In this document: one piece after another, positions 1-64,000 of the stretch | Numbering within the stretch: position 1 is the stretch's first letter | Layout of the letters: each line of letters starts with the position of its first letter | Assembly: GCA_022648295.1 (NCBI GenBank) | Contig: JALCME010000004.1 | Coordinates: forward strand, 62,001 to 126,000 | DNA from: Bacteroides sp. | GTDB lineage: Bacteria > Bacteroidota > Bacteroidia > Bacteroidales > Bacteroidaceae | Direction: 5' to 3' | Length of the DNA: 64,000 bases | Program-made: the position numbers and the translations under genes | Notes under the pieces: model-generated | What the model saw: the letters and a program-made list of their open reading frames with translations, nothing else | The model's database searches: none | What the model was told of the DNA's origin: nothing

Positions 1-1014
1 AAGGTCCTTTTGCATGGTAAGTAATGACAATTTAGCACCGGATATACGAGTAAAAACAGCCGAAGGAATATGGCTTTTGTAACCGGATAGCCTTTGACGT
101 TCGGCATCCAAACGAGACAACACTCCGCTATATAGTTCACTGGCAAGATCATCCAACAGATCAGCTGCCTCGTCCATAGCATTAATCAGAAATTCAGCAG
201 CAGCCGTAGGAGTCTTTACGCGTGTATGTGCCACAGAGTCCAGTACCGTATCGTCCCGTTCGTGACCGATGCCGGTTATAATAGGTAATGGGAATTGTGC
301 ACATGATGCAGCAAGGAGGTAGGTATCAAAGCCAGACAAGTCGGAGGTCGCTCCTCCCCCGCGGATTATGACCACAACATCAAAGTCGGCCTGGCGGTTT
401 AAAATAAGATCCAATGCAGCAAGTATTGATTCTTCCACACGGTCACCCTGCATTATAGCCGGAAATAGCTCCGTATAAAAAAAGAAGTCCCGGGGATTGT
501 GCCGAAGCTGATGGCAGAAATCACCGTAACCCGCTGCTGTAGCCGAAGAAATAACTGCAATGCGTTGGGGTAATACAGGTATCTCCAACTCTTTGTTCAA
601 AGTCAGTACACCTTCTTCCTCCAATTGCTTCAAAATTTCGCGACGACGGCGTGCCATATCCCCCAGCGTATAGGTAGGGTCTATATCCTGCACCGTCAAT
701 GTATATCCGTAAAGTTCATGAAAACTCACGGAAACTTGTACCAAAACTTTAATACCCGAGACAAAGGGCTGACCGGTAGCTTCTTCAAAATAAGGCTTAA
801 GCAACTTAAACAAATTTGCCCAAATCACTCCACGGGCTTTTGCTATTAAGCTATTGCCCCGGGCGTCTTTCTCTACAAATTCCAGATAACAATGTCCCGT
901 AGCGTTGGTACGGACATCACTCAACTCTGCCTGAACCCAATAAACATCGGGCAGGCATTGTTCCAAACCGCGTCTCACCAACGCATTGAGTTCATAAAGA
1001 GAAAGAGACTCCAT
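1..1014 (-). CDS. xseA: Exodeoxyribonuclease VII large subunit, C-terminus beyond the left edge
   Basis: Large, catalytic subunit of exonuclease VII, which degrades single-stranded DNA in the cytoplasm. The reading frame is open from the left edge to an ATG at 1014; the product begins MESLSLYELN. The N-terminal OB-fold is visible (about residues 1-105, including GHCYLEFVEKD and a later YTLTVQDIDPTYTLGDMARRR). It is followed by the catalytic core with IAVISSATAAGYGDF, a VVIIRGGGATSDL stretch and a GIGHERDDTVLD motif, all typical of XseA. About 338 residues are present, so roughly the last quarter of the protein (coiled-coil part) is missing at the window edge. It lies 22 bases after the stop of the subtilase gene, the likely last gene of an mnmA-subtilase-xseA operon. 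The small subunit xseB would be expected next, outside the window. Confidence 0.93.
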   Translation of the reverse strand, partial: MESLSLYELNALVRRGLEQCLPDVYWVQAELSDVRTNATGHCYLEFVEKDARGNSLIAKARGVIWANLFKLLKPYFEEATGQPFVSGIKVLVQVSVSFHELYGYTLTVQDIDPTYTLGDMARRRREILKQLEEEGVLTLNKELEIPVLPQRIAVISSATAAGYGDFCHQLRHNPRDFFFYTELFPAIMQGDRVEESILAALDLILNRQADFDVVVIIRGGGATSDLSGFDTYLLAASCAQFPLPIITGIGHERDDTVLDSVAHTRVKTPTAAAEFLINAMDEAADLLDDLASELYSGVLSRLDAERQRLSGYKSHIPSAVFTRISGAKLSLLTMQKDL

Positions 1015-1036
1015 ATAAATTGGGATAAAGAGTTTT

Positions 1037-2410
1037 CTATTTGTTTAAATCGGACTTATAAGTTTGGTAAGCTTTCCACATATCAGGAATGCCATACCCA
1101 TAAATATTATCGGGACAGGCAGCACGGTCACCGGATTGCCGAACCAGATTAATCAGTTCTTTCGCCGTTAACTTGGGACAAGCTTCCCACAGGCAAGCTA
1201 CCATACCACACATAATAGGAGAAGCGAAAGAAGTTCCGTTACCTCGTCCCTGACCACCATCAGAGCGCATGAGGTCAGCTCTAAGTCCCACAGCCACAAC
1301 ATCCGGCTTTATGCGATTATCCGTCGTATTGCCGATGGACGAGAAAGGAGCCAAAACTCCTTTTTTATCAATTGCACCCACGGTCAACACATTTTCAGCA
1401 TCCCCCGGAGGAGTTATTTTCTTCCACGGACCCATTCCGGCGTTTCCGGCACTGCAGACCAGTACCATTCCTTTATCCGCTACTTTAGAAGCTTCACGAG
1501 ACATCAAAGCATGGTGTCCGTTCAAGTCGCAATATTTATAATTTTTTGTATGGTCATCAAAAACATAATAGCCCAACGAGGTATTAATAACATCAGCTCC
1601 CACGCTATCGGCAAATTCCACTGCAGCAGCCCAATAATCCTGTTCCACTAAATTTTCCGAATATTCATCTTCACTACGAAGTAACCAAAAAGAGGCATCG
1701 GGAGCAGTGCCCGTCATCATGTTGGGTTGATTCATTCCTATACAGGACAATACACCCATACCATGGGTACTTTCCGCAAAAAGATCGGCATCTGAATTCA
1801 CAAAATCCTTTTCTCCCAAAATATGAATATTCTTCATTGCCGGCATTCTGTCCACGTTATGAAAACCGGCATCTATAACAGCAATTACCATGCCATCGCC
1901 CCTGAAACCGGCTTTATGAAGCTTATCTCCATTACTTATTTCTATCTGACGGGTTGCAACACCGTAAATACTATCGGGACAAATTGTCAAATGATTCAGC
2001 AAAGAATCCCGCTTAGTAGACATAAAAGGTTTGTCCGGCCCCGGAGAAGTCCAAACCTTTTCCGTAGAACGAACAAAAGGCAATTTGGCTATGCGTTCTA
2101 TCACATTGGAGTCGTTACAAGAGACCGTTACAAAATTATCCCACTTCCCTGCCACTACAAAATGCACTCCCTGCCGGCAGATTTCATCCACATATTCCCG
2201 GCATACCGGCAAATCGGTAGAGTCAATAGCCAAATATTGCCTTTTACGACGCTCGATAGCCCTCTTCGAGAGAAAAGCTTCCGGTTTTTTAAAAGAATAA
2301 ATAGTAGCTGCCTTATCTTTCAGGCTGATGCGATACTTCAACGTATCTTGCTGTGCCGACAGTCCCGTAGCAAACAGGGCGAAGGCTAAAACGACAAACA
2401 AATTTCTCAC
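1037..2410 (-). CDS. Secreted S8 family (subtilisin-like) serine peptidase
   Basis: Extracytoplasmic serine peptidase of 457 residues. An N-terminal signal peptide (residues 1-20, cleavage after GLSAQ) is followed by a propeptide-like region and the S8 domain. The catalytic triad is readable as Asp180 in VIAVIDAGF, His216 in STHGMGVLS and Ser394 in NGTSFASPIM; the oxyanion-hole Asn is probably the one in VCSAGNAG. The start codon is GTG at 2410, chosen because the signal peptide begins directly after it and no better ATG is present. It sits 9 bases after mnmA and 22 bases before xseA in the same direction, so it is probably cotranscribed with housekeeping genes, an arrangement that says nothing about its substrate. 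The family assignment is firm; the physiological target is unknown. Confidence 0.9.
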   Translation of the reverse strand: MRNLFVVLAFALFATGLSAQQDTLKYRISLKDKAATIYSFKKPEAFLSKRAIERRKRQYLAIDSTDLPVCREYVDEICRQGVHFVVAGKWDNFVTVSCNDSNVIERIAKLPFVRSTEKVWTSPGPDKPFMSTKRDSLLNHLTICPDSIYGVATRQIEISNGDKLHKAGFRGDGMVIAVIDAGFHNVDRMPAMKNIHILGEKDFVNSDADLFAESTHGMGVLSCIGMNQPNMMTGTAPDASFWLLRSEDEYSENLVEQDYWAAAVEFADSVGADVINTSLGYYVFDDHTKNYKYCDLNGHHALMSREASKVADKGMVLVCSAGNAGMGPWKKITPPGDAENVLTVGAIDKKGVLAPFSSIGNTTDNRIKPDVVAVGLRADLMRSDGGQGRGNGTSFASPIMCGMVACLWEACPKLTAKELINLVRQSGDRAACPDNIYGYGIPDMWKAYQTYKSDLNK

Positions 2411-2419
2411 TATCTCTAT

Positions 2420-3508
2420 TTATTTATGATTTATATTCTCTTCAATTACCAATCCCAACCCTCTTTGGGATGCAATAAAAGCACCTCCCAAGACGCGCTT
2501 GCCGACATAAAAAACAGCTGACTGACCGGGAGCGATAGCCGAAGCTTCTGATAAGAAATGCACCAACAGCAGACCGTCATCCAGACGTTTTACTTCACAA
2601 GGAATAGGTTTACTACGATAACGAATACGCACCGTCAACCTGGACACGGAAAATAATTCCTGCTCATCTACCAGTAAATCCTGCTCCACCAACATATATT
2701 GCGCTTTCAACTGTTCCTGTTCCCCCAGCATAACGGTATTTTTCTGCGGATTGGTTTTCAACACATAAGCCGGCTTTCCCAATGCTATTTCAAGTCCTTT
2801 GCGCTGTCCCACGGTATAATAAGGAAAGCCTTTATGTTCTCCCAACTTCACACCTTCGGAATTAACAAACCATCCCGGTCCCACTTCACAATCCAGTTCA
2901 GGACAATATTCACGAAGAAAGTCACGGTAATCTCCCTTAATGAAGCAAACCTCCATACTTTCTCCTTCTTCCGCCTTCAACCGGTAACCTTTCTCACGAA
3001 GATAAGCACGTACTTCCGGTTTGGTGTACTCTCCCAACGGAAAAACACAACGTTTCAAAACCTCCTGCCCCAAACGCCAGAGGAAATAAGATTGATCCTT
3101 TTTATCATCATCACCGGCTACGACATAAATTTTCTCCCCTATCTTTTCCAAACGGGTATAATGCCCGGTCGCAATATAATCGCAGCCCAGTTTATCCGCC
3201 CACTCTTTCAGAATACGAAACTTGAACAAAGGGTTACACATCACACATGGATTCGGTGTACGTCCCTGTCGGTATTCATCCATGAAATTTTGTACCACCG
3301 TCTTACGAAAACCATCACGTTCATCTACAACATGATGTTCAATCTCCATTTTTTCAGCAAGTTGCCGCGCCTCCACAGGTTCATCCCCCCATACCCACAT
3401 GGTAAGGCCGATGATATCATAACCTTGTTCTCTCAACATCAAACAAGTAGCAGTGCTGTCAATACCACCACTCATCCCCACCAGTACACGCTTCTTCAGT
3501 TCATCCAT
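2420..3508 (-). CDS. mnmA: tRNA-specific 2-thiouridylase
   Basis: Adds sulfur to C2 of the wobble uridine in tRNA for Lys, Glu and Gln, using ATP and a sulfur carrier. The PP-loop ATP-binding motif GMSGGIDST lies near the N-terminus. The two reactive cysteines are in [12 protein letters not shown] and in the [13 protein letters not shown] segment, as in characterised MnmA. I chose the ATG at 3508 ([15 protein letters not shown]) because a PP-loop protein normally starts just before this strand. A longer frame reaches 3577 but its extra 23 residues do not resemble the family and would overlap the promoter. Length 362 residues, usual for MnmA. It is the first gene of the mnmA-subtilase-xseA cluster. 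Many Bacteroidales carry more than one mnmA copy, so this may not be the only one. Confidence 0.93.
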
Positions 3509-3537
3509 TCCCAAGTTTTTTTGATATAATCGAAACG

Positions 3538-3545
3538 CAAAGATA
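3538..3545 (-). promoter_or_regulatory. Putative -7 box of the mnmA promoter
   Basis: On the minus strand this reads TATCTTTG, an exact match to the Bacteroidales -7 consensus TAnnTTTG. It would start transcription about 20-25 bases upstream of the chosen mnmA ATG. I see no clean TTTG at the expected -33 position, so this is a moderate call. It also supports the shorter mnmA start, because the longer frame would begin upstream of the transcript. Confidence 0.45.
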
Positions 3546-3714
3546 CGGAAAAACCTTATTCCTCTCTTTATCAGCAAGAAAATGTTTGTTAATCCCCGTA
3601 AGCAGGAAAAAGAAGAAAAATAAAATGTAACATAAATGACATTTCAGCGTAACCGTTTCTTAACTAATATTACCGCATCTTTGCATTTGAAATACATATT
3701 ACAAAAGACCGATT

Positions 3715-4767
3715 ATGAAAAAAAGCATGCTTGCCCTCGTTGGCATTTCACTGTTTTACACAGTCTCTGCCCAGACTCCGTACAGCAATGAAGACGGAAA
3801 GAAAGTGGACAAACAGGAATTGGATATCAAAGATTATTTGCCGGAAATACATGGAACGATCCGCAGTAAGTTTGAGTATCAAACACAAATGCAAGCCGGA
3901 CGGTTTGAAGTCCGCAACGCACGTATCAGTGCCACCGGCAACATTCTACCAACAGTAGCCTATAAAGCCGAAATTGACTTATCCGATGAAGGACAAATCA
4001 AAATGCTGGATGCTTATGCACGCCTTTTCCCACTAAAAGATATCACCGTCACAGCCGGACAAATGCGTGTGCCATTTACCATTGACGCCCACCGCTCCCC
4101 TCACCAACAGTATTTTGCCAACCGCTCTTTCATTGCCAAGCAAGTAGGCAATGTACGTGATGTGGGCGTCACTTTCGGCTATCGCCAGGGAACAACACTT
4201 CCCATTATCATAGAAGGAGGATTTTATAACGGTTCAGGACTAACCAACCAGAAAGTCTGGCACAAAGAAGTCAACTATTCCGCTAAAGCACAGTTCTTCT
4301 TTGCTCCCAAACTGAATCTTACTCTTAGTGCGCAAAGCATTCAGCCCTACACCGTACGTGTCAGTTCCTACGATGTGGGTACATACTATGAATTCGGACG
4401 TTTCCACATTGAAGGCGAGTACTTGTACAAGCGTTATTCCGACCATGCGTATGCCGATGTACATGCACTAAACAGCTTTATCAACTATGATCTTCCTCTG
4501 CGTAAGGTCTTTCAAAAGATGTCTTTCCTGGTTCGCTACGATATGATGACCGATCAAAGTGAAGGCCAACCGGACGAAACAACAGGGCTGCTCAAGACAG
4601 ACGATTACAAACGTCACCGTATAACCGGAGGTATCACCTTCAGCCTCAGCAAAGCATTCCAGACAGACCTCCGACTGAACTTTGAAAAGTATCTCTATGC
4701 CAAAAACAGCATAGCCAAAGAATCGGAGCAAGACAAAGCGGTATTGGAATTGATGATACGATTCTAA
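3715..4767 (+). CDS. Phosphate-selective porin O/P-like outer-membrane protein
   Basis: Outer-membrane beta-barrel of 350 residues resembling the Porin_O_P family (OprO/OprP-like). A signal peptide (about residues 1-19, ending TVSAQ) is followed by alternating short amphipathic strands, for example EIHGTIRSKFEYQTQ, FEVRNARISATG and VAYKAEIDLSDEG, and the family feature LFPLKDITVTAGQMRVPF. The C-terminus ends in an aromatic residue (ELMIRF), as expected for an outer-membrane barrel. A near-consensus -7 box (CATCTTTG, 3676-3683) lies about 30 bases upstream of the ATG. It is monocistronic: the preceding gene is divergent and the next 500 bases have a pseudogene and a riboswitch. Phosphate selectivity is the family name only; the actual solute is unknown. 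Confidence 0.8.
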   Translation: MKKSMLALVGISLFYTVSAQTPYSNEDGKKVDKQELDIKDYLPEIHGTIRSKFEYQTQMQAGRFEVRNARISATGNILPTVAYKAEIDLSDEGQIKMLDAYARLFPLKDITVTAGQMRVPFTIDAHRSPHQQYFANRSFIAKQVGNVRDVGVTFGYRQGTTLPIIIEGGFYNGSGLTNQKVWHKEVNYSAKAQFFFAPKLNLTLSAQSIQPYTVRVSSYDVGTYYEFGRFHIEGEYLYKRYSDHAYADVHALNSFINYDLPLRKVFQKMSFLVRYDMMTDQSEGQPDETTGLLKTDDYKRHRITGGITFSLSKAFQTDLRLNFEKYLYAKNSIAKESEQDKAVLELMIRF

Positions 4768-4779
4768 ACAGAATTACCT

Positions 4780-5030
4780 TTAGATATTAGAGAAATAGCT
4801 CTCTATCTTATCTTTTACCATCGCGTCTATATCCGATTCATCATATAGAATATGACCCGAATCTAATACGACAATTCTAGAACAAATGTCCATAGTATAT
4901 TGAAGATTATGGCTTGACAATAAGATTGTCGTATTAGATTTCTGATTATATTCCAGCAATCAGCACTTCTCCTCGTTCCGCTTCAAGCAAATCGAGAATC
5001 AACCTGAATAGTTCCCTGATCCTCCATTTT
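4780..5030 (-). pseudogene. Remnant of an ABC-transporter ATP-binding protein
   Basis: Read on the minus strand, 4780 to about 4950 translates to an ABC ATPase C-terminus: a TTILLSSHNLQYT stretch (switch/H-loop strand, His after SS), then DICSRIVVLDSGHILYDE and a stop. Just upstream, in another frame, a second segment reads RLILDLLEAERGEVLIAG, which matches the region that follows the Walker A helix in ABC ATPases. The Walker A itself, the Q-loop and the LSGGQ signature between the two parts are missing, so this is an internally deleted, frameshifted relic. No intact permease gene lies nearby. It fills most of the otherwise empty stretch between the porin and the thiamine riboswitch. Confidence 0.7.
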
Positions 5031-5167
5031 ATATAGTATTCAAGTATGAAAGTCCTTTATTTAAGGATTGAAAAAAGTAAGAAATTATATTCTTAGTTTA
5101 ATTTATCCTAAAAAGAAAAGATATATTTCTATAGTTAAGATATAAGGCTTTACTTTGTTTCACTGAA

Positions 5168-5243
5168 AAAGGGGTGCTATTAACACTATAGCTGAGATCA
5201 TACCCAATGAACCTGATACGGTTAGTACCGTCGAAGGGAATTT
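5168..5243 (+). promoter_or_regulatory. TPP (THI-box) riboswitch upstream of thiE-thiC-thi4
   Basis: The conserved THI-box elements appear in order: GGGGTGC (5171), GCTGAGA followed by TACCC (around 5201-5215), GAACCTGAT (around 5219), GGTTAGTACCG and CGAAGGGAA (to about 5241). This RNA binds thiamine pyrophosphate and shuts off the downstream operon. It lies 78 bases before thiE. The segment between it and the thiE ATG has no strong hairpin followed by a T-run, so control of translation initiation is as likely as termination. A near-match -7 box (TTACTTTG) just before the aptamer, at about 5152-5159, could be the promoter. Confidence 0.93.
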
Positions 5244-5320
5244 TCTTCTTCTCAATTTACCTATAAGGAATTAATATTCCCCTTCTTTCTATTTTATTAG
5301 AATCTCTAATTGAAGGGCGA

Positions 5321-7706
<2,386 letters not shown>

Positions 7707-7811
7707 GCTTCGAAAGCGACACTGTATCCTAAGCTTTATTGCTCTGGCAATGAATAATCGATTTTTAAACAGATCATAGATAAATAAGGACTTTAAAAAC
7801 AAAGTAAGAAA

Positions 7812-8585
7812 ATGATTGAAACAAGAGTATCCAAAGGTATCATCAGTACCTATTTCGAAAAGATGGAGAAGAATCTCGATTTGGATGTAGCCATTGTAGG
7901 TGGCGGACCTTCCGGTATTGTGGCAGCTTATTATCTGGCTAAAGCCGGACTGAAAGTTGCCGAGTTCGACCGCAAGCTGTCTCCCGGTGGAGGCATGTGG
8001 GGCGGCGCCATGATGTTCAACCAGATTGTCATTCAGGAGGGAGCGTTGGATATCGTTAAAGAATTTGGCATCAATCACCAGCAGTACGATAAGGAACTCT
8101 ATGTGATGGACTCCGTGGAAAGTACTTCCGCCCTGCTTTATCATGCCGTACATGCAGGAGCCACTATCTTTAATTGCTATTCCGTGGAGGATGTAATCTT
8201 CAAGAACAATACAGTAGGCGGGGTCGTAGTGAACTGGACTCCGGTATTGCGTGAGGGGCTGCACGTTGATCCGCTGAACATCCTAGCAAAGGTAGTGATA
8301 GACGGCACCGGGCACGACAGTGAAATTTGTAAAACCGTAGCCCGTAAGAATGGTATCCGCCTGGCAACAGAAACAGGAGATGTCATTGGTGAACGTTCAC
8401 TGGACGTCGCAGCCGGTGAAGAGGAAGTGGTGAAAGGCACTAAGGAAATCTATCCCGGACTGTACGTCTGCGGCATGGCAGCTTCCGCCGTATCGGGTAC
8501 TCCGCGTATGGGACCCATCTTCGGAGGGATGTTGATGTCCGGCAAGAAGGTTGCCGATGAAATCATCGCCCGATTGAAGAAATAA
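7812..8585 (+). CDS. thi4: Thi4-type (sulfide-dependent) thiazole synthase
   Basis: FAD-like Rossmann protein of 257 residues that makes the thiazole moiety of thiamine from NAD, glycine and a sulfur source. The dinucleotide-binding VAIVGGGPSGIVAAY is at residues 27-40, followed by GGGMWGGAMMFNQ and a C-terminal GMAASAVSGTPRMGPIFGGM. At the site where suicidal yeast-type Thi4 carries the sulfur-donating Cys, this protein has His151 in GLHVDPL, the arrangement known from archaeal enzymes that use free sulfide catalytically. No thiS, thiG, thiH or thiF occurs in the window, so this gene appears to replace the usual bacterial thiazole pathway here. It lies 105 bases after thiC in the same direction and probably shares the TPP riboswitch. 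It is sometimes annotated as ribulose-1,5-bisphosphate synthetase, which I consider less likely in this setting. Confidence 0.9.
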   Translation: MIETRVSKGIISTYFEKMEKNLDLDVAIVGGGPSGIVAAYYLAKAGLKVAEFDRKLSPGGGMWGGAMMFNQIVIQEGALDIVKEFGINHQQYDKELYVMDSVESTSALLYHAVHAGATIFNCYSVEDVIFKNNTVGGVVVNWTPVLREGLHVDPLNILAKVVIDGTGHDSEICKTVARKNGIRLATETGDVIGERSLDVAAGEEEVVKGTKEIYPGLYVCGMAASAVSGTPRMGPIFGGMLMSGKKVADEIIARLKK

Positions 8586-8590
8586 TAGTT

Positions 8591-8650
8591 GTTCCCCTTT
8601 ACTGCGATCAAAAGCTAAATAACAGCTTATTAATCAATGTAAAGGGGAAC
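8591..8650. terminator. Bidirectional terminator-like hairpin after thi4
   Basis: A perfect 12-bp inverted repeat, GTTCCCCTTTAC at 8591-8602 and GTAAAGGGGAAC at 8639-8650, with a nested AAGCT/AGCTT stem in the loop. On the plus strand it is followed by TCTTTT. It lies between convergent genes (thi4 stop 8585, PutAbiC-like stop 8655) and can end both transcripts. Confidence 0.7.
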
Positions 8651-8654
8651 TCTT

Positions 8655-9602
8655 TTAGGAATACTGTTTTTCCCATTCTTCTCTTTTCTTCTTTCTTGTA
8701 TCATCACCCTTATAATATTCATAATCAATATGTGGATATAGACTTTCAAATTTGAACTTTAAAAAGTTATCATTATATGATTTAGGAAGATTCTTAACTA
8801 AATTGTACTTAGTTATCAACTTTTTATTTTCATCTTCAATTTCTCCTGATAACTCCCACACATCACCTAATACAGATAAAGAATTTAAAAACAACAAATA
8901 CTGTTCATTTAAATTAAGGCATACTCTTAAAGATTTTATATAACCATATTTTTCTCTATACTCTAATATTTTGTTATCATTTATATAAGTTATAATTTGG
9001 TACAATTGGCGAAAATAAATCCCCAATTCTTTACTATGCCCATATAACTTTATATTATTAGTACTAAAGTAATCATTCATTTTTTTTATTTGTTTCTCTT
9101 CAATATCTATCTTAGATATAATTTCATCTGCATCCAACATACTTCCATAGAAAAAATAAAAATAAGCTAGTTTAAAATAAGAGTTATTAGGGCTATTATC
9201 ATCATCAGGAGATGATAGTTCTCGTTGTACAGATGCATATATAACACTTAAAAGATCAATATATTTCCCAAAGACATCTACTCCTGAAATAGATATACTC
9301 TTCACATTGTTATTATGCTGTTTTAACATTTCATAAAAACGACTTTTTATTACGTCTTTTCTAAAAGTCAAATATGCATAATAAACAGCTAAAGCAGCAA
9401 AGAAAGTACCAAAAACGCCACCAATAAAACTTCCAATAGAAGTAAATCCGTCAAAATCAATTGGTAATTTCATATCAAAAGGCCGGCAATTTCCCCATAC
9501 AACAACGCCTAATATAACTATAATTAAAGCGTAAATCAAAATGCAAGACAATATAAAGTGTCCTTTAATCCATCTCATTATTAGGAATATTTTATTTCTC
9601 AT
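8655..9602 (-). CDS. PutAbiC-like two-TM protein, candidate phage-defence effector
   Basis: 315 residues resembling the putative abortive-infection family PutAbiC (PF16872). Two hydrophobic segments lie at about residues 16-36 and 54-80, followed by the family-like YYAYLTFRKDVIKSRFYEMLKQH and a large cytoplasmic, mostly helical C-terminal part ending in a charged EEWEKQ tail. I use the ATG at 9602, 4 bases after the stop of the NTPase extension frame; an in-frame TTG at 9632 would overlap it. The gene is last in a two-gene minus-strand operon with the KAP-type NTPase, so the NTPase may sense and this protein may act at the membrane. Very AT-rich compared with the thiamine genes on either side, suggesting transfer. 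The family link is from pattern memory and its activity is inference. Confidence 0.7.
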   Translation of the reverse strand: MRNKIFLIMRWIKGHFILSCILIYALIIVILGVVVWGNCRPFDMKLPIDFDGFTSIGSFIGGVFGTFFAALAVYYAYLTFRKDVIKSRFYEMLKQHNNNVKSISISGVDVFGKYIDLLSVIYASVQRELSSPDDDNSPNNSYFKLAYFYFFYGSMLDADEIISKIDIEEKQIKKMNDYFSTNNIKLYGHSKELGIYFRQLYQIITYINDNKILEYREKYGYIKSLRVCLNLNEQYLLFLNSLSVLGDVWELSGEIEDENKKLITKYNLVKNLPKSYNDNFLKFKFESLYPHIDYEYYKGDDTRKKKREEWEKQYS

Positions 9603-9606
9603 GAAT

Positions 9607-9954
9607 TTATTTATCCAATTGGAAAGAATCAATACATTCTAATAGATTCTTTTTCATTAGGGCAAATGGTATATAACTAATCTTTCTATTATTTTCCTGA
9701 TTTAACTTATTTTCTATCAATTCTAGCATCTTTTTTATAAAAAGATATTCATAACTGGCAGGTGTCTGGTAATCTCGAAGCTGATATCTTCCATTAATGG
9801 ATATTCTAAATTTATTTATTGAATCAGCATTTACTTGTGTTAATACATTAAAGATTGATTCTGCGTCATTTGCATTCAATATATAATCATCAGTCCTTTT
9901 CACAAGTTTTGCATCCAACATTTCGGCATTACCATCTTTAACAGCTTGTATAAT
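9607..9954 (-). CDS. C-terminal part of the KAP NTPase in the -1 frame
   Basis: This 115-residue stretch begins at the A7 run with ATT ATA CAA and reads IIQAVKDGNAEMLDAKLVKR and onward to a stop at 9607. The reading continues sensibly upstream of its first ATG (9921), which overlaps the end of the preceding frame, so it looks like the natural C-terminus of the NTPase rather than a separate gene. Joined to residues 1-515 of the upstream frame it would give a protein of about 630 residues. It contains an ISINGRYQLRDYQTPASYEY segment and amphipathic helices; I recognise no domain. If translated independently from ATG 9921 it would make 104 residues, overlapping the upstream stop by 22 bases. Confidence 0.65.
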   Translation of the reverse strand: MIQAVKDGNAEMLDAKLVKRTDDYILNANDAESIFNVLTQVNADSINKFRISINGRYQLRDYQTPASYEYLFIKKMLELIENKLNQENNRKISYIPFALMKKNLLECIDSFQLDK

Positions 9955-11498
9955 TTTTTTACAACAACAGTGTTTTGGCTCGCCAAAACAGCCTCTTTTA
10001 TTCCTTTATTCAACGTCTCAGCATAATCAAGGAGTGCATGGTATTTTCTATATTGTACTGACTTATTCTTCTGCCATAAAGAAGTATAGTGTTCCAAAAA
10101 GGAAGAATCATATACAACTTTTAAAGACTCAACAGACTTCTTCATTGCTTCTTTAAATCTCATTGACACATCTTCATCAACAACAACTCCTTCAATCTGA
10201 TAAGACTCCAATACTAATAACTGGCTATATATCTGTAGATACGTACCCAAAGAAAACTCACCTTCATCCACCGCCAATAATATTTCTTCTATTTTATCCT
10301 GATACTCATCATCCGATAAAGAATAAAAATTATTAATTATCTTCAAAATGCTATCCTCTTTTGTCCCCTCTTTTCTTTTCAAAGAAAGTACAATTCTATC
10401 TATTTCACCTTGAAACGCCTCAACATTAAAATATCCGGATTTAAGATAATTAGCTATGCTATCAAAAGGTTCAAAAGATTCATTATTATTCTCAAAATAT
10501 TGTTTTTGGAGCTTAACCAAATAAACCTCTTCTTTTTTAGGCCTATTTTCATCTTGCAGCGGGAATTCGTTACTTAAATCGCCTTCTAAATCCAACTCGA
10601 TGCCTTGTTCCTCAAGAGAAAGGATTCTTTTTGGAATCTGCAGTTTTTGGAGCAGCTCAAATGGATATAAACCTCTTTTGAACTCTATTGCAAAAAAAGT
10701 AGTATAAAATAAAACGAGCCTCCGTAATTTACTTACATATTTATCCTCAACAACTAATATCTCTACAACACGACTAATGTCTCTTAGTATCTTATCGATT
10801 GAGGTCAACAAATATTGAAGTGTCCGTAAGTTTTGGCATCTTCCTCTATCAAAAACTAATTTTACTAACGTTTTTTCTTCCTCATCCAATTTTAATATAG
10901 GATAACTATTCAATATATCACAAAGATTTGGTCTATATTCAACAGTAAAACGAATATATTTTTCTTTTATCAAAGAATACTTTTTCGCTAGTATAGGATT
11001 TTTCTCATTTAAATTACTACTTAACCTATTTTCATCACATACAATAATAGTCTTTGTTTGGCTATGTTCAATATATGAATTTATAAAGCCTAACGCCTCT
11101 TCAAAGAAAGAAGGATCAATACGCTCAAAATCATCAAAACAAAAGACAATATTCTTAGGAATATTTAATCGAAGTTCTAAGTCTTGTTCGCCTGCAACAT
11201 TTCTCAATAACTCAATTTCTTCATCCATCAAAGTATGAGTTGATTGAGCTTTAATATTGATTCGAGATAACATTAATTCTTTTAATACATTCAAATCATT
11301 TATCCCAGATAAGGTAATATAAATGGGCCTATACTGCCACTCTCTCATTTTAGCTATTAAAGTATTTTTCAAAAAATAAGTTTTTCCACTACCCCATTCA
11401 CCACTTATCATATAAGCATAATTAGTAGGCTCTTTTTCTTTTAAATAATCCATAATTGGGTTAAGGATAGGAGATTGACTTTCTGATAGATTTTCCAT
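9900..11498 (-). CDS. KAP-family P-loop NTPase, zero-frame product
   Basis: NTPase of 532 residues in the zero frame. Walker A is GEWGSGKT at residues 33-40 and Walker B is IVFCFDDFERID with Asp122-Asp123; the next strand TKTIIVCDENRLSS fits the KAP pattern. The rest is helical, charged and without further motifs; I see no TM segment. The last 17 residues (after VVVKK) look like out-of-frame read-through that ends at 9900, while the -1 frame continues a protein-like sequence. So either an A7 slip makes a longer product of about 630 residues, or the gene is frameshifted. It precedes the PutAbiC-like gene in a probable operon. KAP NTPases occur in many bacterial conflict systems, so defence is the leading inference; the trigger is unknown. 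AT-rich and probably acquired. Confidence 0.8.
   Translation of the reverse strand: MENLSESQSPILNPIMDYLKEKEPTNYAYMISGEWGSGKTYFLKNTLIAKMREWQYRPIYITLSGINDLNVLKELMLSRINIKAQSTHTLMDEEIELLRNVAGEQDLELRLNIPKNIVFCFDDFERIDPSFFEEALGFINSYIEHSQTKTIIVCDENRLSSNLNEKNPILAKKYSLIKEKYIRFTVEYRPNLCDILNSYPILKLDEEEKTLVKLVFDRGRCQNLRTLQYLLTSIDKILRDISRVVEILVVEDKYVSKLRRLVLFYTTFFAIEFKRGLYPFELLQKLQIPKRILSLEEQGIELDLEGDLSNEFPLQDENRPKKEEVYLVKLQKQYFENNNESFEPFDSIANYLKSGYFNVEAFQGEIDRIVLSLKRKEGTKEDSILKIINNFYSLSDDEYQDKIEEILLAVDEGEFSLGTYLQIYSQLLVLESYQIEGVVVDEDVSMRFKEAMKKSVESLKVVYDSSFLEHYTSLWQKNKSVQYRKYHALLDYAETLNKGIKEAVLASQNTVVVKKLYKLLKMVMPKCWMQNL
9954..9960 (-). other. A AAA AAA slippery heptamer at the NTPase frame junction
   Basis: On the minus strand the coding sequence reads GTA AAA AAA TTA. 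The last base of GTA plus two AAA codons form the X XXY YYZ heptamer A AAA AAA in exactly the zero-frame phase needed for -1 slippage. A -1 slip gives AAA AAA ATT ATA and joins the long NTPase frame to the downstream protein-like frame. Transcript slippage adding one A would have the same result. A sequencing or assembly error in the homopolymer is the main alternative. Confidence 0.6.
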
Positions 11499-11517
11499 TT
11501 AAATCTTTAGTTATAAA

Positions 11518-11535
11518 ATTAGGCACGATTAGGCA
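11518..11535. repeat. Direct repeat ATTAGGCA x2 upstream of the NTPase gene
   Basis: Two perfect 8-base copies of ATTAGGCA (11518-11525 and 11528-11535) are spaced with a 10-base period, one helical turn, 20-37 bases upstream of the NTPase ATG. The position is right for a promoter-proximal regulator site of the defence-like operon. No clear TAnnTTTG box is recognisable here. The rest of 11499-11695 is AT-rich with no gene. Confidence 0.4.
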
Positions 11536-11695
11536 TACAATATTCAATATTTTTTCTAACAAATACAAATAATATCAGTAGAAAAAGGAGAAATAATACA
11601 GTATAAATACACTTCGTATAGTCTTCCATCTTTATTGAAAGTATATATTAGAAACCAAATACTTAATCCGAGTTCCATCAAAAGACAAGCACTTG

Positions 11696-11882
11696 CCTAA
11701 TAAGTTAACTTACAACACAAACTTTATTTCCTTATAGAAAACGGTTTGTTTTGAAGGCCAAAACGATTTGTATTGACGTTCAAAACAACTTGTTTTGAGC
11801 AGCAAAACGAGTTGTTTTCCTATAGAAAACAGATTATTCTCTTTAGTTGTACTATCAATAAAATGTAAGTTAACTTATGAGG
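11696..11882. repeat. 187-bp element: 19-bp terminal inverted repeats around a 22-bp-period repeat
   Basis: The ends are CCTAATAAGTTAACTTACA (11696-11714) and, as its inverse, 11864-11882, identical in 18 of 19 positions; each contains the palindrome AAGTTAACTT. Inside, five degenerate units start at 11737, 11759, 11781, 11803 and 11825, exactly 22 bases apart, each opening with (C/G)AAAAC; most continue with a short AT-rich core and a TTGT(T/A)TTG-like end, so each of these is itself nearly palindromic. No open reading frame and no clear target-site duplication are seen. It could be a MITE-like non-autonomous element or a structured intergenic repeat. It sits between the defence-like operon and the ThiE/TenI gene. 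Confidence 0.75.
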
Positions 11883-11925
11883 TATGTATTGATGCAATAA
11901 CGAAAGCATCATTTGGAAGTAAAGT

Positions 11926-12534
11926 TCAGGACTGGATTTCGGCATACAGGGCTTTCAAATGCGCAACTACCGCATCAAGATCTGCTAAAGAATGAAAACG
12001 GTTCCAGATGTCCCCCAACAAGGCGGCACCTCCAAAGCCCAAGCAAGCCACCTGCCTGATATTCGTGACGTCAATGCCCGACAGCGCTACGACTCTCGAA
12101 TTAACAATGCCCTTACGAGCAGCTTCATTCAGTTCTTCCGTGGAATATCCCGAATGGTATCCCTGTTTGGAAATGCTATTGTAAACCGGACTCATAAAGA
12201 CGTAATCGAAACGGGGAGTGGAAGCGGCAACTTCTTCCAGACTGTGACACGAACGGCTAAGCTGTCCGCAATAACCAGACGGTGCTTCTGGATGACGGGA
12301 GTTTAAATGAATACCCCGCAAACCGTACTGCTCCTTCAAAGCAAAGAAATCGTGAATCACGATGCGGGAATAGTAAGCAAAAGGTATTGCTTTCAAGAGT
12401 TCTTCCACTTGTCCGGCATCCGCTTGAGGCTTACGCAAATGAAGCAAGTCCAGTCCGGCACTAAACAATGCGGAAATAGCTTCCGCCTCACCCGGCAGAA
12501 AGACAGGGGATGTAATTACAATCAGTTTCATCAT
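11926..12534 (-). CDS. ThiE/TenI-family protein (divergent thiamine phosphate synthase or thiazole tautomerase)
   Basis: 202-residue TIM-barrel protein of the ThiE/TenI superfamily. Visible landmarks are LIVITSP, LLHLRKPQAD, YSRIVIHDFFALKEQYGLRG followed by IHLNSRH, FMSPVYNSISKQGYH and VVALSGID. Compared with the ThiE at 5321, the paired acidic metal site (DDR) is replaced by HDF and the diphosphate-loop TxTKK is replaced by SISKQG, so synthase activity is doubtful; TenI-like thiazole tautomerase or another role is possible. The start may be either of two adjacent ATGs (12534 or 12531). It lies downstream of thiD on the same strand, separated by a 280-base purine-biased spacer, so cotranscription is likely but not certain. 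The thiamine context supports a role in thiazole handling. Confidence 0.75.
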   Translation of the reverse strand: MMKLIVITSPVFLPGEAEAISALFSAGLDLLHLRKPQADAGQVEELLKAIPFAYYSRIVIHDFFALKEQYGLRGIHLNSRHPEAPSGYCGQLSRSCHSLEEVAASTPRFDYVFMSPVYNSISKQGYHSGYSTEELNEAARKGIVNSRVVALSGIDVTNIRQVACLGFGGAALLGDIWNRFHSLADLDAVVAHLKALYAEIQS

Positions 12535-12814
12535 TCTTCTCTATTTTCCTTATACCTTTTCATGCTCTCTTTGTGTCATTCCACGCTCTATGCCCTTTCA
12601 CTCCTCCTCTTCATTTCGTCTTCACTTTCCCCCGCTCTTTTTGTTCCTCTTGCGCCTACCCTATTTTATTACTTATTCTTCCTTCTTTGGTTATTTTTTC
12701 TATAAATACAAAACATATAGCCTTCCGTATTCTTGTACTTTTTCTTCCTTCCAGCTATTCTCCCGTATCTACTTATCCCTGCATATTTCCCTATTCTTCT
12801 GAATTGTCCGTTGT
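12535..12814. other. Purine-biased spacer between thiD and the ThiE/TenI gene
   Basis: A 280-base stretch without a credible gene. Its minus strand, which would be the transcribed message strand, is strongly purine-rich with long GA-rich runs, while the plus strand is a T and C run-on. Open frames on the plus strand here are low-complexity Leu/Phe/Ser strings and I do not believe them. No riboswitch, terminator or promoter consensus was recognised. Confidence 0.5.
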
Positions 12815-13612
12815 TTATTCCCCATGAAAATGCCAAAGCGGACCGTTACCGTGACCGATATGCAGATCACGCCCCGCTTCAATGGCTGCGGAAGTATAAT
12901 GCTTGGCACGTTCCACCGCATCCGGCAGTCCGCATCCCTGCACCATGAAAGTGGCAATAGCCGAAGATAGCGTACAACCCGTTCCATGCAGGTTCCCACT
13001 TTCAATGCGAGGACTTTTATAATAATGAACTTGCTCCGAATCGCAGAGCACATCACACATTTCCTCACCGGCTAAATGTCCGCCTTTAATCAGAAAGGCA
13101 CAACCGTAACGTTCCGACAAAGTCTTGCCTGCAACCAACATCTCCTCTACCGTACGAACCGGCTTTCCGATAAGCAATTCTGCTTCATGCAAATTGGGCG
13201 TAACCAACGTCGTAACCGGAAACAACTCTTCGCAAACAGCCTCAACAGCATCTTCCTCCATCAACCTCCGCCCGCTGGTAGACACCATGACCGGATCGAA
13301 AACCACCTGCTTCATCTGGTATTGACGCAGCACTCGGACTATTTCACGCACAACCGCGGCACTTCCCGTCATGCCTATCTTCACGGCATCAGGTTGCAAA
13401 TCATCAAGCACCGCTTCCATCTGCTTTCCTATCAAATCCGGCGGAAGGCTATAAACATCGCTTACACCCAATGTATTCTGCACCGTCACCGCCGTAATCG
13501 CCGTAGCCGCATAACCGCCAAGTGCGGAAATAGCCTTAATATCCGCCTGTATGCCCGCTCCCCCGGAGGGATCGGAACCAGCTACCGACAATACAATTAC
13601 CTTTCTATCCAT
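12815..13612 (-). CDS. thiD: Hydroxymethylpyrimidine / phosphomethylpyrimidine kinase
   Basis: Phosphorylates HMP and HMP-P to the diphosphate used by ThiE. The 265-residue ribokinase-fold protein shows the N-terminal substrate motif SVAGSDPSGGAGIQADIKA, the conserved TAVTVQNT, VKIGMTG, VFDPVMVSTSG, TPNLHEAELL and the C-terminal anion-hole motif LHGTGCTLSSAIA. It is complete, and the start at 13612 gives the canonical N-terminus. A -7 box (13716-13723) lies about 105 bases upstream. I looked for a second THI-box in that leader and did not find one, so this gene may escape the TPP control exerted on the plus-strand operon. Confidence 0.94.
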   Translation of the reverse strand: MDRKVIVLSVAGSDPSGGAGIQADIKAISALGGYAATAITAVTVQNTLGVSDVYSLPPDLIGKQMEAVLDDLQPDAVKIGMTGSAAVVREIVRVLRQYQMKQVVFDPVMVSTSGRRLMEEDAVEAVCEELFPVTTLVTPNLHEAELLIGKPVRTVEEMLVAGKTLSERYGCAFLIKGGHLAGEEMCDVLCDSEQVHYYKSPRIESGNLHGTGCTLSSAIATFMVQGCGLPDAVERAKHYTSAAIEAGRDLHIGHGNGPLWHFHGE

Positions 13613-13715
13613 TCTACTCAGAAATATTAAAGTTATGCAGCTAAATTAAAGTAAAAGTACTCTCCTGTACGAGACCCTTTCAGCACACATCCAACTTCTC
13701 TCTTAAAGAAACGTA

Positions 13716-13723
13716 CAAAAGTA
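13716..13723 (-). promoter_or_regulatory. Putative -7 box of the thiD promoter
   Basis: On the minus strand this reads TACTTTTG, an exact TAnnTTTG match. Transcription would begin near 13709, giving a leader of almost 100 bases before thiD. No clear TTTG was found at -33. Confidence 0.45.
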
Positions 13724-13738
13724 AATATATTTATTTCA

Positions 13739-13760
13739 CTACCCTAAAGAATAAGGGTAG
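13739..13760 (-). terminator. Hairpin downstream of the nitroreductase gene
   Basis: CTACCCT (13739-13745) and AGGGTAG (13754-13760) form a 7-bp stem with an 8-base loop. It lies about 110 bases beyond the nitroreductase stop, on the path of the Rnf-like operon transcript, and is followed on the minus strand by an AT-rich tract rather than a clean T-run, so it is a weak terminator call. Confidence 0.35.
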
Positions 13761-13867
13761 TAAATGAACCAATCCCCGGGACATTTCAAATCATTGAAAG
13801 GAAAGTATCCCAACTAAATTTTGTAAAAAAAGGAATAACATCTGCTATTCAGTTGCTGAACCTACTC

Positions 13868-14518
13868 CTACTCTATAATCTTAACCCGGTCGGGATAGCG
13901 TTGGGGAGCGGTTGGTTGTTCATCAGCGTAACCTAATGCCAGACTGATAGCCACTGCATAATCCTTCGGAATATTCAGCAATTCCAGTACGTCTTTATTT
14001 TCAGGAAGGTTAAACACCGGAACCAAAGAGCCGATAGGACAAGTCCCCAATCCCAGAGCATGAGCGCTCAGCAAAATATTCTGCATCGCACTGCCACAGT
14101 CCATCATGGAATAATCATTGCTCTTATCCCGTGCAATAACAACAAGTGTAGGTGCACCATGAAAGACACTGAATCCGGGTTCCTTGTAATGAGCGGCACT
14201 TCCTTTCATATCCTTCCCTTCGGCATACTTCAGGAAACGATTATTAATCTCCTGCAATATCTCCGGTTTCCTGACCACCCGGATTTCCCACGGTTGCTTA
14301 TTCAATGCACTGGGAGCAAAAATAGCACACTTCATAATCGTATCAATCTGCTCCTTGCTCACTTGCTTATCCTTATACTTACGGACAGCACGCCGCGTCT
14401 GTATGTTATCAAGAATAGCATCTTTCTGGCTTTTACTGTAAACAGTGGTCGGTGTGGATTGCTTGCAGCCTGCCAAAACAAAAGCAGCCAGACAGCTGAG
14501 GTAAACTAACTTCTTCAT
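13868..14518 (-). CDS. Nitroreductase-family lipoprotein
   Basis: FMN-dependent nitroreductase fold, 216 residues, with an N-terminal lipoprotein signal (MKKLVYLSCLAAFVLAGC, lipobox LAGC with Cys18). Family motifs are visible: the FMN-phosphate binding TRRAVRKYKDKQVS, CAIFAPSALNKQPWEIRVV, and GTCPIGSLVPVFN followed by ISLALGYADEQP. A lipid-anchored, extracytoplasmic nitroreductase is unusual; most members are cytosolic NAD(P)H enzymes. Position 14 bases after rnfD in the same operon suggests that it receives electrons from the membrane Rnf-like proteins, though it could also be a free oxidoreductase. Substrate unknown. Confidence 0.85.
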   Translation of the reverse strand: MKKLVYLSCLAAFVLAGCKQSTPTTVYSKSQKDAILDNIQTRRAVRKYKDKQVSKEQIDTIMKCAIFAPSALNKQPWEIRVVRKPEILQEINNRFLKYAEGKDMKGSAAHYKEPGFSVFHGAPTLVVIARDKSNDYSMMDCGSAMQNILLSAHALGLGTCPIGSLVPVFNLPENKDVLELLNIPKDYAVAISLALGYADEQPTAPQRYPDRVKIIE

Positions 14519-14532
14519 ATTTATTCTATTTT

Positions 14533-15633
14533 TTAATCCGTCAAATAAGTTGCTTTACTGTAAGAATAGCGAAATTTAAGAACCAAATATACGACAAAAA
14601 CAAATACCAGCCACTGCGTGAATCCGTAATAATGCAAGGCCGATACAGCCAACGCTGTGGATAAAATGCGCAGTGTAAGCAGGAAAAGGTTTTCCAACTT
14701 GTTCCACCGCTTGCCTTCCTCCACCACTCCCCAGGCACGGGGTTGAAAGAGAGTCGTTATTTTCAGGGCGTATCCGTTCAATATCAGAATGGAATAGGAC
14801 ATGTACTCGTACCTGATTCCCGTTTTCAGGAACAACAACGTAACAATGCCAATCATCACTCCGTAATAGATTTGCCCCATGCGGTTATTGGGACTGGAAG
14901 GCATATCCGTTGCCATAAACACCGCCGATAACAATACCCCTCCCACCGAATATCTCAAAGCACCCGTATCCTGCAAGATCCAAACTCCCGCCGCAAAAGT
15001 CACCAATAAGGCGAAAGGAATGTGCCAGGAGATGCGTTGCCGTACCAAAAGAAAGAGCCCGCCCAATGCAATAGCAAGAATGGAATACTCTCCCAATGCC
15101 CCTCCGGTTTTATAAATCAGTCCGTCCGAGAAGTGCGAAAAGGCTTCGCTACCGAAGAAACTAAAGCCCTTCAATCCCGGAATATTGACCAATGACTTTG
15201 TCGCCCAGAGGGTGGCACCACTCATCACCGCCGGGAAAAATGCAGCCATAAACTCCCTCCCCACTAAAGCCGGATTAAATTGATTTCCTCCAAGTCCGCC
15301 CCAAAGCAGCTTACCAAAAAGAATCGCCATTGCAGCTCCAAAGGCAACCACCAACAACGGTGTTTTGGGCGAAAGCGTAAAACAAAGCAGCAATGCAGTC
15401 ACCAGTGCCGAACCGTCCAAAAAGGAAGGTTTCCATTTACCCGGCAATAGGAAAGAACCTATTATTTCACTCAGCAAAGCACTTCCCATAGCGGTAAGCA
15501 TCATCCAGAGTGCAGTGTAGCCATAAGCCAGACAAGCAACCACCGCCATAGGAAGCAGCGCCAGCAAGACGTCCAGCATAATACGGGTTACCGTAATCTT
15601 CGTTTTGATATAAGGATTCATCATTTGTTTCAT
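14533..15633 (-). CDS. RnfD/NqrB-like membrane subunit of an electron-transfer complex
   Basis: Polytopic inner-membrane protein of 366 residues (about 8-10 hydrophobic segments) of the RnfD/NqrB family, which carries covalent FMN and helps couple electron transfer to ion movement. The likely flavinylation site is Thr141 in MSGATLWA (SGAT motif), and GNQFNPALVGREF and TDMPSSPNNRMGQIYYG are typical of the family. It lies 86 bases downstream of rnfC and 14 bases upstream of the nitroreductase. RnfA, B, E and G are absent nearby, so this is not a standard Rnf operon. Start codon could be the first ATG at 15633 or either of the two Met codons just inside. Confidence 0.85.
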   Translation of the reverse strand: MKQMMNPYIKTKITVTRIMLDVLLALLPMAVVACLAYGYTALWMMLTAMGSALLSEIIGSFLLPGKWKPSFLDGSALVTALLLCFTLSPKTPLLVVAFGAAMAILFGKLLWGGLGGNQFNPALVGREFMAAFFPAVMSGATLWATKSLVNIPGLKGFSFFGSEAFSHFSDGLIYKTGGALGEYSILAIALGGLFLLVRQRISWHIPFALLVTFAAGVWILQDTGALRYSVGGVLLSAVFMATDMPSSPNNRMGQIYYGVMIGIVTLLFLKTGIRYEYMSYSILILNGYALKITTLFQPRAWGVVEEGKRWNKLENLFLLTLRILSTALAVSALHYYGFTQWLVFVFVVYLVLKFRYSYSKATYLTD

Positions 15634-15719
15634 TTCTATTCTGCAGGTTTCGTTTTATGAGTTACAGCTTACAGTCTTCTGTTTCATTCTGTTTCTCCTC
15701 TTATTCATCTTCCAGACCT

Positions 15720-16985
15720 TCACTGCATCCGCAACAACTCCTTACCCTTCAGGATACTCTCCAGCAAAGGTACATCACTCGGACAGACATAGGCACAAGC
15801 CGCACATTCAATGCAATCGACCACATGATACTGTTCCAAAGCTCTTTTATCGGCAAGGACTGCCGGACGGGCAAACTCCAGCGGCATGAGCTTTTGCGGA
15901 CAAACATCCACACAATAACCGCAACCAATGCAGTTGTCTTTCTGTTTTTGCACGGCAGACAGCAATAAGATTCCGCCGGTTCCTTTGCCGATGCTTTGAT
16001 GAGGAGATTGAAGAGCGTGCCCCATCATCGGACCTCCTTCAATCAAGAGTACATCCTCTGCCGGGAAAGTACGGTCCGGCAATGCTTGTGCGAGGAACTC
16101 TTCTACGGGAGTACCGATGCGCACCAGATAATTTCCACCGATTCCTTTCCGTGTACTTCCCAGACTCACCACCCGTTCAATGCTGTTTTGCCGTTCATAG
16201 ATCGCCCTGTAAACCGCCCAAAGCGTACCGACATTGCTCACCACCACACCCCGGTCGGCCGGTATAGTTCCTTTACGCAGTTCCATACCGGTAACCGATT
16301 TTATCAATTGCAATTCACCTCCCTGAGGATAAGTATCGGGGAGCAACCGAACGCGCACCGGCAAATCATAGTCCGCAAGACAGTGTTCGAACAGCGGTTT
16401 CAGTTCGCGGTTTTGCTGCTCCAATGTAATCACAATCTTCACTGCTCCAATAACACGTTGCGCACAAGCAATCCCCTGTACCACCTGGCGGGTATGTTCA
16501 TGCATCACGGCATAATCGGCCGTAAGAAAAGGTTCGCACTCCGTACCGTTCACTATAAAATACTCAATCTGTTTTTCCGTAGCTAACCGGTATTTCAGAT
16601 GCGTGGGAAATCGCGCTCCGCCATTCCCTACAATACCCGCATCCGCTATCCGTTGCAAGATTTCCCCGGCAGTCAGTTGTTCAGGATCATAGTCAGGCAA
16701 TTCCGCCACCTCTTCCTCATAATCATTTCGAATAATCATGCAAGGATCCGAAGCAAAGTCAATATGCTCCACCGTACCCGACACCGGAGCATGAAGGCGA
16801 GTAGGGAAAGCTCCGGTAAAACGGGCAATCTCCTGTTGCTTCAAAACCCGCTCCCCTTCTTTCACCACAGGCTGCATCACCCCGCCGAATACTTTTAGCG
16901 AAAGCCGGTACAGAGACACGGGCGCAAGAGCTTTTATAGTTAGTTGCTTATTCTCCTTCTTGGGAGATCGAATCAATAGTTTCAT
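15720..16985 (-). CDS. RnfC-like NADH-binding iron-sulfur subunit
   Basis: Peripheral cytoplasmic electron-entry subunit of 421 residues. The N-terminal barrel-sandwich region (residues about 20-80, with VKEGERVLKQQEIARF and APVSGTVEHID) precedes the nucleotide/flavin-binding part with GIVGNGGARFPTHLKY, NGTECEPFLTADYAVM and GPMMGHAL. Two 4Fe-4S motifs are near the C-terminus, CIGCGYCVDVCP and CIECAACAYVCP. The ATG overlaps the apbE stop by 4 bases (ATGA), showing translational coupling. Together with RnfD it could move electrons from NADH to the membrane, but without the other Rnf subunits the coupling mechanism is unclear. Confidence 0.9.
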   Translation of the reverse strand: MKLLIRSPKKENKQLTIKALAPVSLYRLSLKVFGGVMQPVVKEGERVLKQQEIARFTGAFPTRLHAPVSGTVEHIDFASDPCMIIRNDYEEEVAELPDYDPEQLTAGEILQRIADAGIVGNGGARFPTHLKYRLATEKQIEYFIVNGTECEPFLTADYAVMHEHTRQVVQGIACAQRVIGAVKIVITLEQQNRELKPLFEHCLADYDLPVRVRLLPDTYPQGGELQLIKSVTGMELRKGTIPADRGVVVSNVGTLWAVYRAIYERQNSIERVVSLGSTRKGIGGNYLVRIGTPVEEFLAQALPDRTFPAEDVLLIEGGPMMGHALQSPHQSIGKGTGGILLLSAVQKQKDNCIGCGYCVDVCPQKLMPLEFARPAVLADKRALEQYHVVDCIECAACAYVCPSDVPLLESILKGKELLRMQ

Positions 16986-17893
16986 AAAGTAGTCCTTTGT
17001 AAAGATGCATCCGTCAGGTATCCTGAAAAGGGATGCAAGCGTTTCAATTCTTTCGAAAAGTCACTAAGCTCTTCCACGGGTGAAGCCATCAGTGCCGTAG
17101 CCAGTACATCGCCCCAAAAAGCACTACGGGTGATAAGCATCACTTGCAAATTAGCCGATGGCATTCCCGTACGGGCATTCAAGATGTGACTATAACGACG
17201 ATCTCCAATCAGCAAGTAATTATTGTCCTGACCGGATAAACTAAGACAGGCATTAGCCAGTGAAACTTCTTCCCCCGACTCTTCTGGTTGTAACGGAGGT
17301 GAGACACGGACTTTCCATTCGGGATTGTCCGTAGCATTCACCCCGCAAATCGTACTCCCCCCTGCATTAATCAGCGCATCATCCACTCCTTCTGAACGTA
17401 AATAGTCCAGCACACAGTCCACAGCATAGGCTTTCAGGAACGAACCGGTAGTCAACTCCTGCCCGATACCGATTTTCACTTCATTGCCTTGTATTTCAAT
17501 GTTCTTGTAATCAACCTTCTCCAAGGTAACATGAAGTTCCTCGGCAGCAGGTACGGCAATCACGCTTTCCGGATTATAAAAACCCCATAAGCGCAGTAAA
17601 GGCATGATGCTCACATCATAATTGCCTTTTACCATACGAGAGACCTCTTTCACACAAGATAGCAGTTGTATCGTAACCGGATCGACTTCCACAAAAGACC
17701 CAGCATGACGATTGATTAAATCAAAGAAGGAACCTTCCCGATAAGAATTATATCGGAGATCAACCTCCTCCAGAATGTCAAAGCAATGTTCCAGCACATC
17801 AACTCCGCAACGAATGGGAAGCTTGATCTTGATGTGACAGTGAAAAAGCCACTCGGTGTGTGAATGATAATATTTAGTGGCTGTCAGAGGCAT
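16982..17893 (-). CDS. apbE: ApbE-family FAD:protein FMN transferase
   Basis: Attaches FMN covalently to threonine in target flavoproteins such as RnfD. The 303-residue protein has the family landmarks VDLRYNSYREGSFFDLINRHAG, TTGSFLKAYAVDCVLDYL (substrate/Lys region), NAGGSTICG, RYSHILNARTGMPS and FWGDVLATALM. It shows no signal peptide or lipobox, whereas most ApbE proteins work outside the cytoplasm. The gene start overlaps the end of the upstream 107-residue gene by 20 bases and its stop overlaps rnfC. Its obvious partner is the RnfD-like SGAT motif in the same operon. The canonical KGYAVD reads KAYAVD here. Confidence 0.85.
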   Translation of the reverse strand: MPLTATKYYHSHTEWLFHCHIKIKLPIRCGVDVLEHCFDILEEVDLRYNSYREGSFFDLINRHAGSFVEVDPVTIQLLSCVKEVSRMVKGNYDVSIMPLLRLWGFYNPESVIAVPAAEELHVTLEKVDYKNIEIQGNEVKIGIGQELTTGSFLKAYAVDCVLDYLRSEGVDDALINAGGSTICGVNATDNPEWKVRVSPPLQPEESGEEVSLANACLSLSGQDNNYLLIGDRRYSHILNARTGMPSANLQVMLITRSAFWGDVLATALMASPVEELSDFSKELKRLHPFSGYLTDASLQRTTL

Positions 17894-18197
17894 GTTCTAC
17901 GTGACGGTTGGTTTCTATGCGGACTTTAAACTTCTTCTTCTTCAATCCCTGCACTTCATCGTCCCTTACATGAATGGTTTGAAAATAAGGAACCGGATTC
18001 TCCCAGTGCTGCTGCAACGAATCAAATTCCAGATGTTGTACCTCAAACTTTGCCTCCAGGTCTCGATTGGCTTCAATGAGCGCTTTCTGCTTTTCTTCTT
18101 GTAAATGCTCCGCTTTTAATCGCTTCCATAAGTCGGTATTGCCCAACAGGAATAAGCATAAAGCTACAAAATAAAGTAAAATGGATTTTAAGTGCAT
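17874..18197 (-). CDS. Small membrane-anchored coiled-coil protein of the Rnf-like operon
   Basis: 107 residues from the ATG at 18197 (MHLKSILLYFVALCLFLLGNT). One hydrophobic N-terminal segment (about residues 4-20) is followed by a charged helical stretch LKAEHLQEEKQKALIEANRD that looks coiled-coil, and a short basic C-terminus (QGLKKKKFKVRIETNRHVEH). I do not recognise a family. A longer frame starting at 18254 adds a hydrophobic leader but has no supporting feature. Being first in the operon and overlapping apbE by 20 bases, it is probably produced together with ApbE and the Rnf-like subunits. Function unknown. Confidence 0.6.
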   Translation of the reverse strand: MHLKSILLYFVALCLFLLGNTDLWKRLKAEHLQEEKQKALIEANRDLEAKFEVQHLEFDSLQQHWENPVPYFQTIHVRDDEVQGLKKKKFKVRIETNRHVEHASDSH

Positions 18198-18342
18198 CAC
18201 AATGATAATCTCTATTAAGATAAATGATGCATATAAAACGTAAAAAGCGAGCAATCTGTTTGGTTCGTTTTTCCTAAAATACCTGAAGAATCAATTAAAG
18301 AAACGAAAAACAAACGCAAAACGCTATAATAGTTAAGGCATT

Positions 18343-18369
18343 CAAAGGTAAATGTACCGATATAACAAA
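18343..18369 (-). promoter_or_regulatory. Putative promoter of the Rnf-like operon
   Basis: The minus strand has TACCTTTG at 18350-18343, an exact -7 match, and TTTG at 18369-18366, 15 bases further upstream, a shorter spacing than the usual 19. Transcription would begin near 18336, leaving a leader of about 140 bases. The remaining intergenic stretch 18198-18550 has no gene that I believe. Confidence 0.4.
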
Positions 18370-18550
18370 AGTCCGGATATAGCAAAGCCAACAGAATATG
18401 CCCAAAAGCTCTAACTAATCTATGCCTTCCTTCATTATACAATTTGAGACAAAAGGATAATGATGAGGTAGAACTTTTAGCACGATCTCTATAAACCTAT
18501 TTGACTTCGTAGATATATTATTTAGTGACGGGCACTTGCTATAACCCCAA

Positions 18551-19570
18551 TTATTCTTTAACCAAAGGACATTTATGCCAATCATCTTTCACATAACTAT
18601 CGGGATAAACCGTTTTATCAACCACAACTCCACCCTTCAAACGAATCCAAGTAGTAAAAGAACGTTTGCCCTCTTTCAATACGATAACCCTTCCTCCGTT
18701 AGGCAAGTGATTATACTCTGTATTTCCTCCGGTATAGCGGCCGTATGCCAACAAAATGCCTTTCCACATCACAGAATAGTCGTTATTGTGATCATGACCG
18801 ACAAACACAGCCATTACATCACCGGCTTCCTTCATAGCAGTGAACATACCCGAATTCAACTCCGGCGAACAAACCTTTTCCATGCGGGTTCCTCGCAAAA
18901 TAGCATTCGCATCCGCAGTGGCCTGATTATATTCTGGCAAAGGAATATGAAAGAAAGCCAAAGCCGGAAGAGGACGTCCACCGTTCAGCTTGGTATAAGC
19001 CGCACTCTGCTGACGATACCAGTTCACCTGATTAAAAGTCAGCCAATCATAACCTTTCACATCCGGCAATTTAGAATAAGAATGGGAATCCAGGCAATAA
19101 AGCAAAGCTTCGATCTTTTTACCGTCCGAAGATTTTAGAGGAAGAATATAATCGGGAGAATCTGCAGAACCACGATCAGGTTGGATATTATAAGGCACCG
19201 AGCGAATAAGATCGTACAACTCGGCGCGGGTTTTCCCTTGCTCGTTATCATGATTGCCAAAGGTCACTACAAAAGGTATTTTACGGGACGAAACACATTC
19301 GAGTACGGTACGCATCGCGGTATCAGCAGGCGCGCCATATATAACGTCACCCGTAAATATGACCAAATCGGGATGTTCTGCGTCCACAACCTCTTTGATA
19401 CGGCTTAGTGCTGCATCGGATGCCGGATTACCATATTTAAAATGAACATCAGTAAACTGAACGATTTTAAACTCACCGTTCTTATTAAACTTCAACGGAG
19501 TTACTTGGGCCTGACAGAACAAAGCTGACGACAGAAAAAACAAACAAACAGCAAAAAAAGACTTTTTCAT
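18551..19570 (-). CDS. Secreted calcineurin-like metallophosphoesterase
   Basis: 339 residues from the ATG at 19570 (MKKSFFAVCLFFLSSALFCQ, signal peptide). The metallophosphoesterase metal-binding motifs are in order: FTDVHFKYGN, IFTGDVIYG, FGNHDNE, FFHIPLPEYN and VGHDHNNDY. A frame from 19594 is longer but would spoil the signal peptide. The nearest relatives I can place are periplasmic purple-acid or DNA/phosphodiester-type phosphatases of Bacteroidota; the substrate is unknown. It lies 60 bases after ispF on the same strand, with no close functional link. Confidence 0.85.
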   Translation of the reverse strand: MKKSFFAVCLFFLSSALFCQAQVTPLKFNKNGEFKIVQFTDVHFKYGNPASDAALSRIKEVVDAEHPDLVIFTGDVIYGAPADTAMRTVLECVSSRKIPFVVTFGNHDNEQGKTRAELYDLIRSVPYNIQPDRGSADSPDYILPLKSSDGKKIEALLYCLDSHSYSKLPDVKGYDWLTFNQVNWYRQQSAAYTKLNGGRPLPALAFFHIPLPEYNQATADANAILRGTRMEKVCSPELNSGMFTAMKEAGDVMAVFVGHDHNNDYSVMWKGILLAYGRYTGGNTEYNHLPNGGRVIVLKEGKRSFTTWIRLKGGVVVDKTVYPDSYVKDDWHKCPLVKE

Positions 19571-19630
19571 ATCCTTAAAGATTATGCAATACAAGTTATT
19601 TATTCCCAGTCCATATTAATCAAAAACTTC

Positions 19631-20110
19631 TTATGCCTTTTGAATCAAGACGGTGGCATACGCAGAAATACCTTCTTCCCGCCCGGTAAATCCCAGCTTT
19701 TCAGTCGTCGTGGCTTTAATGGATATATCGTCCTCATCAATACCCATTACACCGGCTAACGTTTCCTGCATTAAAGGAATATGCAATTTTAGCTTAGGAC
19801 GCTCGGCACAAACAGTGGCATCTATATTACCTACCGAGTAGCCTTTTGTAGCAATCAATTCCACTGTTTTCTTCAGTAAAATCTTACTATCTATATCCTT
19901 AAAATCTCCTGAAGTATCAGGAAAATGATAACCGATGTCACGCATATTGGCAGCCCCAAGAAGGGCATCACAAATAGCATGCACCAATACATCGGCATCC
20001 GAATGCCCCAACAATCCCTTTTCATGTTCCAAACGAATACCTCCCAACCATAATTCACGGTCAGGAACCAACTGATGGACATCAAAACCAAAACCTACAC
20101 GTATCTTCAT
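19631..20110 (-). CDS. ispF: 2-C-methyl-D-erythritol 2,4-cyclodiphosphate synthase
   Basis: Fifth step of the MEP isoprenoid pathway, cyclising CDP-ME 2-phosphate. The 159-residue protein carries the family signature: the metal-binding Asp/His of GFGFDVHQL, LLGHSDADVLVHAICDALLGAA, DIGYHFPDT and the C-terminal TTEKLGFTGREEGI. I use the ATG at 20110 (MKIRVGFGFD), the usual N-terminus; a longer frame reaches 20137. Length is normal. It lies upstream of the phosphoesterase on the same strand. Confidence 0.95.
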   Translation of the reverse strand: MKIRVGFGFDVHQLVPDRELWLGGIRLEHEKGLLGHSDADVLVHAICDALLGAANMRDIGYHFPDTSGDFKDIDSKILLKKTVELIATKGYSVGNIDATVCAERPKLKLHIPLMQETLAGVMGIDEDDISIKATTTEKLGFTGREEGISAYATVLIQKA

Positions 20111-20287
20111 ATTTCGTTTCGTAATCATTGATTGCACGAAAATACAGAAAAAAGGTGATACGACAAGAAAAGAAAGGTGAATTACGCGATGCTTTTAATA
20201 AATGAGAGAAGGACAACTAACAGGATTGAGCATACAAAAACAGAGAATAATTCGACAAGTAAGAACAGCAAGTGACAGGATCAGAAT

Positions 20288-20905
20288 TTAGCGAACATAG
20301 AAGTCAAGAAGCTTATCTTCTCCCAAATACCCCTGCAAATGCTGGCCGATATGAACAGGTCCTACTCCCGACGGAGTCCCGGTAAATAACAAATCTCCTA
20401 TCTTCAAGGTCATGAAACGACTCACGTAAGCTATAATGTCATCCACCTTAAACAACATTTCAGAAGTGTTTCCATGTTGCACTTCCTGCCCGTCAATGTC
20501 TAAATGAAAGTTCAATTGCTGTAAATCTCCACCCGCTTGTTCCAAGGAAATAAAACTACCAATAGCGGCGGAATTATCAAAACCTTTGCAAAGCTCCCAC
20601 GGATTTCCTTCTGAACGAAACCGGCGCTGCATATCACGTGCAGTAAAATCAATGCCTACCGTCACTGCATCGTAATAACGATGTGCAAACCGGGGGGCAA
20701 TACTTTTCCCCAAACGGCAAATACGTACCACCACCTCTGTCTCGTAATGAATCTCATTTGAAAAGTCAGGGATAAAAAAAGGCTTTCCATCCTTTAGTAT
20801 AGCAGAATCGGGCTTCATGAAGATAACCGGTTCCTGATTAGTTAACGTATGCCCCAACTCTTTGTTATGCGCGGCATAGTTCATTCCCACAGCTATAATC
20901 TTCAT
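20288..20905 (-). CDS. Fumarylacetoacetate hydrolase family protein
   Basis: FAH-fold metal-dependent hydrolase or decarboxylase of 205 residues, small single-domain type. Family features are GMNYAAHNKELGH, VIFMKPDSAI, HYETEVVVRIC, the GIDFTARDMQ motif, PWELCKGFDNSA and LLFTGTPSGVGP. Members of this short class act on acylpyruvates or as oxaloacetate decarboxylases; I cannot choose. The ATG directly follows the rex stop codon (TAA ATG), so translational coupling and control by Rex are likely. This places it in redox-linked central metabolism, which would fit oxaloacetate/acylpyruvate chemistry, but that is inference. Confidence 0.85.
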   Translation of the reverse strand: MKIIAVGMNYAAHNKELGHTLTNQEPVIFMKPDSAILKDGKPFFIPDFSNEIHYETEVVVRICRLGKSIAPRFAHRYYDAVTVGIDFTARDMQRRFRSEGNPWELCKGFDNSAAIGSFISLEQAGGDLQQLNFHLDIDGQEVQHGNTSEMLFKVDDIIAYVSRFMTLKIGDLLFTGTPSGVGPVHIGQHLQGYLGEDKLLDFYVR

Positions 20906-21562
20906 TTATTTAACCTCGTTAAAGTTTAAACGATTGAACATCACGGCTAAATGGGCATATAAGGAAGTATTCTGAACAACAATATTCTCTGGAACGCGTA
21001 TTCGGAACGGAGTAAAGTTCCACACCGCTTTGATACCGCCTGCCACCATCTTATCGGTTATTCGCTGGGCTATTTCAATCGGCACTGTCAACACGCCGAT
21101 ATTAACGCCATACTCTTGCACTTTCTTTTCAAAATCATCTGAATGAAAAATAGGAATGCCATTCACTTCAGTGCCTAACAACTGAGGTTTTACATCAAAA
21201 GCTGCTACGATTTCCAGACCGAAATGTTTCAAACCGGAATCACTGAGTAGCGCTCCACCTAGACTACCAACACCAAACAGAAAAGCCCTGTGAATATTGG
21301 AAAATCCAAGAAAGTCTTCCAGAACAGCTATTAAAGTATCAACCTCATAGCCTACACGTGTACGCCCTGAGATATTCACATAAGATAAATCTTTGGCTAT
21401 TTGGGAAGCATCGACGTTAATTTCTTTGGAGATTTGTGTGGATGAGACAAAATGCTCTCCCTTTTGTTTCAGCAACTTTACATTGGAAAGATACCACGGA
21501 AGCCGTCTCAAGGTAGGTTCGGGCACCCTTAAAGTCTCTTTATTTTGTAATGTATTGCTCAT
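20906..21562 (-). CDS. rex: Redox-sensing transcriptional repressor Rex
   Basis: Homodimeric repressor that senses NADH/NAD. An N-terminal winged-helix domain (about residues 13-80, with STQISKEINVDASQIAKDLSYV) is joined to a Rossmann domain with GVGSLGGAL at 97-105. The protein has 218 residues, the usual length. A plausible Rex-type operator (21632-21651) and -7 box lie in its own promoter region, consistent with autoregulation. The FAH-family gene follows immediately, sharing the transcript. Confidence 0.93.
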   Translation of the reverse strand: MSNTLQNKETLRVPEPTLRRLPWYLSNVKLLKQKGEHFVSSTQISKEINVDASQIAKDLSYVNISGRTRVGYEVDTLIAVLEDFLGFSNIHRAFLFGVGSLGGALLSDSGLKHFGLEIVAAFDVKPQLLGTEVNGIPIFHSDDFEKKVQEYGVNIGVLTVPIEIAQRITDKMVAGGIKAVWNFTPFRIRVPENIVVQNTSLYAHLAVMFNRLNFNEVK

Positions 21563-21596
21563 AGTCTTTTTTTCAAATCTACATATTAGAAACGGA

Positions 21597-21651
21597 CAAA
21601 AATAGTATTTTTTTTCGAGAATACAATTGAGTTGTCATAGAAGGTTAACAA
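21597..21651 (-). promoter_or_regulatory. rex promoter with a Rex-type operator
   Basis: On the minus strand TATTTTTG at 21604-21597 is an exact -7 box (TAnnTTTG). Upstream, 21632-21651 reads on the minus strand TTGTTAACCTTCTATGACAA, which has the Rex arrangement TTGT-N12-ACAA over 20 bases, though the arms are not identical (TTGTTAA against TTGTCAT). It would sit just upstream of the -33 region. Autoregulation is inferred. Confidence 0.45.
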
Positions 21652-21673
21652 ATTTTCCACAAATCAATCAATA

Positions 21674-24343
21674 TCATAAAATATCAGACAGCGATAACGC
21701 TATGGAAACTCCCGCAGAACGCGATTGGAAACGATCAAAACCGACGAATATTCCTGTCCGTAAAACAGTGGAAAATCCCACCGAATAACCAATTTCAGAA
21801 TAAGGATGTCTGTCGTGTATTAGCAAAGTACGGATGTGTATGGCTTCATTAAATGCTTTTCTGCGCAAAAAAGGTAATTGCTTAAGAAGTAGATACGGAG
21901 TATACCATGAAAAATTGGCCTGTGCCCAGCGTTCCTTCGTGGAATATTCATAATTATCAAGCAACGAAAAACCGTCATCAAAAGAACGTCCCGTCAACAG
22001 CAACGTTGTAGTCGCAAAATGTTTAAAATCGGCAAACTGCATTTGGTTGGCTTTCCAAAAAGTTCCGGCATTCACATTCCAACAAATAGAGTTAAACATG
22101 CCGAACTCTACTTTTTGTTTGGCAGAAAACTCCAGTCTGTGGTAAGACGGGGAAACATCATTTCCTCCGAGCGCAAAGGCTTTATCATAACGAAGGGTAA
22201 ACGTAGGATAACGGGATGTCTCATAGACCTTTTTCCTACCCGACATATGATAATAATGGGCAGGAGTGTATTCCAAAGCAAAGGATGCCCTCAGCAGATT
22301 ATTATCCACCATTGGAGTAAATGAGGGGTTGTCAGGTAAATTAGACGCTGCTTTCTTTTTAAACCAACTCTGAGAAATATGATTATCGAGCATTTTGCGA
22401 CGCTGCCACGAAAGGGACGAAGAGAACAACAGACTATTAGCCAATTCTATCTCATTCCCGAGAGAAAGAAAACGTTTATCATACAATTTCACATCATTCC
22501 GACCGAATAAGGAAGAAGACAAAGCATTAATCAGGCGGGACTCTCCACTCTCTTCATTATAATCCGCCGAAACAATTCCACCATTGAATGTTAGCTTTCC
22601 CCCACGCCGAGGTGCATACTGCAAAGTGAGGTCTCCTGTTCCTACAGCTGACTTACGAGCAGTTGTATAGTAGAGAGAAGGAGTGAAAGATAAACTGGAA
22701 GCCTTGGAAAAACGTATACCGGTACGCACCTTAGTCCCAACCCAAAATCCATCAACAAAATTATATTCAGGTACATAAGAAGTCAGACCGGAAAAAGTAA
22801 TCCAAGCTTTCCCTTTTTTAGTCTGAAAAGTATTTCCCGACCAAAAAGTATCCCATATTTTATTCCCTTTAGAGGACTTACCTCCCTGTTTAACAGATAT
22901 CGTATCAGATAACATCTCTTGCTTCTTACGAATATAACTCTGAGTTTCCTCTGGAAGCAATGGCACAATACGAATTGAAGCCCAATACAGAGAATCTCTC
23001 TTACCGGCCAGTGAATCTGTCTCGACACGCTCTTTTGATTCAACAATTTGCCGTTCAAACTTACGGGTAGAAATAACCCGAGTGGTATCATCTTCCACCA
23101 TAGATTTCTCCATCAATTTAGATAATTTATAAGCCTCTCTGGTTGTGAGTTTTTCCTTGGAAGAAAGCTTCTCTATTTTTTCTCTAATCTTTTTTTCTTG
23201 TTTTGTTTCTGTTTTCAAAGAATGTTCGCCTGATTGTTGTTTTGCCGATCCCGTCGTTAACGGCACTACGTCATTGCCTCCTTGTTCTGTCTTCGCCTGT
23301 TCAGTTAATGCTACCAAAGGTTTTGCTGCTTCCACATTATTATAATGAACAGCGGAAAGGTAGGATGCCTCAGCTTTAAATCCCAACATGTTGATTGTAC
23401 AGGACATACTGGTGGATGTTGGTAGAAATACGGAAGGTTCCACTTCGTTACAAGATGATTTGATATCGGCTTTTAATCCGCCGGCATCTATTTGAAAATT
23501 GACCGCAGATACACACCACAGGTTCTCTACAATATATAATTCACCTTTTACCAGCTTTGGATTATCACGCTTAGGTATTACCCTTATTTTATTAATCATA
23601 TGATTATTTTCCACATAGCAGCCTTCAAGTTGAAAACGATAGAAAGAAAAGGCTCCATTACTCAATGGAGAAATCTTATCAAAAATAGTAGGCTCATAGA
23701 AATTAATCGTCGTCACATCCACACTTACATTGCCCTCTTCCGGAAAAGAATTACGATAAGCCTTTACACGGATATCCCATGTATCAGGAGCCTTAAAAGT
23801 CACAAACTTCTGCTCTTCAAGCACAAAAAGCTTTCCCATCCATTTCTTGGATTCTTTTCGAACTTCCTTTGAAAGTTTCAAAATAGCTGGGATACTTTTC
23901 ATCTTCCCCGTCCCCTTTAAATAGGTACCAGCTTTAAAACCTTTAACTTGTGTCCGGTAATACGGAGCATAAGCAATAGCTTTTCTCATTACCGCATAGG
24001 CCGGGTCTTCAGCACCTTTAATCACACTGACTTCACGCAAAGCATAAATCCTTTCTTTCAAAATAAAGTTCCTCTCCAAGTCATGATCCGGCATTAAAAA
24101 TTTTATCGTTTGCGTAGTATATCCTAATGAAGAAATATTGCAAGTATAGCTCCCTGCCTTCAGATTGGTTTGAAAGCTCCCCTTATCATCCGTAGCAAAA
24201 CCTGATTGCAGCTCTTTTATATAAATAGCTGCATAAGGTATAGAATTACCGGAATCATCAATTACTTTCCCTTTAAATGTCTGTGCAAATGATGTTAACG
24301 CAAGCGCATTGAGAAACAGAAGGATGTAGAAATATCGTGCCAT
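21674..24343 (-). CDS. DUF5686-type outer-membrane protein with carboxypeptidase-like domain
   Basis: 889 residues. A signal peptide (about 1-20, ending SFAQ) is followed by a carboxypeptidase-D regulatory-like beta-sandwich (about residues 22-95, with FKGKVIDDSGNSIPYAAIYI), a central domain with a low-complexity, charged 320-430 segment rich in Lys/Glu, and a C-terminal region of repeated amphipathic strands that resembles an outer-membrane barrel, ending in LSLSDIL. This is the DUF5686 / carboxypeptidase-regulatory-like arrangement common in Bacteroidota; its role is not known. It ends 111 bases before rex on the same strand. Confidence 0.75.
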   Translation of the reverse strand: MARYFYILLFLNALALTSFAQTFKGKVIDDSGNSIPYAAIYIKELQSGFATDDKGSFQTNLKAGSYTCNISSLGYTTQTIKFLMPDHDLERNFILKERIYALREVSVIKGAEDPAYAVMRKAIAYAPYYRTQVKGFKAGTYLKGTGKMKSIPAILKLSKEVRKESKKWMGKLFVLEEQKFVTFKAPDTWDIRVKAYRNSFPEEGNVSVDVTTINFYEPTIFDKISPLSNGAFSFYRFQLEGCYVENNHMINKIRVIPKRDNPKLVKGELYIVENLWCVSAVNFQIDAGGLKADIKSSCNEVEPSVFLPTSTSMSCTINMLGFKAEASYLSAVHYNNVEAAKPLVALTEQAKTEQGGNDVVPLTTGSAKQQSGEHSLKTETKQEKKIREKIEKLSSKEKLTTREAYKLSKLMEKSMVEDDTTRVISTRKFERQIVESKERVETDSLAGKRDSLYWASIRIVPLLPEETQSYIRKKQEMLSDTISVKQGGKSSKGNKIWDTFWSGNTFQTKKGKAWITFSGLTSYVPEYNFVDGFWVGTKVRTGIRFSKASSLSFTPSLYYTTARKSAVGTGDLTLQYAPRRGGKLTFNGGIVSADYNEESGESRLINALSSSLFGRNDVKLYDKRFLSLGNEIELANSLLFSSSLSWQRRKMLDNHISQSWFKKKAASNLPDNPSFTPMVDNNLLRASFALEYTPAHYYHMSGRKKVYETSRYPTFTLRYDKAFALGGNDVSPSYHRLEFSAKQKVEFGMFNSICWNVNAGTFWKANQMQFADFKHFATTTLLLTGRSFDDGFSLLDNYEYSTKERWAQANFSWYTPYLLLKQLPFLRRKAFNEAIHIRTLLIHDRHPYSEIGYSVGFSTVLRTGIFVGFDRFQSRSAGVSIALSLSDIL

Positions 24344-24429
24344 GTTCCTTTTTATTTATCTTATATAAAAGTCCTTTTTACTATAGACGACAAAATTGGC
24401 AAAAAATTGCAAGATATCTTGTAAAATAT

Positions 24430-24437
24430 TACTTTTG
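24430..24437 (+). promoter_or_regulatory. Putative -7 box of the SUI1-gene promoter
   Basis: TACTTTTG is an exact TAnnTTTG match, ending 23 bases before the ATG at 24461. An ATTG at 24406-24409, 20 bases upstream, is a near match to the -33 TTTG. Confidence 0.5.
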
Positions 24438-24460
24438 ACCGAACAAAAGCAGATTACGAT

Positions 24461-24808
24461 ATGAAGAATAATGACTGGAAAGACCGGCTAAATGTTGTAT
24501 ATTCCACTAGCAAAGAGTTCGATTACGAGGTTGAGGGAGACGAAGAACAAACAACTCTCCCTTCCAACCAACAAAGGTTAAAAGTGCAACTTGATCGCAA
24601 AAACCGCGGTGGAAAAGTAGTAACACTTATAACCGGATTTGTAGGAACAGAAAATGACCTTAAGGAACTAGGACGTTTATTAAAAAGCAAGTGCGGAGTA
24701 GGCGGAAGTAGTAAAGATGGAGAAATCATCGTACAGGGTGACTTTAAACAAAAGATACTGGAACTCCTTAGAAAGGAAGGTTATACACAAAGCAAGCCTG
24801 TAGGATAA
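24461..24808 (+). CDS. SUI1/eIF1-family translation factor (YciH-like)
   Basis: 115-residue homologue of eukaryotic eIF1 and bacterial YciH, which checks start-codon choice in the 30S initiation complex. The core is seen as VQLDRKNRGGKVVTLITGFVG, ELGRLLKSKCGVGGSSKDGE and IIVQGDFKQKILELL, with an acidic N-terminal extension of about 45 residues. Complete; own promoter at 24430. A bidirectional terminator separates it from tsf. Confidence 0.92.
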   Translation: MKNNDWKDRLNVVYSTSKEFDYEVEGDEEQTTLPSNQQRLKVQLDRKNRGGKVVTLITGFVGTENDLKELGRLLKSKCGVGGSSKDGEIIVQGDFKQKILELLRKEGYTQSKPVG

Positions 24809-24833
24809 ACATTTGCGGTAAGAAAGAAACAAA

Positions 24834-24872
24834 AAAAGGGTGATCACTAAAAAAATAAGTAACCGCCCTTTT
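24834..24872. terminator. Bidirectional terminator between the SUI1 gene and tsf
   Basis: AAAAGGG (24834-24840) pairs with CCCTTTT (24866-24872), with partial pairing inside. A's precede the stem and T's follow it, so it can act on transcripts from either side. The two genes converge here. Confidence 0.7.
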
Positions 24873-24889
24873 ATATGATAAATCAGAAT

Positions 24890-25714
24890 TTACTCTGCTC
24901 TTAAAGTAAAGCGTTTGAATTCAACAATGGTTAAATCCTTATCAAAGGACTTCAAGTATTCAGCAACAGTTTTGCTACCATCCTGAATATATTCTTGCTT
25001 CAACAAACATACTTCTTTATAAAACTTATTAAGGCGCCCCATAGCAATCTTCTCAATCATATTCTCTGGTTTACCTTCCTGACGAGCTTTTTCAGCAGCA
25101 ATTTCTTTTTCTTTCTCCAAAACATCAGCTGGAACACCAGCTTCATCTACTGCAATAGGAGACATTGCTGCAATCTGCATTGCTACCTCATGCCCAACCG
25201 TTGAGTCAACGCTCTTATTCAGCGCTACCATTGTGCAAAGGAAGTTCTTATTCTGATGATTATAAACGGAAATAGCAGGACCTTCTATCGTAGAGTATCC
25301 GTCCAACTCCATTTTTTCACCAGTAATACCGCTTCTGTCTGTCACAGCTTGAGCAACAGTAGCATCACCCATAGGAAGTGCTTTCACTTCTTCCACAGTT
25401 TTGCACTTATTAGCTATTGCTGCGTCCAGAATATCTTGAGTTAATTTTATAAAGTCCGCATTTTGAGCAACAAAGTCAGTCTCACACTTCAAAGCAATCA
25501 TAGCAGCAAAACCATCAACCGCTTTTACTAAAACGCAACCTTCGGATGCTTCGCGATCAGAACGCTTAGCAGCAATAGCCTGTCCTTTTTCACGAATGAT
25601 TTTCATTGCTTCATCGAAATCTCCTCCAGCCTGAGTTAAGGCATTTTTGCAATCCATCATACCAGCTCCGGTCATTTTGCGGAGTTTGGTAATTTCAGCC
25701 ATTGTTACAGCCAT
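24890..25714 (-). CDS. tsf: Elongation factor Ts
   Basis: Nucleotide exchange factor for EF-Tu, 274 residues. It has the N-terminal UBA-like helix (about 5-50, ITKLRKMTGAGMMDCKNAL), the exchange motif CETDFVAQNADF, and the second subdomain LDGYSTIEGPAIS. Downstream of rpsB on the same strand with a 38-base gap, the standard bacterial rpsB-tsf order. Confidence 0.97.
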   Translation of the reverse strand: MAVTMAEITKLRKMTGAGMMDCKNALTQAGGDFDEAMKIIREKGQAIAAKRSDREASEGCVLVKAVDGFAAMIALKCETDFVAQNADFIKLTQDILDAAIANKCKTVEEVKALPMGDATVAQAVTDRSGITGEKMELDGYSTIEGPAISVYNHQNKNFLCTMVALNKSVDSTVGHEVAMQIAAMSPIAVDEAGVPADVLEKEKEIAAEKARQEGKPENMIEKIAMGRLNKFYKEVCLLKQEYIQDGSKTVAEYLKSFDKDLTIVEFKRFTLRAE

Positions 25715-25752
25715 ATAATCCTTTCTGTATTTAGTTCGTTTATAAATAAAAA

Positions 25753-26589
25753 TTAAGCATCCTCATCTTCCTTCACATAGGCAGCGATTTTAGAAGCATT
25801 GATAGCTTCTTCATCAGACTTATCCAATCTTGCTTTCGCAGATTTTTTCTTACCTTTAGTGGCAGAAGCCTCACCGGCAGCTTCCATATCAACTTTCTCA
25901 GCTTTTCTTTCTTCCAGACCTTCCTGCATAGCGATGCAACAAGCATCTACAATTATCTCGATAGATTTAGTAGCATCATCATTAGCCGGAATTATAAAAT
26001 CGATATTTGTCGGATCTGAGTTTGTATCAACAATACCAAATACAGGAATACCTAAACGATTAGCTTCACGAACTGCTATGTTTTCTTTCATTACATCTAT
26101 AACGAACAAAGCAGAAGGTAAGCGAGTAAGATCAGCAATAGACCCTAACATCTTATCCAGCTTGGCACGTTGACGTGAAATTTGCAAAATCTCTCTCTTG
26201 GATAAGTTGGCATATGTACCATCATTTGTCAATTTATCGATAGTAGCCATCTTTTTAACAGCCTTACGGATGGTAGGGAAGTTGGTTAACATACCGCCCG
26301 GCCAACGCTCGATTACATAAGGCATATTTACAGCAGCGGCTTTCTCAGCAACTACTTGTTTAGCTTGTTTTTTAGTAGCAACAAACAGGACTTTTTTTCC
26401 TGATTTAGCAATTTGCTTCAAAGCTTCAGCAGCTTCATCTATTTTAGCAACAGTCTTATGAAGGTCAATGATATGAATACCATTGCGTTCCATAAAGATA
26501 TAAGGAGCCATTGAAGGATTCCACTTTCTTTTTAGGTGACCAAAGTGGCAACCGGCTTCTAATAAAGTATCAAAATTAGTTCTTGACAT
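25753..26589 (-). CDS. rpsB: 30S ribosomal protein S2
   Basis: 278 residues, with the S2 signature GCHFGHLKRKWNPSM near the N-terminus and the conserved RWPGGMLTN, FVIDVMKENIAVREANRLG and VDTNSDP. The last 50 residues are a Lys/Ala/Glu-rich tail that is longer than in Escherichia coli S2. The 172-base leader between rpsI and rpsB contains short inverted repeats (GAGAGTT-type) and a GGG/CCC-containing segment that may act as an S2 leader structure. I could not match it to a known leader. Confidence 0.97.
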   Translation of the reverse strand: MSRTNFDTLLEAGCHFGHLKRKWNPSMAPYIFMERNGIHIIDLHKTVAKIDEAAEALKQIAKSGKKVLFVATKKQAKQVVAEKAAAVNMPYVIERWPGGMLTNFPTIRKAVKKMATIDKLTNDGTYANLSKREILQISRQRAKLDKMLGSIADLTRLPSALFVIDVMKENIAVREANRLGIPVFGIVDTNSDPTNIDFIIPANDDATKSIEIIVDACCIAMQEGLEERKAEKVDMEAAGEASATKGKKKSAKARLDKSDEEAINASKIAAYVKEDEDA

Positions 26590-26761
26590 TTTGTTTTTTC
26601 TTTAAATCGTTTACTTTCTTTTTTGTTTTTTCTAAACCAACCGTCGGGTAGCCTTATATTAAGAGTCCCGATAGTTTAGATGCTAAACGCCTGATCAGTC
26701 GAGAGTTGAGAGTTAATAGTTGAGAATTATACAACTTGTCCGCCCAACAATCCTCTAACTC

Positions 26762-27148
26762 TTAACGTTTACTGAACTGGAATCTCTTACGTGCTTTTGG
26801 ACGTCCCGGTTTCTTACGTTCAACAGAACGAGGATCACGAGTCATAAAGCCTTCTGCACGGAGAGCAGCCTTGTCTTCGGCATTAATTTTAACCAAAGCA
26901 CGGGCAATAGCCAAGCGCAATGCCTGAGATTGACCAGTGAAGCCACCACCACCCAAATTAACCTTGATATCGTACTTCTCAGCAACACCAAGTTTACTTA
27001 ATGGTTGTTTAACCACATATTGAAGAATAGATGATGGAAAATACTCGGCAAGGTCTCTCTTGTTAATAGTAATCTTTCCACTACCTTCGGTTACGAAAAT
27101 ACGTGCAATTGCACTTTTACGTCTGCCTAATGCATTTACTACTTCCAT
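26762..27148 (-). CDS. rpsI: 30S ribosomal protein S9
   Basis: 128 residues, complete, with the S9 pattern NALGRRKSAIARIF at the start, VNLGGGGFTGQSQALRLAIARALV and the basic tail ending KRFQFSKR that reaches the P-site tRNA. It starts 6 bases after rplM, the usual rplM-rpsI pair. Confidence 0.97.
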   Translation of the reverse strand: MEVVNALGRRKSAIARIFVTEGSGKITINKRDLAEYFPSSILQYVVKQPLSKLGVAEKYDIKVNLGGGGFTGQSQALRLAIARALVKINAEDKAALRAEGFMTRDPRSVERKKPGRPKARKRFQFSKR

Positions 27149-27154
27149 TATCTT

Positions 27155-27616
27155 TTATTTAAGTAAGTTTATATCAATTGATTTAGGACTTTGAGCTTCG
27201 TGTTTATGTTCACTGCCGGCATAAACAAACATATTGCCTAATAGCTGAGCACCTAACTTATTTTTAGGTAACATACCCTTTACTACTTTTCTCAATAATC
27301 TTTCTTCACCATTCGGTTTAGCTTTCAAACGGGCAGGAGTCATTTCTCTCTGTCCACCCGGATAACCTGTATAGGACAAATAAACTTTGCCATCCCATTT
27401 ATTTCCGGTTAGTTTTACCTTATCAGCATTAATAATGATCACGTTATCACCGCAATCTACGTGGGGAGTAAAGTTTGGTTTATACTTACCCCTAAGCAAT
27501 TTCGCAACTTTAGCACCCAGACGTCCCAATACCTGGTCTGTAGCATCAACAACTACCCATTCTTTAGTAGCTGTCGCCTTATTTGCAGAAATGGTTTTGT
27601 AACTTAAAGTATCCAC
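27155..27616 (-). CDS. rplM: 50S ribosomal protein L13
   Basis: 153 residues with WVVVDATDQVLGRLGAKVAKLLRGK, NADKVKLTGNKWDGK and VVKGMLPKNKLGAQLL, the conserved L13 sequences. It is the first gene of rplM-rpsI-rpsB-tsf on this strand and has an exact consensus promoter at 27743-27773. Confidence 0.97.
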   Translation of the reverse strand: MDTLSYKTISANKATATKEWVVVDATDQVLGRLGAKVAKLLRGKYKPNFTPHVDCGDNVIIINADKVKLTGNKWDGKVYLSYTGYPGGQREMTPARLKAKPNGEERLLRKVVKGMLPKNKLGAQLLGNMFVYAGSEHKHEAQSPKSIDINLLK

Positions 27617-27681
27617 TCTTAATTGTTTTTTTTAAATGTTACTACTAAAATACGTCTTCACTACAAGCTATTTACCCCGGA

Positions 27682-27773
27682 CAAAGGTAATTTAACTCGC
27701 TATGAATTAAAAACTTATCCTTTTTAGATAATAATCGGCTTGCAAAGGTACGGATTTTATTAAAACTGGCAAA
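27682..27773 (-). promoter_or_regulatory. Tandem promoters of the rplM-rpsI-rpsB-tsf operon
   Basis: P1 on the minus strand has TTTG at 27773-27770, a 19-base gap, and TACCTTTG at 27750-27743, both Bacteroidales consensus boxes at ideal spacing. A second exact -7 box, TACCTTTG at 27689-27682, lies closer to the gene but lacks a clear TTTG upstream (P2). P1 would leave a leader of about 120 bases, P2 about 60. Confidence 0.65.
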
Positions 27774-27804
27774 CGTTTTTTCTGTTTTTTAAAGAGTCAA
27801 AGCT

Positions 27805-28299
27805 TTAACGTACAATACCTTCAGGAAATTCAAGTGGCATAACCAAGCGTTTCCAAGTTTCATGATACCACGTATTTAATTCATTGCCTTTTAGATCTTT
27901 CGCAATAAAATACTTCAAATGCATAATTCCCCCTTCTTCCATTTCAAACTCTAAAATATTATCCTTATTATCTAACATCGGCAAATGAATGTTTTTTTCA
28001 ATGCTCTCCCGGTAAGTATTATCAGCTAATTGCTCATATGTACCATATCCTGTAATAATAGCATCTTTTCCGGGAATGAGCGTAAAATTAACAATGTGCC
28101 CATCTGTAGTAAGTACCTTGAATGTATTACTGGGTTTTAACATACCAGGAATACCTTGTTCTTCGGACACATAATGACAGAGTTGCCAAATACCTTTCAA
28201 CTCGGCAGGTTTGAAATCTTCTTTTTTTTGTGCCCTGACTTCACCTGCTATCCCTAGCAGCAATGCCGCTAGTGCGATAATAAAATGATTTGTTTTCAT
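27805..28299 (-). CDS. DUF4488-like secreted protein of unknown function
   Basis: 164 residues from the ATG at 28299, with a signal peptide ([19 protein letters not shown], cleavage after VRAQ). The mature part has [31 protein letters not shown] and a C-terminal [12 protein letters not shown], a lipocalin-like pattern of small beta-strands that matches the DUF4488 family of Bacteroidota. No function is known. Its start is 91 bases after the asnS terminator; it appears to be its own unit. Confidence 0.6.
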
Positions 28300-28389
28300 A
28301 ATCGGCAATATATTGGTTAACGTATTGGCTATCTAGCTCTTACAAATATACACTTTAACTCTAATAAAGCAACAATTTAAGCAAAAAAA

Positions 28390-28417
28390 ATCCGTATAAC
28401 TCAAAGATTATACGGAT
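28390..28417 (-). terminator. Rho-independent terminator of asnS
   Basis: ATCCGTATAA (28390-28399) and TTATACGGAT (28408-28417) form a perfect 10-bp stem with an 8-base loop, and on the minus strand the stem is followed by a run of eight Ts. It lies 25 bases after the asnS stop. Confidence 0.9.
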
Positions 28418-28441
28418 CTGTTTATAAAAAGACAATCAATT

Positions 28442-29845
28442 TTAGAACTCAGCGTTATGTGGTGTACGGGGGAAAGGTATCACATCCCGAATATTGGCCA
28501 TACCAGTGACAAACAATAACAATCGTTCAAATCCGAGACCAAAACCAGAATGAGGACAAGTACCAAATTTGCGAGTATCAAGATACCACCACATGTCCTT
28601 CATCGGAATATTCAATTCGTCGATACGAGCCAATAACTTATCATAATCAGCCTCCCGTTCAGATCCACCAATAATTTCACCAATCTTAGGAAACAACACA
28701 TCCATGGCACGAACCGTCTTACCATCCTCATTTTGCTTCATATAGAAAGCTTTAATTTCTTTAGGATAGTCTGTTAGAATAACCGGACGCTTAAAATGCT
28801 CTTCCACTAAATAACGTTCATGCTCGGAGGCCAAATCCACTCCCCAATATACAGGAAACTCGAATTTATGTCCCTTAGCAACAGCCTCTTCCAGTATCTT
28901 AACGCCCTCGGTATAAGGCAAACGAACGAATGCTTCTTTCAAAACACTCTGCAAACGTTCAATCAACCCCTTATCAAACATATCATTCAGGAATTTTATA
29001 TCATCCGCACAGTGTTCCAATGCCCACAAGACACAATACTTAATGAACTCTTCTGCCAAATCCATGTTGTCAACAATATCATTGAACGCAACTTCCGGTT
29101 CAATCATCCAAAATTCAGCTAAATGCCTGGGAGTATTGGAATTTTCGGCACGAAACGTAGGACCAAACGTGTAAATAGCCCCTAAAGCAGTTGCAGCAAG
29201 TTCTCCTTCAAGCTGTCCTGAAACAGTCAAACTTGCCTGCTTACCAAAGAAATCATCATCATAAATAATCGAGCCATTTTCATCCTTCTTCAAATCATAG
29301 AGGTTCTTTGTTGTTACCTGAAACATCTGTCCGGCACCTTCACAGTCTGAACCTGTAATAATAGGAGTATGAAAATAAAAGAACCCCTTCTCGTGGAAAA
29401 AAGAATGAATAGCAATAGCCATATTGTGACGGATACGGAACACAGCACCAAAAGTATTAGTACGGGGACGCAAATGAGCAATCTCCCGCAAAAATTCCAA
29501 TGTATGACCTTTCTTTTGTAACGGATAAGTATTATCACAAACGCCCAAAACTTCAATATCAACCGCATGAATCTCATTCTTCTGACCACTTCCAACAGAT
29601 TCGGTAAGCTTACCGTTTACACTTATACAAGCACCTGTTGTTATCTTTTTCAGAAGTTCCTCGTCAAAAGAAGCTAAATCAACTACTATTTGTACATTAT
29701 TTATTGTAGAACCATCATTCAGCGCGATAAAATTAACTTGCTTACTACCTCTGCGGGTACGAACCCAACCTTTTACGTTGACCATTGCGCCAAAATCAAC
29801 CCGCTTCAACAGATCAACAATCTTTGTTCTACTAATTTTTTCCAT
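28442..29845 (-). CDS. asnS: Asparaginyl-tRNA synthetase
   Basis: Class IIb aminoacyl-tRNA synthetase, 467 residues. The N-terminal OB-fold (about 15-110, [23 protein letters not shown]) is followed by the class II core with [15 protein letters not shown], motif 2 region [20 protein letters not shown], and motif 3 [13 protein letters not shown] near the C-terminus. Complete. It ends at a clear hairpin terminator, and lies downstream of the RluB-like gene on the same strand. Confidence 0.97.
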
Positions 29846-29875
29846 AAATGTCTGTTTTAATACCTATATTATATA

Positions 29876-31204
29876 TTACTCAAAGGAACCCATATGCAAA
29901 TAGTTCACTTCTTGCTGAGTTAAGAAACGCCATTCACCACGACGTAAGCCTTTTTTAGTAAGACCAGCAAAATAAACACGATCCAGCTTCAGTACTTTAT
30001 AGCCTAAAGATTCAAATATACGACGCACAATGCGGTTTTTGCCACTATGTATTTCAATACCAACCTCTTTACGTTTCATGTCATCAACATAGTTTATAGC
30101 ATCTGCGTGAATCTCACCATCATCAAGTTCTACACCTACCATAATCTGATCCATATCGGCCTTAGTCACATTCTTATCCGTATGAACCTGATAAATTTTC
30201 TTCTTTAAAAATTGAGGGTGAGTTAATTTAGAAGCCAGATCACCATCATTTGTCAATAGTAAAACCCCAGTTGTATTGCGATCAAGACGTCCTACCGGAT
30301 AAATGCGTTCATCGCAAGCCCCTTTCACTAAGTCCATTACCGTACGGCGAGCTTGAGGATCATCAGAAGTCGTTACACAGTCTTTAGGTTTATTCAATAT
30401 AATATAAATCTTCCTTTCAATGCTAACTAACTGATCATGGAATTTCACCTCATCATTACGCCTAATCTTGGTACCAAGTTCAGTTACAACAACTCCATTG
30501 ACCGAAACAACACCAGCAGTAATAAATTCATCAGCTTCTCTCCGAGAGCAAACACCAGCATTTGCTAAAAATTTATTCAAGCGAATCAGTGCGTTAGGAT
30601 CAACAAATGACTCCTTATATTCAATCTGTTTTTTCTTACTATACTTAGCATTAGGATCATAATCCGACGTATGACGTTGTTGAGGACGTCCATACGACGG
30701 TCTTCCCCCACCAGAATTAAAGTGTGGGCGTTGAGGGCGGTCACCGTCATAAAAACGTGGACGATTATCCGAGCCATTATTATTAAAGCGTGGGCGTTGA
30801 GGACGGTCATTACTTCCTGAGTTGAAACGAGGACGTTGAGGACGGTCTGTACTATACGAACGCTGAGAATAATCATCATCGGCATTATTGTTACGTGGAC
30901 GATAAGGACGTTCATTTCCATAAGGACGTTGTGGACGGTCACCATTGTCTGAATTCGGATTAAACCTAGGACGATAAGGACGATCACCACCGTAAGAACG
31001 TTGCGGACGGTCACCATTATCTGAACCCTGAAAGCGCGGTCGATAAGGACGGTCAGTGCTATAAGACCGTTGTGTACGTCCACCATTGTCGTTGTTCAAG
31101 CGCGGACGATAGGGGCGATCATAGCCATTCTCTTTTTCAAATTTGTTGCCTGAATTCTCCTCATTGGAGGAAGCGTCACGCCAATTTTCATTTTCTGTAT
31201 TCAT
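29876..31204 (-). CDS. RluB/RsuA-family pseudouridine synthase with Arg-rich repeat extension
   Basis: 442 residues in two parts. The first about 185 residues are low complexity: repeated RPYRPRF and DRPQRP units mixed with Asn, Gly, Tyr and Ser, probably disordered and RNA-binding. The rest is a normal S4-domain plus pseudouridine synthase: IRLNKFLANAGVCSRREADEFI (S4), YPVGRLDRNTTGVLLLTNDG (catalytic Asp in GRLD), and a C-terminal IHSGKNRIVRRIFESLG. It probably modifies 23S rRNA like RluB, but the exact site cannot be read. It lies 30 bases before asnS. Confidence 0.88.
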   Translation of the reverse strand: MNTENENWRDASSNEENSGNKFEKENGYDRPYRPRLNNDNGGRTQRSYSTDRPYRPRFQGSDNGDRPQRSYGGDRPYRPRFNPNSDNGDRPQRPYGNERPYRPRNNNADDDYSQRSYSTDRPQRPRFNSGSNDRPQRPRFNNNGSDNRPRFYDGDRPQRPHFNSGGGRPSYGRPQQRHTSDYDPNAKYSKKKQIEYKESFVDPNALIRLNKFLANAGVCSRREADEFITAGVVSVNGVVVTELGTKIRRNDEVKFHDQLVSIERKIYIILNKPKDCVTTSDDPQARRTVMDLVKGACDERIYPVGRLDRNTTGVLLLTNDGDLASKLTHPQFLKKKIYQVHTDKNVTKADMDQIMVGVELDDGEIHADAINYVDDMKRKEVGIEIHSGKNRIVRRIFESLGYKVLKLDRVYFAGLTKKGLRRGEWRFLTQQEVNYLHMGSFE

Positions 31205-31346
31205 TGTTTTATTCGAATAAAATTAAACGTAATGACCTCACGGTCATCTTTTTTAAGATCTCACTTATACCTAAATATATATAATAATTTAACAAATGTT
31301 TAGTTGAAAAGTTAGTTGCCTAAAGCTAAAAATAACAGTAATTACT

Positions 31347-32693
31347 TTAAATACCTGTATAGTTATGAGGAGTAATAAGACGTAATTCCTTCTTTACCTC
31401 TTCACTTACATTCAAATCTTCTATAAAATCTTTAATAGAAGTTTCTGTAATAGCCTGATTCGTACGGGTCAAAGCTTTTAATGCTTCATAGGGATGCGGA
31501 TAAGCTTCACGACGCAAAATCGTCTGAATAGCTTCTGCTACTACACTCCAACAATTATCTAAATCACGATAAATCACATTCTCATTCAACAAGAGTTTAC
31601 GCAAGCCCTTCAAAGAGCTCTGAATAGCAATAATCGTATGACTGAAAGGAACCCCTATATTTCGTAATACCGTGGAATCAGTCAAGTCACGTTGTAAACG
31701 GGACACAGGTAATTTAGAAGATAAATGTTCAAAAATAGCATTCGCCAAACCTAAATTACCTTCTGCATTTTCATAATCAATGGGATTAACCTTATGCGGC
31801 ATAGCACTCGAGCCGACCTCTCCTGCTTTAATCTTTTGTTTAAAATACTCCATAGATATGTATTGCCAAAAATCTCGATTCATATCTATCATGATAGTAT
31901 TCAACCTCTTCATTGCGTCAAATATAGCTCCCAGATTATCATAGTTTGATATTTGCGTTGTATACTCTTCGCGCTCCAAACCTAATTTTTCTGCAACAAA
32001 CTTATCACCAAAAGCTTTCCAATTATAGTTAGGATAAGCTACATGATGGGCATTATAATTTCCGGTAGCCCCACCGAACTTAGCGGTTATCGGGCACATT
32101 TTAAGCATAGTTAATTGGCGATCAAGACGATAAACAAAAACCATGATTTCTTTCCCTAAGCGAGTGGGTGAAGCTGGTTGCCCATGTGTTCTTGCCAACA
32201 TTGGAATATCGGCCCATTGTTCTGCATATGTACGAAGTTGAGCTATTAGCTCTTCTACTTGAGGGTAATAAACCTGTTGCAGAGCATCCTGTATGGACAG
32301 AGGTACGGAAGTATTATTAATATCTTGGGACGTTAATCCAAAGTGAATGAATTCTTTATAGTCATCCAGTCCTCCAAGTACATCAAACTTTTCTTTTAAA
32401 AAATACTCAACCGCTTTAACATCATGATTTGTTACACTTTCTATAGCCTTAATTCGCTGGGCATCAACTTCTGAAAAATCGCAATAAATCTTCCGCAACG
32501 ATTCAAATATTCGAGGATCAATGTTTTTTAATTGCGGTAATGGCAATTCACACAAGGCTATAAAATATTCTACCTCAACCCGAACACGGTATTTCATCAG
32601 TGCAAATTCGGAAAAGTATGCAGCAAAAGGTTCGCTTTTTCCTCTATATCGACCGTCAATCGGTGAGATTGCAGTAAGTACATCAAGTTCCAT
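31347..32693 (-). CDS. purB: Adenylosuccinate lyase
   Basis: Cleaves SAICAR and adenylosuccinate in purine synthesis. The 448-residue protein has the fumarase/aspartase superfamily signature GSSAMPHKVNPIDYENAEGN, plus ARTHGQPASPTRLGKE and FGLTSQDINNTSVP. Complete. Its promoter is a consensus -7 box at 32722-32729, and the gene is divergent from the porin/purine permease pair. Confidence 0.97.
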   Translation of the reverse strand: MELDVLTAISPIDGRYRGKSEPFAAYFSEFALMKYRVRVEVEYFIALCELPLPQLKNIDPRIFESLRKIYCDFSEVDAQRIKAIESVTNHDVKAVEYFLKEKFDVLGGLDDYKEFIHFGLTSQDINNTSVPLSIQDALQQVYYPQVEELIAQLRTYAEQWADIPMLARTHGQPASPTRLGKEIMVFVYRLDRQLTMLKMCPITAKFGGATGNYNAHHVAYPNYNWKAFGDKFVAEKLGLEREEYTTQISNYDNLGAIFDAMKRLNTIMIDMNRDFWQYISMEYFKQKIKAGEVGSSAMPHKVNPIDYENAEGNLGLANAIFEHLSSKLPVSRLQRDLTDSTVLRNIGVPFSHTIIAIQSSLKGLRKLLLNENVIYRDLDNCWSVVAEAIQTILRREAYPHPYEALKALTRTNQAITETSIKDFIEDLNVSEEVKKELRLITPHNYTGI

Positions 32694-32721
32694 AAGTCGT
32701 ATTTCGATAATTATCAGGTTG

Positions 32722-32729
32722 CAAAGTTA
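32722..32729 (-). promoter_or_regulatory. Putative -7 box of the purB promoter
   Basis: On the minus strand it reads TAACTTTG, an exact TAnnTTTG match, about 29 bases upstream of the ATG. The -33 element is not clear. Confidence 0.5.
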
Positions 32730-32815
32730 GCGTTTTTTCAAGTAACAAGAAGAAAAATTGCAAGAAAGTTAGCAAACAATACAGAGCTGAGATCAAAAAA
32801 GATACATCGTAATAT

Positions 32816-32887
32816 GATATGCAGTAATAATTATAATATTGAATCAGACTAATACCTGCCAATAATCATCATATCTCGTTTTTTTTT
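32816..32887 (+). terminator. Hairpin with T9 upstream of the Tsx-like gene (possible attenuator)
   Basis: GATATG (32816-32821) can pair with CATATC (32870-32875), with extra pairing of CAG with CTG inside. The stem is followed after a short CG by nine Ts (32879-32887), as in an intrinsic terminator on the plus strand. It lies 48 bases before the DUF5020 gene. If transcription starts upstream of it, it would act as an attenuator of the porin-purine permease pair. If the promoter is the near-match box GACATTTG downstream (32890-32897), it would be a boundary element. I could not match it to a purine riboswitch. Confidence 0.4.
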
Positions 32888-32934
32888 GCGACATTTGCAA
32901 CTTATTTTTAATATTCACACTTTATTAACATTCT

Positions 32935-33660
32935 ATGAAAACCAAAAACATCATTTTCTTGTTTCTGGCAATGGGAACGAGCTTATTAAGCGCACAAAAC
33001 TTACAACTCCATTTCGATTCCCGCCATTCACTTTATGGCAACAATGCCGCACCAATTAATTTTATGACAGCTACTTTCGAAATGTATAAAGCAGACAAGT
33101 GGGGTTCCACCTTTATGTTTGCCGATTTTGATTTCAGTTACAATGATCGCAACATCGGACTGGTATATACAGAAATTGCACGAGATTTTAAAATTGGAAA
33201 TTTCCCACTAATGCCACATATCGAATATAATGGAGGAATAGGATTGGCACGTGACACCGAATTTGGCTTTACAATCCCTAATGCATATCTGGCAGGAGCC
33301 TCATATTCATTTAAACTCGGCTCTTTTTTCATGGGCACATACCTTGCATATAAATTGAATGCATTTGAGAAGAAAAGTAATGATATACAATGGACAGTAA
33401 ATTGGAACGGCAACCTTTTGAATAATAAACTGACTCTGTCCGGCTTTATGGATTTATGGTCCGAAAACAAAGATCGTACCGGAAAATCAGGAGAATCAGG
33501 AAAGAAAGCTGTATTATTGAGCGAACCACAAATCTGGTACAATTTCACTCCGAACTTCAGTATGGGTAGCGAAGTGGAACTCAGTTACAATTTCGTAAAA
33601 GCACAAGAGCAGAATCGCTTTTTTGCATGCCCAACTATCGCCGCTAAATGGAATTTTTAA
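32935..33660 (+). CDS. DUF5020/Tsx-like nucleoside-type outer-membrane channel
   Basis: 241 residues: a signal peptide ending LLSAQ, then a 12-strand-like barrel with NLQLHFDSRHSLYG, TATFEMYKADKWGSTFMFADFDF, GGIGLARDTEFGF and a C-terminal WNF. This is the DUF5020/Tsx-like pattern of Bacteroidota. Together with the permease that starts 22 bases after it, it forms a likely two-gene operon for uptake of purine bases or nucleosides across both membranes. Confidence 0.75.
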   Translation: MKTKNIIFLFLAMGTSLLSAQNLQLHFDSRHSLYGNNAAPINFMTATFEMYKADKWGSTFMFADFDFSYNDRNIGLVYTEIARDFKIGNFPLMPHIEYNGGIGLARDTEFGFTIPNAYLAGASYSFKLGSFFMGTYLAYKLNAFEKKSNDIQWTVNWNGNLLNNKLTLSGFMDLWSENKDRTGKSGESGKKAVLLSEPQIWYNFTPNFSMGSEVELSYNFVKAQEQNRFFACPTIAAKWNF

Positions 33661-33681
33661 TAAATACTACACTATACAATT

Positions 33682-34992
33682 ATGTTAGATAAACTGTTTA
33701 AACTAAAAGAAAACCACACGACTATACGTACGGAACTCATTGCCGGCGTTATCACATTCTTAACCATGTCTTATATTTTGGTAGTTAATCCCAATATTCT
33801 TGGCGAAACCGGAATGGACAAAGCCGCACTATTCACAGCTACAGCTCTTGCCAGTGTACTTGGAACACTATTCATGGCGTTCATACCTAATCTACCTATA
33901 GCACAGGCACCAGGCATGGGATTGAACAATTTTTTTGCGTTCTCTGTAGTGCTTGGTTTAGGATACTCCTGGCAGATGGCCTTAACTGCCGTATTCATTG
34001 AAGGAATTGTTTTCCTTATCTTAACTTTTTTCAATGTACGTGAAATGATTGTGAAAAGCATTCCAAAGTCTATAAAGAATGCTATTCCTGTAGGTATCGG
34101 GCTCTTTATCACGCTTATCGGCATGAAAAATGCCGGTTTGGTTGTGGCAAATAGCAACACCGTAGTTTCCCTTGGCGACTTTTCTGACCATAACGTATGG
34201 GTAGCCTTAATTGGTCTGATAGCAACAGCAGCATTATATATTAAAAAGGTGTACGGCTCTTTTTTCATTGGCATAGCTATAGCAACCATCGCGGCAGCAT
34301 TACTCGGACTAGTACATTTACCTCAAAACGGAATATTTTCCTTACCCCCCGACATCTCTCCCATCTTTTTTCAATTCAGCCTTGATAAGATATTCTCACT
34401 TGATATGTTGATCGTTGTCTTCACGTTCCTCTTTGTAAACCTATTTGATACTGTTGGCACTTTATTGGGAGTGGCTAGTAAAGCGGGATTGATAGACAAA
34501 GACGGCAATTTTCCACAAATAAAAAAAGCATTATTTGCTGACGCCCTAGGCACCACCGTTGGTGCGGTATTAGGAACCAGCACCGTGACTTCATACGTGG
34601 AAAGTGCATCGGGGGCGGCAGCTGGTGGACGAACCGGATTGACTTCCGTATCTACCGCTACGATGTTTGCTTTATCATTATTTTTAGCTCCGCTTTTCCT
34701 AATGGTTCCGGCTGCGGCCACTTCACCGGCATTAATCATTGTAGGGTTATTCATGATTACTTCCGTTGTCAATATTGATTTTAATGACATGAGTGAGTCG
34801 CTCCCGGCCTTTCTCACCATGACTATGATGCCTTTTACTTTCAGCATTGCAAATGGAATCGTATTTGGCATGTTATCATATGTCATCCTTAAGGCTCTTT
34901 CTGGTAAGTTCAAACATATATCAACGACAATGTGGGTAATCTTTGCCTTACTACTGCTCAAGTTGATATTGGGAGGAATGCATATTATTTAA
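33682..34992 (+). CDS. NCS2/AzgA-family purine permease
   Basis: Inner-membrane proton-coupled transporter of 436 residues with about 12-14 hydrophobic segments. The AzgA pattern is present: the N-terminal TTIRTELIAGVITFLTMSY, AQAPGMGLNNFFAFS (substrate-binding segment), and FVNLFDTVGTLLGVASKAG, which marks the guanine/hypoxanthine branch. Exact substrate (adenine, guanine, hypoxanthine) cannot be read from the sequence alone. Cotranscribed with the Tsx-like porin and followed by a large hairpin. Confidence 0.9.
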   Translation: MLDKLFKLKENHTTIRTELIAGVITFLTMSYILVVNPNILGETGMDKAALFTATALASVLGTLFMAFIPNLPIAQAPGMGLNNFFAFSVVLGLGYSWQMALTAVFIEGIVFLILTFFNVREMIVKSIPKSIKNAIPVGIGLFITLIGMKNAGLVVANSNTVVSLGDFSDHNVWVALIGLIATAALYIKKVYGSFFIGIAIATIAAALLGLVHLPQNGIFSLPPDISPIFFQFSLDKIFSLDMLIVVFTFLFVNLFDTVGTLLGVASKAGLIDKDGNFPQIKKALFADALGTTVGAVLGTSTVTSYVESASGAAAGGRTGLTSVSTATMFALSLFLAPLFLMVPAAATSPALIIVGLFMITSVVNIDFNDMSESLPAFLTMTMMPFTFSIANGIVFGMLSYVILKALSGKFKHISTTMWVIFALLLLKLILGGMHII

Positions 34993-35001
34993 ATAAAACG
35001 C

Positions 35002-35060
35002 GAAGAGACTTGAAATTAGTAAATGGCATACCCAAAAGATACTAAATTTTAAGTCTCTTC
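35002..35060 (+). terminator. Long hairpin after the purine permease
   Basis: GAAGAGACTT (35002-35011) pairs with AAGTCTCTTC (35051-35060), and the pairing can be extended inwards, giving about 17 of 20 positions. It is 9 bases after the permease stop. No strong T-run follows, so it may be a stability element instead of a terminator. Confidence 0.5.
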
Positions 35061-35147
35061 TCTAAAGAATATTCCAAATCTGATTCAAGAGTACAATTCT
35101 TTAGTCTATTTCCAAAGAAATTTATCAAAGAACATAAGTTAGTTACC

Positions 35148-35948
35148 ATGAAAAGAATTTTATACCTCATTCTGCTCGTTTCTTTTTCCTTCAACTTAAA
35201 TGCTCAAAACAGCTACAAGATAGAGAAGGATATTTCATACATTCCTTCGTCAGAGACAGATGCTTATAGAAAAGAGCGATGCAAACTGGACATTTACTAT
35301 CCCGAAAACAACAAAAACTTTTCCACAGTTATATGGTTTCATGGAGGTGGTTTGGAGGGTGGTGAAAAGTATATTCCCAAAGAACTAAAGGAGAATGGAA
35401 TTGCTGTCGTTGCTGTAAATTACAGATTGAGCCCTAGAGCAAAGAATCCAGCCTATACCGAAGATGCAGCAGCCGCTGTAGCATGGGTTTTTAACAATAT
35501 TGAAAAATATGGAGGGTATAGAAACAAGATATTTGTGTCGGGACATTCGGCTGGCGGATACCTTACCCTAATGCTGGCCCTTGACAAAAAATATCTAAAA
35601 GAATATAACATAGATGCCGATCAGGTAGCTGCTTATTTACCTGTCAGCGGACAAACATTGACACACTTTACCATCCGTAAAGAACGCGGACTATCACTGC
35701 AAATTCCCGTAATAGATGAATATGCTCCTGTACACAACATACGTCAGGACACAGCACCTATCGTATTAATTACAGGTGACCGAAACCTAGAAATGGCAGA
35801 TCGTTGGGAAGAAAATGCACTTTTAGCTTCAATGCTGAAGAACATTGGAAACAAAAATGTATCAATATATCAATTGGCCGGATTCGATCATGGACGAGTC
35901 GTAGGACCTGCATGTATCCTTATAGCCAATTACATTAAAGGCAAATAA
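35148..35948 (+). CDS. Secreted alpha/beta-hydrolase esterase
   Basis: 266 residues with a signal peptide (about 1-20, ending LNAQ). The oxyanion motif HGGG is at 65-68, the nucleophile Ser134 is in GHSAGGY, Asp is in LITGDRNLE, and His in FDHGR. It resembles bacterial esterases/lipases of the HGGG type (BD-FAE-like). It is alone, with no PUL gene nearby, so its acyl substrate is unknown. Confidence 0.85.
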   Translation: MKRILYLILLVSFSFNLNAQNSYKIEKDISYIPSSETDAYRKERCKLDIYYPENNKNFSTVIWFHGGGLEGGEKYIPKELKENGIAVVAVNYRLSPRAKNPAYTEDAAAAVAWVFNNIEKYGGYRNKIFVSGHSAGGYLTLMLALDKKYLKEYNIDADQVAAYLPVSGQTLTHFTIRKERGLSLQIPVIDEYAPVHNIRQDTAPIVLITGDRNLEMADRWEENALLASMLKNIGNKNVSIYQLAGFDHGRVVGPACILIANYIKGK

Positions 35949-36034
35949 AAAAAATAGTTATATTTAGCAGCTGCATTTTATACTTTTCAGGCCTTGTTTT
36001 AGGATGGAAATAAATCAGCCCTAATCTCATCCTG

Positions 36035-36128
36035 ATTCAGTCCCGGACTGAATGCTATTCAATCGTATACTGATCCTATTTCAGTCCAAGGCTGTTTATA
36101 CCCCCTCTCAGAAGGCTTCTGAAGGGGG
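36035..36128. repeat. Palindromic motifs TCAGTCC/GGACTGA and a strong CCCCCT hairpin
   Basis: ATTCAGTC (36035-36042) and GACTGAAT (36046-36053) form a perfect 8-bp stem, and TCAGTCC returns at about 36081. A second hairpin at 36101-36128 has CCCCCT with TCAGAA arms and one bulged C around a GGC loop. They lie in the 574-base gap 35949-36522, which has no gene. Neither is followed by a T-run. They may be dispersed intergenic repeats. Confidence 0.5.
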
Positions 36129-36522
36129 ATGGAATTGCTTCATGGTTTATAGAAAATGAGAATAATGATAATGGTAAAAAATAGGTATTTAATTACATCT
36201 TCTTATCAGATGACAGGGGGGCGTTTATTGAAAACAGGAATAGATTTAGAGACCGCTTCATCAATCGTTCGTTAGCAATTCACGATTTTTCAGTAAATGA
36301 TTAATTCATCGAGCTGACGTTATTTAGGACTTGCTCTGTTTTTAACCCGAAAGGTTTCTACTAATACAGCACGTAACTTATAAAGAAAAGATAACTAGGC
36401 TGGAATATAAAAGAAGGAAAGTAGCCAAACATTTCTTCATAGAAAAAAGAGTCCTATAAATACGCGGCACTATACTTTACCCCTATGAAAAGTATTTAAA
36501 GGTAATAAAAACAGGTCGTATT

Positions 36523-36975
36523 CTAAAATTGCAACTTCATTCGAAAAGCATTGGACGAATCAGCATAATAATTTTCAAGGACAGATACCATATTAAACCC
36601 GCTTTTTTTATATAGATCAATCGCTACAAAGTTATCGGTTTTTACTTCAAGACTAATCTGATGAAAACCATTATGAGAAGCATAATCTTTCGCTTTATCG
36701 ACAAATTTTGTTCCTAGATGTCTCCCCCGGAAGTCAGGATGAACAGCTACAGAATAAATACGAATGCAGCTCAATCCTACACGATACAAGAGCGAAATGT
36801 ATCCGACAATCCGCTCCTTGCATTCCGCAACATAACAAACGCCCTGTGCATGTGCGATAAGATAATTCAACTGACGCCGGGAAAACCGATCGTAATCAAA
36901 ACAGGCATTCTCTACCTCTACGATCTGTTCCAAATCGGCATGAGTAGCAGTCCTTATGTTCACGGAATTTTCCAT
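36523..36975 (-). CDS. GNAT-family N-acetyltransferase (RimI-like)
   Basis: 150 residues with GNAT motifs: ATHADLEQIVEVENACF, the beta-4 strand IRIYSVAVHPDFRGRHLGTKFV (acetyl-CoA pyrophosphate loop, R-G-R-H-L-G), and EVKTDNFVAIDLYKKSGF at the C-terminal half. It lies 8 bases after the ATP-grasp gene and is almost certainly cotranscribed. Its substrate is probably the product of the ATP-grasp enzyme or its acceptor; it is not necessarily ribosomal S18 like RimI. Confidence 0.85.
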   Translation of the reverse strand: MENSVNIRTATHADLEQIVEVENACFDYDRFSRRQLNYLIAHAQGVCYVAECKERIVGYISLLYRVGLSCIRIYSVAVHPDFRGRHLGTKFVDKAKDYASHNGFHQISLEVKTDNFVAIDLYKKSGFNMVSVLENYYADSSNAFRMKLQF

Positions 36976-36983
36976 CCGATTCC

Positions 36984-38438
36984 CTATTTATTAATTAATT
37001 GTCCAAAGTGATCAATAATACGATAATAAAGTTCATCTCCAAGTATCTTATCTTCCAGACCGTGGTCGATACTCGGATTATCATTAATTTCTATAATAAC
37101 CACTTTTCCGTTCACCACCTTCAAGTCTACTCCATAAAGCCCTTTGCCTATAAAAGAAGTTGCTTTAAGTGCAGTTTTAAGTATCTGAGGTGGAACACTA
37201 TAAATAGGAATGGTATCAACAAGCCCCTCTTCACATTTTCCATTATCACAATGCAAATAGATTTGCCAATGCCCCTTCGCCATGTAATATTTACAGGCAA
37301 ACAAGGGCTCTCCATTCAATATACCAATCCGCCAGTCAAAATCAGTTGGAATGAACTCCTGTGCCAGCAATATGGCAGACCTCTCAAAAAGTATGGAGAA
37401 AGCCTTTTCCAAATCGTCTTCATTACAGATCTTTTTCATCCCGTGTGAAAAGGACCCATCGGGGATTTTCAGTATAAACGGAGCACCTAATTTACGGCTA
37501 ATTTCCTCGAAAGAATTATTATTGGAATGAAAAACCAGCGTCGATAAAGGTGCGGGAATCTTTTCTTTTTCCAGTAACTCATTCAAGTATACTTTATTCG
37601 TACAACGAATAATAGATTGTGGATCATCAATCACAGCTATTCCATATTGCGTTGCTTTTTGAGATAAGTGAAAAGTATAATGATTCAGTGAAGTAGTTGC
37701 CCTTATAAATAACGCATCAAATTCCATCAGTCGTGCCGCATCTTCTTCGGTTATCATTTCCGCATGCACATTCATCTTTCGGGCAACTTCCAAAATCTTG
37801 GATAATGCCCCTCTATTACTTGGAGGAAATTTTTCTTCGGGTTCATACAATACAGCCAAACTAAAACGTGGCGCCTTATGAGAACGGGGAGTGCGCCATA
37901 CTTTTTTATTAAAATTGTCAAGCGCATCGGCGAAATAATCCTGTCCTTCATCAGAAAGCCGACCGATAGGCAAAGCCTGTACACTTTCAATCTGATTTTT
38001 GGCTGTTGCATTGAAACAAACCTGCAATAAAGGACATGGATAATTATCAAAAATAAACCGTGCAATCTTTTCCAATCCTTTTTCCTTGCATCTGCCAAAA
38101 TAAATATTAAGATTCCAATTTTCAGTGATATTATTTTTTTGTATCCACTGGTAACAAAGCTTTTGCAGCCCCACATCCATACGAACACCTGTACCTGATT
38201 CTAGTTTATTGAGAACCTCTACTCCCGGAATTACCCGATGTCCCCTGGCTTGTGCAAGTAATGAGCTATAATAACCTTCCGAATTATAACTATAATCATT
38301 ACTTAGATTAATTACCAGCCGTGTCCCTTTACCCAAAGATTTATCCTTCAGATACTCCGACACAGTAAGTGTGCTGCTGGTCTCACAATACGGTTTCCAG
38401 TCATCCAGACTGTCCAGCAGAATAACAACATTATTCAT
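36984..38438 (-). CDS. RLAN-domain RimK-like ATP-grasp ligase
   Basis: 484 residues. The N-terminal half (about 1-200) looks like the RimK-like ATP-grasp N-terminal domain (RLAN), with LVINLSNDYSYNSEGYYSSL and RGHRVIPGVEVLNKL. The C-terminal half is a RimK-type ATP-grasp domain with KIPDGSFSHGMKKI (phosphate loop), AQEFIPTDFDWRIGILNGE, and EINDNPSIDHGLED (metal-binding E and N). Such enzymes join a carboxylate to an amino group; the partner is unknown. Paired with a GNAT on the same strand. A -7 box lies at 38465-38472. I infer a peptide- or amino-acid-ligase role; it is not established for this gene. Confidence 0.8.
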   Translation of the reverse strand: MNNVVILLDSLDDWKPYCETSSTLTVSEYLKDKSLGKGTRLVINLSNDYSYNSEGYYSSLLAQARGHRVIPGVEVLNKLESGTGVRMDVGLQKLCYQWIQKNNITENWNLNIYFGRCKEKGLEKIARFIFDNYPCPLLQVCFNATAKNQIESVQALPIGRLSDEGQDYFADALDNFNKKVWRTPRSHKAPRFSLAVLYEPEEKFPPSNRGALSKILEVARKMNVHAEMITEEDAARLMEFDALFIRATTSLNHYTFHLSQKATQYGIAVIDDPQSIIRCTNKVYLNELLEKEKIPAPLSTLVFHSNNNSFEEISRKLGAPFILKIPDGSFSHGMKKICNEDDLEKAFSILFERSAILLAQEFIPTDFDWRIGILNGEPLFACKYYMAKGHWQIYLHCDNGKCEEGLVDTIPIYSVPPQILKTALKATSFIGKGLYGVDLKVVNGKVVIIEINDNPSIDHGLEDKILGDELYYRIIDHFGQLINK

Positions 38439-38464
38439 TCTTTATTGTATCTCAATCATGGGCG

Positions 38465-38472
38465 CAAATGTA
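38465..38472 (-). promoter_or_regulatory. Putative -7 box of the ATP-grasp/GNAT operon
   Basis: On the minus strand it reads TACATTTG, an exact TAnnTTTG match, about 27 bases upstream of the ATG at 38438. No clean TTTG at -33. Confidence 0.45.
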
Positions 38473-38730
38473 GTTAATAAACTAACATTATATTAATCCA
38501 TAGAATATTATTTTTATCGTATTGCCAATAATTTATTCGGCCTTTTATTGTCTGCCCCATCCAGAAAGAATGACATAGACAAAATTAGATTCAAGGCATC
38601 TCCAAGATGATCAATGTGTAAGAATAAGAGAGAAAGCAAGATCGCTTTATAAAAAGAGAAAGCAAGGGAAAATAAGGATAGACAATCATACGCTAACGGA
38701 CTGTATAACAGAATTGTGCAGATCTCAAAA

Positions 38731-38796
38731 AAGCTCTACGAGAAGAGGTTCGTTCCTCTAGAGTATACGACAAACAGGGCTTTTCTCGTAGAGCTT
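38731..38796. repeat. 14-bp inverted repeat element, copy 1
   Basis: AAGCTCTACGAGAA (38731-38744) and its exact inverse (38783-38796) enclose 38 bases with a smaller GAGG/CCTC stem. Part of it, 38758-38793, is repeated at 38952-38987. It lies in the 730-base gap 38439-39168, in which I see no gene. Confidence 0.6.
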
Positions 38797-38951
38797 CAAT
38801 CTGTCACACAGAGAAATTGACAATCAGAGAATAGAAATGAATATAATAGAAGTATAACTATATTATTGGTTGAACATGAAAGCGGTATCAAATAGAGGAA
38901 ATTACTATTAGACTTTATTAACAATATTTTCTCTTAAAATAGTTGCTTTTG

Positions 38952-38987
38952 CTAGAGTATACGAGCAACGAAGCTTTTCTCGTAGAG
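38952..38987. repeat. Partial second copy of the 38758-38793 repeat
   Basis: Matches 38758-38793 in 31 of 36 positions without gaps, in direct orientation, 194 bases away. It keeps the CTAGAGTATACGA start and the CTTTTCTCGTAGAG end. It contains a TACGAG/CTCGTA stem. Probably an interspersed repeat family. Confidence 0.55.
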
Positions 38988-39168
38988 ATCCAATCCTTTA
39001 CTCTGAAAAGCGAACAGTGGAACTACTAAAAGAGACAAGTGATAAACTTAAATGTAAAATTTAAGAAATACTATATTTCCTCTTACAAGGCTAAAAACAA
39101 AAAATACGGTCTCTAAAAATAGTTATTTGTGCGCTTCATTTATCCCTAAACTCGATTGAATAGTATTC

Positions 39169-39888
39169 CTAAATTTGTCCATATTCAAATTCCGGAATAT
39201 CACCTTTTGCTGAAGTCTTAGCAAAATCAATCAGATTAGAAAGATGACGCAGGACTAATTCCTTCATTCCATCTTTGTCTTTATCTTTAATTTTTTGTAA
39301 CATTTCTCGATGTTCCGCATGAACAGTTTTTTGCGGAACGGCACAAACCTTGTATTTCTGATAATACTTTAAAATATCCGGGGTAATTATAAGTAAGAGT
39401 GAGCTAATAACCGGATTATGCCCACCTACTGCTATAGCCTGATGAAAAGCAAAATCTTTCTCAACCCGAAGGTCCGTATCAAAACCCTTTTCAAGTTCAA
39501 TAAGAGCCTTTTCAATATTCTCCAAATCTTCTTCTGTACGGTTAGCTGCACTAAGTTTACAGACCTCCACCTCTAATAGTACACGTACATATACCAAACT
39601 TCCAAAATCATATTTACTAATTTTCAGGGCATCTGTAATCATTGTATCCAATTGATCCTTTGAAAACTCAGAAACAATAGTTCCACTTTGTGGATATGTT
39701 TTTACAATACCATATAACTCCATCTTTTGCAATGCTTCACGAACATGTGACCGACTAACATTTAAAGATTCGGACAATTTTCGTTCTGAAGGCAAACGTT
39801 CACCGGGTACAATCTGACGCTCTGAAATTTGTCTTTTTATGTGTTCTATTACAAATTTAACTGGTTGCGAGTTTACTTCGTCTTCCAT
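39169..39888 (-). CDS. GntR/FadR-family regulator of the polyuronate locus
   Basis: 239 residues: an N-terminal winged helix (about 5-70, GERLPSERKLSESLNVSRSHVREALQKM) and an FCD ligand domain (about 80-225) with metal-type residues in the DFAFHQAIA and HAEHREML helices. FadR/UxuR-type members bind uronate-derived effectors. It is divergent from the susC operon, and a double TTGGTnnACCAA site that fits this family lies in the intervening region. It is the natural candidate to repress the locus until an uronate effector appears. No hybrid two-component regulator or ECF sigma factor is found near this PUL. Confidence 0.88.
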   Translation of the reverse strand: MEDEVNSQPVKFVIEHIKRQISERQIVPGERLPSERKLSESLNVSRSHVREALQKMELYGIVKTYPQSGTIVSEFSKDQLDTMITDALKISKYDFGSLVYVRVLLEVEVCKLSAANRTEEDLENIEKALIELEKGFDTDLRVEKDFAFHQAIAVGGHNPVISSLLLIITPDILKYYQKYKVCAVPQKTVHAEHREMLQKIKDKDKDGMKELVLRHLSNLIDFAKTSAKGDIPEFEYGQI

Positions 39889-40052
39889 AAGATATAAGTA
39901 CTTTATAAAGATTTTCCTTTCTATTTCGGCCGTAAAAGTATAAATATTATCTTTTAAAGTAAAGCTTTATAATAAAAATATTCTTTCCCCTTATATAAAG
40001 AGGTACGCGTAACATACTGTTTATCTGCCCCATATCATAATAGTTAATAAAT

Positions 40053-40103
40053 AATAATTGGTAGACCAAAAATTTGGTTTACCAATTATTATCATTACGT
40101 TTG
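40053..40103 (+). promoter_or_regulatory. susC promoter overlapped by a double UxuR-type operator
   Basis: Two 12-base sites, TTGGTAGACCAA (40058-40069) and TTGGTTTACCAA (40074-40085), each fit the palindrome TTGGTnnACCAA typical of UxuR/ExuR-like GntR regulators, 16 bases centre to centre. Together with flanks they form one 38-base inverted repeat (40053-40090) with 17 of 18 paired positions identical. The promoter has TTTG at 40073-40076, a 19-base gap, and TACGTTTG at 40096-40103, so the -33 box lies at the left edge of the second site. Transcription would start near 40110, giving a leader of about 18 bases. Confidence 0.8.
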
Positions 40104-40127
40104 TCACAGAAAAAAACAATCTATGCT

Positions 40128-43100
40128 ATGAACAAACCTCTGCATTTAAAAAAAGTAACTCTAATGTTCCTTTTGTTAGCCGGAACATTAAACATTTACT
40201 CTCAACATGTGGTTACTGGTAAAGTAACAGACTCACAAGGTCCTCTGATCGGGGCTGCGGTAACCATAAAAGATGCCTCTATTCCTACCGGAACGGTAAC
40301 GGATGTCAATGGCAATTATTCAATCAAAGTTCCTAATTCCAAAACAATTCTGATTTATTCTTATATCGGTTATACTAATAAGGCGGAAGTGATTGGCAAG
40401 CGGACTACTGTAAATATTACATTGGAAGAAGATTCAAAGATGTTGGATGACGTCGTAGTAATCGGTTACGGTACACAAGCAAAGTCCCATTTAACCGGCT
40501 CAATTTCTAAATTGGATGGCCAGTCCCTAATCAATTCCCCGGTAAGCGATGTAACGACCGCTTTACAAGGCTCGATGAGCGGACTTACCATCGCTAACGA
40601 GACATCAGAAGTGGGTGTAACCCCTTCTATCCGTATACGTGGAGCCAGCTCTATTTCCGCTGAAAGTGAACCGCTCGTCATCATTGATGGGTTCCCGGTG
40701 GAAGGTGGGCTCTCATCTATCAATGCATCGGATGTGAAATCCATCGAGGTTCTGAAAGATGCAGCCTCAGCTGCTATCTATGGATCGCGTGCCGCTAATG
40801 GTGTTATCATGGTAACAACTAAAAGTGGAACACCAGACAAGCCCAAATATTCATTCAAATTTTACCAAGGATTTAAATATGCTTATCAATTACATGATAT
40901 GATGACCTCTTCCGAATGGCTCAATTTATTGAATGAAGAAGCGGAAATTGGAGGTCCTACGGTTCCAGCTGCCGCCCGTGCCGCCGCATATTTGGAAAGC
41001 CAGATGGGAAGTACCAATTGGCAAAAAGAAGGACTACGAGATCTGGCTGGTATAACAAACGCACAAATGAGTATTTCCGGTGGACGCAAAGAAACCAAAT
41101 ATTTCATATCGGCTGCTTATACCAAAGACCAGGGAGTAATGCTTCAAAACTCCTTAGATAAATTGAACTTCCGCACAAAATTGGATACTAAACTCTCGAG
41201 AATTACCAGTATCGGCGTAAATTTGTCCGGGACCTATAAAAAAACGGAACGCCCGAAAAACAATTTTATAGATTTCTACCGCACTCCATCGTTCCTTCCG
41301 GTTTATCATAATGATTTAAGTACCGCACTAACCGGATATACCGGATTTGCAAGAGGAAGTCACTTCAACAATATCATAACTCCAACCGGAACGCCAGACG
41401 CGGAAGGGAATCCGACTTCAGAGACATCCTCTCCTTTTTCTTCAGCCAATAATAATCCACGAAGCGTAATGGCTAACACGACACGCTGGAGTGAATCTAT
41501 GCAAGGATTAGCTAGTATATACCTGACTATTGATCTTTGTAAAGGGCTACAATTTAAAACATCCAATGGACTAAATGTCAGCTTCAGCCCCTCCTATTAT
41601 TACGGAAACAAGAATGCAACAAAAGATAAAGAAGAAAGTCGGGCTACTTACTTCAGTTCACTTTATGTGGATTTGCTAAGCGAAAACACCTTGAACTATC
41701 ACCTGAACTTTGGGAAAAACAAATTCCACAGCATTGAAGCTTTATTGGGCTACACCATAGAATCAACGCGAAATCAACGAGTAGCCATGACCGCTACCGG
41801 ATTTGCAACCGATGATATTCACACATTAAATGCAGCTACCGTCTATTCACTGGCAAGTGAAAATAATGGAAATACGGATGGGACAGGAACTTTCCGGTAC
41901 CCAGATGTAGTTTTGGAGTCATACTTGGGACGTATCAATTATAACTACCGCGGTCGTTATTTACTATCCACTTCCCTACGTCTCGACCGATCTTCTTTAT
42001 TTTCAAAAGGGAATCGAAATGCATGGTTTCCTTCCGTATCGGTAGGTTGGCGTGCAAGCGAAGAAAAATTCATGAAGAGCATAGATGCTATCTCTAATTT
42101 AAAGCTTCGTGCTTCTTACGGTGCAACAGGGAATAACCGTATTAGCTACGACGCTGCCCTTGAAGTACTGAATAGTGCCAACTATGTGACCGGATTAGGT
42201 ACAGGACAATTGGTTTCCGGTTCAGCAAATACATCATCCACCCTTGCCAATTCAAACATTACGTGGGAAAAGACAGATGAATTCAACTATGGTTTGGATT
42301 TAGGACTCTTTAAAAATAGAATTAACCTTTCAATAGATGCTTATTATTCAGTTACCCGAGCTTTATTGTTCGCACAACCCACACAATCGTTCACTGGTTA
42401 TAGCTACTATTGGAACAATATCGGAAAGGTACGTAATTCCGGTTTGGAAATCCAGATTGATACACACAATATCAAAAATCGTAAATTCTCATGGAATACA
42501 AACTTTAACTTCTCACTATCGCGTAACAAATTACTAGAACTAGGCGGAGAACAACAAGTTATCAGTCAAGGAGAAAGGAGTGAATGTTATATAGCCAAAG
42601 TGAGTTCACCACTGATCCAATTCTATGGTTACAAAACAAATGGCGTATGGAACAGCACAGAAGAAATTAATGCCAATCCCCATTTTGCAAATGACGTGCC
42701 TGGAGGATTACGTATCGTCGACACAGACGGAAATGGCTCATTGACTTCTGATGACCGTGTTCCCTTGGGTAATCCGTATCCGGACTTTACATGGGGTATC
42801 ACAAATACATTCCAGATTAAGAACTTTGACATTTCATTTCTGATTCAAGGTGTACAGGGAATTACCGTTTACAATGGTGACGTTTACTACAATGAAACCG
42901 TAAAATGGAATAAAAAATACACGAAAGGCCGGTGGGTAAGTGCTGAGAATCCAGGAAACGGAAAAACACCATACCTAAAACTAGGCTATGATATTGCGCT
43001 GACAGATTACCCATTACAAAATGCCTCTTATGCCTGCTTAAGAAACTTCACTTTAGGCTATACACTGCCAAACACAGTAGCTCACAAAATGAGGCTATCA

Positions 43101-43283
43101 GGCGTGCGGTTCTATGTATCTGGCAGTAACTTACTTTACATCTGGGGAAGTGATTATAAGGGCATTAATCCAGAATCGCGCATGACTTCATCGAAATACT
43201 CCAGCTCAATGATTTCAGGATATCAGCGCGGTGGGTTTCCTTTAACAACAACCATTTCTGCAGGTTTTGATATTAACTTTTAA
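40128..43283 (+). CDS. SusC-like TonB-dependent receptor of the polyuronate locus
   Basis: 1051 residues from the ATG at 40128 (MNKPLHLKKVTL); the frame upstream of this ATG runs through the operator, so it is not used. Signal peptide (cleaved near YSQH), then a carboxypeptidase-regulatory-like domain (VTGKVTDSQGPLIGAAVTIKD), a TonB-box-like region and plug (DVVVIGYGTQAK, ASAAIYGSRAANGVIMVTTKSG) and a 22-strand barrel ending in a Phe (SAGFDINF). It imports oligosaccharides across the outer membrane with its SusD partner. First gene of the operon that runs on to the jelly-roll lyase. Confidence 0.95.
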   Translation: MNKPLHLKKVTLMFLLLAGTLNIYSQHVVTGKVTDSQGPLIGAAVTIKDASIPTGTVTDVNGNYSIKVPNSKTILIYSYIGYTNKAEVIGKRTTVNITLEEDSKMLDDVVVIGYGTQAKSHLTGSISKLDGQSLINSPVSDVTTALQGSMSGLTIANETSEVGVTPSIRIRGASSISAESEPLVIIDGFPVEGGLSSINASDVKSIEVLKDAASAAIYGSRAANGVIMVTTKSGTPDKPKYSFKFYQGFKYAYQLHDMMTSSEWLNLLNEEAEIGGPTVPAAARAAAYLESQMGSTNWQKEGLRDLAGITNAQMSISGGRKETKYFISAAYTKDQGVMLQNSLDKLNFRTKLDTKLSRITSIGVNLSGTYKKTERPKNNFIDFYRTPSFLPVYHNDLSTALTGYTGFARGSHFNNIITPTGTPDAEGNPTSETSSPFSSANNNPRSVMANTTRWSESMQGLASIYLTIDLCKGLQFKTSNGLNVSFSPSYYYGNKNATKDKEESRATYFSSLYVDLLSENTLNYHLNFGKNKFHSIEALLGYTIESTRNQRVAMTATGFATDDIHTLNAATVYSLASENNGNTDGTGTFRYPDVVLESYLGRINYNYRGRYLLSTSLRLDRSSLFSKGNRNAWFPSVSVGWRASEEKFMKSIDAISNLKLRASYGATGNNRISYDAALEVLNSANYVTGLGTGQLVSGSANTSSTLANSNITWEKTDEFNYGLDLGLFKNRINLSIDAYYSVTRALLFAQPTQSFTGYSYYWNNIGKVRNSGLEIQIDTHNIKNRKFSWNTNFNFSLSRNKLLELGGEQQVISQGERSECYIAKVSSPLIQFYGYKTNGVWNSTEEINANPHFANDVPGGLRIVDTDGNGSLTSDDRVPLGNPYPDFTWGITNTFQIKNFDISFLIQGVQGITVYNGDVYYNETVKWNKKYTKGRWVSAENPGNGKTPYLKLGYDIALTDYPLQNASYACLRNFTLGYTLPNTVAHKMRLSGVRFYVSGSNLLYIWGSDYKGINPESRMTSSKYSSSMISGYQRGGFPLTTTISAGFDINF

Positions 43284-43296
43284 TAGAAAGTAAACA

Positions 43297-44814
43297 ATGA
43301 AAAGAACAACATATATTGAATTGATATTAGCAGCATTGTTATTTACAGCTTGCGATTTGGACAAGTATCCTTATTCGGAGGTTGCTGCGAATGAATATGT
43401 AAAAGACGCTTCTTCAGTAAATAACCTATTACTAGGTTGCTATAGTTCCCTTCACGACGTAATGTATTACGAATGGGCAATGACAGAATTGCGCTCGGAT
43501 AATAGCCGCATGTATGCTACGGGGTCTACTGCAAGTACCACAAAACTGGTTGAGCAGCTGGACCAAGGTACTATTATTGCAGAACATCAATGGGTGGAAA
43601 ATTACTGGGATGCTTGCTATGCAACCATTGCGAGGGCTAATAACGTAATTTCATATCTCGACATTATAAAAGACGAGACACTCCAAAAACAATATGAAGG
43701 AGAAGCTCTATTCTTGCGTTCTTTGGAATATTTTAATCTTGTTCGTTTATGGGGTCCTGTATTCATCGTCACTTCCAAAACACCATCTGATGTGGCTCGT
43801 AACATGCAGCGCTCAACAGTAGATGAAGTTTATGAACTAATTGAAGGAGACTTGGAAAACATCATCAGCAACCAGATGTTGCCTGAAAAAATGGAGGATG
43901 CTGATATGGGACGTGCTGATATAAACGCCGCTAAAGCCTTGTTGGCAAAAGTCTATGCCACTCATTATGAAGCAGGAGATACCCAATATGCCCGTGCCGC
44001 CCAGTTATGTAAAGAAGTACTCGAAAGCACTACTGTAGGCAATCCACAAACAGGGAGTGACTTAGTAGCTTATGATAAAGTGTTCAACATAACAAACGAA
44101 ATGAACAAAGAAATTATTTTTGCAGTCCGCTATCTTTCTGGCAATGTTGGGCTTGGTTCACCGTTTGGCAATATGTTTGCACCTGTCAATAATGGAGCGA
44201 ACGTCATCATTGGCACATCTTCCGGCTATAACACACCTAGTGATAACATCATTGCCGCTTATGAATCAAGAGGATCTGGCGATAAACGTTTAGATGTCAA
44301 TATTGCCCAGAAATACTTCAACTCAACAACCCAACAATGGGTGACTACAGGCAATTGCCGTTATTGCAAGAAATACACTAATGCCGTAACAACAGAATAT
44401 GACGGGGAAAGCGACTGGCCTGTTATCCGCGTAGGAGACATAGCCTTACTGTATGCTGAACTGACAAATGAGATATCAGGCCCATCCAATGACAATTTAA
44501 AGTATCTAAATATGATTTGTGAACGCGCGGGCGTTTCAACCTATACACTATCAGACCTATCCAATCGTTACGACTTCAGGGAAGCTGTACGCAATGAAAG
44601 GAGACTGGAACTTGCCTTCGAGGATCAGCGCTGGTTCGATCTCCTTCGTTGGGGAATAGCCACTCAGACGGTAAACAACTATTTCAAGAGTGAAAACTTT
44701 TATTCAGAATACACGTATACAGTGAATAATATTGCCAATTGGCAGACATTCCTTCCCATTCCGGTAAGTATTGTCAATATCAATCCAGATGTGGCACAAA
44801 ATACGGGTTATTAA
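43297..44814 (+). CDS. SusD-like glycan-binding lipoprotein
   Basis: 505 residues, lipoprotein signal with Cys at FTACDLDKYPYSE. The tetratricopeptide-like helices and SusD family features are visible: YWDACYATIARANNVISYLD, EALFLRSLEYFNLVRLWGPV, ADINAAKALLAKVYA, and the C-terminal AVRNERRLELAFEDQRWFDLLRWG. It forms the lid of the SusC transporter. Starts 13 bases after susC. Confidence 0.95.
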   Translation: MKRTTYIELILAALLFTACDLDKYPYSEVAANEYVKDASSVNNLLLGCYSSLHDVMYYEWAMTELRSDNSRMYATGSTASTTKLVEQLDQGTIIAEHQWVENYWDACYATIARANNVISYLDIIKDETLQKQYEGEALFLRSLEYFNLVRLWGPVFIVTSKTPSDVARNMQRSTVDEVYELIEGDLENIISNQMLPEKMEDADMGRADINAAKALLAKVYATHYEAGDTQYARAAQLCKEVLESTTVGNPQTGSDLVAYDKVFNITNEMNKEIIFAVRYLSGNVGLGSPFGNMFAPVNNGANVIIGTSSGYNTPSDNIIAAYESRGSGDKRLDVNIAQKYFNSTTQQWVTTGNCRYCKKYTNAVTTEYDGESDWPVIRVGDIALLYAELTNEISGPSNDNLKYLNMICERAGVSTYTLSDLSNRYDFREAVRNERRLELAFEDQRWFDLLRWGIATQTVNNYFKSENFYSEYTYTVNNIANWQTFLPIPVSIVNINPDVAQNTGY

Positions 44815-44833
44815 TAAAAAAATAAATGCGATT

Positions 44834-46519
44834 ATGAAACAATATAATAAATGGGGCCTGATATTTTTAACTGTGTCCATTTTAGTATGGAGTAGTTGTG
44901 ATTCTATTTCCATGAATGATTTTACAGCAAGTGCACCACAGATTCTTTCCTTCTCGCCGGGAAGTGGAAGTGTTGGTAGTGAAATAGTTGTTATCGGAGA
45001 AAATCTGGATGATGTAGTTAGCGCCAGTATAGGAGGCGAAGAAGTAACAATCCTGCAAAAAGTATCCAACCAACGGTTATCACTGAAAGTAACGAACAAC
45101 GCAAAAAGCGGTAAGATAACTTTAAGTAATTCAGTTGGTAAAGGGACATCTGATACAGATTTTACTTTAGAATATCCTGCACCTTCAATTACAACGACAA
45201 ATATGCCGACCGAAGTCGAAATGGGAAATAAACTTCTTCTCTCCGGATCCCACATGAATGTGATCAGCGCTGTTATTTTTACAGCTGCGGGATACTCAAC
45301 AGGAAATGAAGCGAATATCCTCTCGCAAACTGAGAATGAAATTTTAGTCAAAATCCCATATGTGGGAAGTGACCAAGCCTCAATTACATTTAAATATTTC
45401 AATGGAACGGAAGACGTGGAAACGCCTATTGCATCTGCGCCACAAATCACAGTGAAACGCTATGAGCCTAACGTGACAACATCATTTTTTGAACCAGTAA
45501 CTGTAGGAGAAATAGTAACTCTAAATGGTACTTATCTAAATAAAATTGACAAAGTATTATTGAATGACCAAGAATGTAATATCACAGTGCAGAATGAGAA
45601 TGAGTTAAAATTTGCCGTACCTGCTTCTCAAGACTATGTAGATGGAGATAATACAAGAACTTTAAGAATCTCCTATTTTGATGGTCGTGAAGTCCATACG
45701 CTAACAGAAAACTTTACAATCAAAGTTCTTTCTATCTATTTCTGGGAGAATAAAAAAGTTTATGGTCAAGGACGAGATGTGGAAAGCATGGCTTCTTTTT
45801 TCTCTCCAGAGACAGGATTAGTCTATGCAAACTCTGATTGGAGGGAAGTCGTTGATCCTATATCTTATAAATATCAGGAGCAGACTTGCTCTGCCTATAA
45901 TACTCCAAATGTTTCAAATGAGGAATATGAATCAGTAAATCCTTACTTCTTTTTCTCCGGAGCAAATGCCGGACAGCTACAAATCAATAGTCCTGCAGGT
46001 TCCTCCGGTCAATTAAGAAATTTCTACTGGTTCAATAATTCAGCAAACGAATACCGGGTAACAGGAGCTAAAGCCAATTGTTATGGTACGCCTGTATTGA
46101 CTTTCTTATACCTTGACCCCTCAAATTCTAAATATAAGGCTTTGGCAGACAAAGTGAAAAACGGCACACTAACAACGATAGATGAAGCCACTTTCCCCAT
46201 AAATGTTGATGCAAAAACATGCGGAGAGATAAGTATTGCAAGTATGAAGTCATCCCTAAATACAGATGTTTGGGCAAATGGCATATTCACTGTCGGAGAA
46301 GAGAAGCAAGCAAATGTAGATGCCGTTATATTGATTCTTTATTATAATGTAAACGGCTCTGCTGCAAATGTCGCGGCCAACGTGAAACGCATCGGACTAC
46401 TGCATATAAAAACCGTTGATTTTAAAATGTGGAATAATACAAGTGCTCCTTCATCCAGTTCTGTTGAATTTGATATATACTGGCAGAAGCATGATTATGA
46501 TTACTCAAAAGTTCAATAA
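44834..46519 (+). CDS. IPT/TIG-domain surface glycan-binding lipoprotein
   Basis: 561 residues from ATG 44834 (MKQYNKWGLIFL; Cys at WSSCDS, lipobox). Two to three IPT/TIG-type beta-sandwich domains are seen in the first about 310 residues (PQILSFSPGSGSVGSEIVVIG, PSITTTNMPTEVEMGNKLLLSG, VTTSFFEPVTVGEIVTLNG), followed by a C-terminal domain without recognisable repeat. This is the layout of SusE/SGBP-B type proteins that hold the glycan on the cell surface. It sits between susD and the PL6 lyase, 19 bases after susD. Confidence 0.85.
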   Translation: MKQYNKWGLIFLTVSILVWSSCDSISMNDFTASAPQILSFSPGSGSVGSEIVVIGENLDDVVSASIGGEEVTILQKVSNQRLSLKVTNNAKSGKITLSNSVGKGTSDTDFTLEYPAPSITTTNMPTEVEMGNKLLLSGSHMNVISAVIFTAAGYSTGNEANILSQTENEILVKIPYVGSDQASITFKYFNGTEDVETPIASAPQITVKRYEPNVTTSFFEPVTVGEIVTLNGTYLNKIDKVLLNDQECNITVQNENELKFAVPASQDYVDGDNTRTLRISYFDGREVHTLTENFTIKVLSIYFWENKKVYGQGRDVESMASFFSPETGLVYANSDWREVVDPISYKYQEQTCSAYNTPNVSNEEYESVNPYFFFSGANAGQLQINSPAGSSGQLRNFYWFNNSANEYRVTGAKANCYGTPVLTFLYLDPSNSKYKALADKVKNGTLTTIDEATFPINVDAKTCGEISIASMKSSLNTDVWANGIFTVGEEKQANVDAVILILYYNVNGSAANVAANVKRIGLLHIKTVDFKMWNNTSAPSSSSVEFDIYWQKHDYDYSKVQ

Positions 46520-46522
46520 TTA

Positions 46523-48784
46523 ATGAGAGTACAAAATATACATAGAATATTTATTGCTTCTTTATTTGCCAGTCTTCCATTAATTTCTTCTGCAAAGAGG
46601 TATGATGTAGCGCTTTCTGAAGTCACTTCCTGCTTAAAAGCAGCTCAACCGGGTGATCAAATCTACATCAAAGACGGGCTGTATAAGAATGTACAGTTAA
46701 AGTGGACAGGCACCGGGACGCAGAAAGCTCCTATCACCATAGAAGCTTTAAATCCCGGAAAAGTAAAAATAGAAGGTAGTTCTACCCTACGAATAGCAGG
46801 AGAATGGTTATCTATCAGTGGATTATATTTCACTGATGGATATGCTCCCAAAGGTTCCGTCATAGAATTCCGTAACGAAAAAGAATTAGCAAACCACTGT
46901 CGCCTTACGAATTGCGTGATAGATGGATTTAATCCATCCCGTCGGGATCAGGCTTATAGCTATATCCTACTCTATGGCCGTTACAATCGGATAGATCACT
47001 GCTCATTAACAGGAAAGCTTAATTTGGGAGTGACATTAACTGTCATTCTCAATGATGAGCGTTGTCTGGAAAATCATCACCAGATAGATCACAACTATTT
47101 TGGAGAAAAGCCCGTATATGGTTCTAATGGTGCTGAAACAATTCGTGTGGGAACTTCCCAACAAGCCTACACTTCTTCAAATACAGTAATTGAAAATAAC
47201 TTATTCGAACGTTGTTCCGGTGAAGTGGAAGTTATCTCTATTAAATCCTGTGACAATACCGTTCGTGACAATGTCTTACTGGAATGCGAAGGAGTTATAG
47301 CTTTACGCCATGGAAGAGGGAACACGGTGAATAACAACTTGTTTATAGGTCATGGAATTCGTAATACAGGAGGTATCCGCGTAGTGGATTCAGGACATCA
47401 GATCCATGATAATATATTGGTTGGGTTAGCCGGTGCCCGCTTTTTCTCTGCCTTGGGAGTGATGGATGCGGTACCTAACTCATTACCTAACCGCTATTGC
47501 CAAGTGAAAGATGTTAAGATATACCGAAATACCTTTGTTGATTGTACAAATATAGAATTTGGTACAGGCAAAGATATGGAACGCACACTTATCCCCCAAA
47601 ATGTAAGTTTTGCAGATAATATAATCATCAATAAGCAATCCGAACAACCTTATATGGCAATTGATGACGTATCCGGTATTTTGTTCAAGGACAATAAAGT
47701 TCAACTAGCAAAGGATTATTCAGCCCGAGGATTTTCAACTGAGAAGGTGAAAATACCCGATCTACCTAATGATACAGCGATTCGCAAAAACAAAGGTGCT
47801 TCATGGTTCGATAACAAAACGATCCAACCATCAATTAAAGTCCGTAAGGAATACAATGTATCTCCTGATGCTAATCTAACAGAAGTCATTCATTCTGCAG
47901 AGTCAGGTGCCATTATCATTCTGGCAAAAGGGACTTATGCTATACAACGATCCATGTTTATTGATAAAACATTAACAATTCGTGCAGCCGATGCAATCCA
48001 CAAGCCTCTTATCCGTTTCAAGGGAGATAAACCTGATAATATGGTAACCATTGCCAATGGAGGCCAACTGGTTATTGAAAATATTATATTCGATGGAACG
48101 CTGGAATCAGGAAAAGCATTGGCTAAAGCTGGAATTTCCACTGCTCTCGATATGATACAACCTTATAACTTAACAGTAGATGGTTGTACTTTCCAAAATT
48201 TTGGAGAAAGCGGCTTCTTTGCTATCAAAGGGACTAAGGCAACTTTTGCCAAAAACGTTACAATTAAAAACTGTTTCTTTCAGGATTTATCAGGAGACGC
48301 CATTAATTACGCGGCAGAAAAGGACGATATAGGGCGTTATAATGCTGATGATATGCTCATTGAAAACTGTTCTTTTTACCGCTTATTAGGATCAGCCATC
48401 AATATCTATCGGGGAGGCAGTGACGAAAGCACAGCAGGTCCCTATGTAACTGTCCAACACTGTAACTTCGTAGATTGCTGCAATAAAGAACGCGGCAGTG
48501 TAGTGCGCCTGATCGGGACACAAGTATTGGCTGTGGAAAACTGCAATTTTGATAATAGTGGACGTGGTGGAGCCAGCATTCGTCTGGATGAAGCTGTTTG
48601 GGAAAAAATACGTATCGCAAACTGTAATTTATGGAATTCAGGTAAGATAAGAGCCAACACTTCACAGGCTGTAAAAGGAAAGATGTACAACATCCACCCG
48701 GTCTACTCCGATCCTGAAGTACACAATTATACTCCTGCTTCAGGCAGTAAACTGCAACAGCTCCACGTAGGATTGAAAAAATAA
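46523..48784 (+). CDS. PL6-family alginate lyase-type right-handed beta-helix
   Basis: 753 residues with a signal peptide (about 1-24). The first parallel beta-helix (about 25-430) is of the chondroitinase-B type; the catalytic Lys241 (VISIKSCDNT) and Arg262 (IALRHGRGN) are 21 residues apart, as in PL6 enzymes. A second, shorter helix (about 450-740) with many INNCxF-type turns is appended. No Cys-lipobox is seen, so it is probably periplasmic. It cleaves internal bonds of the polyuronate; the exact preference (M or G) is not readable. Confidence 0.9.
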   Translation: MRVQNIHRIFIASLFASLPLISSAKRYDVALSEVTSCLKAAQPGDQIYIKDGLYKNVQLKWTGTGTQKAPITIEALNPGKVKIEGSSTLRIAGEWLSISGLYFTDGYAPKGSVIEFRNEKELANHCRLTNCVIDGFNPSRRDQAYSYILLYGRYNRIDHCSLTGKLNLGVTLTVILNDERCLENHHQIDHNYFGEKPVYGSNGAETIRVGTSQQAYTSSNTVIENNLFERCSGEVEVISIKSCDNTVRDNVLLECEGVIALRHGRGNTVNNNLFIGHGIRNTGGIRVVDSGHQIHDNILVGLAGARFFSALGVMDAVPNSLPNRYCQVKDVKIYRNTFVDCTNIEFGTGKDMERTLIPQNVSFADNIIINKQSEQPYMAIDDVSGILFKDNKVQLAKDYSARGFSTEKVKIPDLPNDTAIRKNKGASWFDNKTIQPSIKVRKEYNVSPDANLTEVIHSAESGAIIILAKGTYAIQRSMFIDKTLTIRAADAIHKPLIRFKGDKPDNMVTIANGGQLVIENIIFDGTLESGKALAKAGISTALDMIQPYNLTVDGCTFQNFGESGFFAIKGTKATFAKNVTIKNCFFQDLSGDAINYAAEKDDIGRYNADDMLIENCSFYRLLGSAINIYRGGSDESTAGPYVTVQHCNFVDCCNKERGSVVRLIGTQVLAVENCNFDNSGRGGASIRLDEAVWEKIRIANCNLWNSGKIRANTSQAVKGKMYNIHPVYSDPEVHNYTPASGSKLQQLHVGLKK

Positions 48785-48791
48785 AGGTAAA

Positions 48792-50999
48792 ATGAGAAAA
48801 TTTATTATTTGCACATTCTTGGTTTTAACAAGTTGCCAATTCGCATTTGCTCAACATCCTTCCCTCCTTTTTACGCAGGAAGAAGTCAATGAGATAAGAG
48901 CAGAAAAGGGAAATGTACCGGCATTTGATAAAACACTCTCAGAAACATTAGATGCGGCAGATGCAGCACTAAAATCCCCTATTTCCGTTCCTGCTCCGAT
49001 AGACGGAGGCGGAGGAGTAGTGCACGAACAGCATAAATCTAATTATTACGCGATGTTTCATTGTGGAATAGCATATCAACTGACCGGTGAAAAGAAATAT
49101 GCCACTTATGTTGCAGATATGCTGGAAGCTTATGCCAAACTATACCCTACATTGGGCTTTCATCCACTACATCTTTCTCCTGTCCCGGGACGTTTGTTTT
49201 GGCAGACTCTGAATGAAAGCGTATGGCTAGTGCACACTTCAATAGCTTATGATTGTATCTATAATACGCTTTCATCCAAACAGCGCATAGCTATCGAAAA
49301 GAATCTGTTCGTTCCAATGGCAGACTTTATTATGAACGGAATGGGAGATAATCATGCAAATAATAAGGCTTTCAATAAAATGCATAATCATGCCACATGG
49401 GCCACAGCTGCTGTCGGTATGATAGGCTTTGCCATGAACCGTCAGGATTATGTGAGAAAAGCACTTTATGGTTCCGACGAAACCGGACAGAAGGGAGGCT
49501 TCATCCGCCAAATGGATTATCTATTCTCCCCAGACGGCTATTTCACAGAAGGAGCATACTATCAACGATATGCTATTTGGCCATTCGTCATATTCGCCCA
49601 GTGCATTGAACATAGAATGCCAGAGTTGGCGATTTTTAAATACCGGAATAGCATTCTGTCAAAAGCACTGTCCACGCTAATACAACTTTCTTATGAAGGA
49701 GAATTTTTTCATATTAATGATGCCCTTCAAAAAGGACTTTCGGCGCAAGAACTAGTGTATGCTGTTGACATTCTGTACAATGCTGATCCTTCTGACAAAT
49801 CGTTGTTATCCGTTGCCAAGCAATATCAACAGACCTATCTGCCCGCTATCGGCGGTTTCCGGGTGGCTCGCGATATAAAACGCGGAGAATCAACTCCGGT
49901 TATTTACCGTAGCAGTGTATTCCATGACGGACGCAAAGGAGATCAGGGTGGCATTGCAGTGATTCGCTCAAGAGATCCGAAATTAAACAGCGCGCTGACA
50001 CTAAAAGCAACTTCTCACGGTCTGAGTCACGGACATTTTGATAAACTTACCATAGCTTATTATGATAACGGAAACGAAATCTTGACTGATTATGGAGCTT
50101 CACGATTCCTGAATATTGAGGCAAAAGATGAAGGCCGCTATACACAAGAAAATCAATCCTTTGCCAAACAAACAATTGCGCATAACACTTTGGTAGTAGA
50201 TGAAACTTCAGATTTCAATGGAGATATAAAACAATCTTCCCTTTATCATTCCGATATTATATATAACGATTTTACCAAAAGCAACTTTCAAGTAATAGTA
50301 GCCAAAGATACCAATGCCTACCCCGGAATAGAAATGAAACGTACTTTAGCTTATGTAACCACTTCTTTCCTGCAATTTCCATTGATACTGGACGTCCTAC
50401 AAGTGAATGCAGACAAAAAGCATCAATATGACTATCCACTATGGTATAACGGGCACTTTGTTTCTCTAAATTTGCCATATACAAAAGCCATTAACGAGCT
50501 AAAAACTCTTGGGGCAAAGAATGGATATCAACACCTTTGGCTGGAAGCCTGGGGACAGAATAAAAGTAGTCACACATCCCGTTTCACCTTCTTCAACAAG
50601 AATCGCTTTTATACGATCAGCACAGCTACTACTCCACAAACAGAGTTAAAAATGCTACGTTTGGGAGCTAATGATCCTGATTATAACTTGAGAGATGAAG
50701 CAGCTTTTCTAGTGAGAGAGAAGGGCAAGAAAGACCATACATTTGCCACTTCCATCGAAACCCATGGAAATTATGATGTGGTAAGAGAAACATCCAGTAA
50801 CCTGATTTCTTCTTGTGAAGAAGTAAAAGTTATAATAGACACAGTCTCATATACAGCCGTCAAGGCAACATATAAAGGAGGACATTCCGTATTACTCTGC
50901 CTCTGCAACATTGATAATAATAAAGAAAAAACGCATAGCTTATCTATTGAAGGAATCAATTATACCTGGAGCGGTAGATGTGGAATCTTCATGAAGTAA
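48792..50999 (+). CDS. PL17-family exolytic oligoalginate lyase
   Basis: 735 residues, signal peptide (about 1-21, or a Cys15 lipobox TSCQ). The alpha/alpha-toroid domain (about 25-380) carries the active residues Asn199-His200 (HNHATW) and Tyr256 (YFTEGAYYQRY); the C-terminal beta-sheet (heparinase II/III-like) part has a His in HGLSHGHFDKL. This matches Alg17C-like enzymes that release unsaturated monouronate from oligoalginate. It is 8 bases after PL6. The product would be the substrate for the KdgF-like cupin and SDR downstream. Confidence 0.9.
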   Translation: MRKFIICTFLVLTSCQFAFAQHPSLLFTQEEVNEIRAEKGNVPAFDKTLSETLDAADAALKSPISVPAPIDGGGGVVHEQHKSNYYAMFHCGIAYQLTGEKKYATYVADMLEAYAKLYPTLGFHPLHLSPVPGRLFWQTLNESVWLVHTSIAYDCIYNTLSSKQRIAIEKNLFVPMADFIMNGMGDNHANNKAFNKMHNHATWATAAVGMIGFAMNRQDYVRKALYGSDETGQKGGFIRQMDYLFSPDGYFTEGAYYQRYAIWPFVIFAQCIEHRMPELAIFKYRNSILSKALSTLIQLSYEGEFFHINDALQKGLSAQELVYAVDILYNADPSDKSLLSVAKQYQQTYLPAIGGFRVARDIKRGESTPVIYRSSVFHDGRKGDQGGIAVIRSRDPKLNSALTLKATSHGLSHGHFDKLTIAYYDNGNEILTDYGASRFLNIEAKDEGRYTQENQSFAKQTIAHNTLVVDETSDFNGDIKQSSLYHSDIIYNDFTKSNFQVIVAKDTNAYPGIEMKRTLAYVTTSFLQFPLILDVLQVNADKKHQYDYPLWYNGHFVSLNLPYTKAINELKTLGAKNGYQHLWLEAWGQNKSSHTSRFTFFNKNRFYTISTATTPQTELKMLRLGANDPDYNLRDEAAFLVREKGKKDHTFATSIETHGNYDVVRETSSNLISSCEEVKVIIDTVSYTAVKATYKGGHSVLLCLCNIDNNKEKTHSLSIEGINYTWSGRCGIFMK

Positions 51000-51046
51000 A
51001 AACAAAACATTTAGAGTAAATAAATAAACTATTAATAGATCAAAAT

Positions 51047-51391
51047 ATGAAAACTTGTAGCAAAACATTTCTGTTTGAGAAAGATTTAAAGTGGGAGAAT
51101 CCGGCTCCTGGCATCAATCGCCAGATTATGGCTTATGACGGTCAGCTGATGATGGTCAAAGTTAAATTTGACAAAGGAGCGGAAGGAACAATGCACGAGC
51201 ATTATCACAGTCAGGCTACTTACGTGGTAAGCGGTAAATTCGAGCTAACCATTGGTGACAAAAAGGAAATCCTGTCTGCCGGAGATGGATATTATGTGGC
51301 ACCCGACGAATGGCATGGATGTATTTGTCTGGAAGCCGGTATCTTAATTGATACTTTCAGTCCCGTACGTACCGACTTTTTAAACCTTTAA
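51047..51391 (+). CDS. KdgF-like cupin for unsaturated uronate linearisation
   Basis: 114-residue single-domain cupin. Metal ligands are readable as His50, His52 and probably Gln56 in MHEHYHSQATYV, with His90 in PDEWHG. Members of the KdgF family open 4,5-unsaturated monouronates to the linear keto form (DEH), a step between lyases and the DEH reductase. Its place between PL17 and the transporter fits exactly. Confidence 0.88.
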   Translation: MKTCSKTFLFEKDLKWENPAPGINRQIMAYDGQLMMVKVKFDKGAEGTMHEHYHSQATYVVSGKFELTIGDKKEILSAGDGYYVAPDEWHGCICLEAGILIDTFSPVRTDFLNL

Positions 51392-51396
51392 TAAAG

Positions 51397-52863
51397 ATGA
51401 AGGTAAAAGGACTGCGATGGGTGGTTATCGGACTAATCATGCTGATAACCATTATCAACTATCTGGATAGAGGAACGCTCAACTACATGTGGGTAGCTAA
51501 TATTGATTATCAGCTGGTACCTGAAACAGAGGCGTCCGGTGAGAAAGAGAATTATGCCGTATTAATTGGTGACCAGTATATCCTAACGGCAGTCAATGGA
51601 GATCGGGATTCTGTCAATGTGGCTACCGCACAAATAAAAAAGAAAAATGAAGTAACCTTCGTTACTCATCGTGAAGGCATTGCCATTGACCTCGGACTGA
51701 TAGATAAAAATGACCCGAATGCTTCCCAAAAAGCTAAAGAGATTCTTGGACTAATCACCATCTTCTTTATGATAGCGTACGGTATTAGCCAGCTTGTTTC
51801 CGGAAAACTATACGATAAGATTGGATGTCGGAAAGGCTTCTTCTGGAGTGTACTAGTTTGGGGCGCAGCAGATGCATTAGCTTCCCTTTCGAGAGGGCTT
51901 GTTTCTTTGACATTCTTTCGAATGATGTTAGGATTGGGAGAAGCCGGACCTTGGCCGGGAACAACGAAAAGCAATGCTGAATGGTTCCCCCAGAAGGAAC
52001 GGGCTTTTGCTCAGGGATTATTCGGAGCGGCAGCGTCTATCGGTTCCATTCTTGCTCCTATTGTCATCTTAATGCTATTTATTGCTTTTGGATGGAAACT
52101 AACTTTTGTTATCGTCGGCGGTTTAGGACTGCTTTGGCTTATTCCTTGGTTGATAATTAACAAAGAAGGCCCTAAAAAGCACCTTTGGATTACAGAAAAG
52201 GAACGCGATTATATTCTAAATGGTCAACCCGAAAAAGAAATGAAAACAGAAGATAAAGGAAAGAGCTGGGGGGAACTATTACGGGTAAAAAAGAACTGGT
52301 CTGTCATTTTGGGACGATTCTTCCTCGATCCTATTTGGTGGATGTTCGTAACATTCCTGCCACTTTACCTTGCCGACGTCTTTCATCTAAATATAAAAGA
52401 AGTGGCATTCTCTGCATGGGTACCCTATGTAGGTGCAGCAATAGGAAGTATTACCGGTGGCTGGTACTCAGGTTGGCTAATAAACAGAGGACATACAGTA
52501 AACTATGCCCGTAAAGCAGCGATGCTAATTGGAGGAATTGTCATCGTCCCTTCCATTCTGGCAGCTATTATGTCTACTTCAGCTTCAATCGCTATTTTAT
52601 TTATGACACTGGTATTAGGAGGATTCCAATTCTTTATGACGAATTTACAAACGATCCCGAGTGATCTGCATTGTGGCAAATCCGTCGGTTCTTTGGCGGG
52701 ATTAGGAGGAGCTTCAGCTGTACTAGGTACTATTCTGGCTATTCTCTTTGCCAGCTATATCACCAACTGGATATTGCTGTTCAGCCTGTTAGGAGCCTTG
52801 GTACCTCTATCACTATGCTCCATCTTTCTAACAGTAGGAGAAATTAAACAAATCAATAAATAA
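51397..52863 (+). CDS. MFS transporter, hexuronate (ACS) type, with an enlarged TM1-TM2 loop
   Basis: 488 residues of the major facilitator superfamily; IINYLDRGTLNY at the end of TM1 and GLGEAGPWPGTTKSNAEWFP are ExuT/anion:cation-symporter-like. The first periplasmic loop is unusually long: about 80 extra residues (about 35-115) with a charged, probably folded segment before TM2. Located in the middle of the operon, it probably brings unsaturated monouronates from periplasm to cytoplasm. Starts 5 bases after the cupin stop. Confidence 0.88.
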   Translation: MKVKGLRWVVIGLIMLITIINYLDRGTLNYMWVANIDYQLVPETEASGEKENYAVLIGDQYILTAVNGDRDSVNVATAQIKKKNEVTFVTHREGIAIDLGLIDKNDPNASQKAKEILGLITIFFMIAYGISQLVSGKLYDKIGCRKGFFWSVLVWGAADALASLSRGLVSLTFFRMMLGLGEAGPWPGTTKSNAEWFPQKERAFAQGLFGAAASIGSILAPIVILMLFIAFGWKLTFVIVGGLGLLWLIPWLIINKEGPKKHLWITEKERDYILNGQPEKEMKTEDKGKSWGELLRVKKNWSVILGRFFLDPIWWMFVTFLPLYLADVFHLNIKEVAFSAWVPYVGAAIGSITGGWYSGWLINRGHTVNYARKAAMLIGGIVIVPSILAAIMSTSASIAILFMTLVLGGFQFFMTNLQTIPSDLHCGKSVGSLAGLGGASAVLGTILAILFASYITNWILLFSLLGALVPLSLCSIFLTVGEIKQINK

Positions 52864-52887
52864 CCGTTTTTTTAAAACAAAACAAGT

Positions 52888-53640
52888 ATGAAATTAGAAG
52901 GAAAAGTCGCTATCGTAACAGGTGGCGCACGTGACATAGGTCGCGCAGTATCTTTAAAATTAGCCACGGAAGGTGCTAAAGTTTGTTTAAACTACTTTGA
53001 CAACAAAGAAGATGCAGAAGACACGTTAGCACTGATAAAAAAAGCAGGTGGTCAGGCAATCGCAGTTCAAGGAGATATGACCAAAGCCGATGCCGTAAAA
53101 AATCTATTTGCAGAATGTAACAAGGCATTTGGCAATAAAGTAGATGTCTTAGTAAATGTAGTAGGCGGAATCGTAGGTCGCAAACAGATTACAGAACAAA
53201 GCGAAGAGTGGTACAATTTTTTAATGGACGTCAATATGCGTTCTGTATTCCTCTGTACTCGCGAAGTAGTTCCAATGATGTCTGGAGGAGGTTCAATCGT
53301 TAACTTTTCTTCGTTAGCTGCCCGTGATGGAGGTGGTAACGGAGCTTCGATGTATGCCACAGCAAAAGGAGCGGTAATGACATTCACCCGTTCCATGGCA
53401 AAAGAACTAGGCCCTCAGGGAATCCGCTGCAATGCAATTTGCCCGGGTACTATTGCCACCTCTTTTCACGATCGTTTTAACACACCGGAAAATCGCGAAC
53501 GCATGAAAGGGTCATACGCTTTACGTCGTGAAGGGACAGCTGAAGAAGTTGCCGACCTGGTTTGCTACCTGGCCAGTTCTGAATCTTCTTACCTGACAGG
53601 TACGAACATTGATATTAACGGAGGTTGCTTCTTCTCTTAA
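52888..53640 (+). CDS. SDR-family DEH (uronate) reductase
   Basis: 250-residue classical short-chain dehydrogenase. The cofactor motif TGGARDIG is at 11-18, catalytic Ser141 or Ser142, Tyr156 and Lys160 (YATAK) are present, and NVVGG stands where most SDRs have NNAG. In alginate loci this family reduces DEH to 2-keto-3-deoxygluconate. It starts 24 bases after the transporter. KDG kinase and KDPG aldolase are not in this window and would be encoded elsewhere. Confidence 0.88.
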   Translation: MKLEGKVAIVTGGARDIGRAVSLKLATEGAKVCLNYFDNKEDAEDTLALIKKAGGQAIAVQGDMTKADAVKNLFAECNKAFGNKVDVLVNVVGGIVGRKQITEQSEEWYNFLMDVNMRSVFLCTREVVPMMSGGGSIVNFSSLAARDGGGNGASMYATAKGAVMTFTRSMAKELGPQGIRCNAICPGTIATSFHDRFNTPENRERMKGSYALRREGTAEEVADLVCYLASSESSYLTGTNIDINGGCFFS

Positions 53641-53663
53641 AAGAAACTTCCAAAATAGGCTAT

Positions 53664-53719
53664 CCAGACGTGGATTCTGCACTTACTAAATTCTGCATTT
53701 GCAGGATTCGCGTCTATGG
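53664..53719 (+). other. Intercistronic hairpin before the PL38-like gene
   Basis: CCAGACG at 53664-53670 pairs with CGTCTATGG (one bulged A) at 53711-53719, and TGGATTCTGCA pairs imperfectly with TGCAGGATTCG inside, a stem of about 15 bp. No T-run follows. It may mark an RNA-processing or partial termination point between the catabolic genes and the second lyase group. Confidence 0.45.
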
Positions 53720-53751
53720 AATATAATACAATACTTTATCTATTCAATAGT

Positions 53752-54954
53752 ATGAAACGAATCCTTGCTACATGGATTGTGTGCCTTTGTTGGGGAGCAC
53801 TATATGCTACTCCATTGGTTCCATTTAATGTAACCCTACTTGAGCAATTGAAAGCAGGCTATCTAAAGGGTGACAAACAAGTAGTTCATTACATTGATTT
53901 TTTTGAAAAAGTGGCCGATAAATATATAAAAATGTCTCCTTTGTCAGTAACCTCTAAAAAGAAATTACCGCCTAGTAAAGACCCCAGAGATTATATGACC
54001 CTATCACCTTATTGGTGGCCGGATTCTACAAAGACGGATGGACTTCCTTATATTAGGAGAGACGGCCAACGTAATCCGGAAGTTTACGAATATCCGGAAC
54101 GCGAAAATGCTAACTGCTTAGGAGATGCGACCATTTGTTTGGGAGTACTTTACTATATCACAGGAAAAGAAATCTACGCCAAAACATGCGCTAATTTTTT
54201 AAGGACATGGTTCACTGACCCGAAATTCGGTATGAATCCTAATATGATTTATGCACAGTATGTGCCGGGGATGAAGACGATAAGAGGATCTGGCTTTATT
54301 GACTCTCGTCGTTTTTGCCATGCATTAAGTGCCGCCAAATTAATAAACGGATCGGCAAATTGGAGTGACTCAGACAAAAAGAAGTTGAGCGATTGGGCTA
54401 CTGCTTTTTGCTATTGGATGGAAAATAGTACGCAAGGACAAAAAGAATCCCATGCCACGAACAATCATGGCTTGTGGTACGAGACAATTCATTTAATGGT
54501 GCTGGCATATCTGGACCGAACAGATCGAATCAAGGAAGTAACAGAACAAAGTATCTTGCCTAAGATAGGTGCTCAGGTAGCTGACGATGGTTCACTCCCA
54601 CAGGAATTAAAGCGCACTCTTTCTTTGCATTATTCCACTTTTGTATTAGAAGCTTTGACAGAAGCTAATCAAATAACCAGTCAAATAGGAATTAACCTAT
54701 GGGAAACACCTGCCCTTAACAAAAAAAAGATTTCCCAAGCTGTGGCTTATTTATACCCTTACTACTTAAACCCAGAGAAGTGGAAATACAAACAGATTAA
54801 ACCTTTTAACCAATCCCGCGCAGCAATAGTCCTTTATGAAGCAGGAATTGCGTTGAACAATCAAAGGTATCTTGATGCAGCGAAAAAAATCGGGCTTAAA
54901 TACAGTTCGTCAGATATAGAAACGTTGTTATATCTGGTTTTAAAAAAAGAATAA
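53752..54954 (+). CDS. PL38-like alginate-lyase-superfamily lyase
   Basis: 400 residues from ATG 53752 (MKRILATWIV, signal peptide cut after YATP or nearby). An alpha/alpha-toroid with the Alginate_lyase (PF05426) signature LSPYWWPD at 84-91, DGLPYIRRDG at 96-105, and NNHGLWYE at 237-244 with His239. Such proteins include PL38, whose characterised members come from gut Bacteroides and act on glucuronan and alginate-like polymers. The exact polymer is not readable. A start at 53716 would give an unlikely N-terminus. Confidence 0.78.
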   Translation: MKRILATWIVCLCWGALYATPLVPFNVTLLEQLKAGYLKGDKQVVHYIDFFEKVADKYIKMSPLSVTSKKKLPPSKDPRDYMTLSPYWWPDSTKTDGLPYIRRDGQRNPEVYEYPERENANCLGDATICLGVLYYITGKEIYAKTCANFLRTWFTDPKFGMNPNMIYAQYVPGMKTIRGSGFIDSRRFCHALSAAKLINGSANWSDSDKKKLSDWATAFCYWMENSTQGQKESHATNNHGLWYETIHLMVLAYLDRTDRIKEVTEQSILPKIGAQVADDGSLPQELKRTLSLHYSTFVLEALTEANQITSQIGINLWETPALNKKKISQAVAYLYPYYLNPEKWKYKQIKPFNQSRAAIVLYEAGIALNNQRYLDAAKKIGLKYSSSDIETLLYLVLKKE

Positions 54955-54977
54955 TACTTTTATAATCAAACAATATC

Positions 54978-55964
54978 ATGAAATCGAAACTATTTTTTTA
55001 TTTGTGTATGTTACCTCTTCTTTGTTTTGCACAAGAAAAGGCTCCACAGTTATCCAACCGCTACGGTATGAAAATGACGAAAAACGAAGATGGATCTTAT
55101 GAACTGTTACGTGCAAAGAAATACGCCAAGTTTATTGACGTAAATACCATTCCCGATGTAATGGTCCCCTACACCTACCAGCCGAATCTTCTGAAAGGTC
55201 AGGATTATAAAGGGGTAATCATGAAAGATTTCGTTTTTAAGAAATATAAAGATTATGAACTAACACTGACAGTGGATTTTGCAGTAACAGATAAACCGGC
55301 TCCATTTGTAATCTACATCCATGGAGGCGGATGGGCACGGGGCGATAATAGTTCATCCAAGACGCTGTCAAGATATCTTGCTAAACAAAAAGGAATTACG
55401 GGTGTACGCGTTTCTTATACACTAGCTCCCCAATCGGGTGCCACTGTACTAGTTTCTATCCAAGATATCCGGGATGCTGTGAAGTATGTACAAGAGCATG
55501 CTAAGGAATTAAATGTCAATCCCAATTGCTTCGGCTTTCTGGGAACTTCAGCCGGTGCACATTTAGCAGCTGTTGCAGCGATGACGACCCCCGGAACAAA
55601 AGCTTTTGTGGGCTACTCCGGCATTTATGATTTGGAAGCAGCTGCTATCACAATGAAAACAAAAGACCCGCAGCGTATTGCATACTTTTGTAATAGAGAA
55701 TCGAAAGTACTACGTGAAGCATCTCCTATCAACTTAATTCCGAAAAATAACATTCCAGCTTCCATGATAGTTTGTGGTACATGCGATGTCACCGTGGAAT
55801 GCGAACAGAGTGAAATGTTTGCAGCCGCATTAAAAAAGAAAAAGGCAGTTTGTGATTTATTAGAATACAAATATTACGATCATAATCTGAGTTCAAAGAC
55901 CTCTGATAAGATGGAAGAAATTTTCTTTAAGTCTGTGGATTTCTTGAGTAACTATATTAAATAA
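54978..55964 (+). CDS. Secreted carbohydrate esterase-like alpha/beta hydrolase
   Basis: 328 residues with a signal peptide (about 1-18, CFAQ). The HGGG motif at 115-118, Ser191 in GTSAGAHL, an Asp in TCDVTVEC and a His in YYDHNLSS form a plausible catalytic set. It resembles HGGG-type acetyl esterases. In this operon it may remove O-acetyl groups, which bacterial alginates and glucuronans often carry. Acetyl esterase activity is inferred. Confidence 0.75.
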   Translation: MKSKLFFYLCMLPLLCFAQEKAPQLSNRYGMKMTKNEDGSYELLRAKKYAKFIDVNTIPDVMVPYTYQPNLLKGQDYKGVIMKDFVFKKYKDYELTLTVDFAVTDKPAPFVIYIHGGGWARGDNSSSKTLSRYLAKQKGITGVRVSYTLAPQSGATVLVSIQDIRDAVKYVQEHAKELNVNPNCFGFLGTSAGAHLAAVAAMTTPGTKAFVGYSGIYDLEAAAITMKTKDPQRIAYFCNRESKVLREASPINLIPKNNIPASMIVCGTCDVTVECEQSEMFAAALKKKKAVCDLLEYKYYDHNLSSKTSDKMEEIFFKSVDFLSNYIK

Positions 55965-55969
55965 TACAA

Positions 55970-56854
55970 ATGAAAGCAGGATTATTACTTTTATCTTTCT
56001 TGCCCTTTGTTGCATGCTCTAATAGCCTATCGGAAACAATAGACGGAAAGGGACAACAGACATCGGAGCAAGTAGATGGTACATTGATTGCTGATGGCAA
56101 CAGTGCGAAAACATACGAGTTAATTGAACGTTCCGGATATAACCATGAAACTCCCGATTCATCTCGTGAGCACAAAACGGAACATTTTCAGCATATTCAA
56201 CAAGTATATGATACCCAATTGGACAAATACGTCTTTGCATTCTTTATACATGCAGCCATTGATGATGACCGCGGACTAACAGATGTTACAGACCGGCAAC
56301 GAAATGAAATAAAGACTGATAATAAATCTCCGGAAAGCCTTGTTGGTCAAGAAGGAGAGACAATGGTATTCCGTTGGAAATTCTGCCTACCAACAGGATT
56401 CCAGACGACAACGAAATTCTCTCATCTTCATCAATTGAAAGGTATTGATAATGCAACCAATACGGCAGATGTAGGTCTTCCACTCATCACATTAACAGCA
56501 TACTCCACTAGTAATGGCGGACAACAATTAAAGCTTCGTTATAACAACCGTTATGAAGGAACAACGACTTTAGCAAGTGCAAATCTTGCCGATTTCTTAG
56601 GCAATTGGGTAGAAGTGGAAGAAAAAGCCCGTTTTGGAGCAAATGGCTCATATGAAATAGTAATTACACGCCTTAAAGATGAGAAAGTACTCTTGAAATT
56701 AGCTCCGACAGAGATGGATATGTGGCGTACAAACTGTACCGGACTTCGTCCTAAATGGGGAATATACCGTTATCTGGGTGAAGACAGAAGTTGGCAAGAT
56801 CAATTACGTGATGAGGAACTTCGATTTGCAGATTTCTCCATAAAGAAACTTTAG
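55970..56854 (+). CDS. Jelly-roll polysaccharide lyase-like lipoprotein (PF14099-like)
   Basis: 294 residues; lipobox at FVACSNS with Cys16. The C-terminal 220 residues have a beta-jelly-roll lyase pattern: RQRNEIKTDN, TTTKFSHLHQLKG (His-rich strand), GNWVEVEEKARFGANGSYEI, and the end GLRPKWGIYRYLGED. The KWGIYR element is typical of glucuronan lyase/heparinase I-like families (PL20/PL13/PF14099). It is the last gene of the operon, 5 bases after the esterase. It is probably surface-exposed and could make the first cuts. Family number unsure. Confidence 0.65.
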   Translation: MKAGLLLLSFLPFVACSNSLSETIDGKGQQTSEQVDGTLIADGNSAKTYELIERSGYNHETPDSSREHKTEHFQHIQQVYDTQLDKYVFAFFIHAAIDDDRGLTDVTDRQRNEIKTDNKSPESLVGQEGETMVFRWKFCLPTGFQTTTKFSHLHQLKGIDNATNTADVGLPLITLTAYSTSNGGQQLKLRYNNRYEGTTTLASANLADFLGNWVEVEEKARFGANGSYEIVITRLKDEKVLLKLAPTEMDMWRTNCTGLRPKWGIYRYLGEDRSWQDQLRDEELRFADFSIKKL

Positions 56855-56898
56855 AAAACATCAGTACGATTGAACAAGCAATCATGTACTTATACAAA

Positions 56899-56938
56899 CT
56901 TACCCAAGGATACGCTATTATTCGTAAACTTGGGTAAG
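56899..56938. terminator. Hairpin between convergent PULs
   Basis: CTTACCCAAG (56899-56908) and CTTGGGTAAG (56929-56938) form a perfect 10-bp stem with a 20-base loop. It lies between the stop of the jelly-roll lyase gene (56854) and the stop of the BACON gene (56990) and can serve both convergent operons. Confidence 0.65.
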
Positions 56939-56989
56939 ATTCTATTAATTTAATCTGGAGAATACTTAGGATTCGCCTATAAAAGCCGG

Positions 56990-58501
56990 TTAATTAGCCT
57001 TTGTAAGCTTGATATTATCAAGGAACCAACGGCGGTAAACGCTACTGCCGGTAGTGCTCTTCGTATCTCCCCAACCATCGGACTTGATACTAATACGGGT
57101 ATCTTTGGTAATAGTGACACCATCTATCACTACATCGGCATGGAGCCATTCTAATTTGTCTACGGTATCTACAAAGCTATGCCCGATAGGATCTAATTCA
57201 ACAACTTGATTTCCATTAGTAACGGAAACGATAAGTTTTACCGGATCAAATTTTCTTGAACCCCCTACCATAGGTGCCCAGTCGAAAGAAAGCTTCAGTT
57301 TGGTATTTGCCGAAATATTTTGCAATGCAGGAAGTGTAATACCAGCCTGATAATCCGTCTTACCAAATTTAAGATAGTTTTTTTGAAGATAAATGGCATG
57401 TCCGGGTATTTCTTCAAGACCATATCCACGCGCTACTAAAGCTTCCGATGCCAACTGACCGGACCCATTCTCCGCCGTGTAAATTTGCGGGGCTGAACCA
57501 GTTCCATCATTCTCTACCGTCTGACCGGCTCCACTATTATCAGCCCAAGGTTGCAACCATTCAAAGTCGTCTGAGAAATAGATGACCTCTACAACACCAC
57601 GATCCTTGACAGCGGCAGCCATCACTTTGACTACAGGAGCTGCTACGCCGGCAAAATACCCGGTAACAGTTACTTTGTGACCATTCAGTGAAGCAAGATT
57701 CAAGTTTTCCGGAGCATCAGTGATAGCAACAGAGTTATTGGCACCTTCCACCGTGACGTTAGTACCGTTCAATATACCACTGACAGTAACAAAATCCCTC
57801 GAAGCGGAAGTATAGGTATCCACTTTATCAGTAATATCTGTTGCCGTAGGATAAGTCACCGCACCACCCTTGGAATCAACATTTACCTCGTCGCATTCTA
57901 CGTAAATAAGAGACTTCGAATCAGTAAACTTAGTTCCTTTCACCGATACTTTATCACCTATACTTACAGCTGCTGTACTCAGCATATACACATTCACCTG
58001 ATTTAGAGCATCGGTAACAACAAAACCAACTGTTGTAACAGCCGTTACCGTAACTCCGGGCACAGAGACCACCGCTTCGTCGGTCAGTGCAGTCAGTTCA
58101 CTCAAAGAATATTCGGGACAATCACGATATTTATCTCCGTTTTGAGAAATAACAACTTCCGCACGACTAGCCAGCGTACTACCTTTAAAGACTAGAGAAG
58201 CTTTACGGGGATTGTCAATAGCACCATCGCGCATATTATCGTTTACAGAAATAGTCACATCCATCGTTCCGGTGCCTGTAGCAGGCGTCACTGTAACCCA
58301 GTCCGGAACTTCCGAAACCCAATCGCCATCAGCATAGACGGTGATGATTTTTTCCGTAGCTCCATTGGCCTCAAAATTAAGTGTACCAGCGCTCGTCAGT
58401 ACCGCTTTGGAGAGTGTACTTTCATCTTCGCTGTCACAGCTTCCCAAAAAACAGGTAAATACGAACAGGAGTGAAGCCATTATATAATACATCCGTTTCA
58501 T
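56990..58501 (-). CDS. BACON/OB-fold surface glycan-binding lipoprotein of PUL 2
   Basis: 503 residues; lipobox LGSCDSEDES. A BACON domain is at about 35-120 (TLNFEANGATEKIITVYADGD followed by WVSEVPDWVTVTPATGTGTM), then a DUF5689-like OB-fold region (about 125-310, with SVPGVTVTAVTTVGFVVTDA and VSVKGTKFTDSKSLIYVEC) and a C-terminal beta-sandwich with FSDDFEWLQPW and WFLDNIKLTKAN. This is the layout of SusE/F-type surface proteins. It comes after susD on the same strand (38 bases). Confidence 0.78.
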   Translation of the reverse strand: MKRMYYIMASLLFVFTCFLGSCDSEDESTLSKAVLTSAGTLNFEANGATEKIITVYADGDWVSEVPDWVTVTPATGTGTMDVTISVNDNMRDGAIDNPRKASLVFKGSTLASRAEVVISQNGDKYRDCPEYSLSELTALTDEAVVSVPGVTVTAVTTVGFVVTDALNQVNVYMLSTAAVSIGDKVSVKGTKFTDSKSLIYVECDEVNVDSKGGAVTYPTATDITDKVDTYTSASRDFVTVSGILNGTNVTVEGANNSVAITDAPENLNLASLNGHKVTVTGYFAGVAAPVVKVMAAAVKDRGVVEVIYFSDDFEWLQPWADNSGAGQTVENDGTGSAPQIYTAENGSGQLASEALVARGYGLEEIPGHAIYLQKNYLKFGKTDYQAGITLPALQNISANTKLKLSFDWAPMVGGSRKFDPVKLIVSVTNGNQVVELDPIGHSFVDTVDKLEWLHADVVIDGVTITKDTRISIKSDGWGDTKSTTGSSVYRRWFLDNIKLTKAN

Positions 58502-58539
58502 TGTTTTATAAGTTTATATATCAAATTCCATTGCTTAAT

Positions 58540-60342
58540 TTAAAAGTCGAGTCCATCCTTCCATCCCGGATTCTGCGTAAGATTATTATTAAGTGAACGC
58601 TCGTTGGTCGGAATAGGGTAAAGATAATCGCGCTCTTCAGAGAAAGGAGTACGCTCAATATTCTTATGATAAGAGATGTAGCCCGAGTTGTTGCCGGAAA
58701 GAATGAGTTCTTCTCCGATCTTATAAACCTGCACTCCGGAAGCAGCTACCGGTTTGGAAGTACCTGCAGCATAAAGAATTACGTCAGCCTTTCCGTCACC
58801 GGTGAGGTCATATTCACCAGGTCCGGGGAAGTACATTCCACTAATGGATTGATCAATACAATGACCGGCTTTCCAACGCACCAAATCATCGAAACGGAAT
58901 CCCTCCTGCATCAGTTCAATGGCCCGCTCACGACGGATTTCGAGAATGACACCCTTGTTCGCACCCGTAACATTTGGATAACCCGTCTCATCTGAAGAGA
59001 GATACCGATCCGGATTGGCGTTGGCGACACTCATGTTAAGGTCAGGCATTCCAACGCGTTGACGGATCAAATTGATGGATTTGTCCAAATCATCTTGTGT
59101 CAAAGTTCCTAATTCCGCCTTTGCTTCGGCATAGTTCAAAAGCACCTCTGCATAGCGGTAGACCGGAAGGTCACAGGTGGAGCGATCATTGCGGTCGACA
59201 TTTCCCCCCGAAGCTGTAGGGTCTTGAACAAACTTGATAGGTTGATAACCGGTGATACTGGTAGACAGATCGGGGGCAAGCACTTCCGTCCTGCCTATGC
59301 GGGTATAACCCGGAGTACGGATACTTTGAGCCAGACGGGGATCGCGATCCTTCACTTCGTCTATAAACGACATTTCTTGCCAGCCTGCCTGATTGGTAAA
59401 TGCCGTACCGTCTTTCTTCAGATACGTGTTCACCATTTTGCGGGTTAACCCTGGGCGCCCTTGTGTCGGCACCAACGTATAAGCCGTAGCATTATGATAA
59501 ATATTGAGTCCGTAATCGAACTTGATGGCAAAAATATACTCGTCAGGATTGGCATTTTCTTCGGCAAAAAGAGTCAGGTAGTCTTTTTCCGGATGTCCGG
59601 TGGTATACAGTTTATATGGACCTGTCTTCATCAATTCCTCTGCAGCTGCGGCCGACTGTTCCAGATAATAGGTATAGTCATGTCCTTCAAGACTGAGTTG
59701 GTGGTACTTCCGGTAAGTTCCTTCGTAAAGGCAAAACTGTGCTTTTAGTGCCATAGCCGCCCATCTATTGACACGGTAAGGACTACTTGCTTCCTCTTTT
59801 TCGTTCGGAAGATTGGCAATGGCATAGTCAATGTCCTTAATCATATTAGTCATGATCAATTCACGCGAATCGCGTGCCTTATAAAGAGCCTCATCGGCCG
59901 AACCCAGTTCAATGTCATACCAAGGCACATCACCGAAACGTTTGACTTTTTCAAAATAGAAGAAAGCCCGGAAGAAACGGGTCAGTGCCGTATATTTAAG
60001 AACGGCAGCCTCATCTTTACACTGATTGGCATAAGCCAGCAATGTGTTCATTTTGCGTAAATCCGTCCACGACCATCCGCCGCCCGAAGCAGGAACAGTA
60101 CGGTTGCTACCTCCCAGCATCTCATCCGAAAGGTTCTGCTGGACACAAAGATCACTCTGGTTATCGTAAGGTGATTTGTCCAACAAGTTGTTATAGAAAG
60201 AATTACTGAAAAGTTGAAGATCAGTTTCCGTTTTGAAATAATCCGTTTGCGAAATCTGACTCAAGGGTTGCAAATCAAGCAAGTTATCACAAGCCGAAAG
60301 CCCGATGAGCAATATTGTTGCTGCTGTAATAAATCGTTTCAT
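58540..60342 (-). CDS. SusD-like glycan-binding lipoprotein of PUL 2
   Basis: 600 residues; lipobox GLSACDNLLDL. The family pattern includes PLSQISQTDYFKTETDLQLF, ALTRFFRAFFYFEKVKRFGDVP, YRYAEVLLNYAEAKAEL, and EIRRERAIELMQEGFRFDDLVRW. Longer than average for SusD. It lies 21 bases after susC and before the BACON gene. Confidence 0.94.
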   Translation of the reverse strand: MKRFITAATILLIGLSACDNLLDLQPLSQISQTDYFKTETDLQLFSNSFYNNLLDKSPYDNQSDLCVQQNLSDEMLGGSNRTVPASGGGWSWTDLRKMNTLLAYANQCKDEAAVLKYTALTRFFRAFFYFEKVKRFGDVPWYDIELGSADEALYKARDSRELIMTNMIKDIDYAIANLPNEKEEASSPYRVNRWAAMALKAQFCLYEGTYRKYHQLSLEGHDYTYYLEQSAAAAEELMKTGPYKLYTTGHPEKDYLTLFAEENANPDEYIFAIKFDYGLNIYHNATAYTLVPTQGRPGLTRKMVNTYLKKDGTAFTNQAGWQEMSFIDEVKDRDPRLAQSIRTPGYTRIGRTEVLAPDLSTSITGYQPIKFVQDPTASGGNVDRNDRSTCDLPVYRYAEVLLNYAEAKAELGTLTQDDLDKSINLIRQRVGMPDLNMSVANANPDRYLSSDETGYPNVTGANKGVILEIRRERAIELMQEGFRFDDLVRWKAGHCIDQSISGMYFPGPGEYDLTGDGKADVILYAAGTSKPVAASGVQVYKIGEELILSGNNSGYISYHKNIERTPFSEERDYLYPIPTNERSLNNNLTQNPGWKDGLDF

Positions 60343-60363
60343 TATAATTGTAACTTTATAGGA

Positions 60364-63300
60364 TTAAAAAGTAATATCTACACCAAACATAAAGGTTTGC
60401 TGCCACGGATAGTAAGCGTTGTTGTAAGCGCTACTTCGGTCAATAGCCGCTTCAGGATCAATGTATTTGGTATGTTTTTTGAGAGGTGACCAATAACAAA
60501 GATTCTCTCCCGAGAAATAGAAGCGGGCCATGTCAATGCCGATTCTTTTCGTCAAACTGGCTGGAATAGTATATCCTACAGTCAGATTCTTGAAGCGTAG
60601 ATAACGTATATTCTGGAGATAACGGTCGTTCACTTTACTTAAAGGACCGGAAGTAGACGAATAAGCCATAGGGCGTGTGAAGTAAGCATCTTTGTTATCT
60701 TCAGCCCATACATCTTTAAGGAAGTCTTTTTGTAGATAAGTGAGGTAAGGGTATGAATAAGGTCCCCAAAACGGCATTGCCTGTCCGGTGGGATACCAAT
60801 AATGGTTACCGGTACCTTGGAAAAAGACGGAAGCGTCGAAACCGGACCAGCGTACACTGGCATTGATACCATAAGAAAAACTAGGGAGTGAATTGCCTAA
60901 GATCTTGCGGTCACCTGGCTTATCAACGGTATTGCCACCAATGCCCAATATATTATCTCCGTCAAGATCAACAAACTTAAGGTCTCCGGCTTGCCAACCA
61001 CCAGTTACCCCTTTGTTGATGTAACCCAAATCCACCTTTTTGGCATAAGCTTGTGCTTCCTCCGTGCTCTGGAATAAACCGTCGGTAACAAATCCCCAGA
61101 TTTCACCGAGCCGCATGCCTTTATAGTATTTTTTAGCAAAGGTCTTTTCACTATTGTCATACCGGGTAATGATACTTTTATAGTCACTGACATTAAAGCC
61201 GATGCTGTACTCCAACTTCCGTTGCGCTACAGTGAACTGATCTCTCCAGGTAACGGACAACTCATAACCATTCGTACGTAAGTCAGCGGTATTCATTTGC
61301 GGAACACTGGCTCCGTATACTGCGGGCAGTTCAATGCCGTCGGTCAACATGTTCTTCGTATTACGGACATACCCGTCGGCAGTGACATTCAACCGGTTAT
61401 TCAACATGGCAAGATCGAAACCAAAATCCCACTGCTGAGCAGTTTCCCAGGTCAAATCAGAAGCCACGGGAGCACTTAGTGTTGAATATTTGGCCATAGC
61501 GCTACCTTCGCCAAATGAATAACCGGCAAAGTCGTTAATGGAAACCAACCGCATATAAGTATAATAAGAAGAAACATTCTGGTTACCTAAGCTACCGTAA
61601 GAAGCCCTTAACTTCAGATTATTGACAACATTGCGTGCCGGCTTGAAGAAAGGCTCTTCCGAAATGCGCCAGCCTGCCGACGCAGAAGGAAACCAGCCCC
61701 AACGGCTCCCCTTGGCAAAGCGGGAAGTTCCGTCGTAACGTCCACTGGCCTCAAAGAGATAGCGGCCTTTGTAATCATAGTTAATACGACCGAAAAAGCC
61801 TGCTAAAGCATATTCATTCTGTCCGCCACCAACACCGGTGATAGTTTCACCGTCCGGATTCTGACCAACCAAATCCAAGTCATCCAACGTTGTAGAAGAG
61901 AGATATTCCCCGTAAGCTGAAACGTTTTTCCGCTTCAGTGTTTCATAATTGAATCCAACAACCCCCGACAAATGATGTACCTCATTAAAGGTTTGGTCAT
62001 AGTTGGCATACGCATTGGTCGAATAATAATTACGCGTATTAACCGCTTCATCCAATCGGTTCGCACCGGCACCGGTTGCATAGACGCCAAGTTCGGCATC
62101 TGGATATTCCCGGAAATACATATTATTGGAACGACTCGTATTGCGCGTCTGATACAAACGATAAGTAAAGTCCGCCGTAATGCTTAGCGGCTTTATCGGA
62201 GTGATGACAAGACGTGTCGTGGTGGAGAAATCGCTTGCACGTTGCACATTGCGGTGTGATCCTTCACCAAGCATAATATGGCGACCATTGCCTACCTTAT
62301 AATTAAGATAAGGAGTACTGTAAAGCCAAGATCCATCAGGATTCTTCATAGGGAAACAAGCCAAGGCATGCCGCGCGCCATAAGCAAGAGTATTCTCTAC
62401 GCTACCATCGCCCTGAAAAGTATATTGCGAACCGTAGAACGACGTATTATTAGACATCGTGGTCCATTTGTTAATCCTGAAGTCTATTTTCGAACGCATA
62501 TTGTATTTCCGATAGATATCAGGATTCGCCTTCAGAATCCCCTGCTGATAATCGTATGCGCCAGACAGAAGATACTTAATATCTTTCGTTCCACCACTGA
62601 TGGAGACATTGTGTTCCTGCACCGGATGATTATCCCGGTACTGCATGTGCCACCAGTCGTAGTTTCCGTAATAAACCCACTGCTTCCGTCCGTTTCTTTC
62701 TTCTTCAACCACCCACGGACGATCAGGATTTTCTGTTTTGTCATTTACACGAGCCAGCAACTGCTGCATATCATGATCGGTATAGTTGACGTACAATGTT
62801 CCCGAATTGGCTTTCCAAAACTTATTAATGGTATATACAGACCAATATCCGGTAGTCTCATAATCTGTGGAAGTCGTCGGACTCTCCCACCCGATACGTC
62901 CGCTATAACGGACTGTTGCTTTACCATCCTGAGCCGATCCTGACTTTGTCGTGACAAGAATGACACCAAAAGCCGCACGTGCACCGTAAACAGCAGCAGC
63001 CGAAGCATCTTTGATAACAGAGATGGATTCGACATCATTAGGATTGACACGATTCAAATCACCGACAGCGCCATCAACCAACACAAGCGGTTCAGCACCG
63101 TTGATGGAAGTCACACCACGTACATTGATGTCGGGTGAACTACCGGGGACACCCGAAGATGTGGTAATGTTAAGTCCCGCCACAGAACCTTGCAGCATGT
63201 TAGCCAGCGAATGTGAAGCACGGTTTTCGAGCGTTTTACTTTCCACCGTTGCTACGGCACCGGTCAAATTAACCTTTTTCTGTGTACCGTAACCAATAAC

Positions 63301-63630
63301 CACCGTCTCACCCAGTAGAATAGCATCTTCACGTAAATGAACAGTTATGTTCTTTTCTCCCGGAGTAACCTTAACCTGCTGGGATAAATAACCCACATAA
63401 GAGAAATTCAACTCGACAGCCTCTGATGGAACTTGGAGACTAAAAGAACCATCCGCTTTGGAAATACTCCCCTTTGATGTACCTTTGACTTGAATTGTAA
63501 CACCAGCAAGAGGCTCCTGCTGAGTGTCCAGCACTTTACCTGATACCACTCTGTTTTGGGCAGAAAGAACGGAAATGCTCTCTGCCACCAATAACAGCAG
63601 CAATAAAATCAATGATTTAAATACCTTCAT
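60364..63630 (-). CDS. SusC-like TonB-dependent receptor of PUL 2
   Basis: 1088 residues; signal peptide cut near SVLSAQ. The carboxypeptidase-regulatory-like domain (VSGKVLDTQQEPLAGVTIQVKG), the GETVVIGYGTQKKVNLTG motif, and the plug signature ASAAAVYGARAAFGVILVTT are all present; the barrel ends FMFGVDITF. It works with the next SusD. The gene lies 43 bases downstream of the phosphoesterase fragment, so its promoter may be further upstream. Confidence 0.95.
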   Translation of the reverse strand: MKVFKSLILLLLLLVAESISVLSAQNRVVSGKVLDTQQEPLAGVTIQVKGTSKGSISKADGSFSLQVPSEAVELNFSYVGYLSQQVKVTPGEKNITVHLREDAILLGETVVIGYGTQKKVNLTGAVATVESKTLENRASHSLANMLQGSVAGLNITTSSGVPGSSPDINVRGVTSINGAEPLVLVDGAVGDLNRVNPNDVESISVIKDASAAAVYGARAAFGVILVTTKSGSAQDGKATVRYSGRIGWESPTTSTDYETTGYWSVYTINKFWKANSGTLYVNYTDHDMQQLLARVNDKTENPDRPWVVEEERNGRKQWVYYGNYDWWHMQYRDNHPVQEHNVSISGGTKDIKYLLSGAYDYQQGILKANPDIYRKYNMRSKIDFRINKWTTMSNNTSFYGSQYTFQGDGSVENTLAYGARHALACFPMKNPDGSWLYSTPYLNYKVGNGRHIMLGEGSHRNVQRASDFSTTTRLVITPIKPLSITADFTYRLYQTRNTSRSNNMYFREYPDAELGVYATGAGANRLDEAVNTRNYYSTNAYANYDQTFNEVHHLSGVVGFNYETLKRKNVSAYGEYLSSTTLDDLDLVGQNPDGETITGVGGGQNEYALAGFFGRINYDYKGRYLFEASGRYDGTSRFAKGSRWGWFPSASAGWRISEEPFFKPARNVVNNLKLRASYGSLGNQNVSSYYTYMRLVSINDFAGYSFGEGSAMAKYSTLSAPVASDLTWETAQQWDFGFDLAMLNNRLNVTADGYVRNTKNMLTDGIELPAVYGASVPQMNTADLRTNGYELSVTWRDQFTVAQRKLEYSIGFNVSDYKSIITRYDNSEKTFAKKYYKGMRLGEIWGFVTDGLFQSTEEAQAYAKKVDLGYINKGVTGGWQAGDLKFVDLDGDNILGIGGNTVDKPGDRKILGNSLPSFSYGINASVRWSGFDASVFFQGTGNHYWYPTGQAMPFWGPYSYPYLTYLQKDFLKDVWAEDNKDAYFTRPMAYSSTSGPLSKVNDRYLQNIRYLRFKNLTVGYTIPASLTKRIGIDMARFYFSGENLCYWSPLKKHTKYIDPEAAIDRSSAYNNAYYPWQQTFMFGVDITF

Positions 63631-63673
63631 AAGTTTATTTAAGAATTAAAATAGAAATCAATTACAATCTGCT

Positions 63674-64000
63674 TCATTTGGTTTTGTAGGCATCCGTAGA
63701 GAATGCTTTCGGACGCTGCATATTCTCTGTCCATACGTGCCCGAATTCATCTTTAACGGTGATCCGCAGATCCGTATCAGCATCAGGCGCTTGCACTTTA
63801 AAAAAGTGAGGGAACTTTTCAGTAATAAAACTGGGAACGGACGTGAGACTGGCAGAGTTGAAACGCTTTACGGAAAGAGCGGCGATATGTAGTGGATCAT
63901 AAGCCCAAACCTTTGTAGCAGTCAACTCTTTACCTGCTTCGTCAGTCACAGTCAAAGTCCAATAGGGATTCCAATTCCAAATATTTATTAGTACTTCATT
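63674..64000 (-). CDS. C-terminal part of a calcineurin-like phosphoesterase, 5' end beyond the right edge
   Basis: The frame is open from the right edge to the stop at 63674. It reads VLINIWNWNPYWTLTVTDEA, then VWAYDPLHIAALSVKRFN and ITVKDEFGHVWTENMQRPKAF, the pattern of the C-terminal domain found behind Bacteroidota calcineurin-like phosphoesterases. The catalytic metal-binding domain would be off the window. It lies 43 bases upstream of susC in the same direction, so it is probably part of PUL 2. Confidence 0.75.
   Translation of the reverse strand, partial: NEVLINIWNWNPYWTLTVTDEAGKELTATKVWAYDPLHIAALSVKRFNSASLTSVPSFITEKFPHFFKVQAPDADTDLRITVKDEFGHVWTENMQRPKAFSTDAYKTK

Follow-up and report, generated by a model that had tools for sequence, protein, structure and literature searches.

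Transposase orfA/orfB pairs use programmed -1 frameshifting, and a pair of this kind lies on the same contig as the gene described here. It has A_AAA_AAA at its frame junction too, and its second frame stops after 168 codons inside a partial rve match (Pfam scores of 24.4 bits for HTH_Tnp_1, with a cutoff of 24.1, and of 22.3 bits for rve, below the cutoff of 32.6). The closest described protein family is PDC-S49, a candidate defence family in PADLOC whose anti-phage role here is putative; the name was not met in the literature searched. The closest arrangement of genes is an operon of a KAP NTPase and a putAbiC protein in an IMG/VR sequence (L037, the DNA of homologue P0008 or of a near copy), in which both genes are whole, encode 650 and 329 aa and overlap by 14 nt. 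No paper on a KAP NTPase and putAbiC pair was recognised in the literature searched, and the function of the pair is putative.

The locus lies in a window of 64,000 nucleotides of Bacteroides DNA and was compared with each of these systems. Coordinates of the features are given in Table 1. A KAP NTPase gene is followed here by a putAbiC gene in the same order, on the same strand and with similar sizes as in L037, but of the two NTPase stops only the one in the -1 frame adjoins the putAbiC start, the zero-frame stop lying ~300 nt away. Both pieces of the NTPase have profile matches to the PDC-S49 / KAP_NTPase PF07693 family, whose members are continuous where checked, whereas this copy is split. 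The split has A_AAA_AAA and the -1 register in common with the frameshifting of IS transposases; unlike it, the split has no conserved site, and no stimulator was found. Each of the related genes that were examined forms one uninterrupted reading frame, and the frame break is therefore most probably a recent mutation of an ordinary kind or a sequence error, not a designed switch.

Table 1. Features of the split NTPase gene and its surroundings (positions are those of the window unless another sequence is named).
Feature	Position	Strand	Remarks
Zero-frame ORF	9900-11498	minus	532 codons; residues 1-515 are the protein proper, the last 17 residues are out of frame
-1 frame	9607-9954	minus	115 residues and stop; C-terminal part of the NTPase
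A7 in A_AAA_AAA register	9954-9960	minus	likeliest place of the frame change
Perfect 9-bp inverted repeat, 2-nt gap	9971-9990	minus	significance doubtful
Second gene, putAbiC family (PF16872)	8655-9602	minus	intact; 54.9 bits, cutoff 22
Low-GC cassette locus	8586-11925		3,340 nt, 28-32% GC; two genes between two thiamine-synthesis genes
Transposase orfA/orfB pair	L059:8605-9452 (G000:C4 128605-129452)	minus	outside the window

The A7 run stands at gene offset 1538 in the register GT[A AAA AAA]TTA, so that A_AAA_AAA forms an X_XXZ_ZZN heptamer in register for a -1 slip. The zero frame reads KK through the run, then 17 residues and a stop; a slip into the -1 frame gives IIQAVKDGNAEMLDAKLVKR followed by 95 further residues up to a stop codon at 9607-9609. 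The joined product would have 515 + 115 = 630 residues. In place of the continuous ORF of ~620 aa of a PDC-S49 / KAP NTPase, the DNA thus holds 532 aa and an out-of-frame remainder. The -1 frame is already open over the 15 codons ahead of A7, a stretch of weak homology, so the frame change may sit anywhere within it; A7 is the likeliest site. The original prediction, that an A7 run joins an NTPase frame to a protein-like -1 frame, was exact, and its coordinates, 17-codon tail and joined length were all reproduced.

Both frames encode parts of one protein. The zero frame matches KAP_NTPase PF07693 in Pfam at 54.5 bits (cutoff 20) and contains the stretches GEWGSGKT and CFDDFER, which we take to be of Walker A and Walker B type. 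Against PDC-S49, a profile for which PADLOC supplies no cutoff, residues 13-505 of the zero frame align with positions 11-490 of 624 (E 2.8e-35) and the -1 part with positions 529-612 (E 1.9e-5). All five of the NTPase homologues scanned match PDC-S49 as well, and a genome search with a profile built from 11 homologues recovered the -1 part at E 6.5e-33. Identity to the five nearest homologues over the last 100 residues is 50, 56, 48, 42 and 45%, against 52.6, 52.6, 48.3, 43.7 and 43.3% over residues 1-490, so any decay of the C-terminal part is at most recent. The last 100 residues are slightly less conserved in P0007 and P0008 (38% against 40-42%) and clearly less so in P0009-P0013 (22-25% against 34-38%). 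The PDC-S49 match and the conservation in homologues bear out two further claims, that the phase is exactly -1 and that the -1 frame encodes the real C-terminus.

The junction itself falls in a loosely conserved region, and residues 491-530 are poorly conserved in all 12 nearest homologues (16-34%). In a structure model of homologue P0002, whose pTM is only 0.45, a loop at residues 503-508 parts two predicted helices. Residues ~510-514, which align with the junction (loosely at this point), would form the start of the second helix, and the sequence beyond them is predicted to be nearly all helical. A structure search with this model gave no match at E <= 0.001, and the best 50 of 710 entries were mostly AAA+ and other P-loop ATPases. 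A sequence search of the PDB gave no match for the NTPase or the putAbiC protein.

The homologues checked show an unbroken gene. The protein search with the 532-aa query returned 61 proteins, the window's own included, from 7,998 candidates scored. Lengths range from 591 to 651 aa among the 12 nearest homologues (P0002-P0013). Of all 60 proteins apart from the window's own, 56 have at least 575 aa; the remaining four are distant and, at 361-425 aa, fall well below the length of the zero frame. At the DNA level 30 loci were compared, several of them distant, and two duplicates were dropped. All 28 distinct ORFs are unbroken and run 71-142 residues beyond the aligned junction, a position that is approximate because C-terminal similarity is weak in all of them except L037. 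The original prediction named homologues ending at the zero-frame stop as its refutation; none of the 12 nearest proteins or the 28 ORFs ends there. In 7 of the 28 ORFs a run of at least seven A's lies no more than 75 nt from the aligned position, with offsets between -75 and +37 nt (the nearest, in L044, is 7 nt off), so the linker is A-rich in several relatives but has no fixed site. With the homologous ORFs unbroken and the run not conserved, a frameshift site conserved among homologues was ruled out. A further open frame of 493 aa (G177/L017), considered as a second truncated homologue, was excluded from the counts because its gene ends at the contig end.

Few genomes in the samples of the genus and the order carry the gene, and its distribution among them is patchy. 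With the window's own genome counted, 8 of 158 genomes in the genus sample have any NTPase match at E <= 1e-3, and 7 of 393 in the order sample have one at E <= 1e-10. Protein searches of other collections gave distant relatives only: 19 plasmid records, in none of which a single region accounted for 80% of the query, one phage record, and two loci on genome contigs. A putAbiC partner probably lies on the same contig in 8 of the 12 nearest homologues (P0002-P0009, judged by an equal-sized longest contig) and was not assigned to the other four. An ORF of more than 200 aa starts close behind the NTPase in only 3 of the 28 ORFs, some of whose loci are short there. In the genus sample, the window's own genome is the only one to match both the NTPase and putAbiC. 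The pairing is therefore a feature of the near homologues.

From its sequence, the NTPase gene probably opens an operon of KAP NTPase and putAbiC, anti-phage by likeness. The putAbiC ATG lies at 9602, 4 nt past the -1 stop (the database protein of 307 aa starts later), so a full-length reading restores an adjacency like that of L037. GC content is 37-57% around the cassette, against the lower values within it. The thiamine genes on either side are presumably an ADP-thiazole synthase-like gene and thiE. In the relative G031, the aligned thiamine neighbours are ~340 nt apart, which leaves no room for the cassette; compared by DNA, G031 and the contig have alignments of more than 300 nt in the thi region only.

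We lean slightly towards a formerly continuous KAP-family NTPase (PDC-S49) of ~630 aa whose frame may have been broken by a recent indel in one lineage. The indel would most likely lie inside the A7 run, where the protein has a linker under little constraint. The main product would then be the 515 residues with a foreign tail of 17, lacking the C-terminal helical part, and its translation would end ~300 nt ahead of the putAbiC start. Unprogrammed slips at A_AAA_AAA would still yield full-length protein as a minor share of the product. In E. coli, bare A_AAA_AAA without stimulators gives >0.10% frameshifting and the best bare motifs ~0.3% (PMC4066793, in excerpt), and the native A7 cassette of magnesium chelatase gives 10% (PMC3711429, in excerpt); on these figures, for the bare motif and the native cassette, leaky full-length expression from A7 is plausible. 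The homology, the register, the unconserved site and the negative search for downstream structure are observed; we infer that the DNA itself carries the break, that it arose recently and that it leaks.

Some observations count against the indel. The -1 part shows no relaxed constraint relative to near homologues, as expected if it is still made, and the register fits a -1 slip exactly, although the contig has 30 heptamers in such register. A slippery heptamer in the right register is for that reason weak evidence by itself. On the 193-kb contig, where the 137 ORFs that reach 120 aa contain 58 sense runs of A7 or longer (46 of seven, 11 of eight and one of nine), the heptamer stands in slip register in 30 of the 58. 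After a slip, the -1 frame is open for 115 codons here, for 168 at the transposase junction and for at most 44 in the other 28. The window itself has 46 matches to A7, against 55.8 +/- 10.7 in shuffles. The unusual feature is the open, homologous -1 frame and not A7 itself. For a true, correctly read break, the heptamer and its register are the only positive signs of programming, and we regard the locus as an ordinary frame break pending strain or reporter data to the contrary. In an annotation, the two pieces are best entered together as a single interrupted gene.

The alternative that survives best, possible but on balance unlikely, is an error of the consensus sequence in the A run, the cell's gene being continuous. 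The two parts are equally conserved in near homologues, the break is a singleton at a homopolymer, and no other sequenced strain was seen. Such cases are discussed in PMC3711429, which in the part concerned puts singleton frame breaks in non-orphan genes down to indel or sequencing error and, for singletons validated by BLASTp, expects error rather than indel. No near-identical intact protein was among the matches of the protein search; such a protein would presumably have shared more words with the query than any other. Against an error, the database records the broken form of 532 aa on two contigs, and likewise the 104-aa remainder and the putAbiC protein of 307 aa. The two contigs are possibly not independent; the longer has 192,806 bases, as has the window's own contig. 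The survey of the 58 sense runs also speaks against it, with one other long -1 continuation, that of the transposase pair; the survey addresses the -1 register at A runs and is not a full error estimate. A run of eight A's in the neighbouring putAbiC gene sits in an open frame. In a Pfam scan of 20 window ORFs, 19 of them with long runs, 18 of the 19 have a family match, and in none does a run truncate the matched domain, some of these matches spanning only part of the protein.

We consider it improbable that programmed -1 ribosomal frameshifting or transcript slippage yields the 532-aa and 630-aa forms in a fixed ratio, which would make this a defence-like operon dosed by frameshifting. The classic heptamer in exact register, its identity with that of the transposase junction on the same contig, the modelled position of the junction beside an inter-helix loop and the magnesium chelatase figure all point that way. 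The rate for the best bare heptamers points the other way, as does the region upstream of A7 (CACTGTTGTTGT), where reading by eye found no Shine-Dalgarno-like motif 10-14 nt from the run. No downstream pseudoknot or stem beats shuffles, with z of +1.23 for 74 nt and +0.21 for 121 nt including the run, but the fold test is equally blank on the transposase control (z -0.06) and so has low power. For transcript slippage, E. coli RNA polymerase shows none that is detectable below eight A's (PMC6260861, in excerpt). Among the options named in the original prediction, a plain indel or sequence error fits best. Two regulated NTPase forms found no support, since conservation of the run is lacking, no homologue among those checked is split, and the downstream structure test, a weak one, was negative.

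An extended form of this idea is also improbable. The A7 run with the inverted repeat upstream would be a slip site in use, giving mostly truncated NTPase and a minority of full-length protein; only ribosomes that terminate in the -1 frame would feed putAbiC translation, and the slip rate would set the dose of both proteins. The arms of the repeat (TGTTTTGGC/GCCAAAACA) end 10 nt upstream of A7, inside the NTPase coding sequence. As a stimulator of transcript slippage the hairpin was set aside, given this distance and fold z-scores of only -1.28 (57 nt through the run) and -0.39 (111 nt across it).

A phase-variable switch through replication slippage in the A run seems similarly doubtful. A homopolymer in a defence-like gene and the conservation of both parts would suit it, but seven A's are ordinary on this contig, the run has no fixed place in homologues, and the sequences compared show a single state. 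Across 108 bacterial genomes, selection against such runs becomes visible at differing lengths, in a large share of the genomes at nine (PMC1088944, in excerpt). That the C-terminal part is made alone as a 104-aa protein from its own ATG (9607-9921) is very unlikely: the ATG comes early in the -1 frame and a database entry (P0062) exists, but a search with the -1 part gave no other stand-alone homologue (one hit, four candidates scored).

The surroundings of the cassette also contain repeats. At 11738-11830 of the window, CAAAAC and GTTTTG alternate every 11 nt in an array of period 22 with variable 5-mers between them. Similar arrays occur at about eight other places in the genome (contigs C1, C6, C7, C12, C19, C20, C24 and C32), and a GTTAACTTAC/GTAAGTTAAC motif lies close to arrays, at both ends on C4 and at one end on C7 and C12. 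A 28-nt pattern of the array, with at most 2 mismatches, has 36 matches in this genome against 10 for the reversed control, and 2 against 2 in 20 relatives together. The array looks like a small repeat element, probably specific to the strain or species. The inverted repeat upstream of A7 has GTTTTG/CAAAAC in common with it. Sites of the form GTTTTG-N0-10-CAAAAC number three on the 193 kb, all within the cassette, against a mean of 0.26 and a largest value of 3 in letter-shuffled controls. The hairpin may be a stray unit of the GTTTTG/CAAAAC repeat, but its spacer is 6 and not 5.
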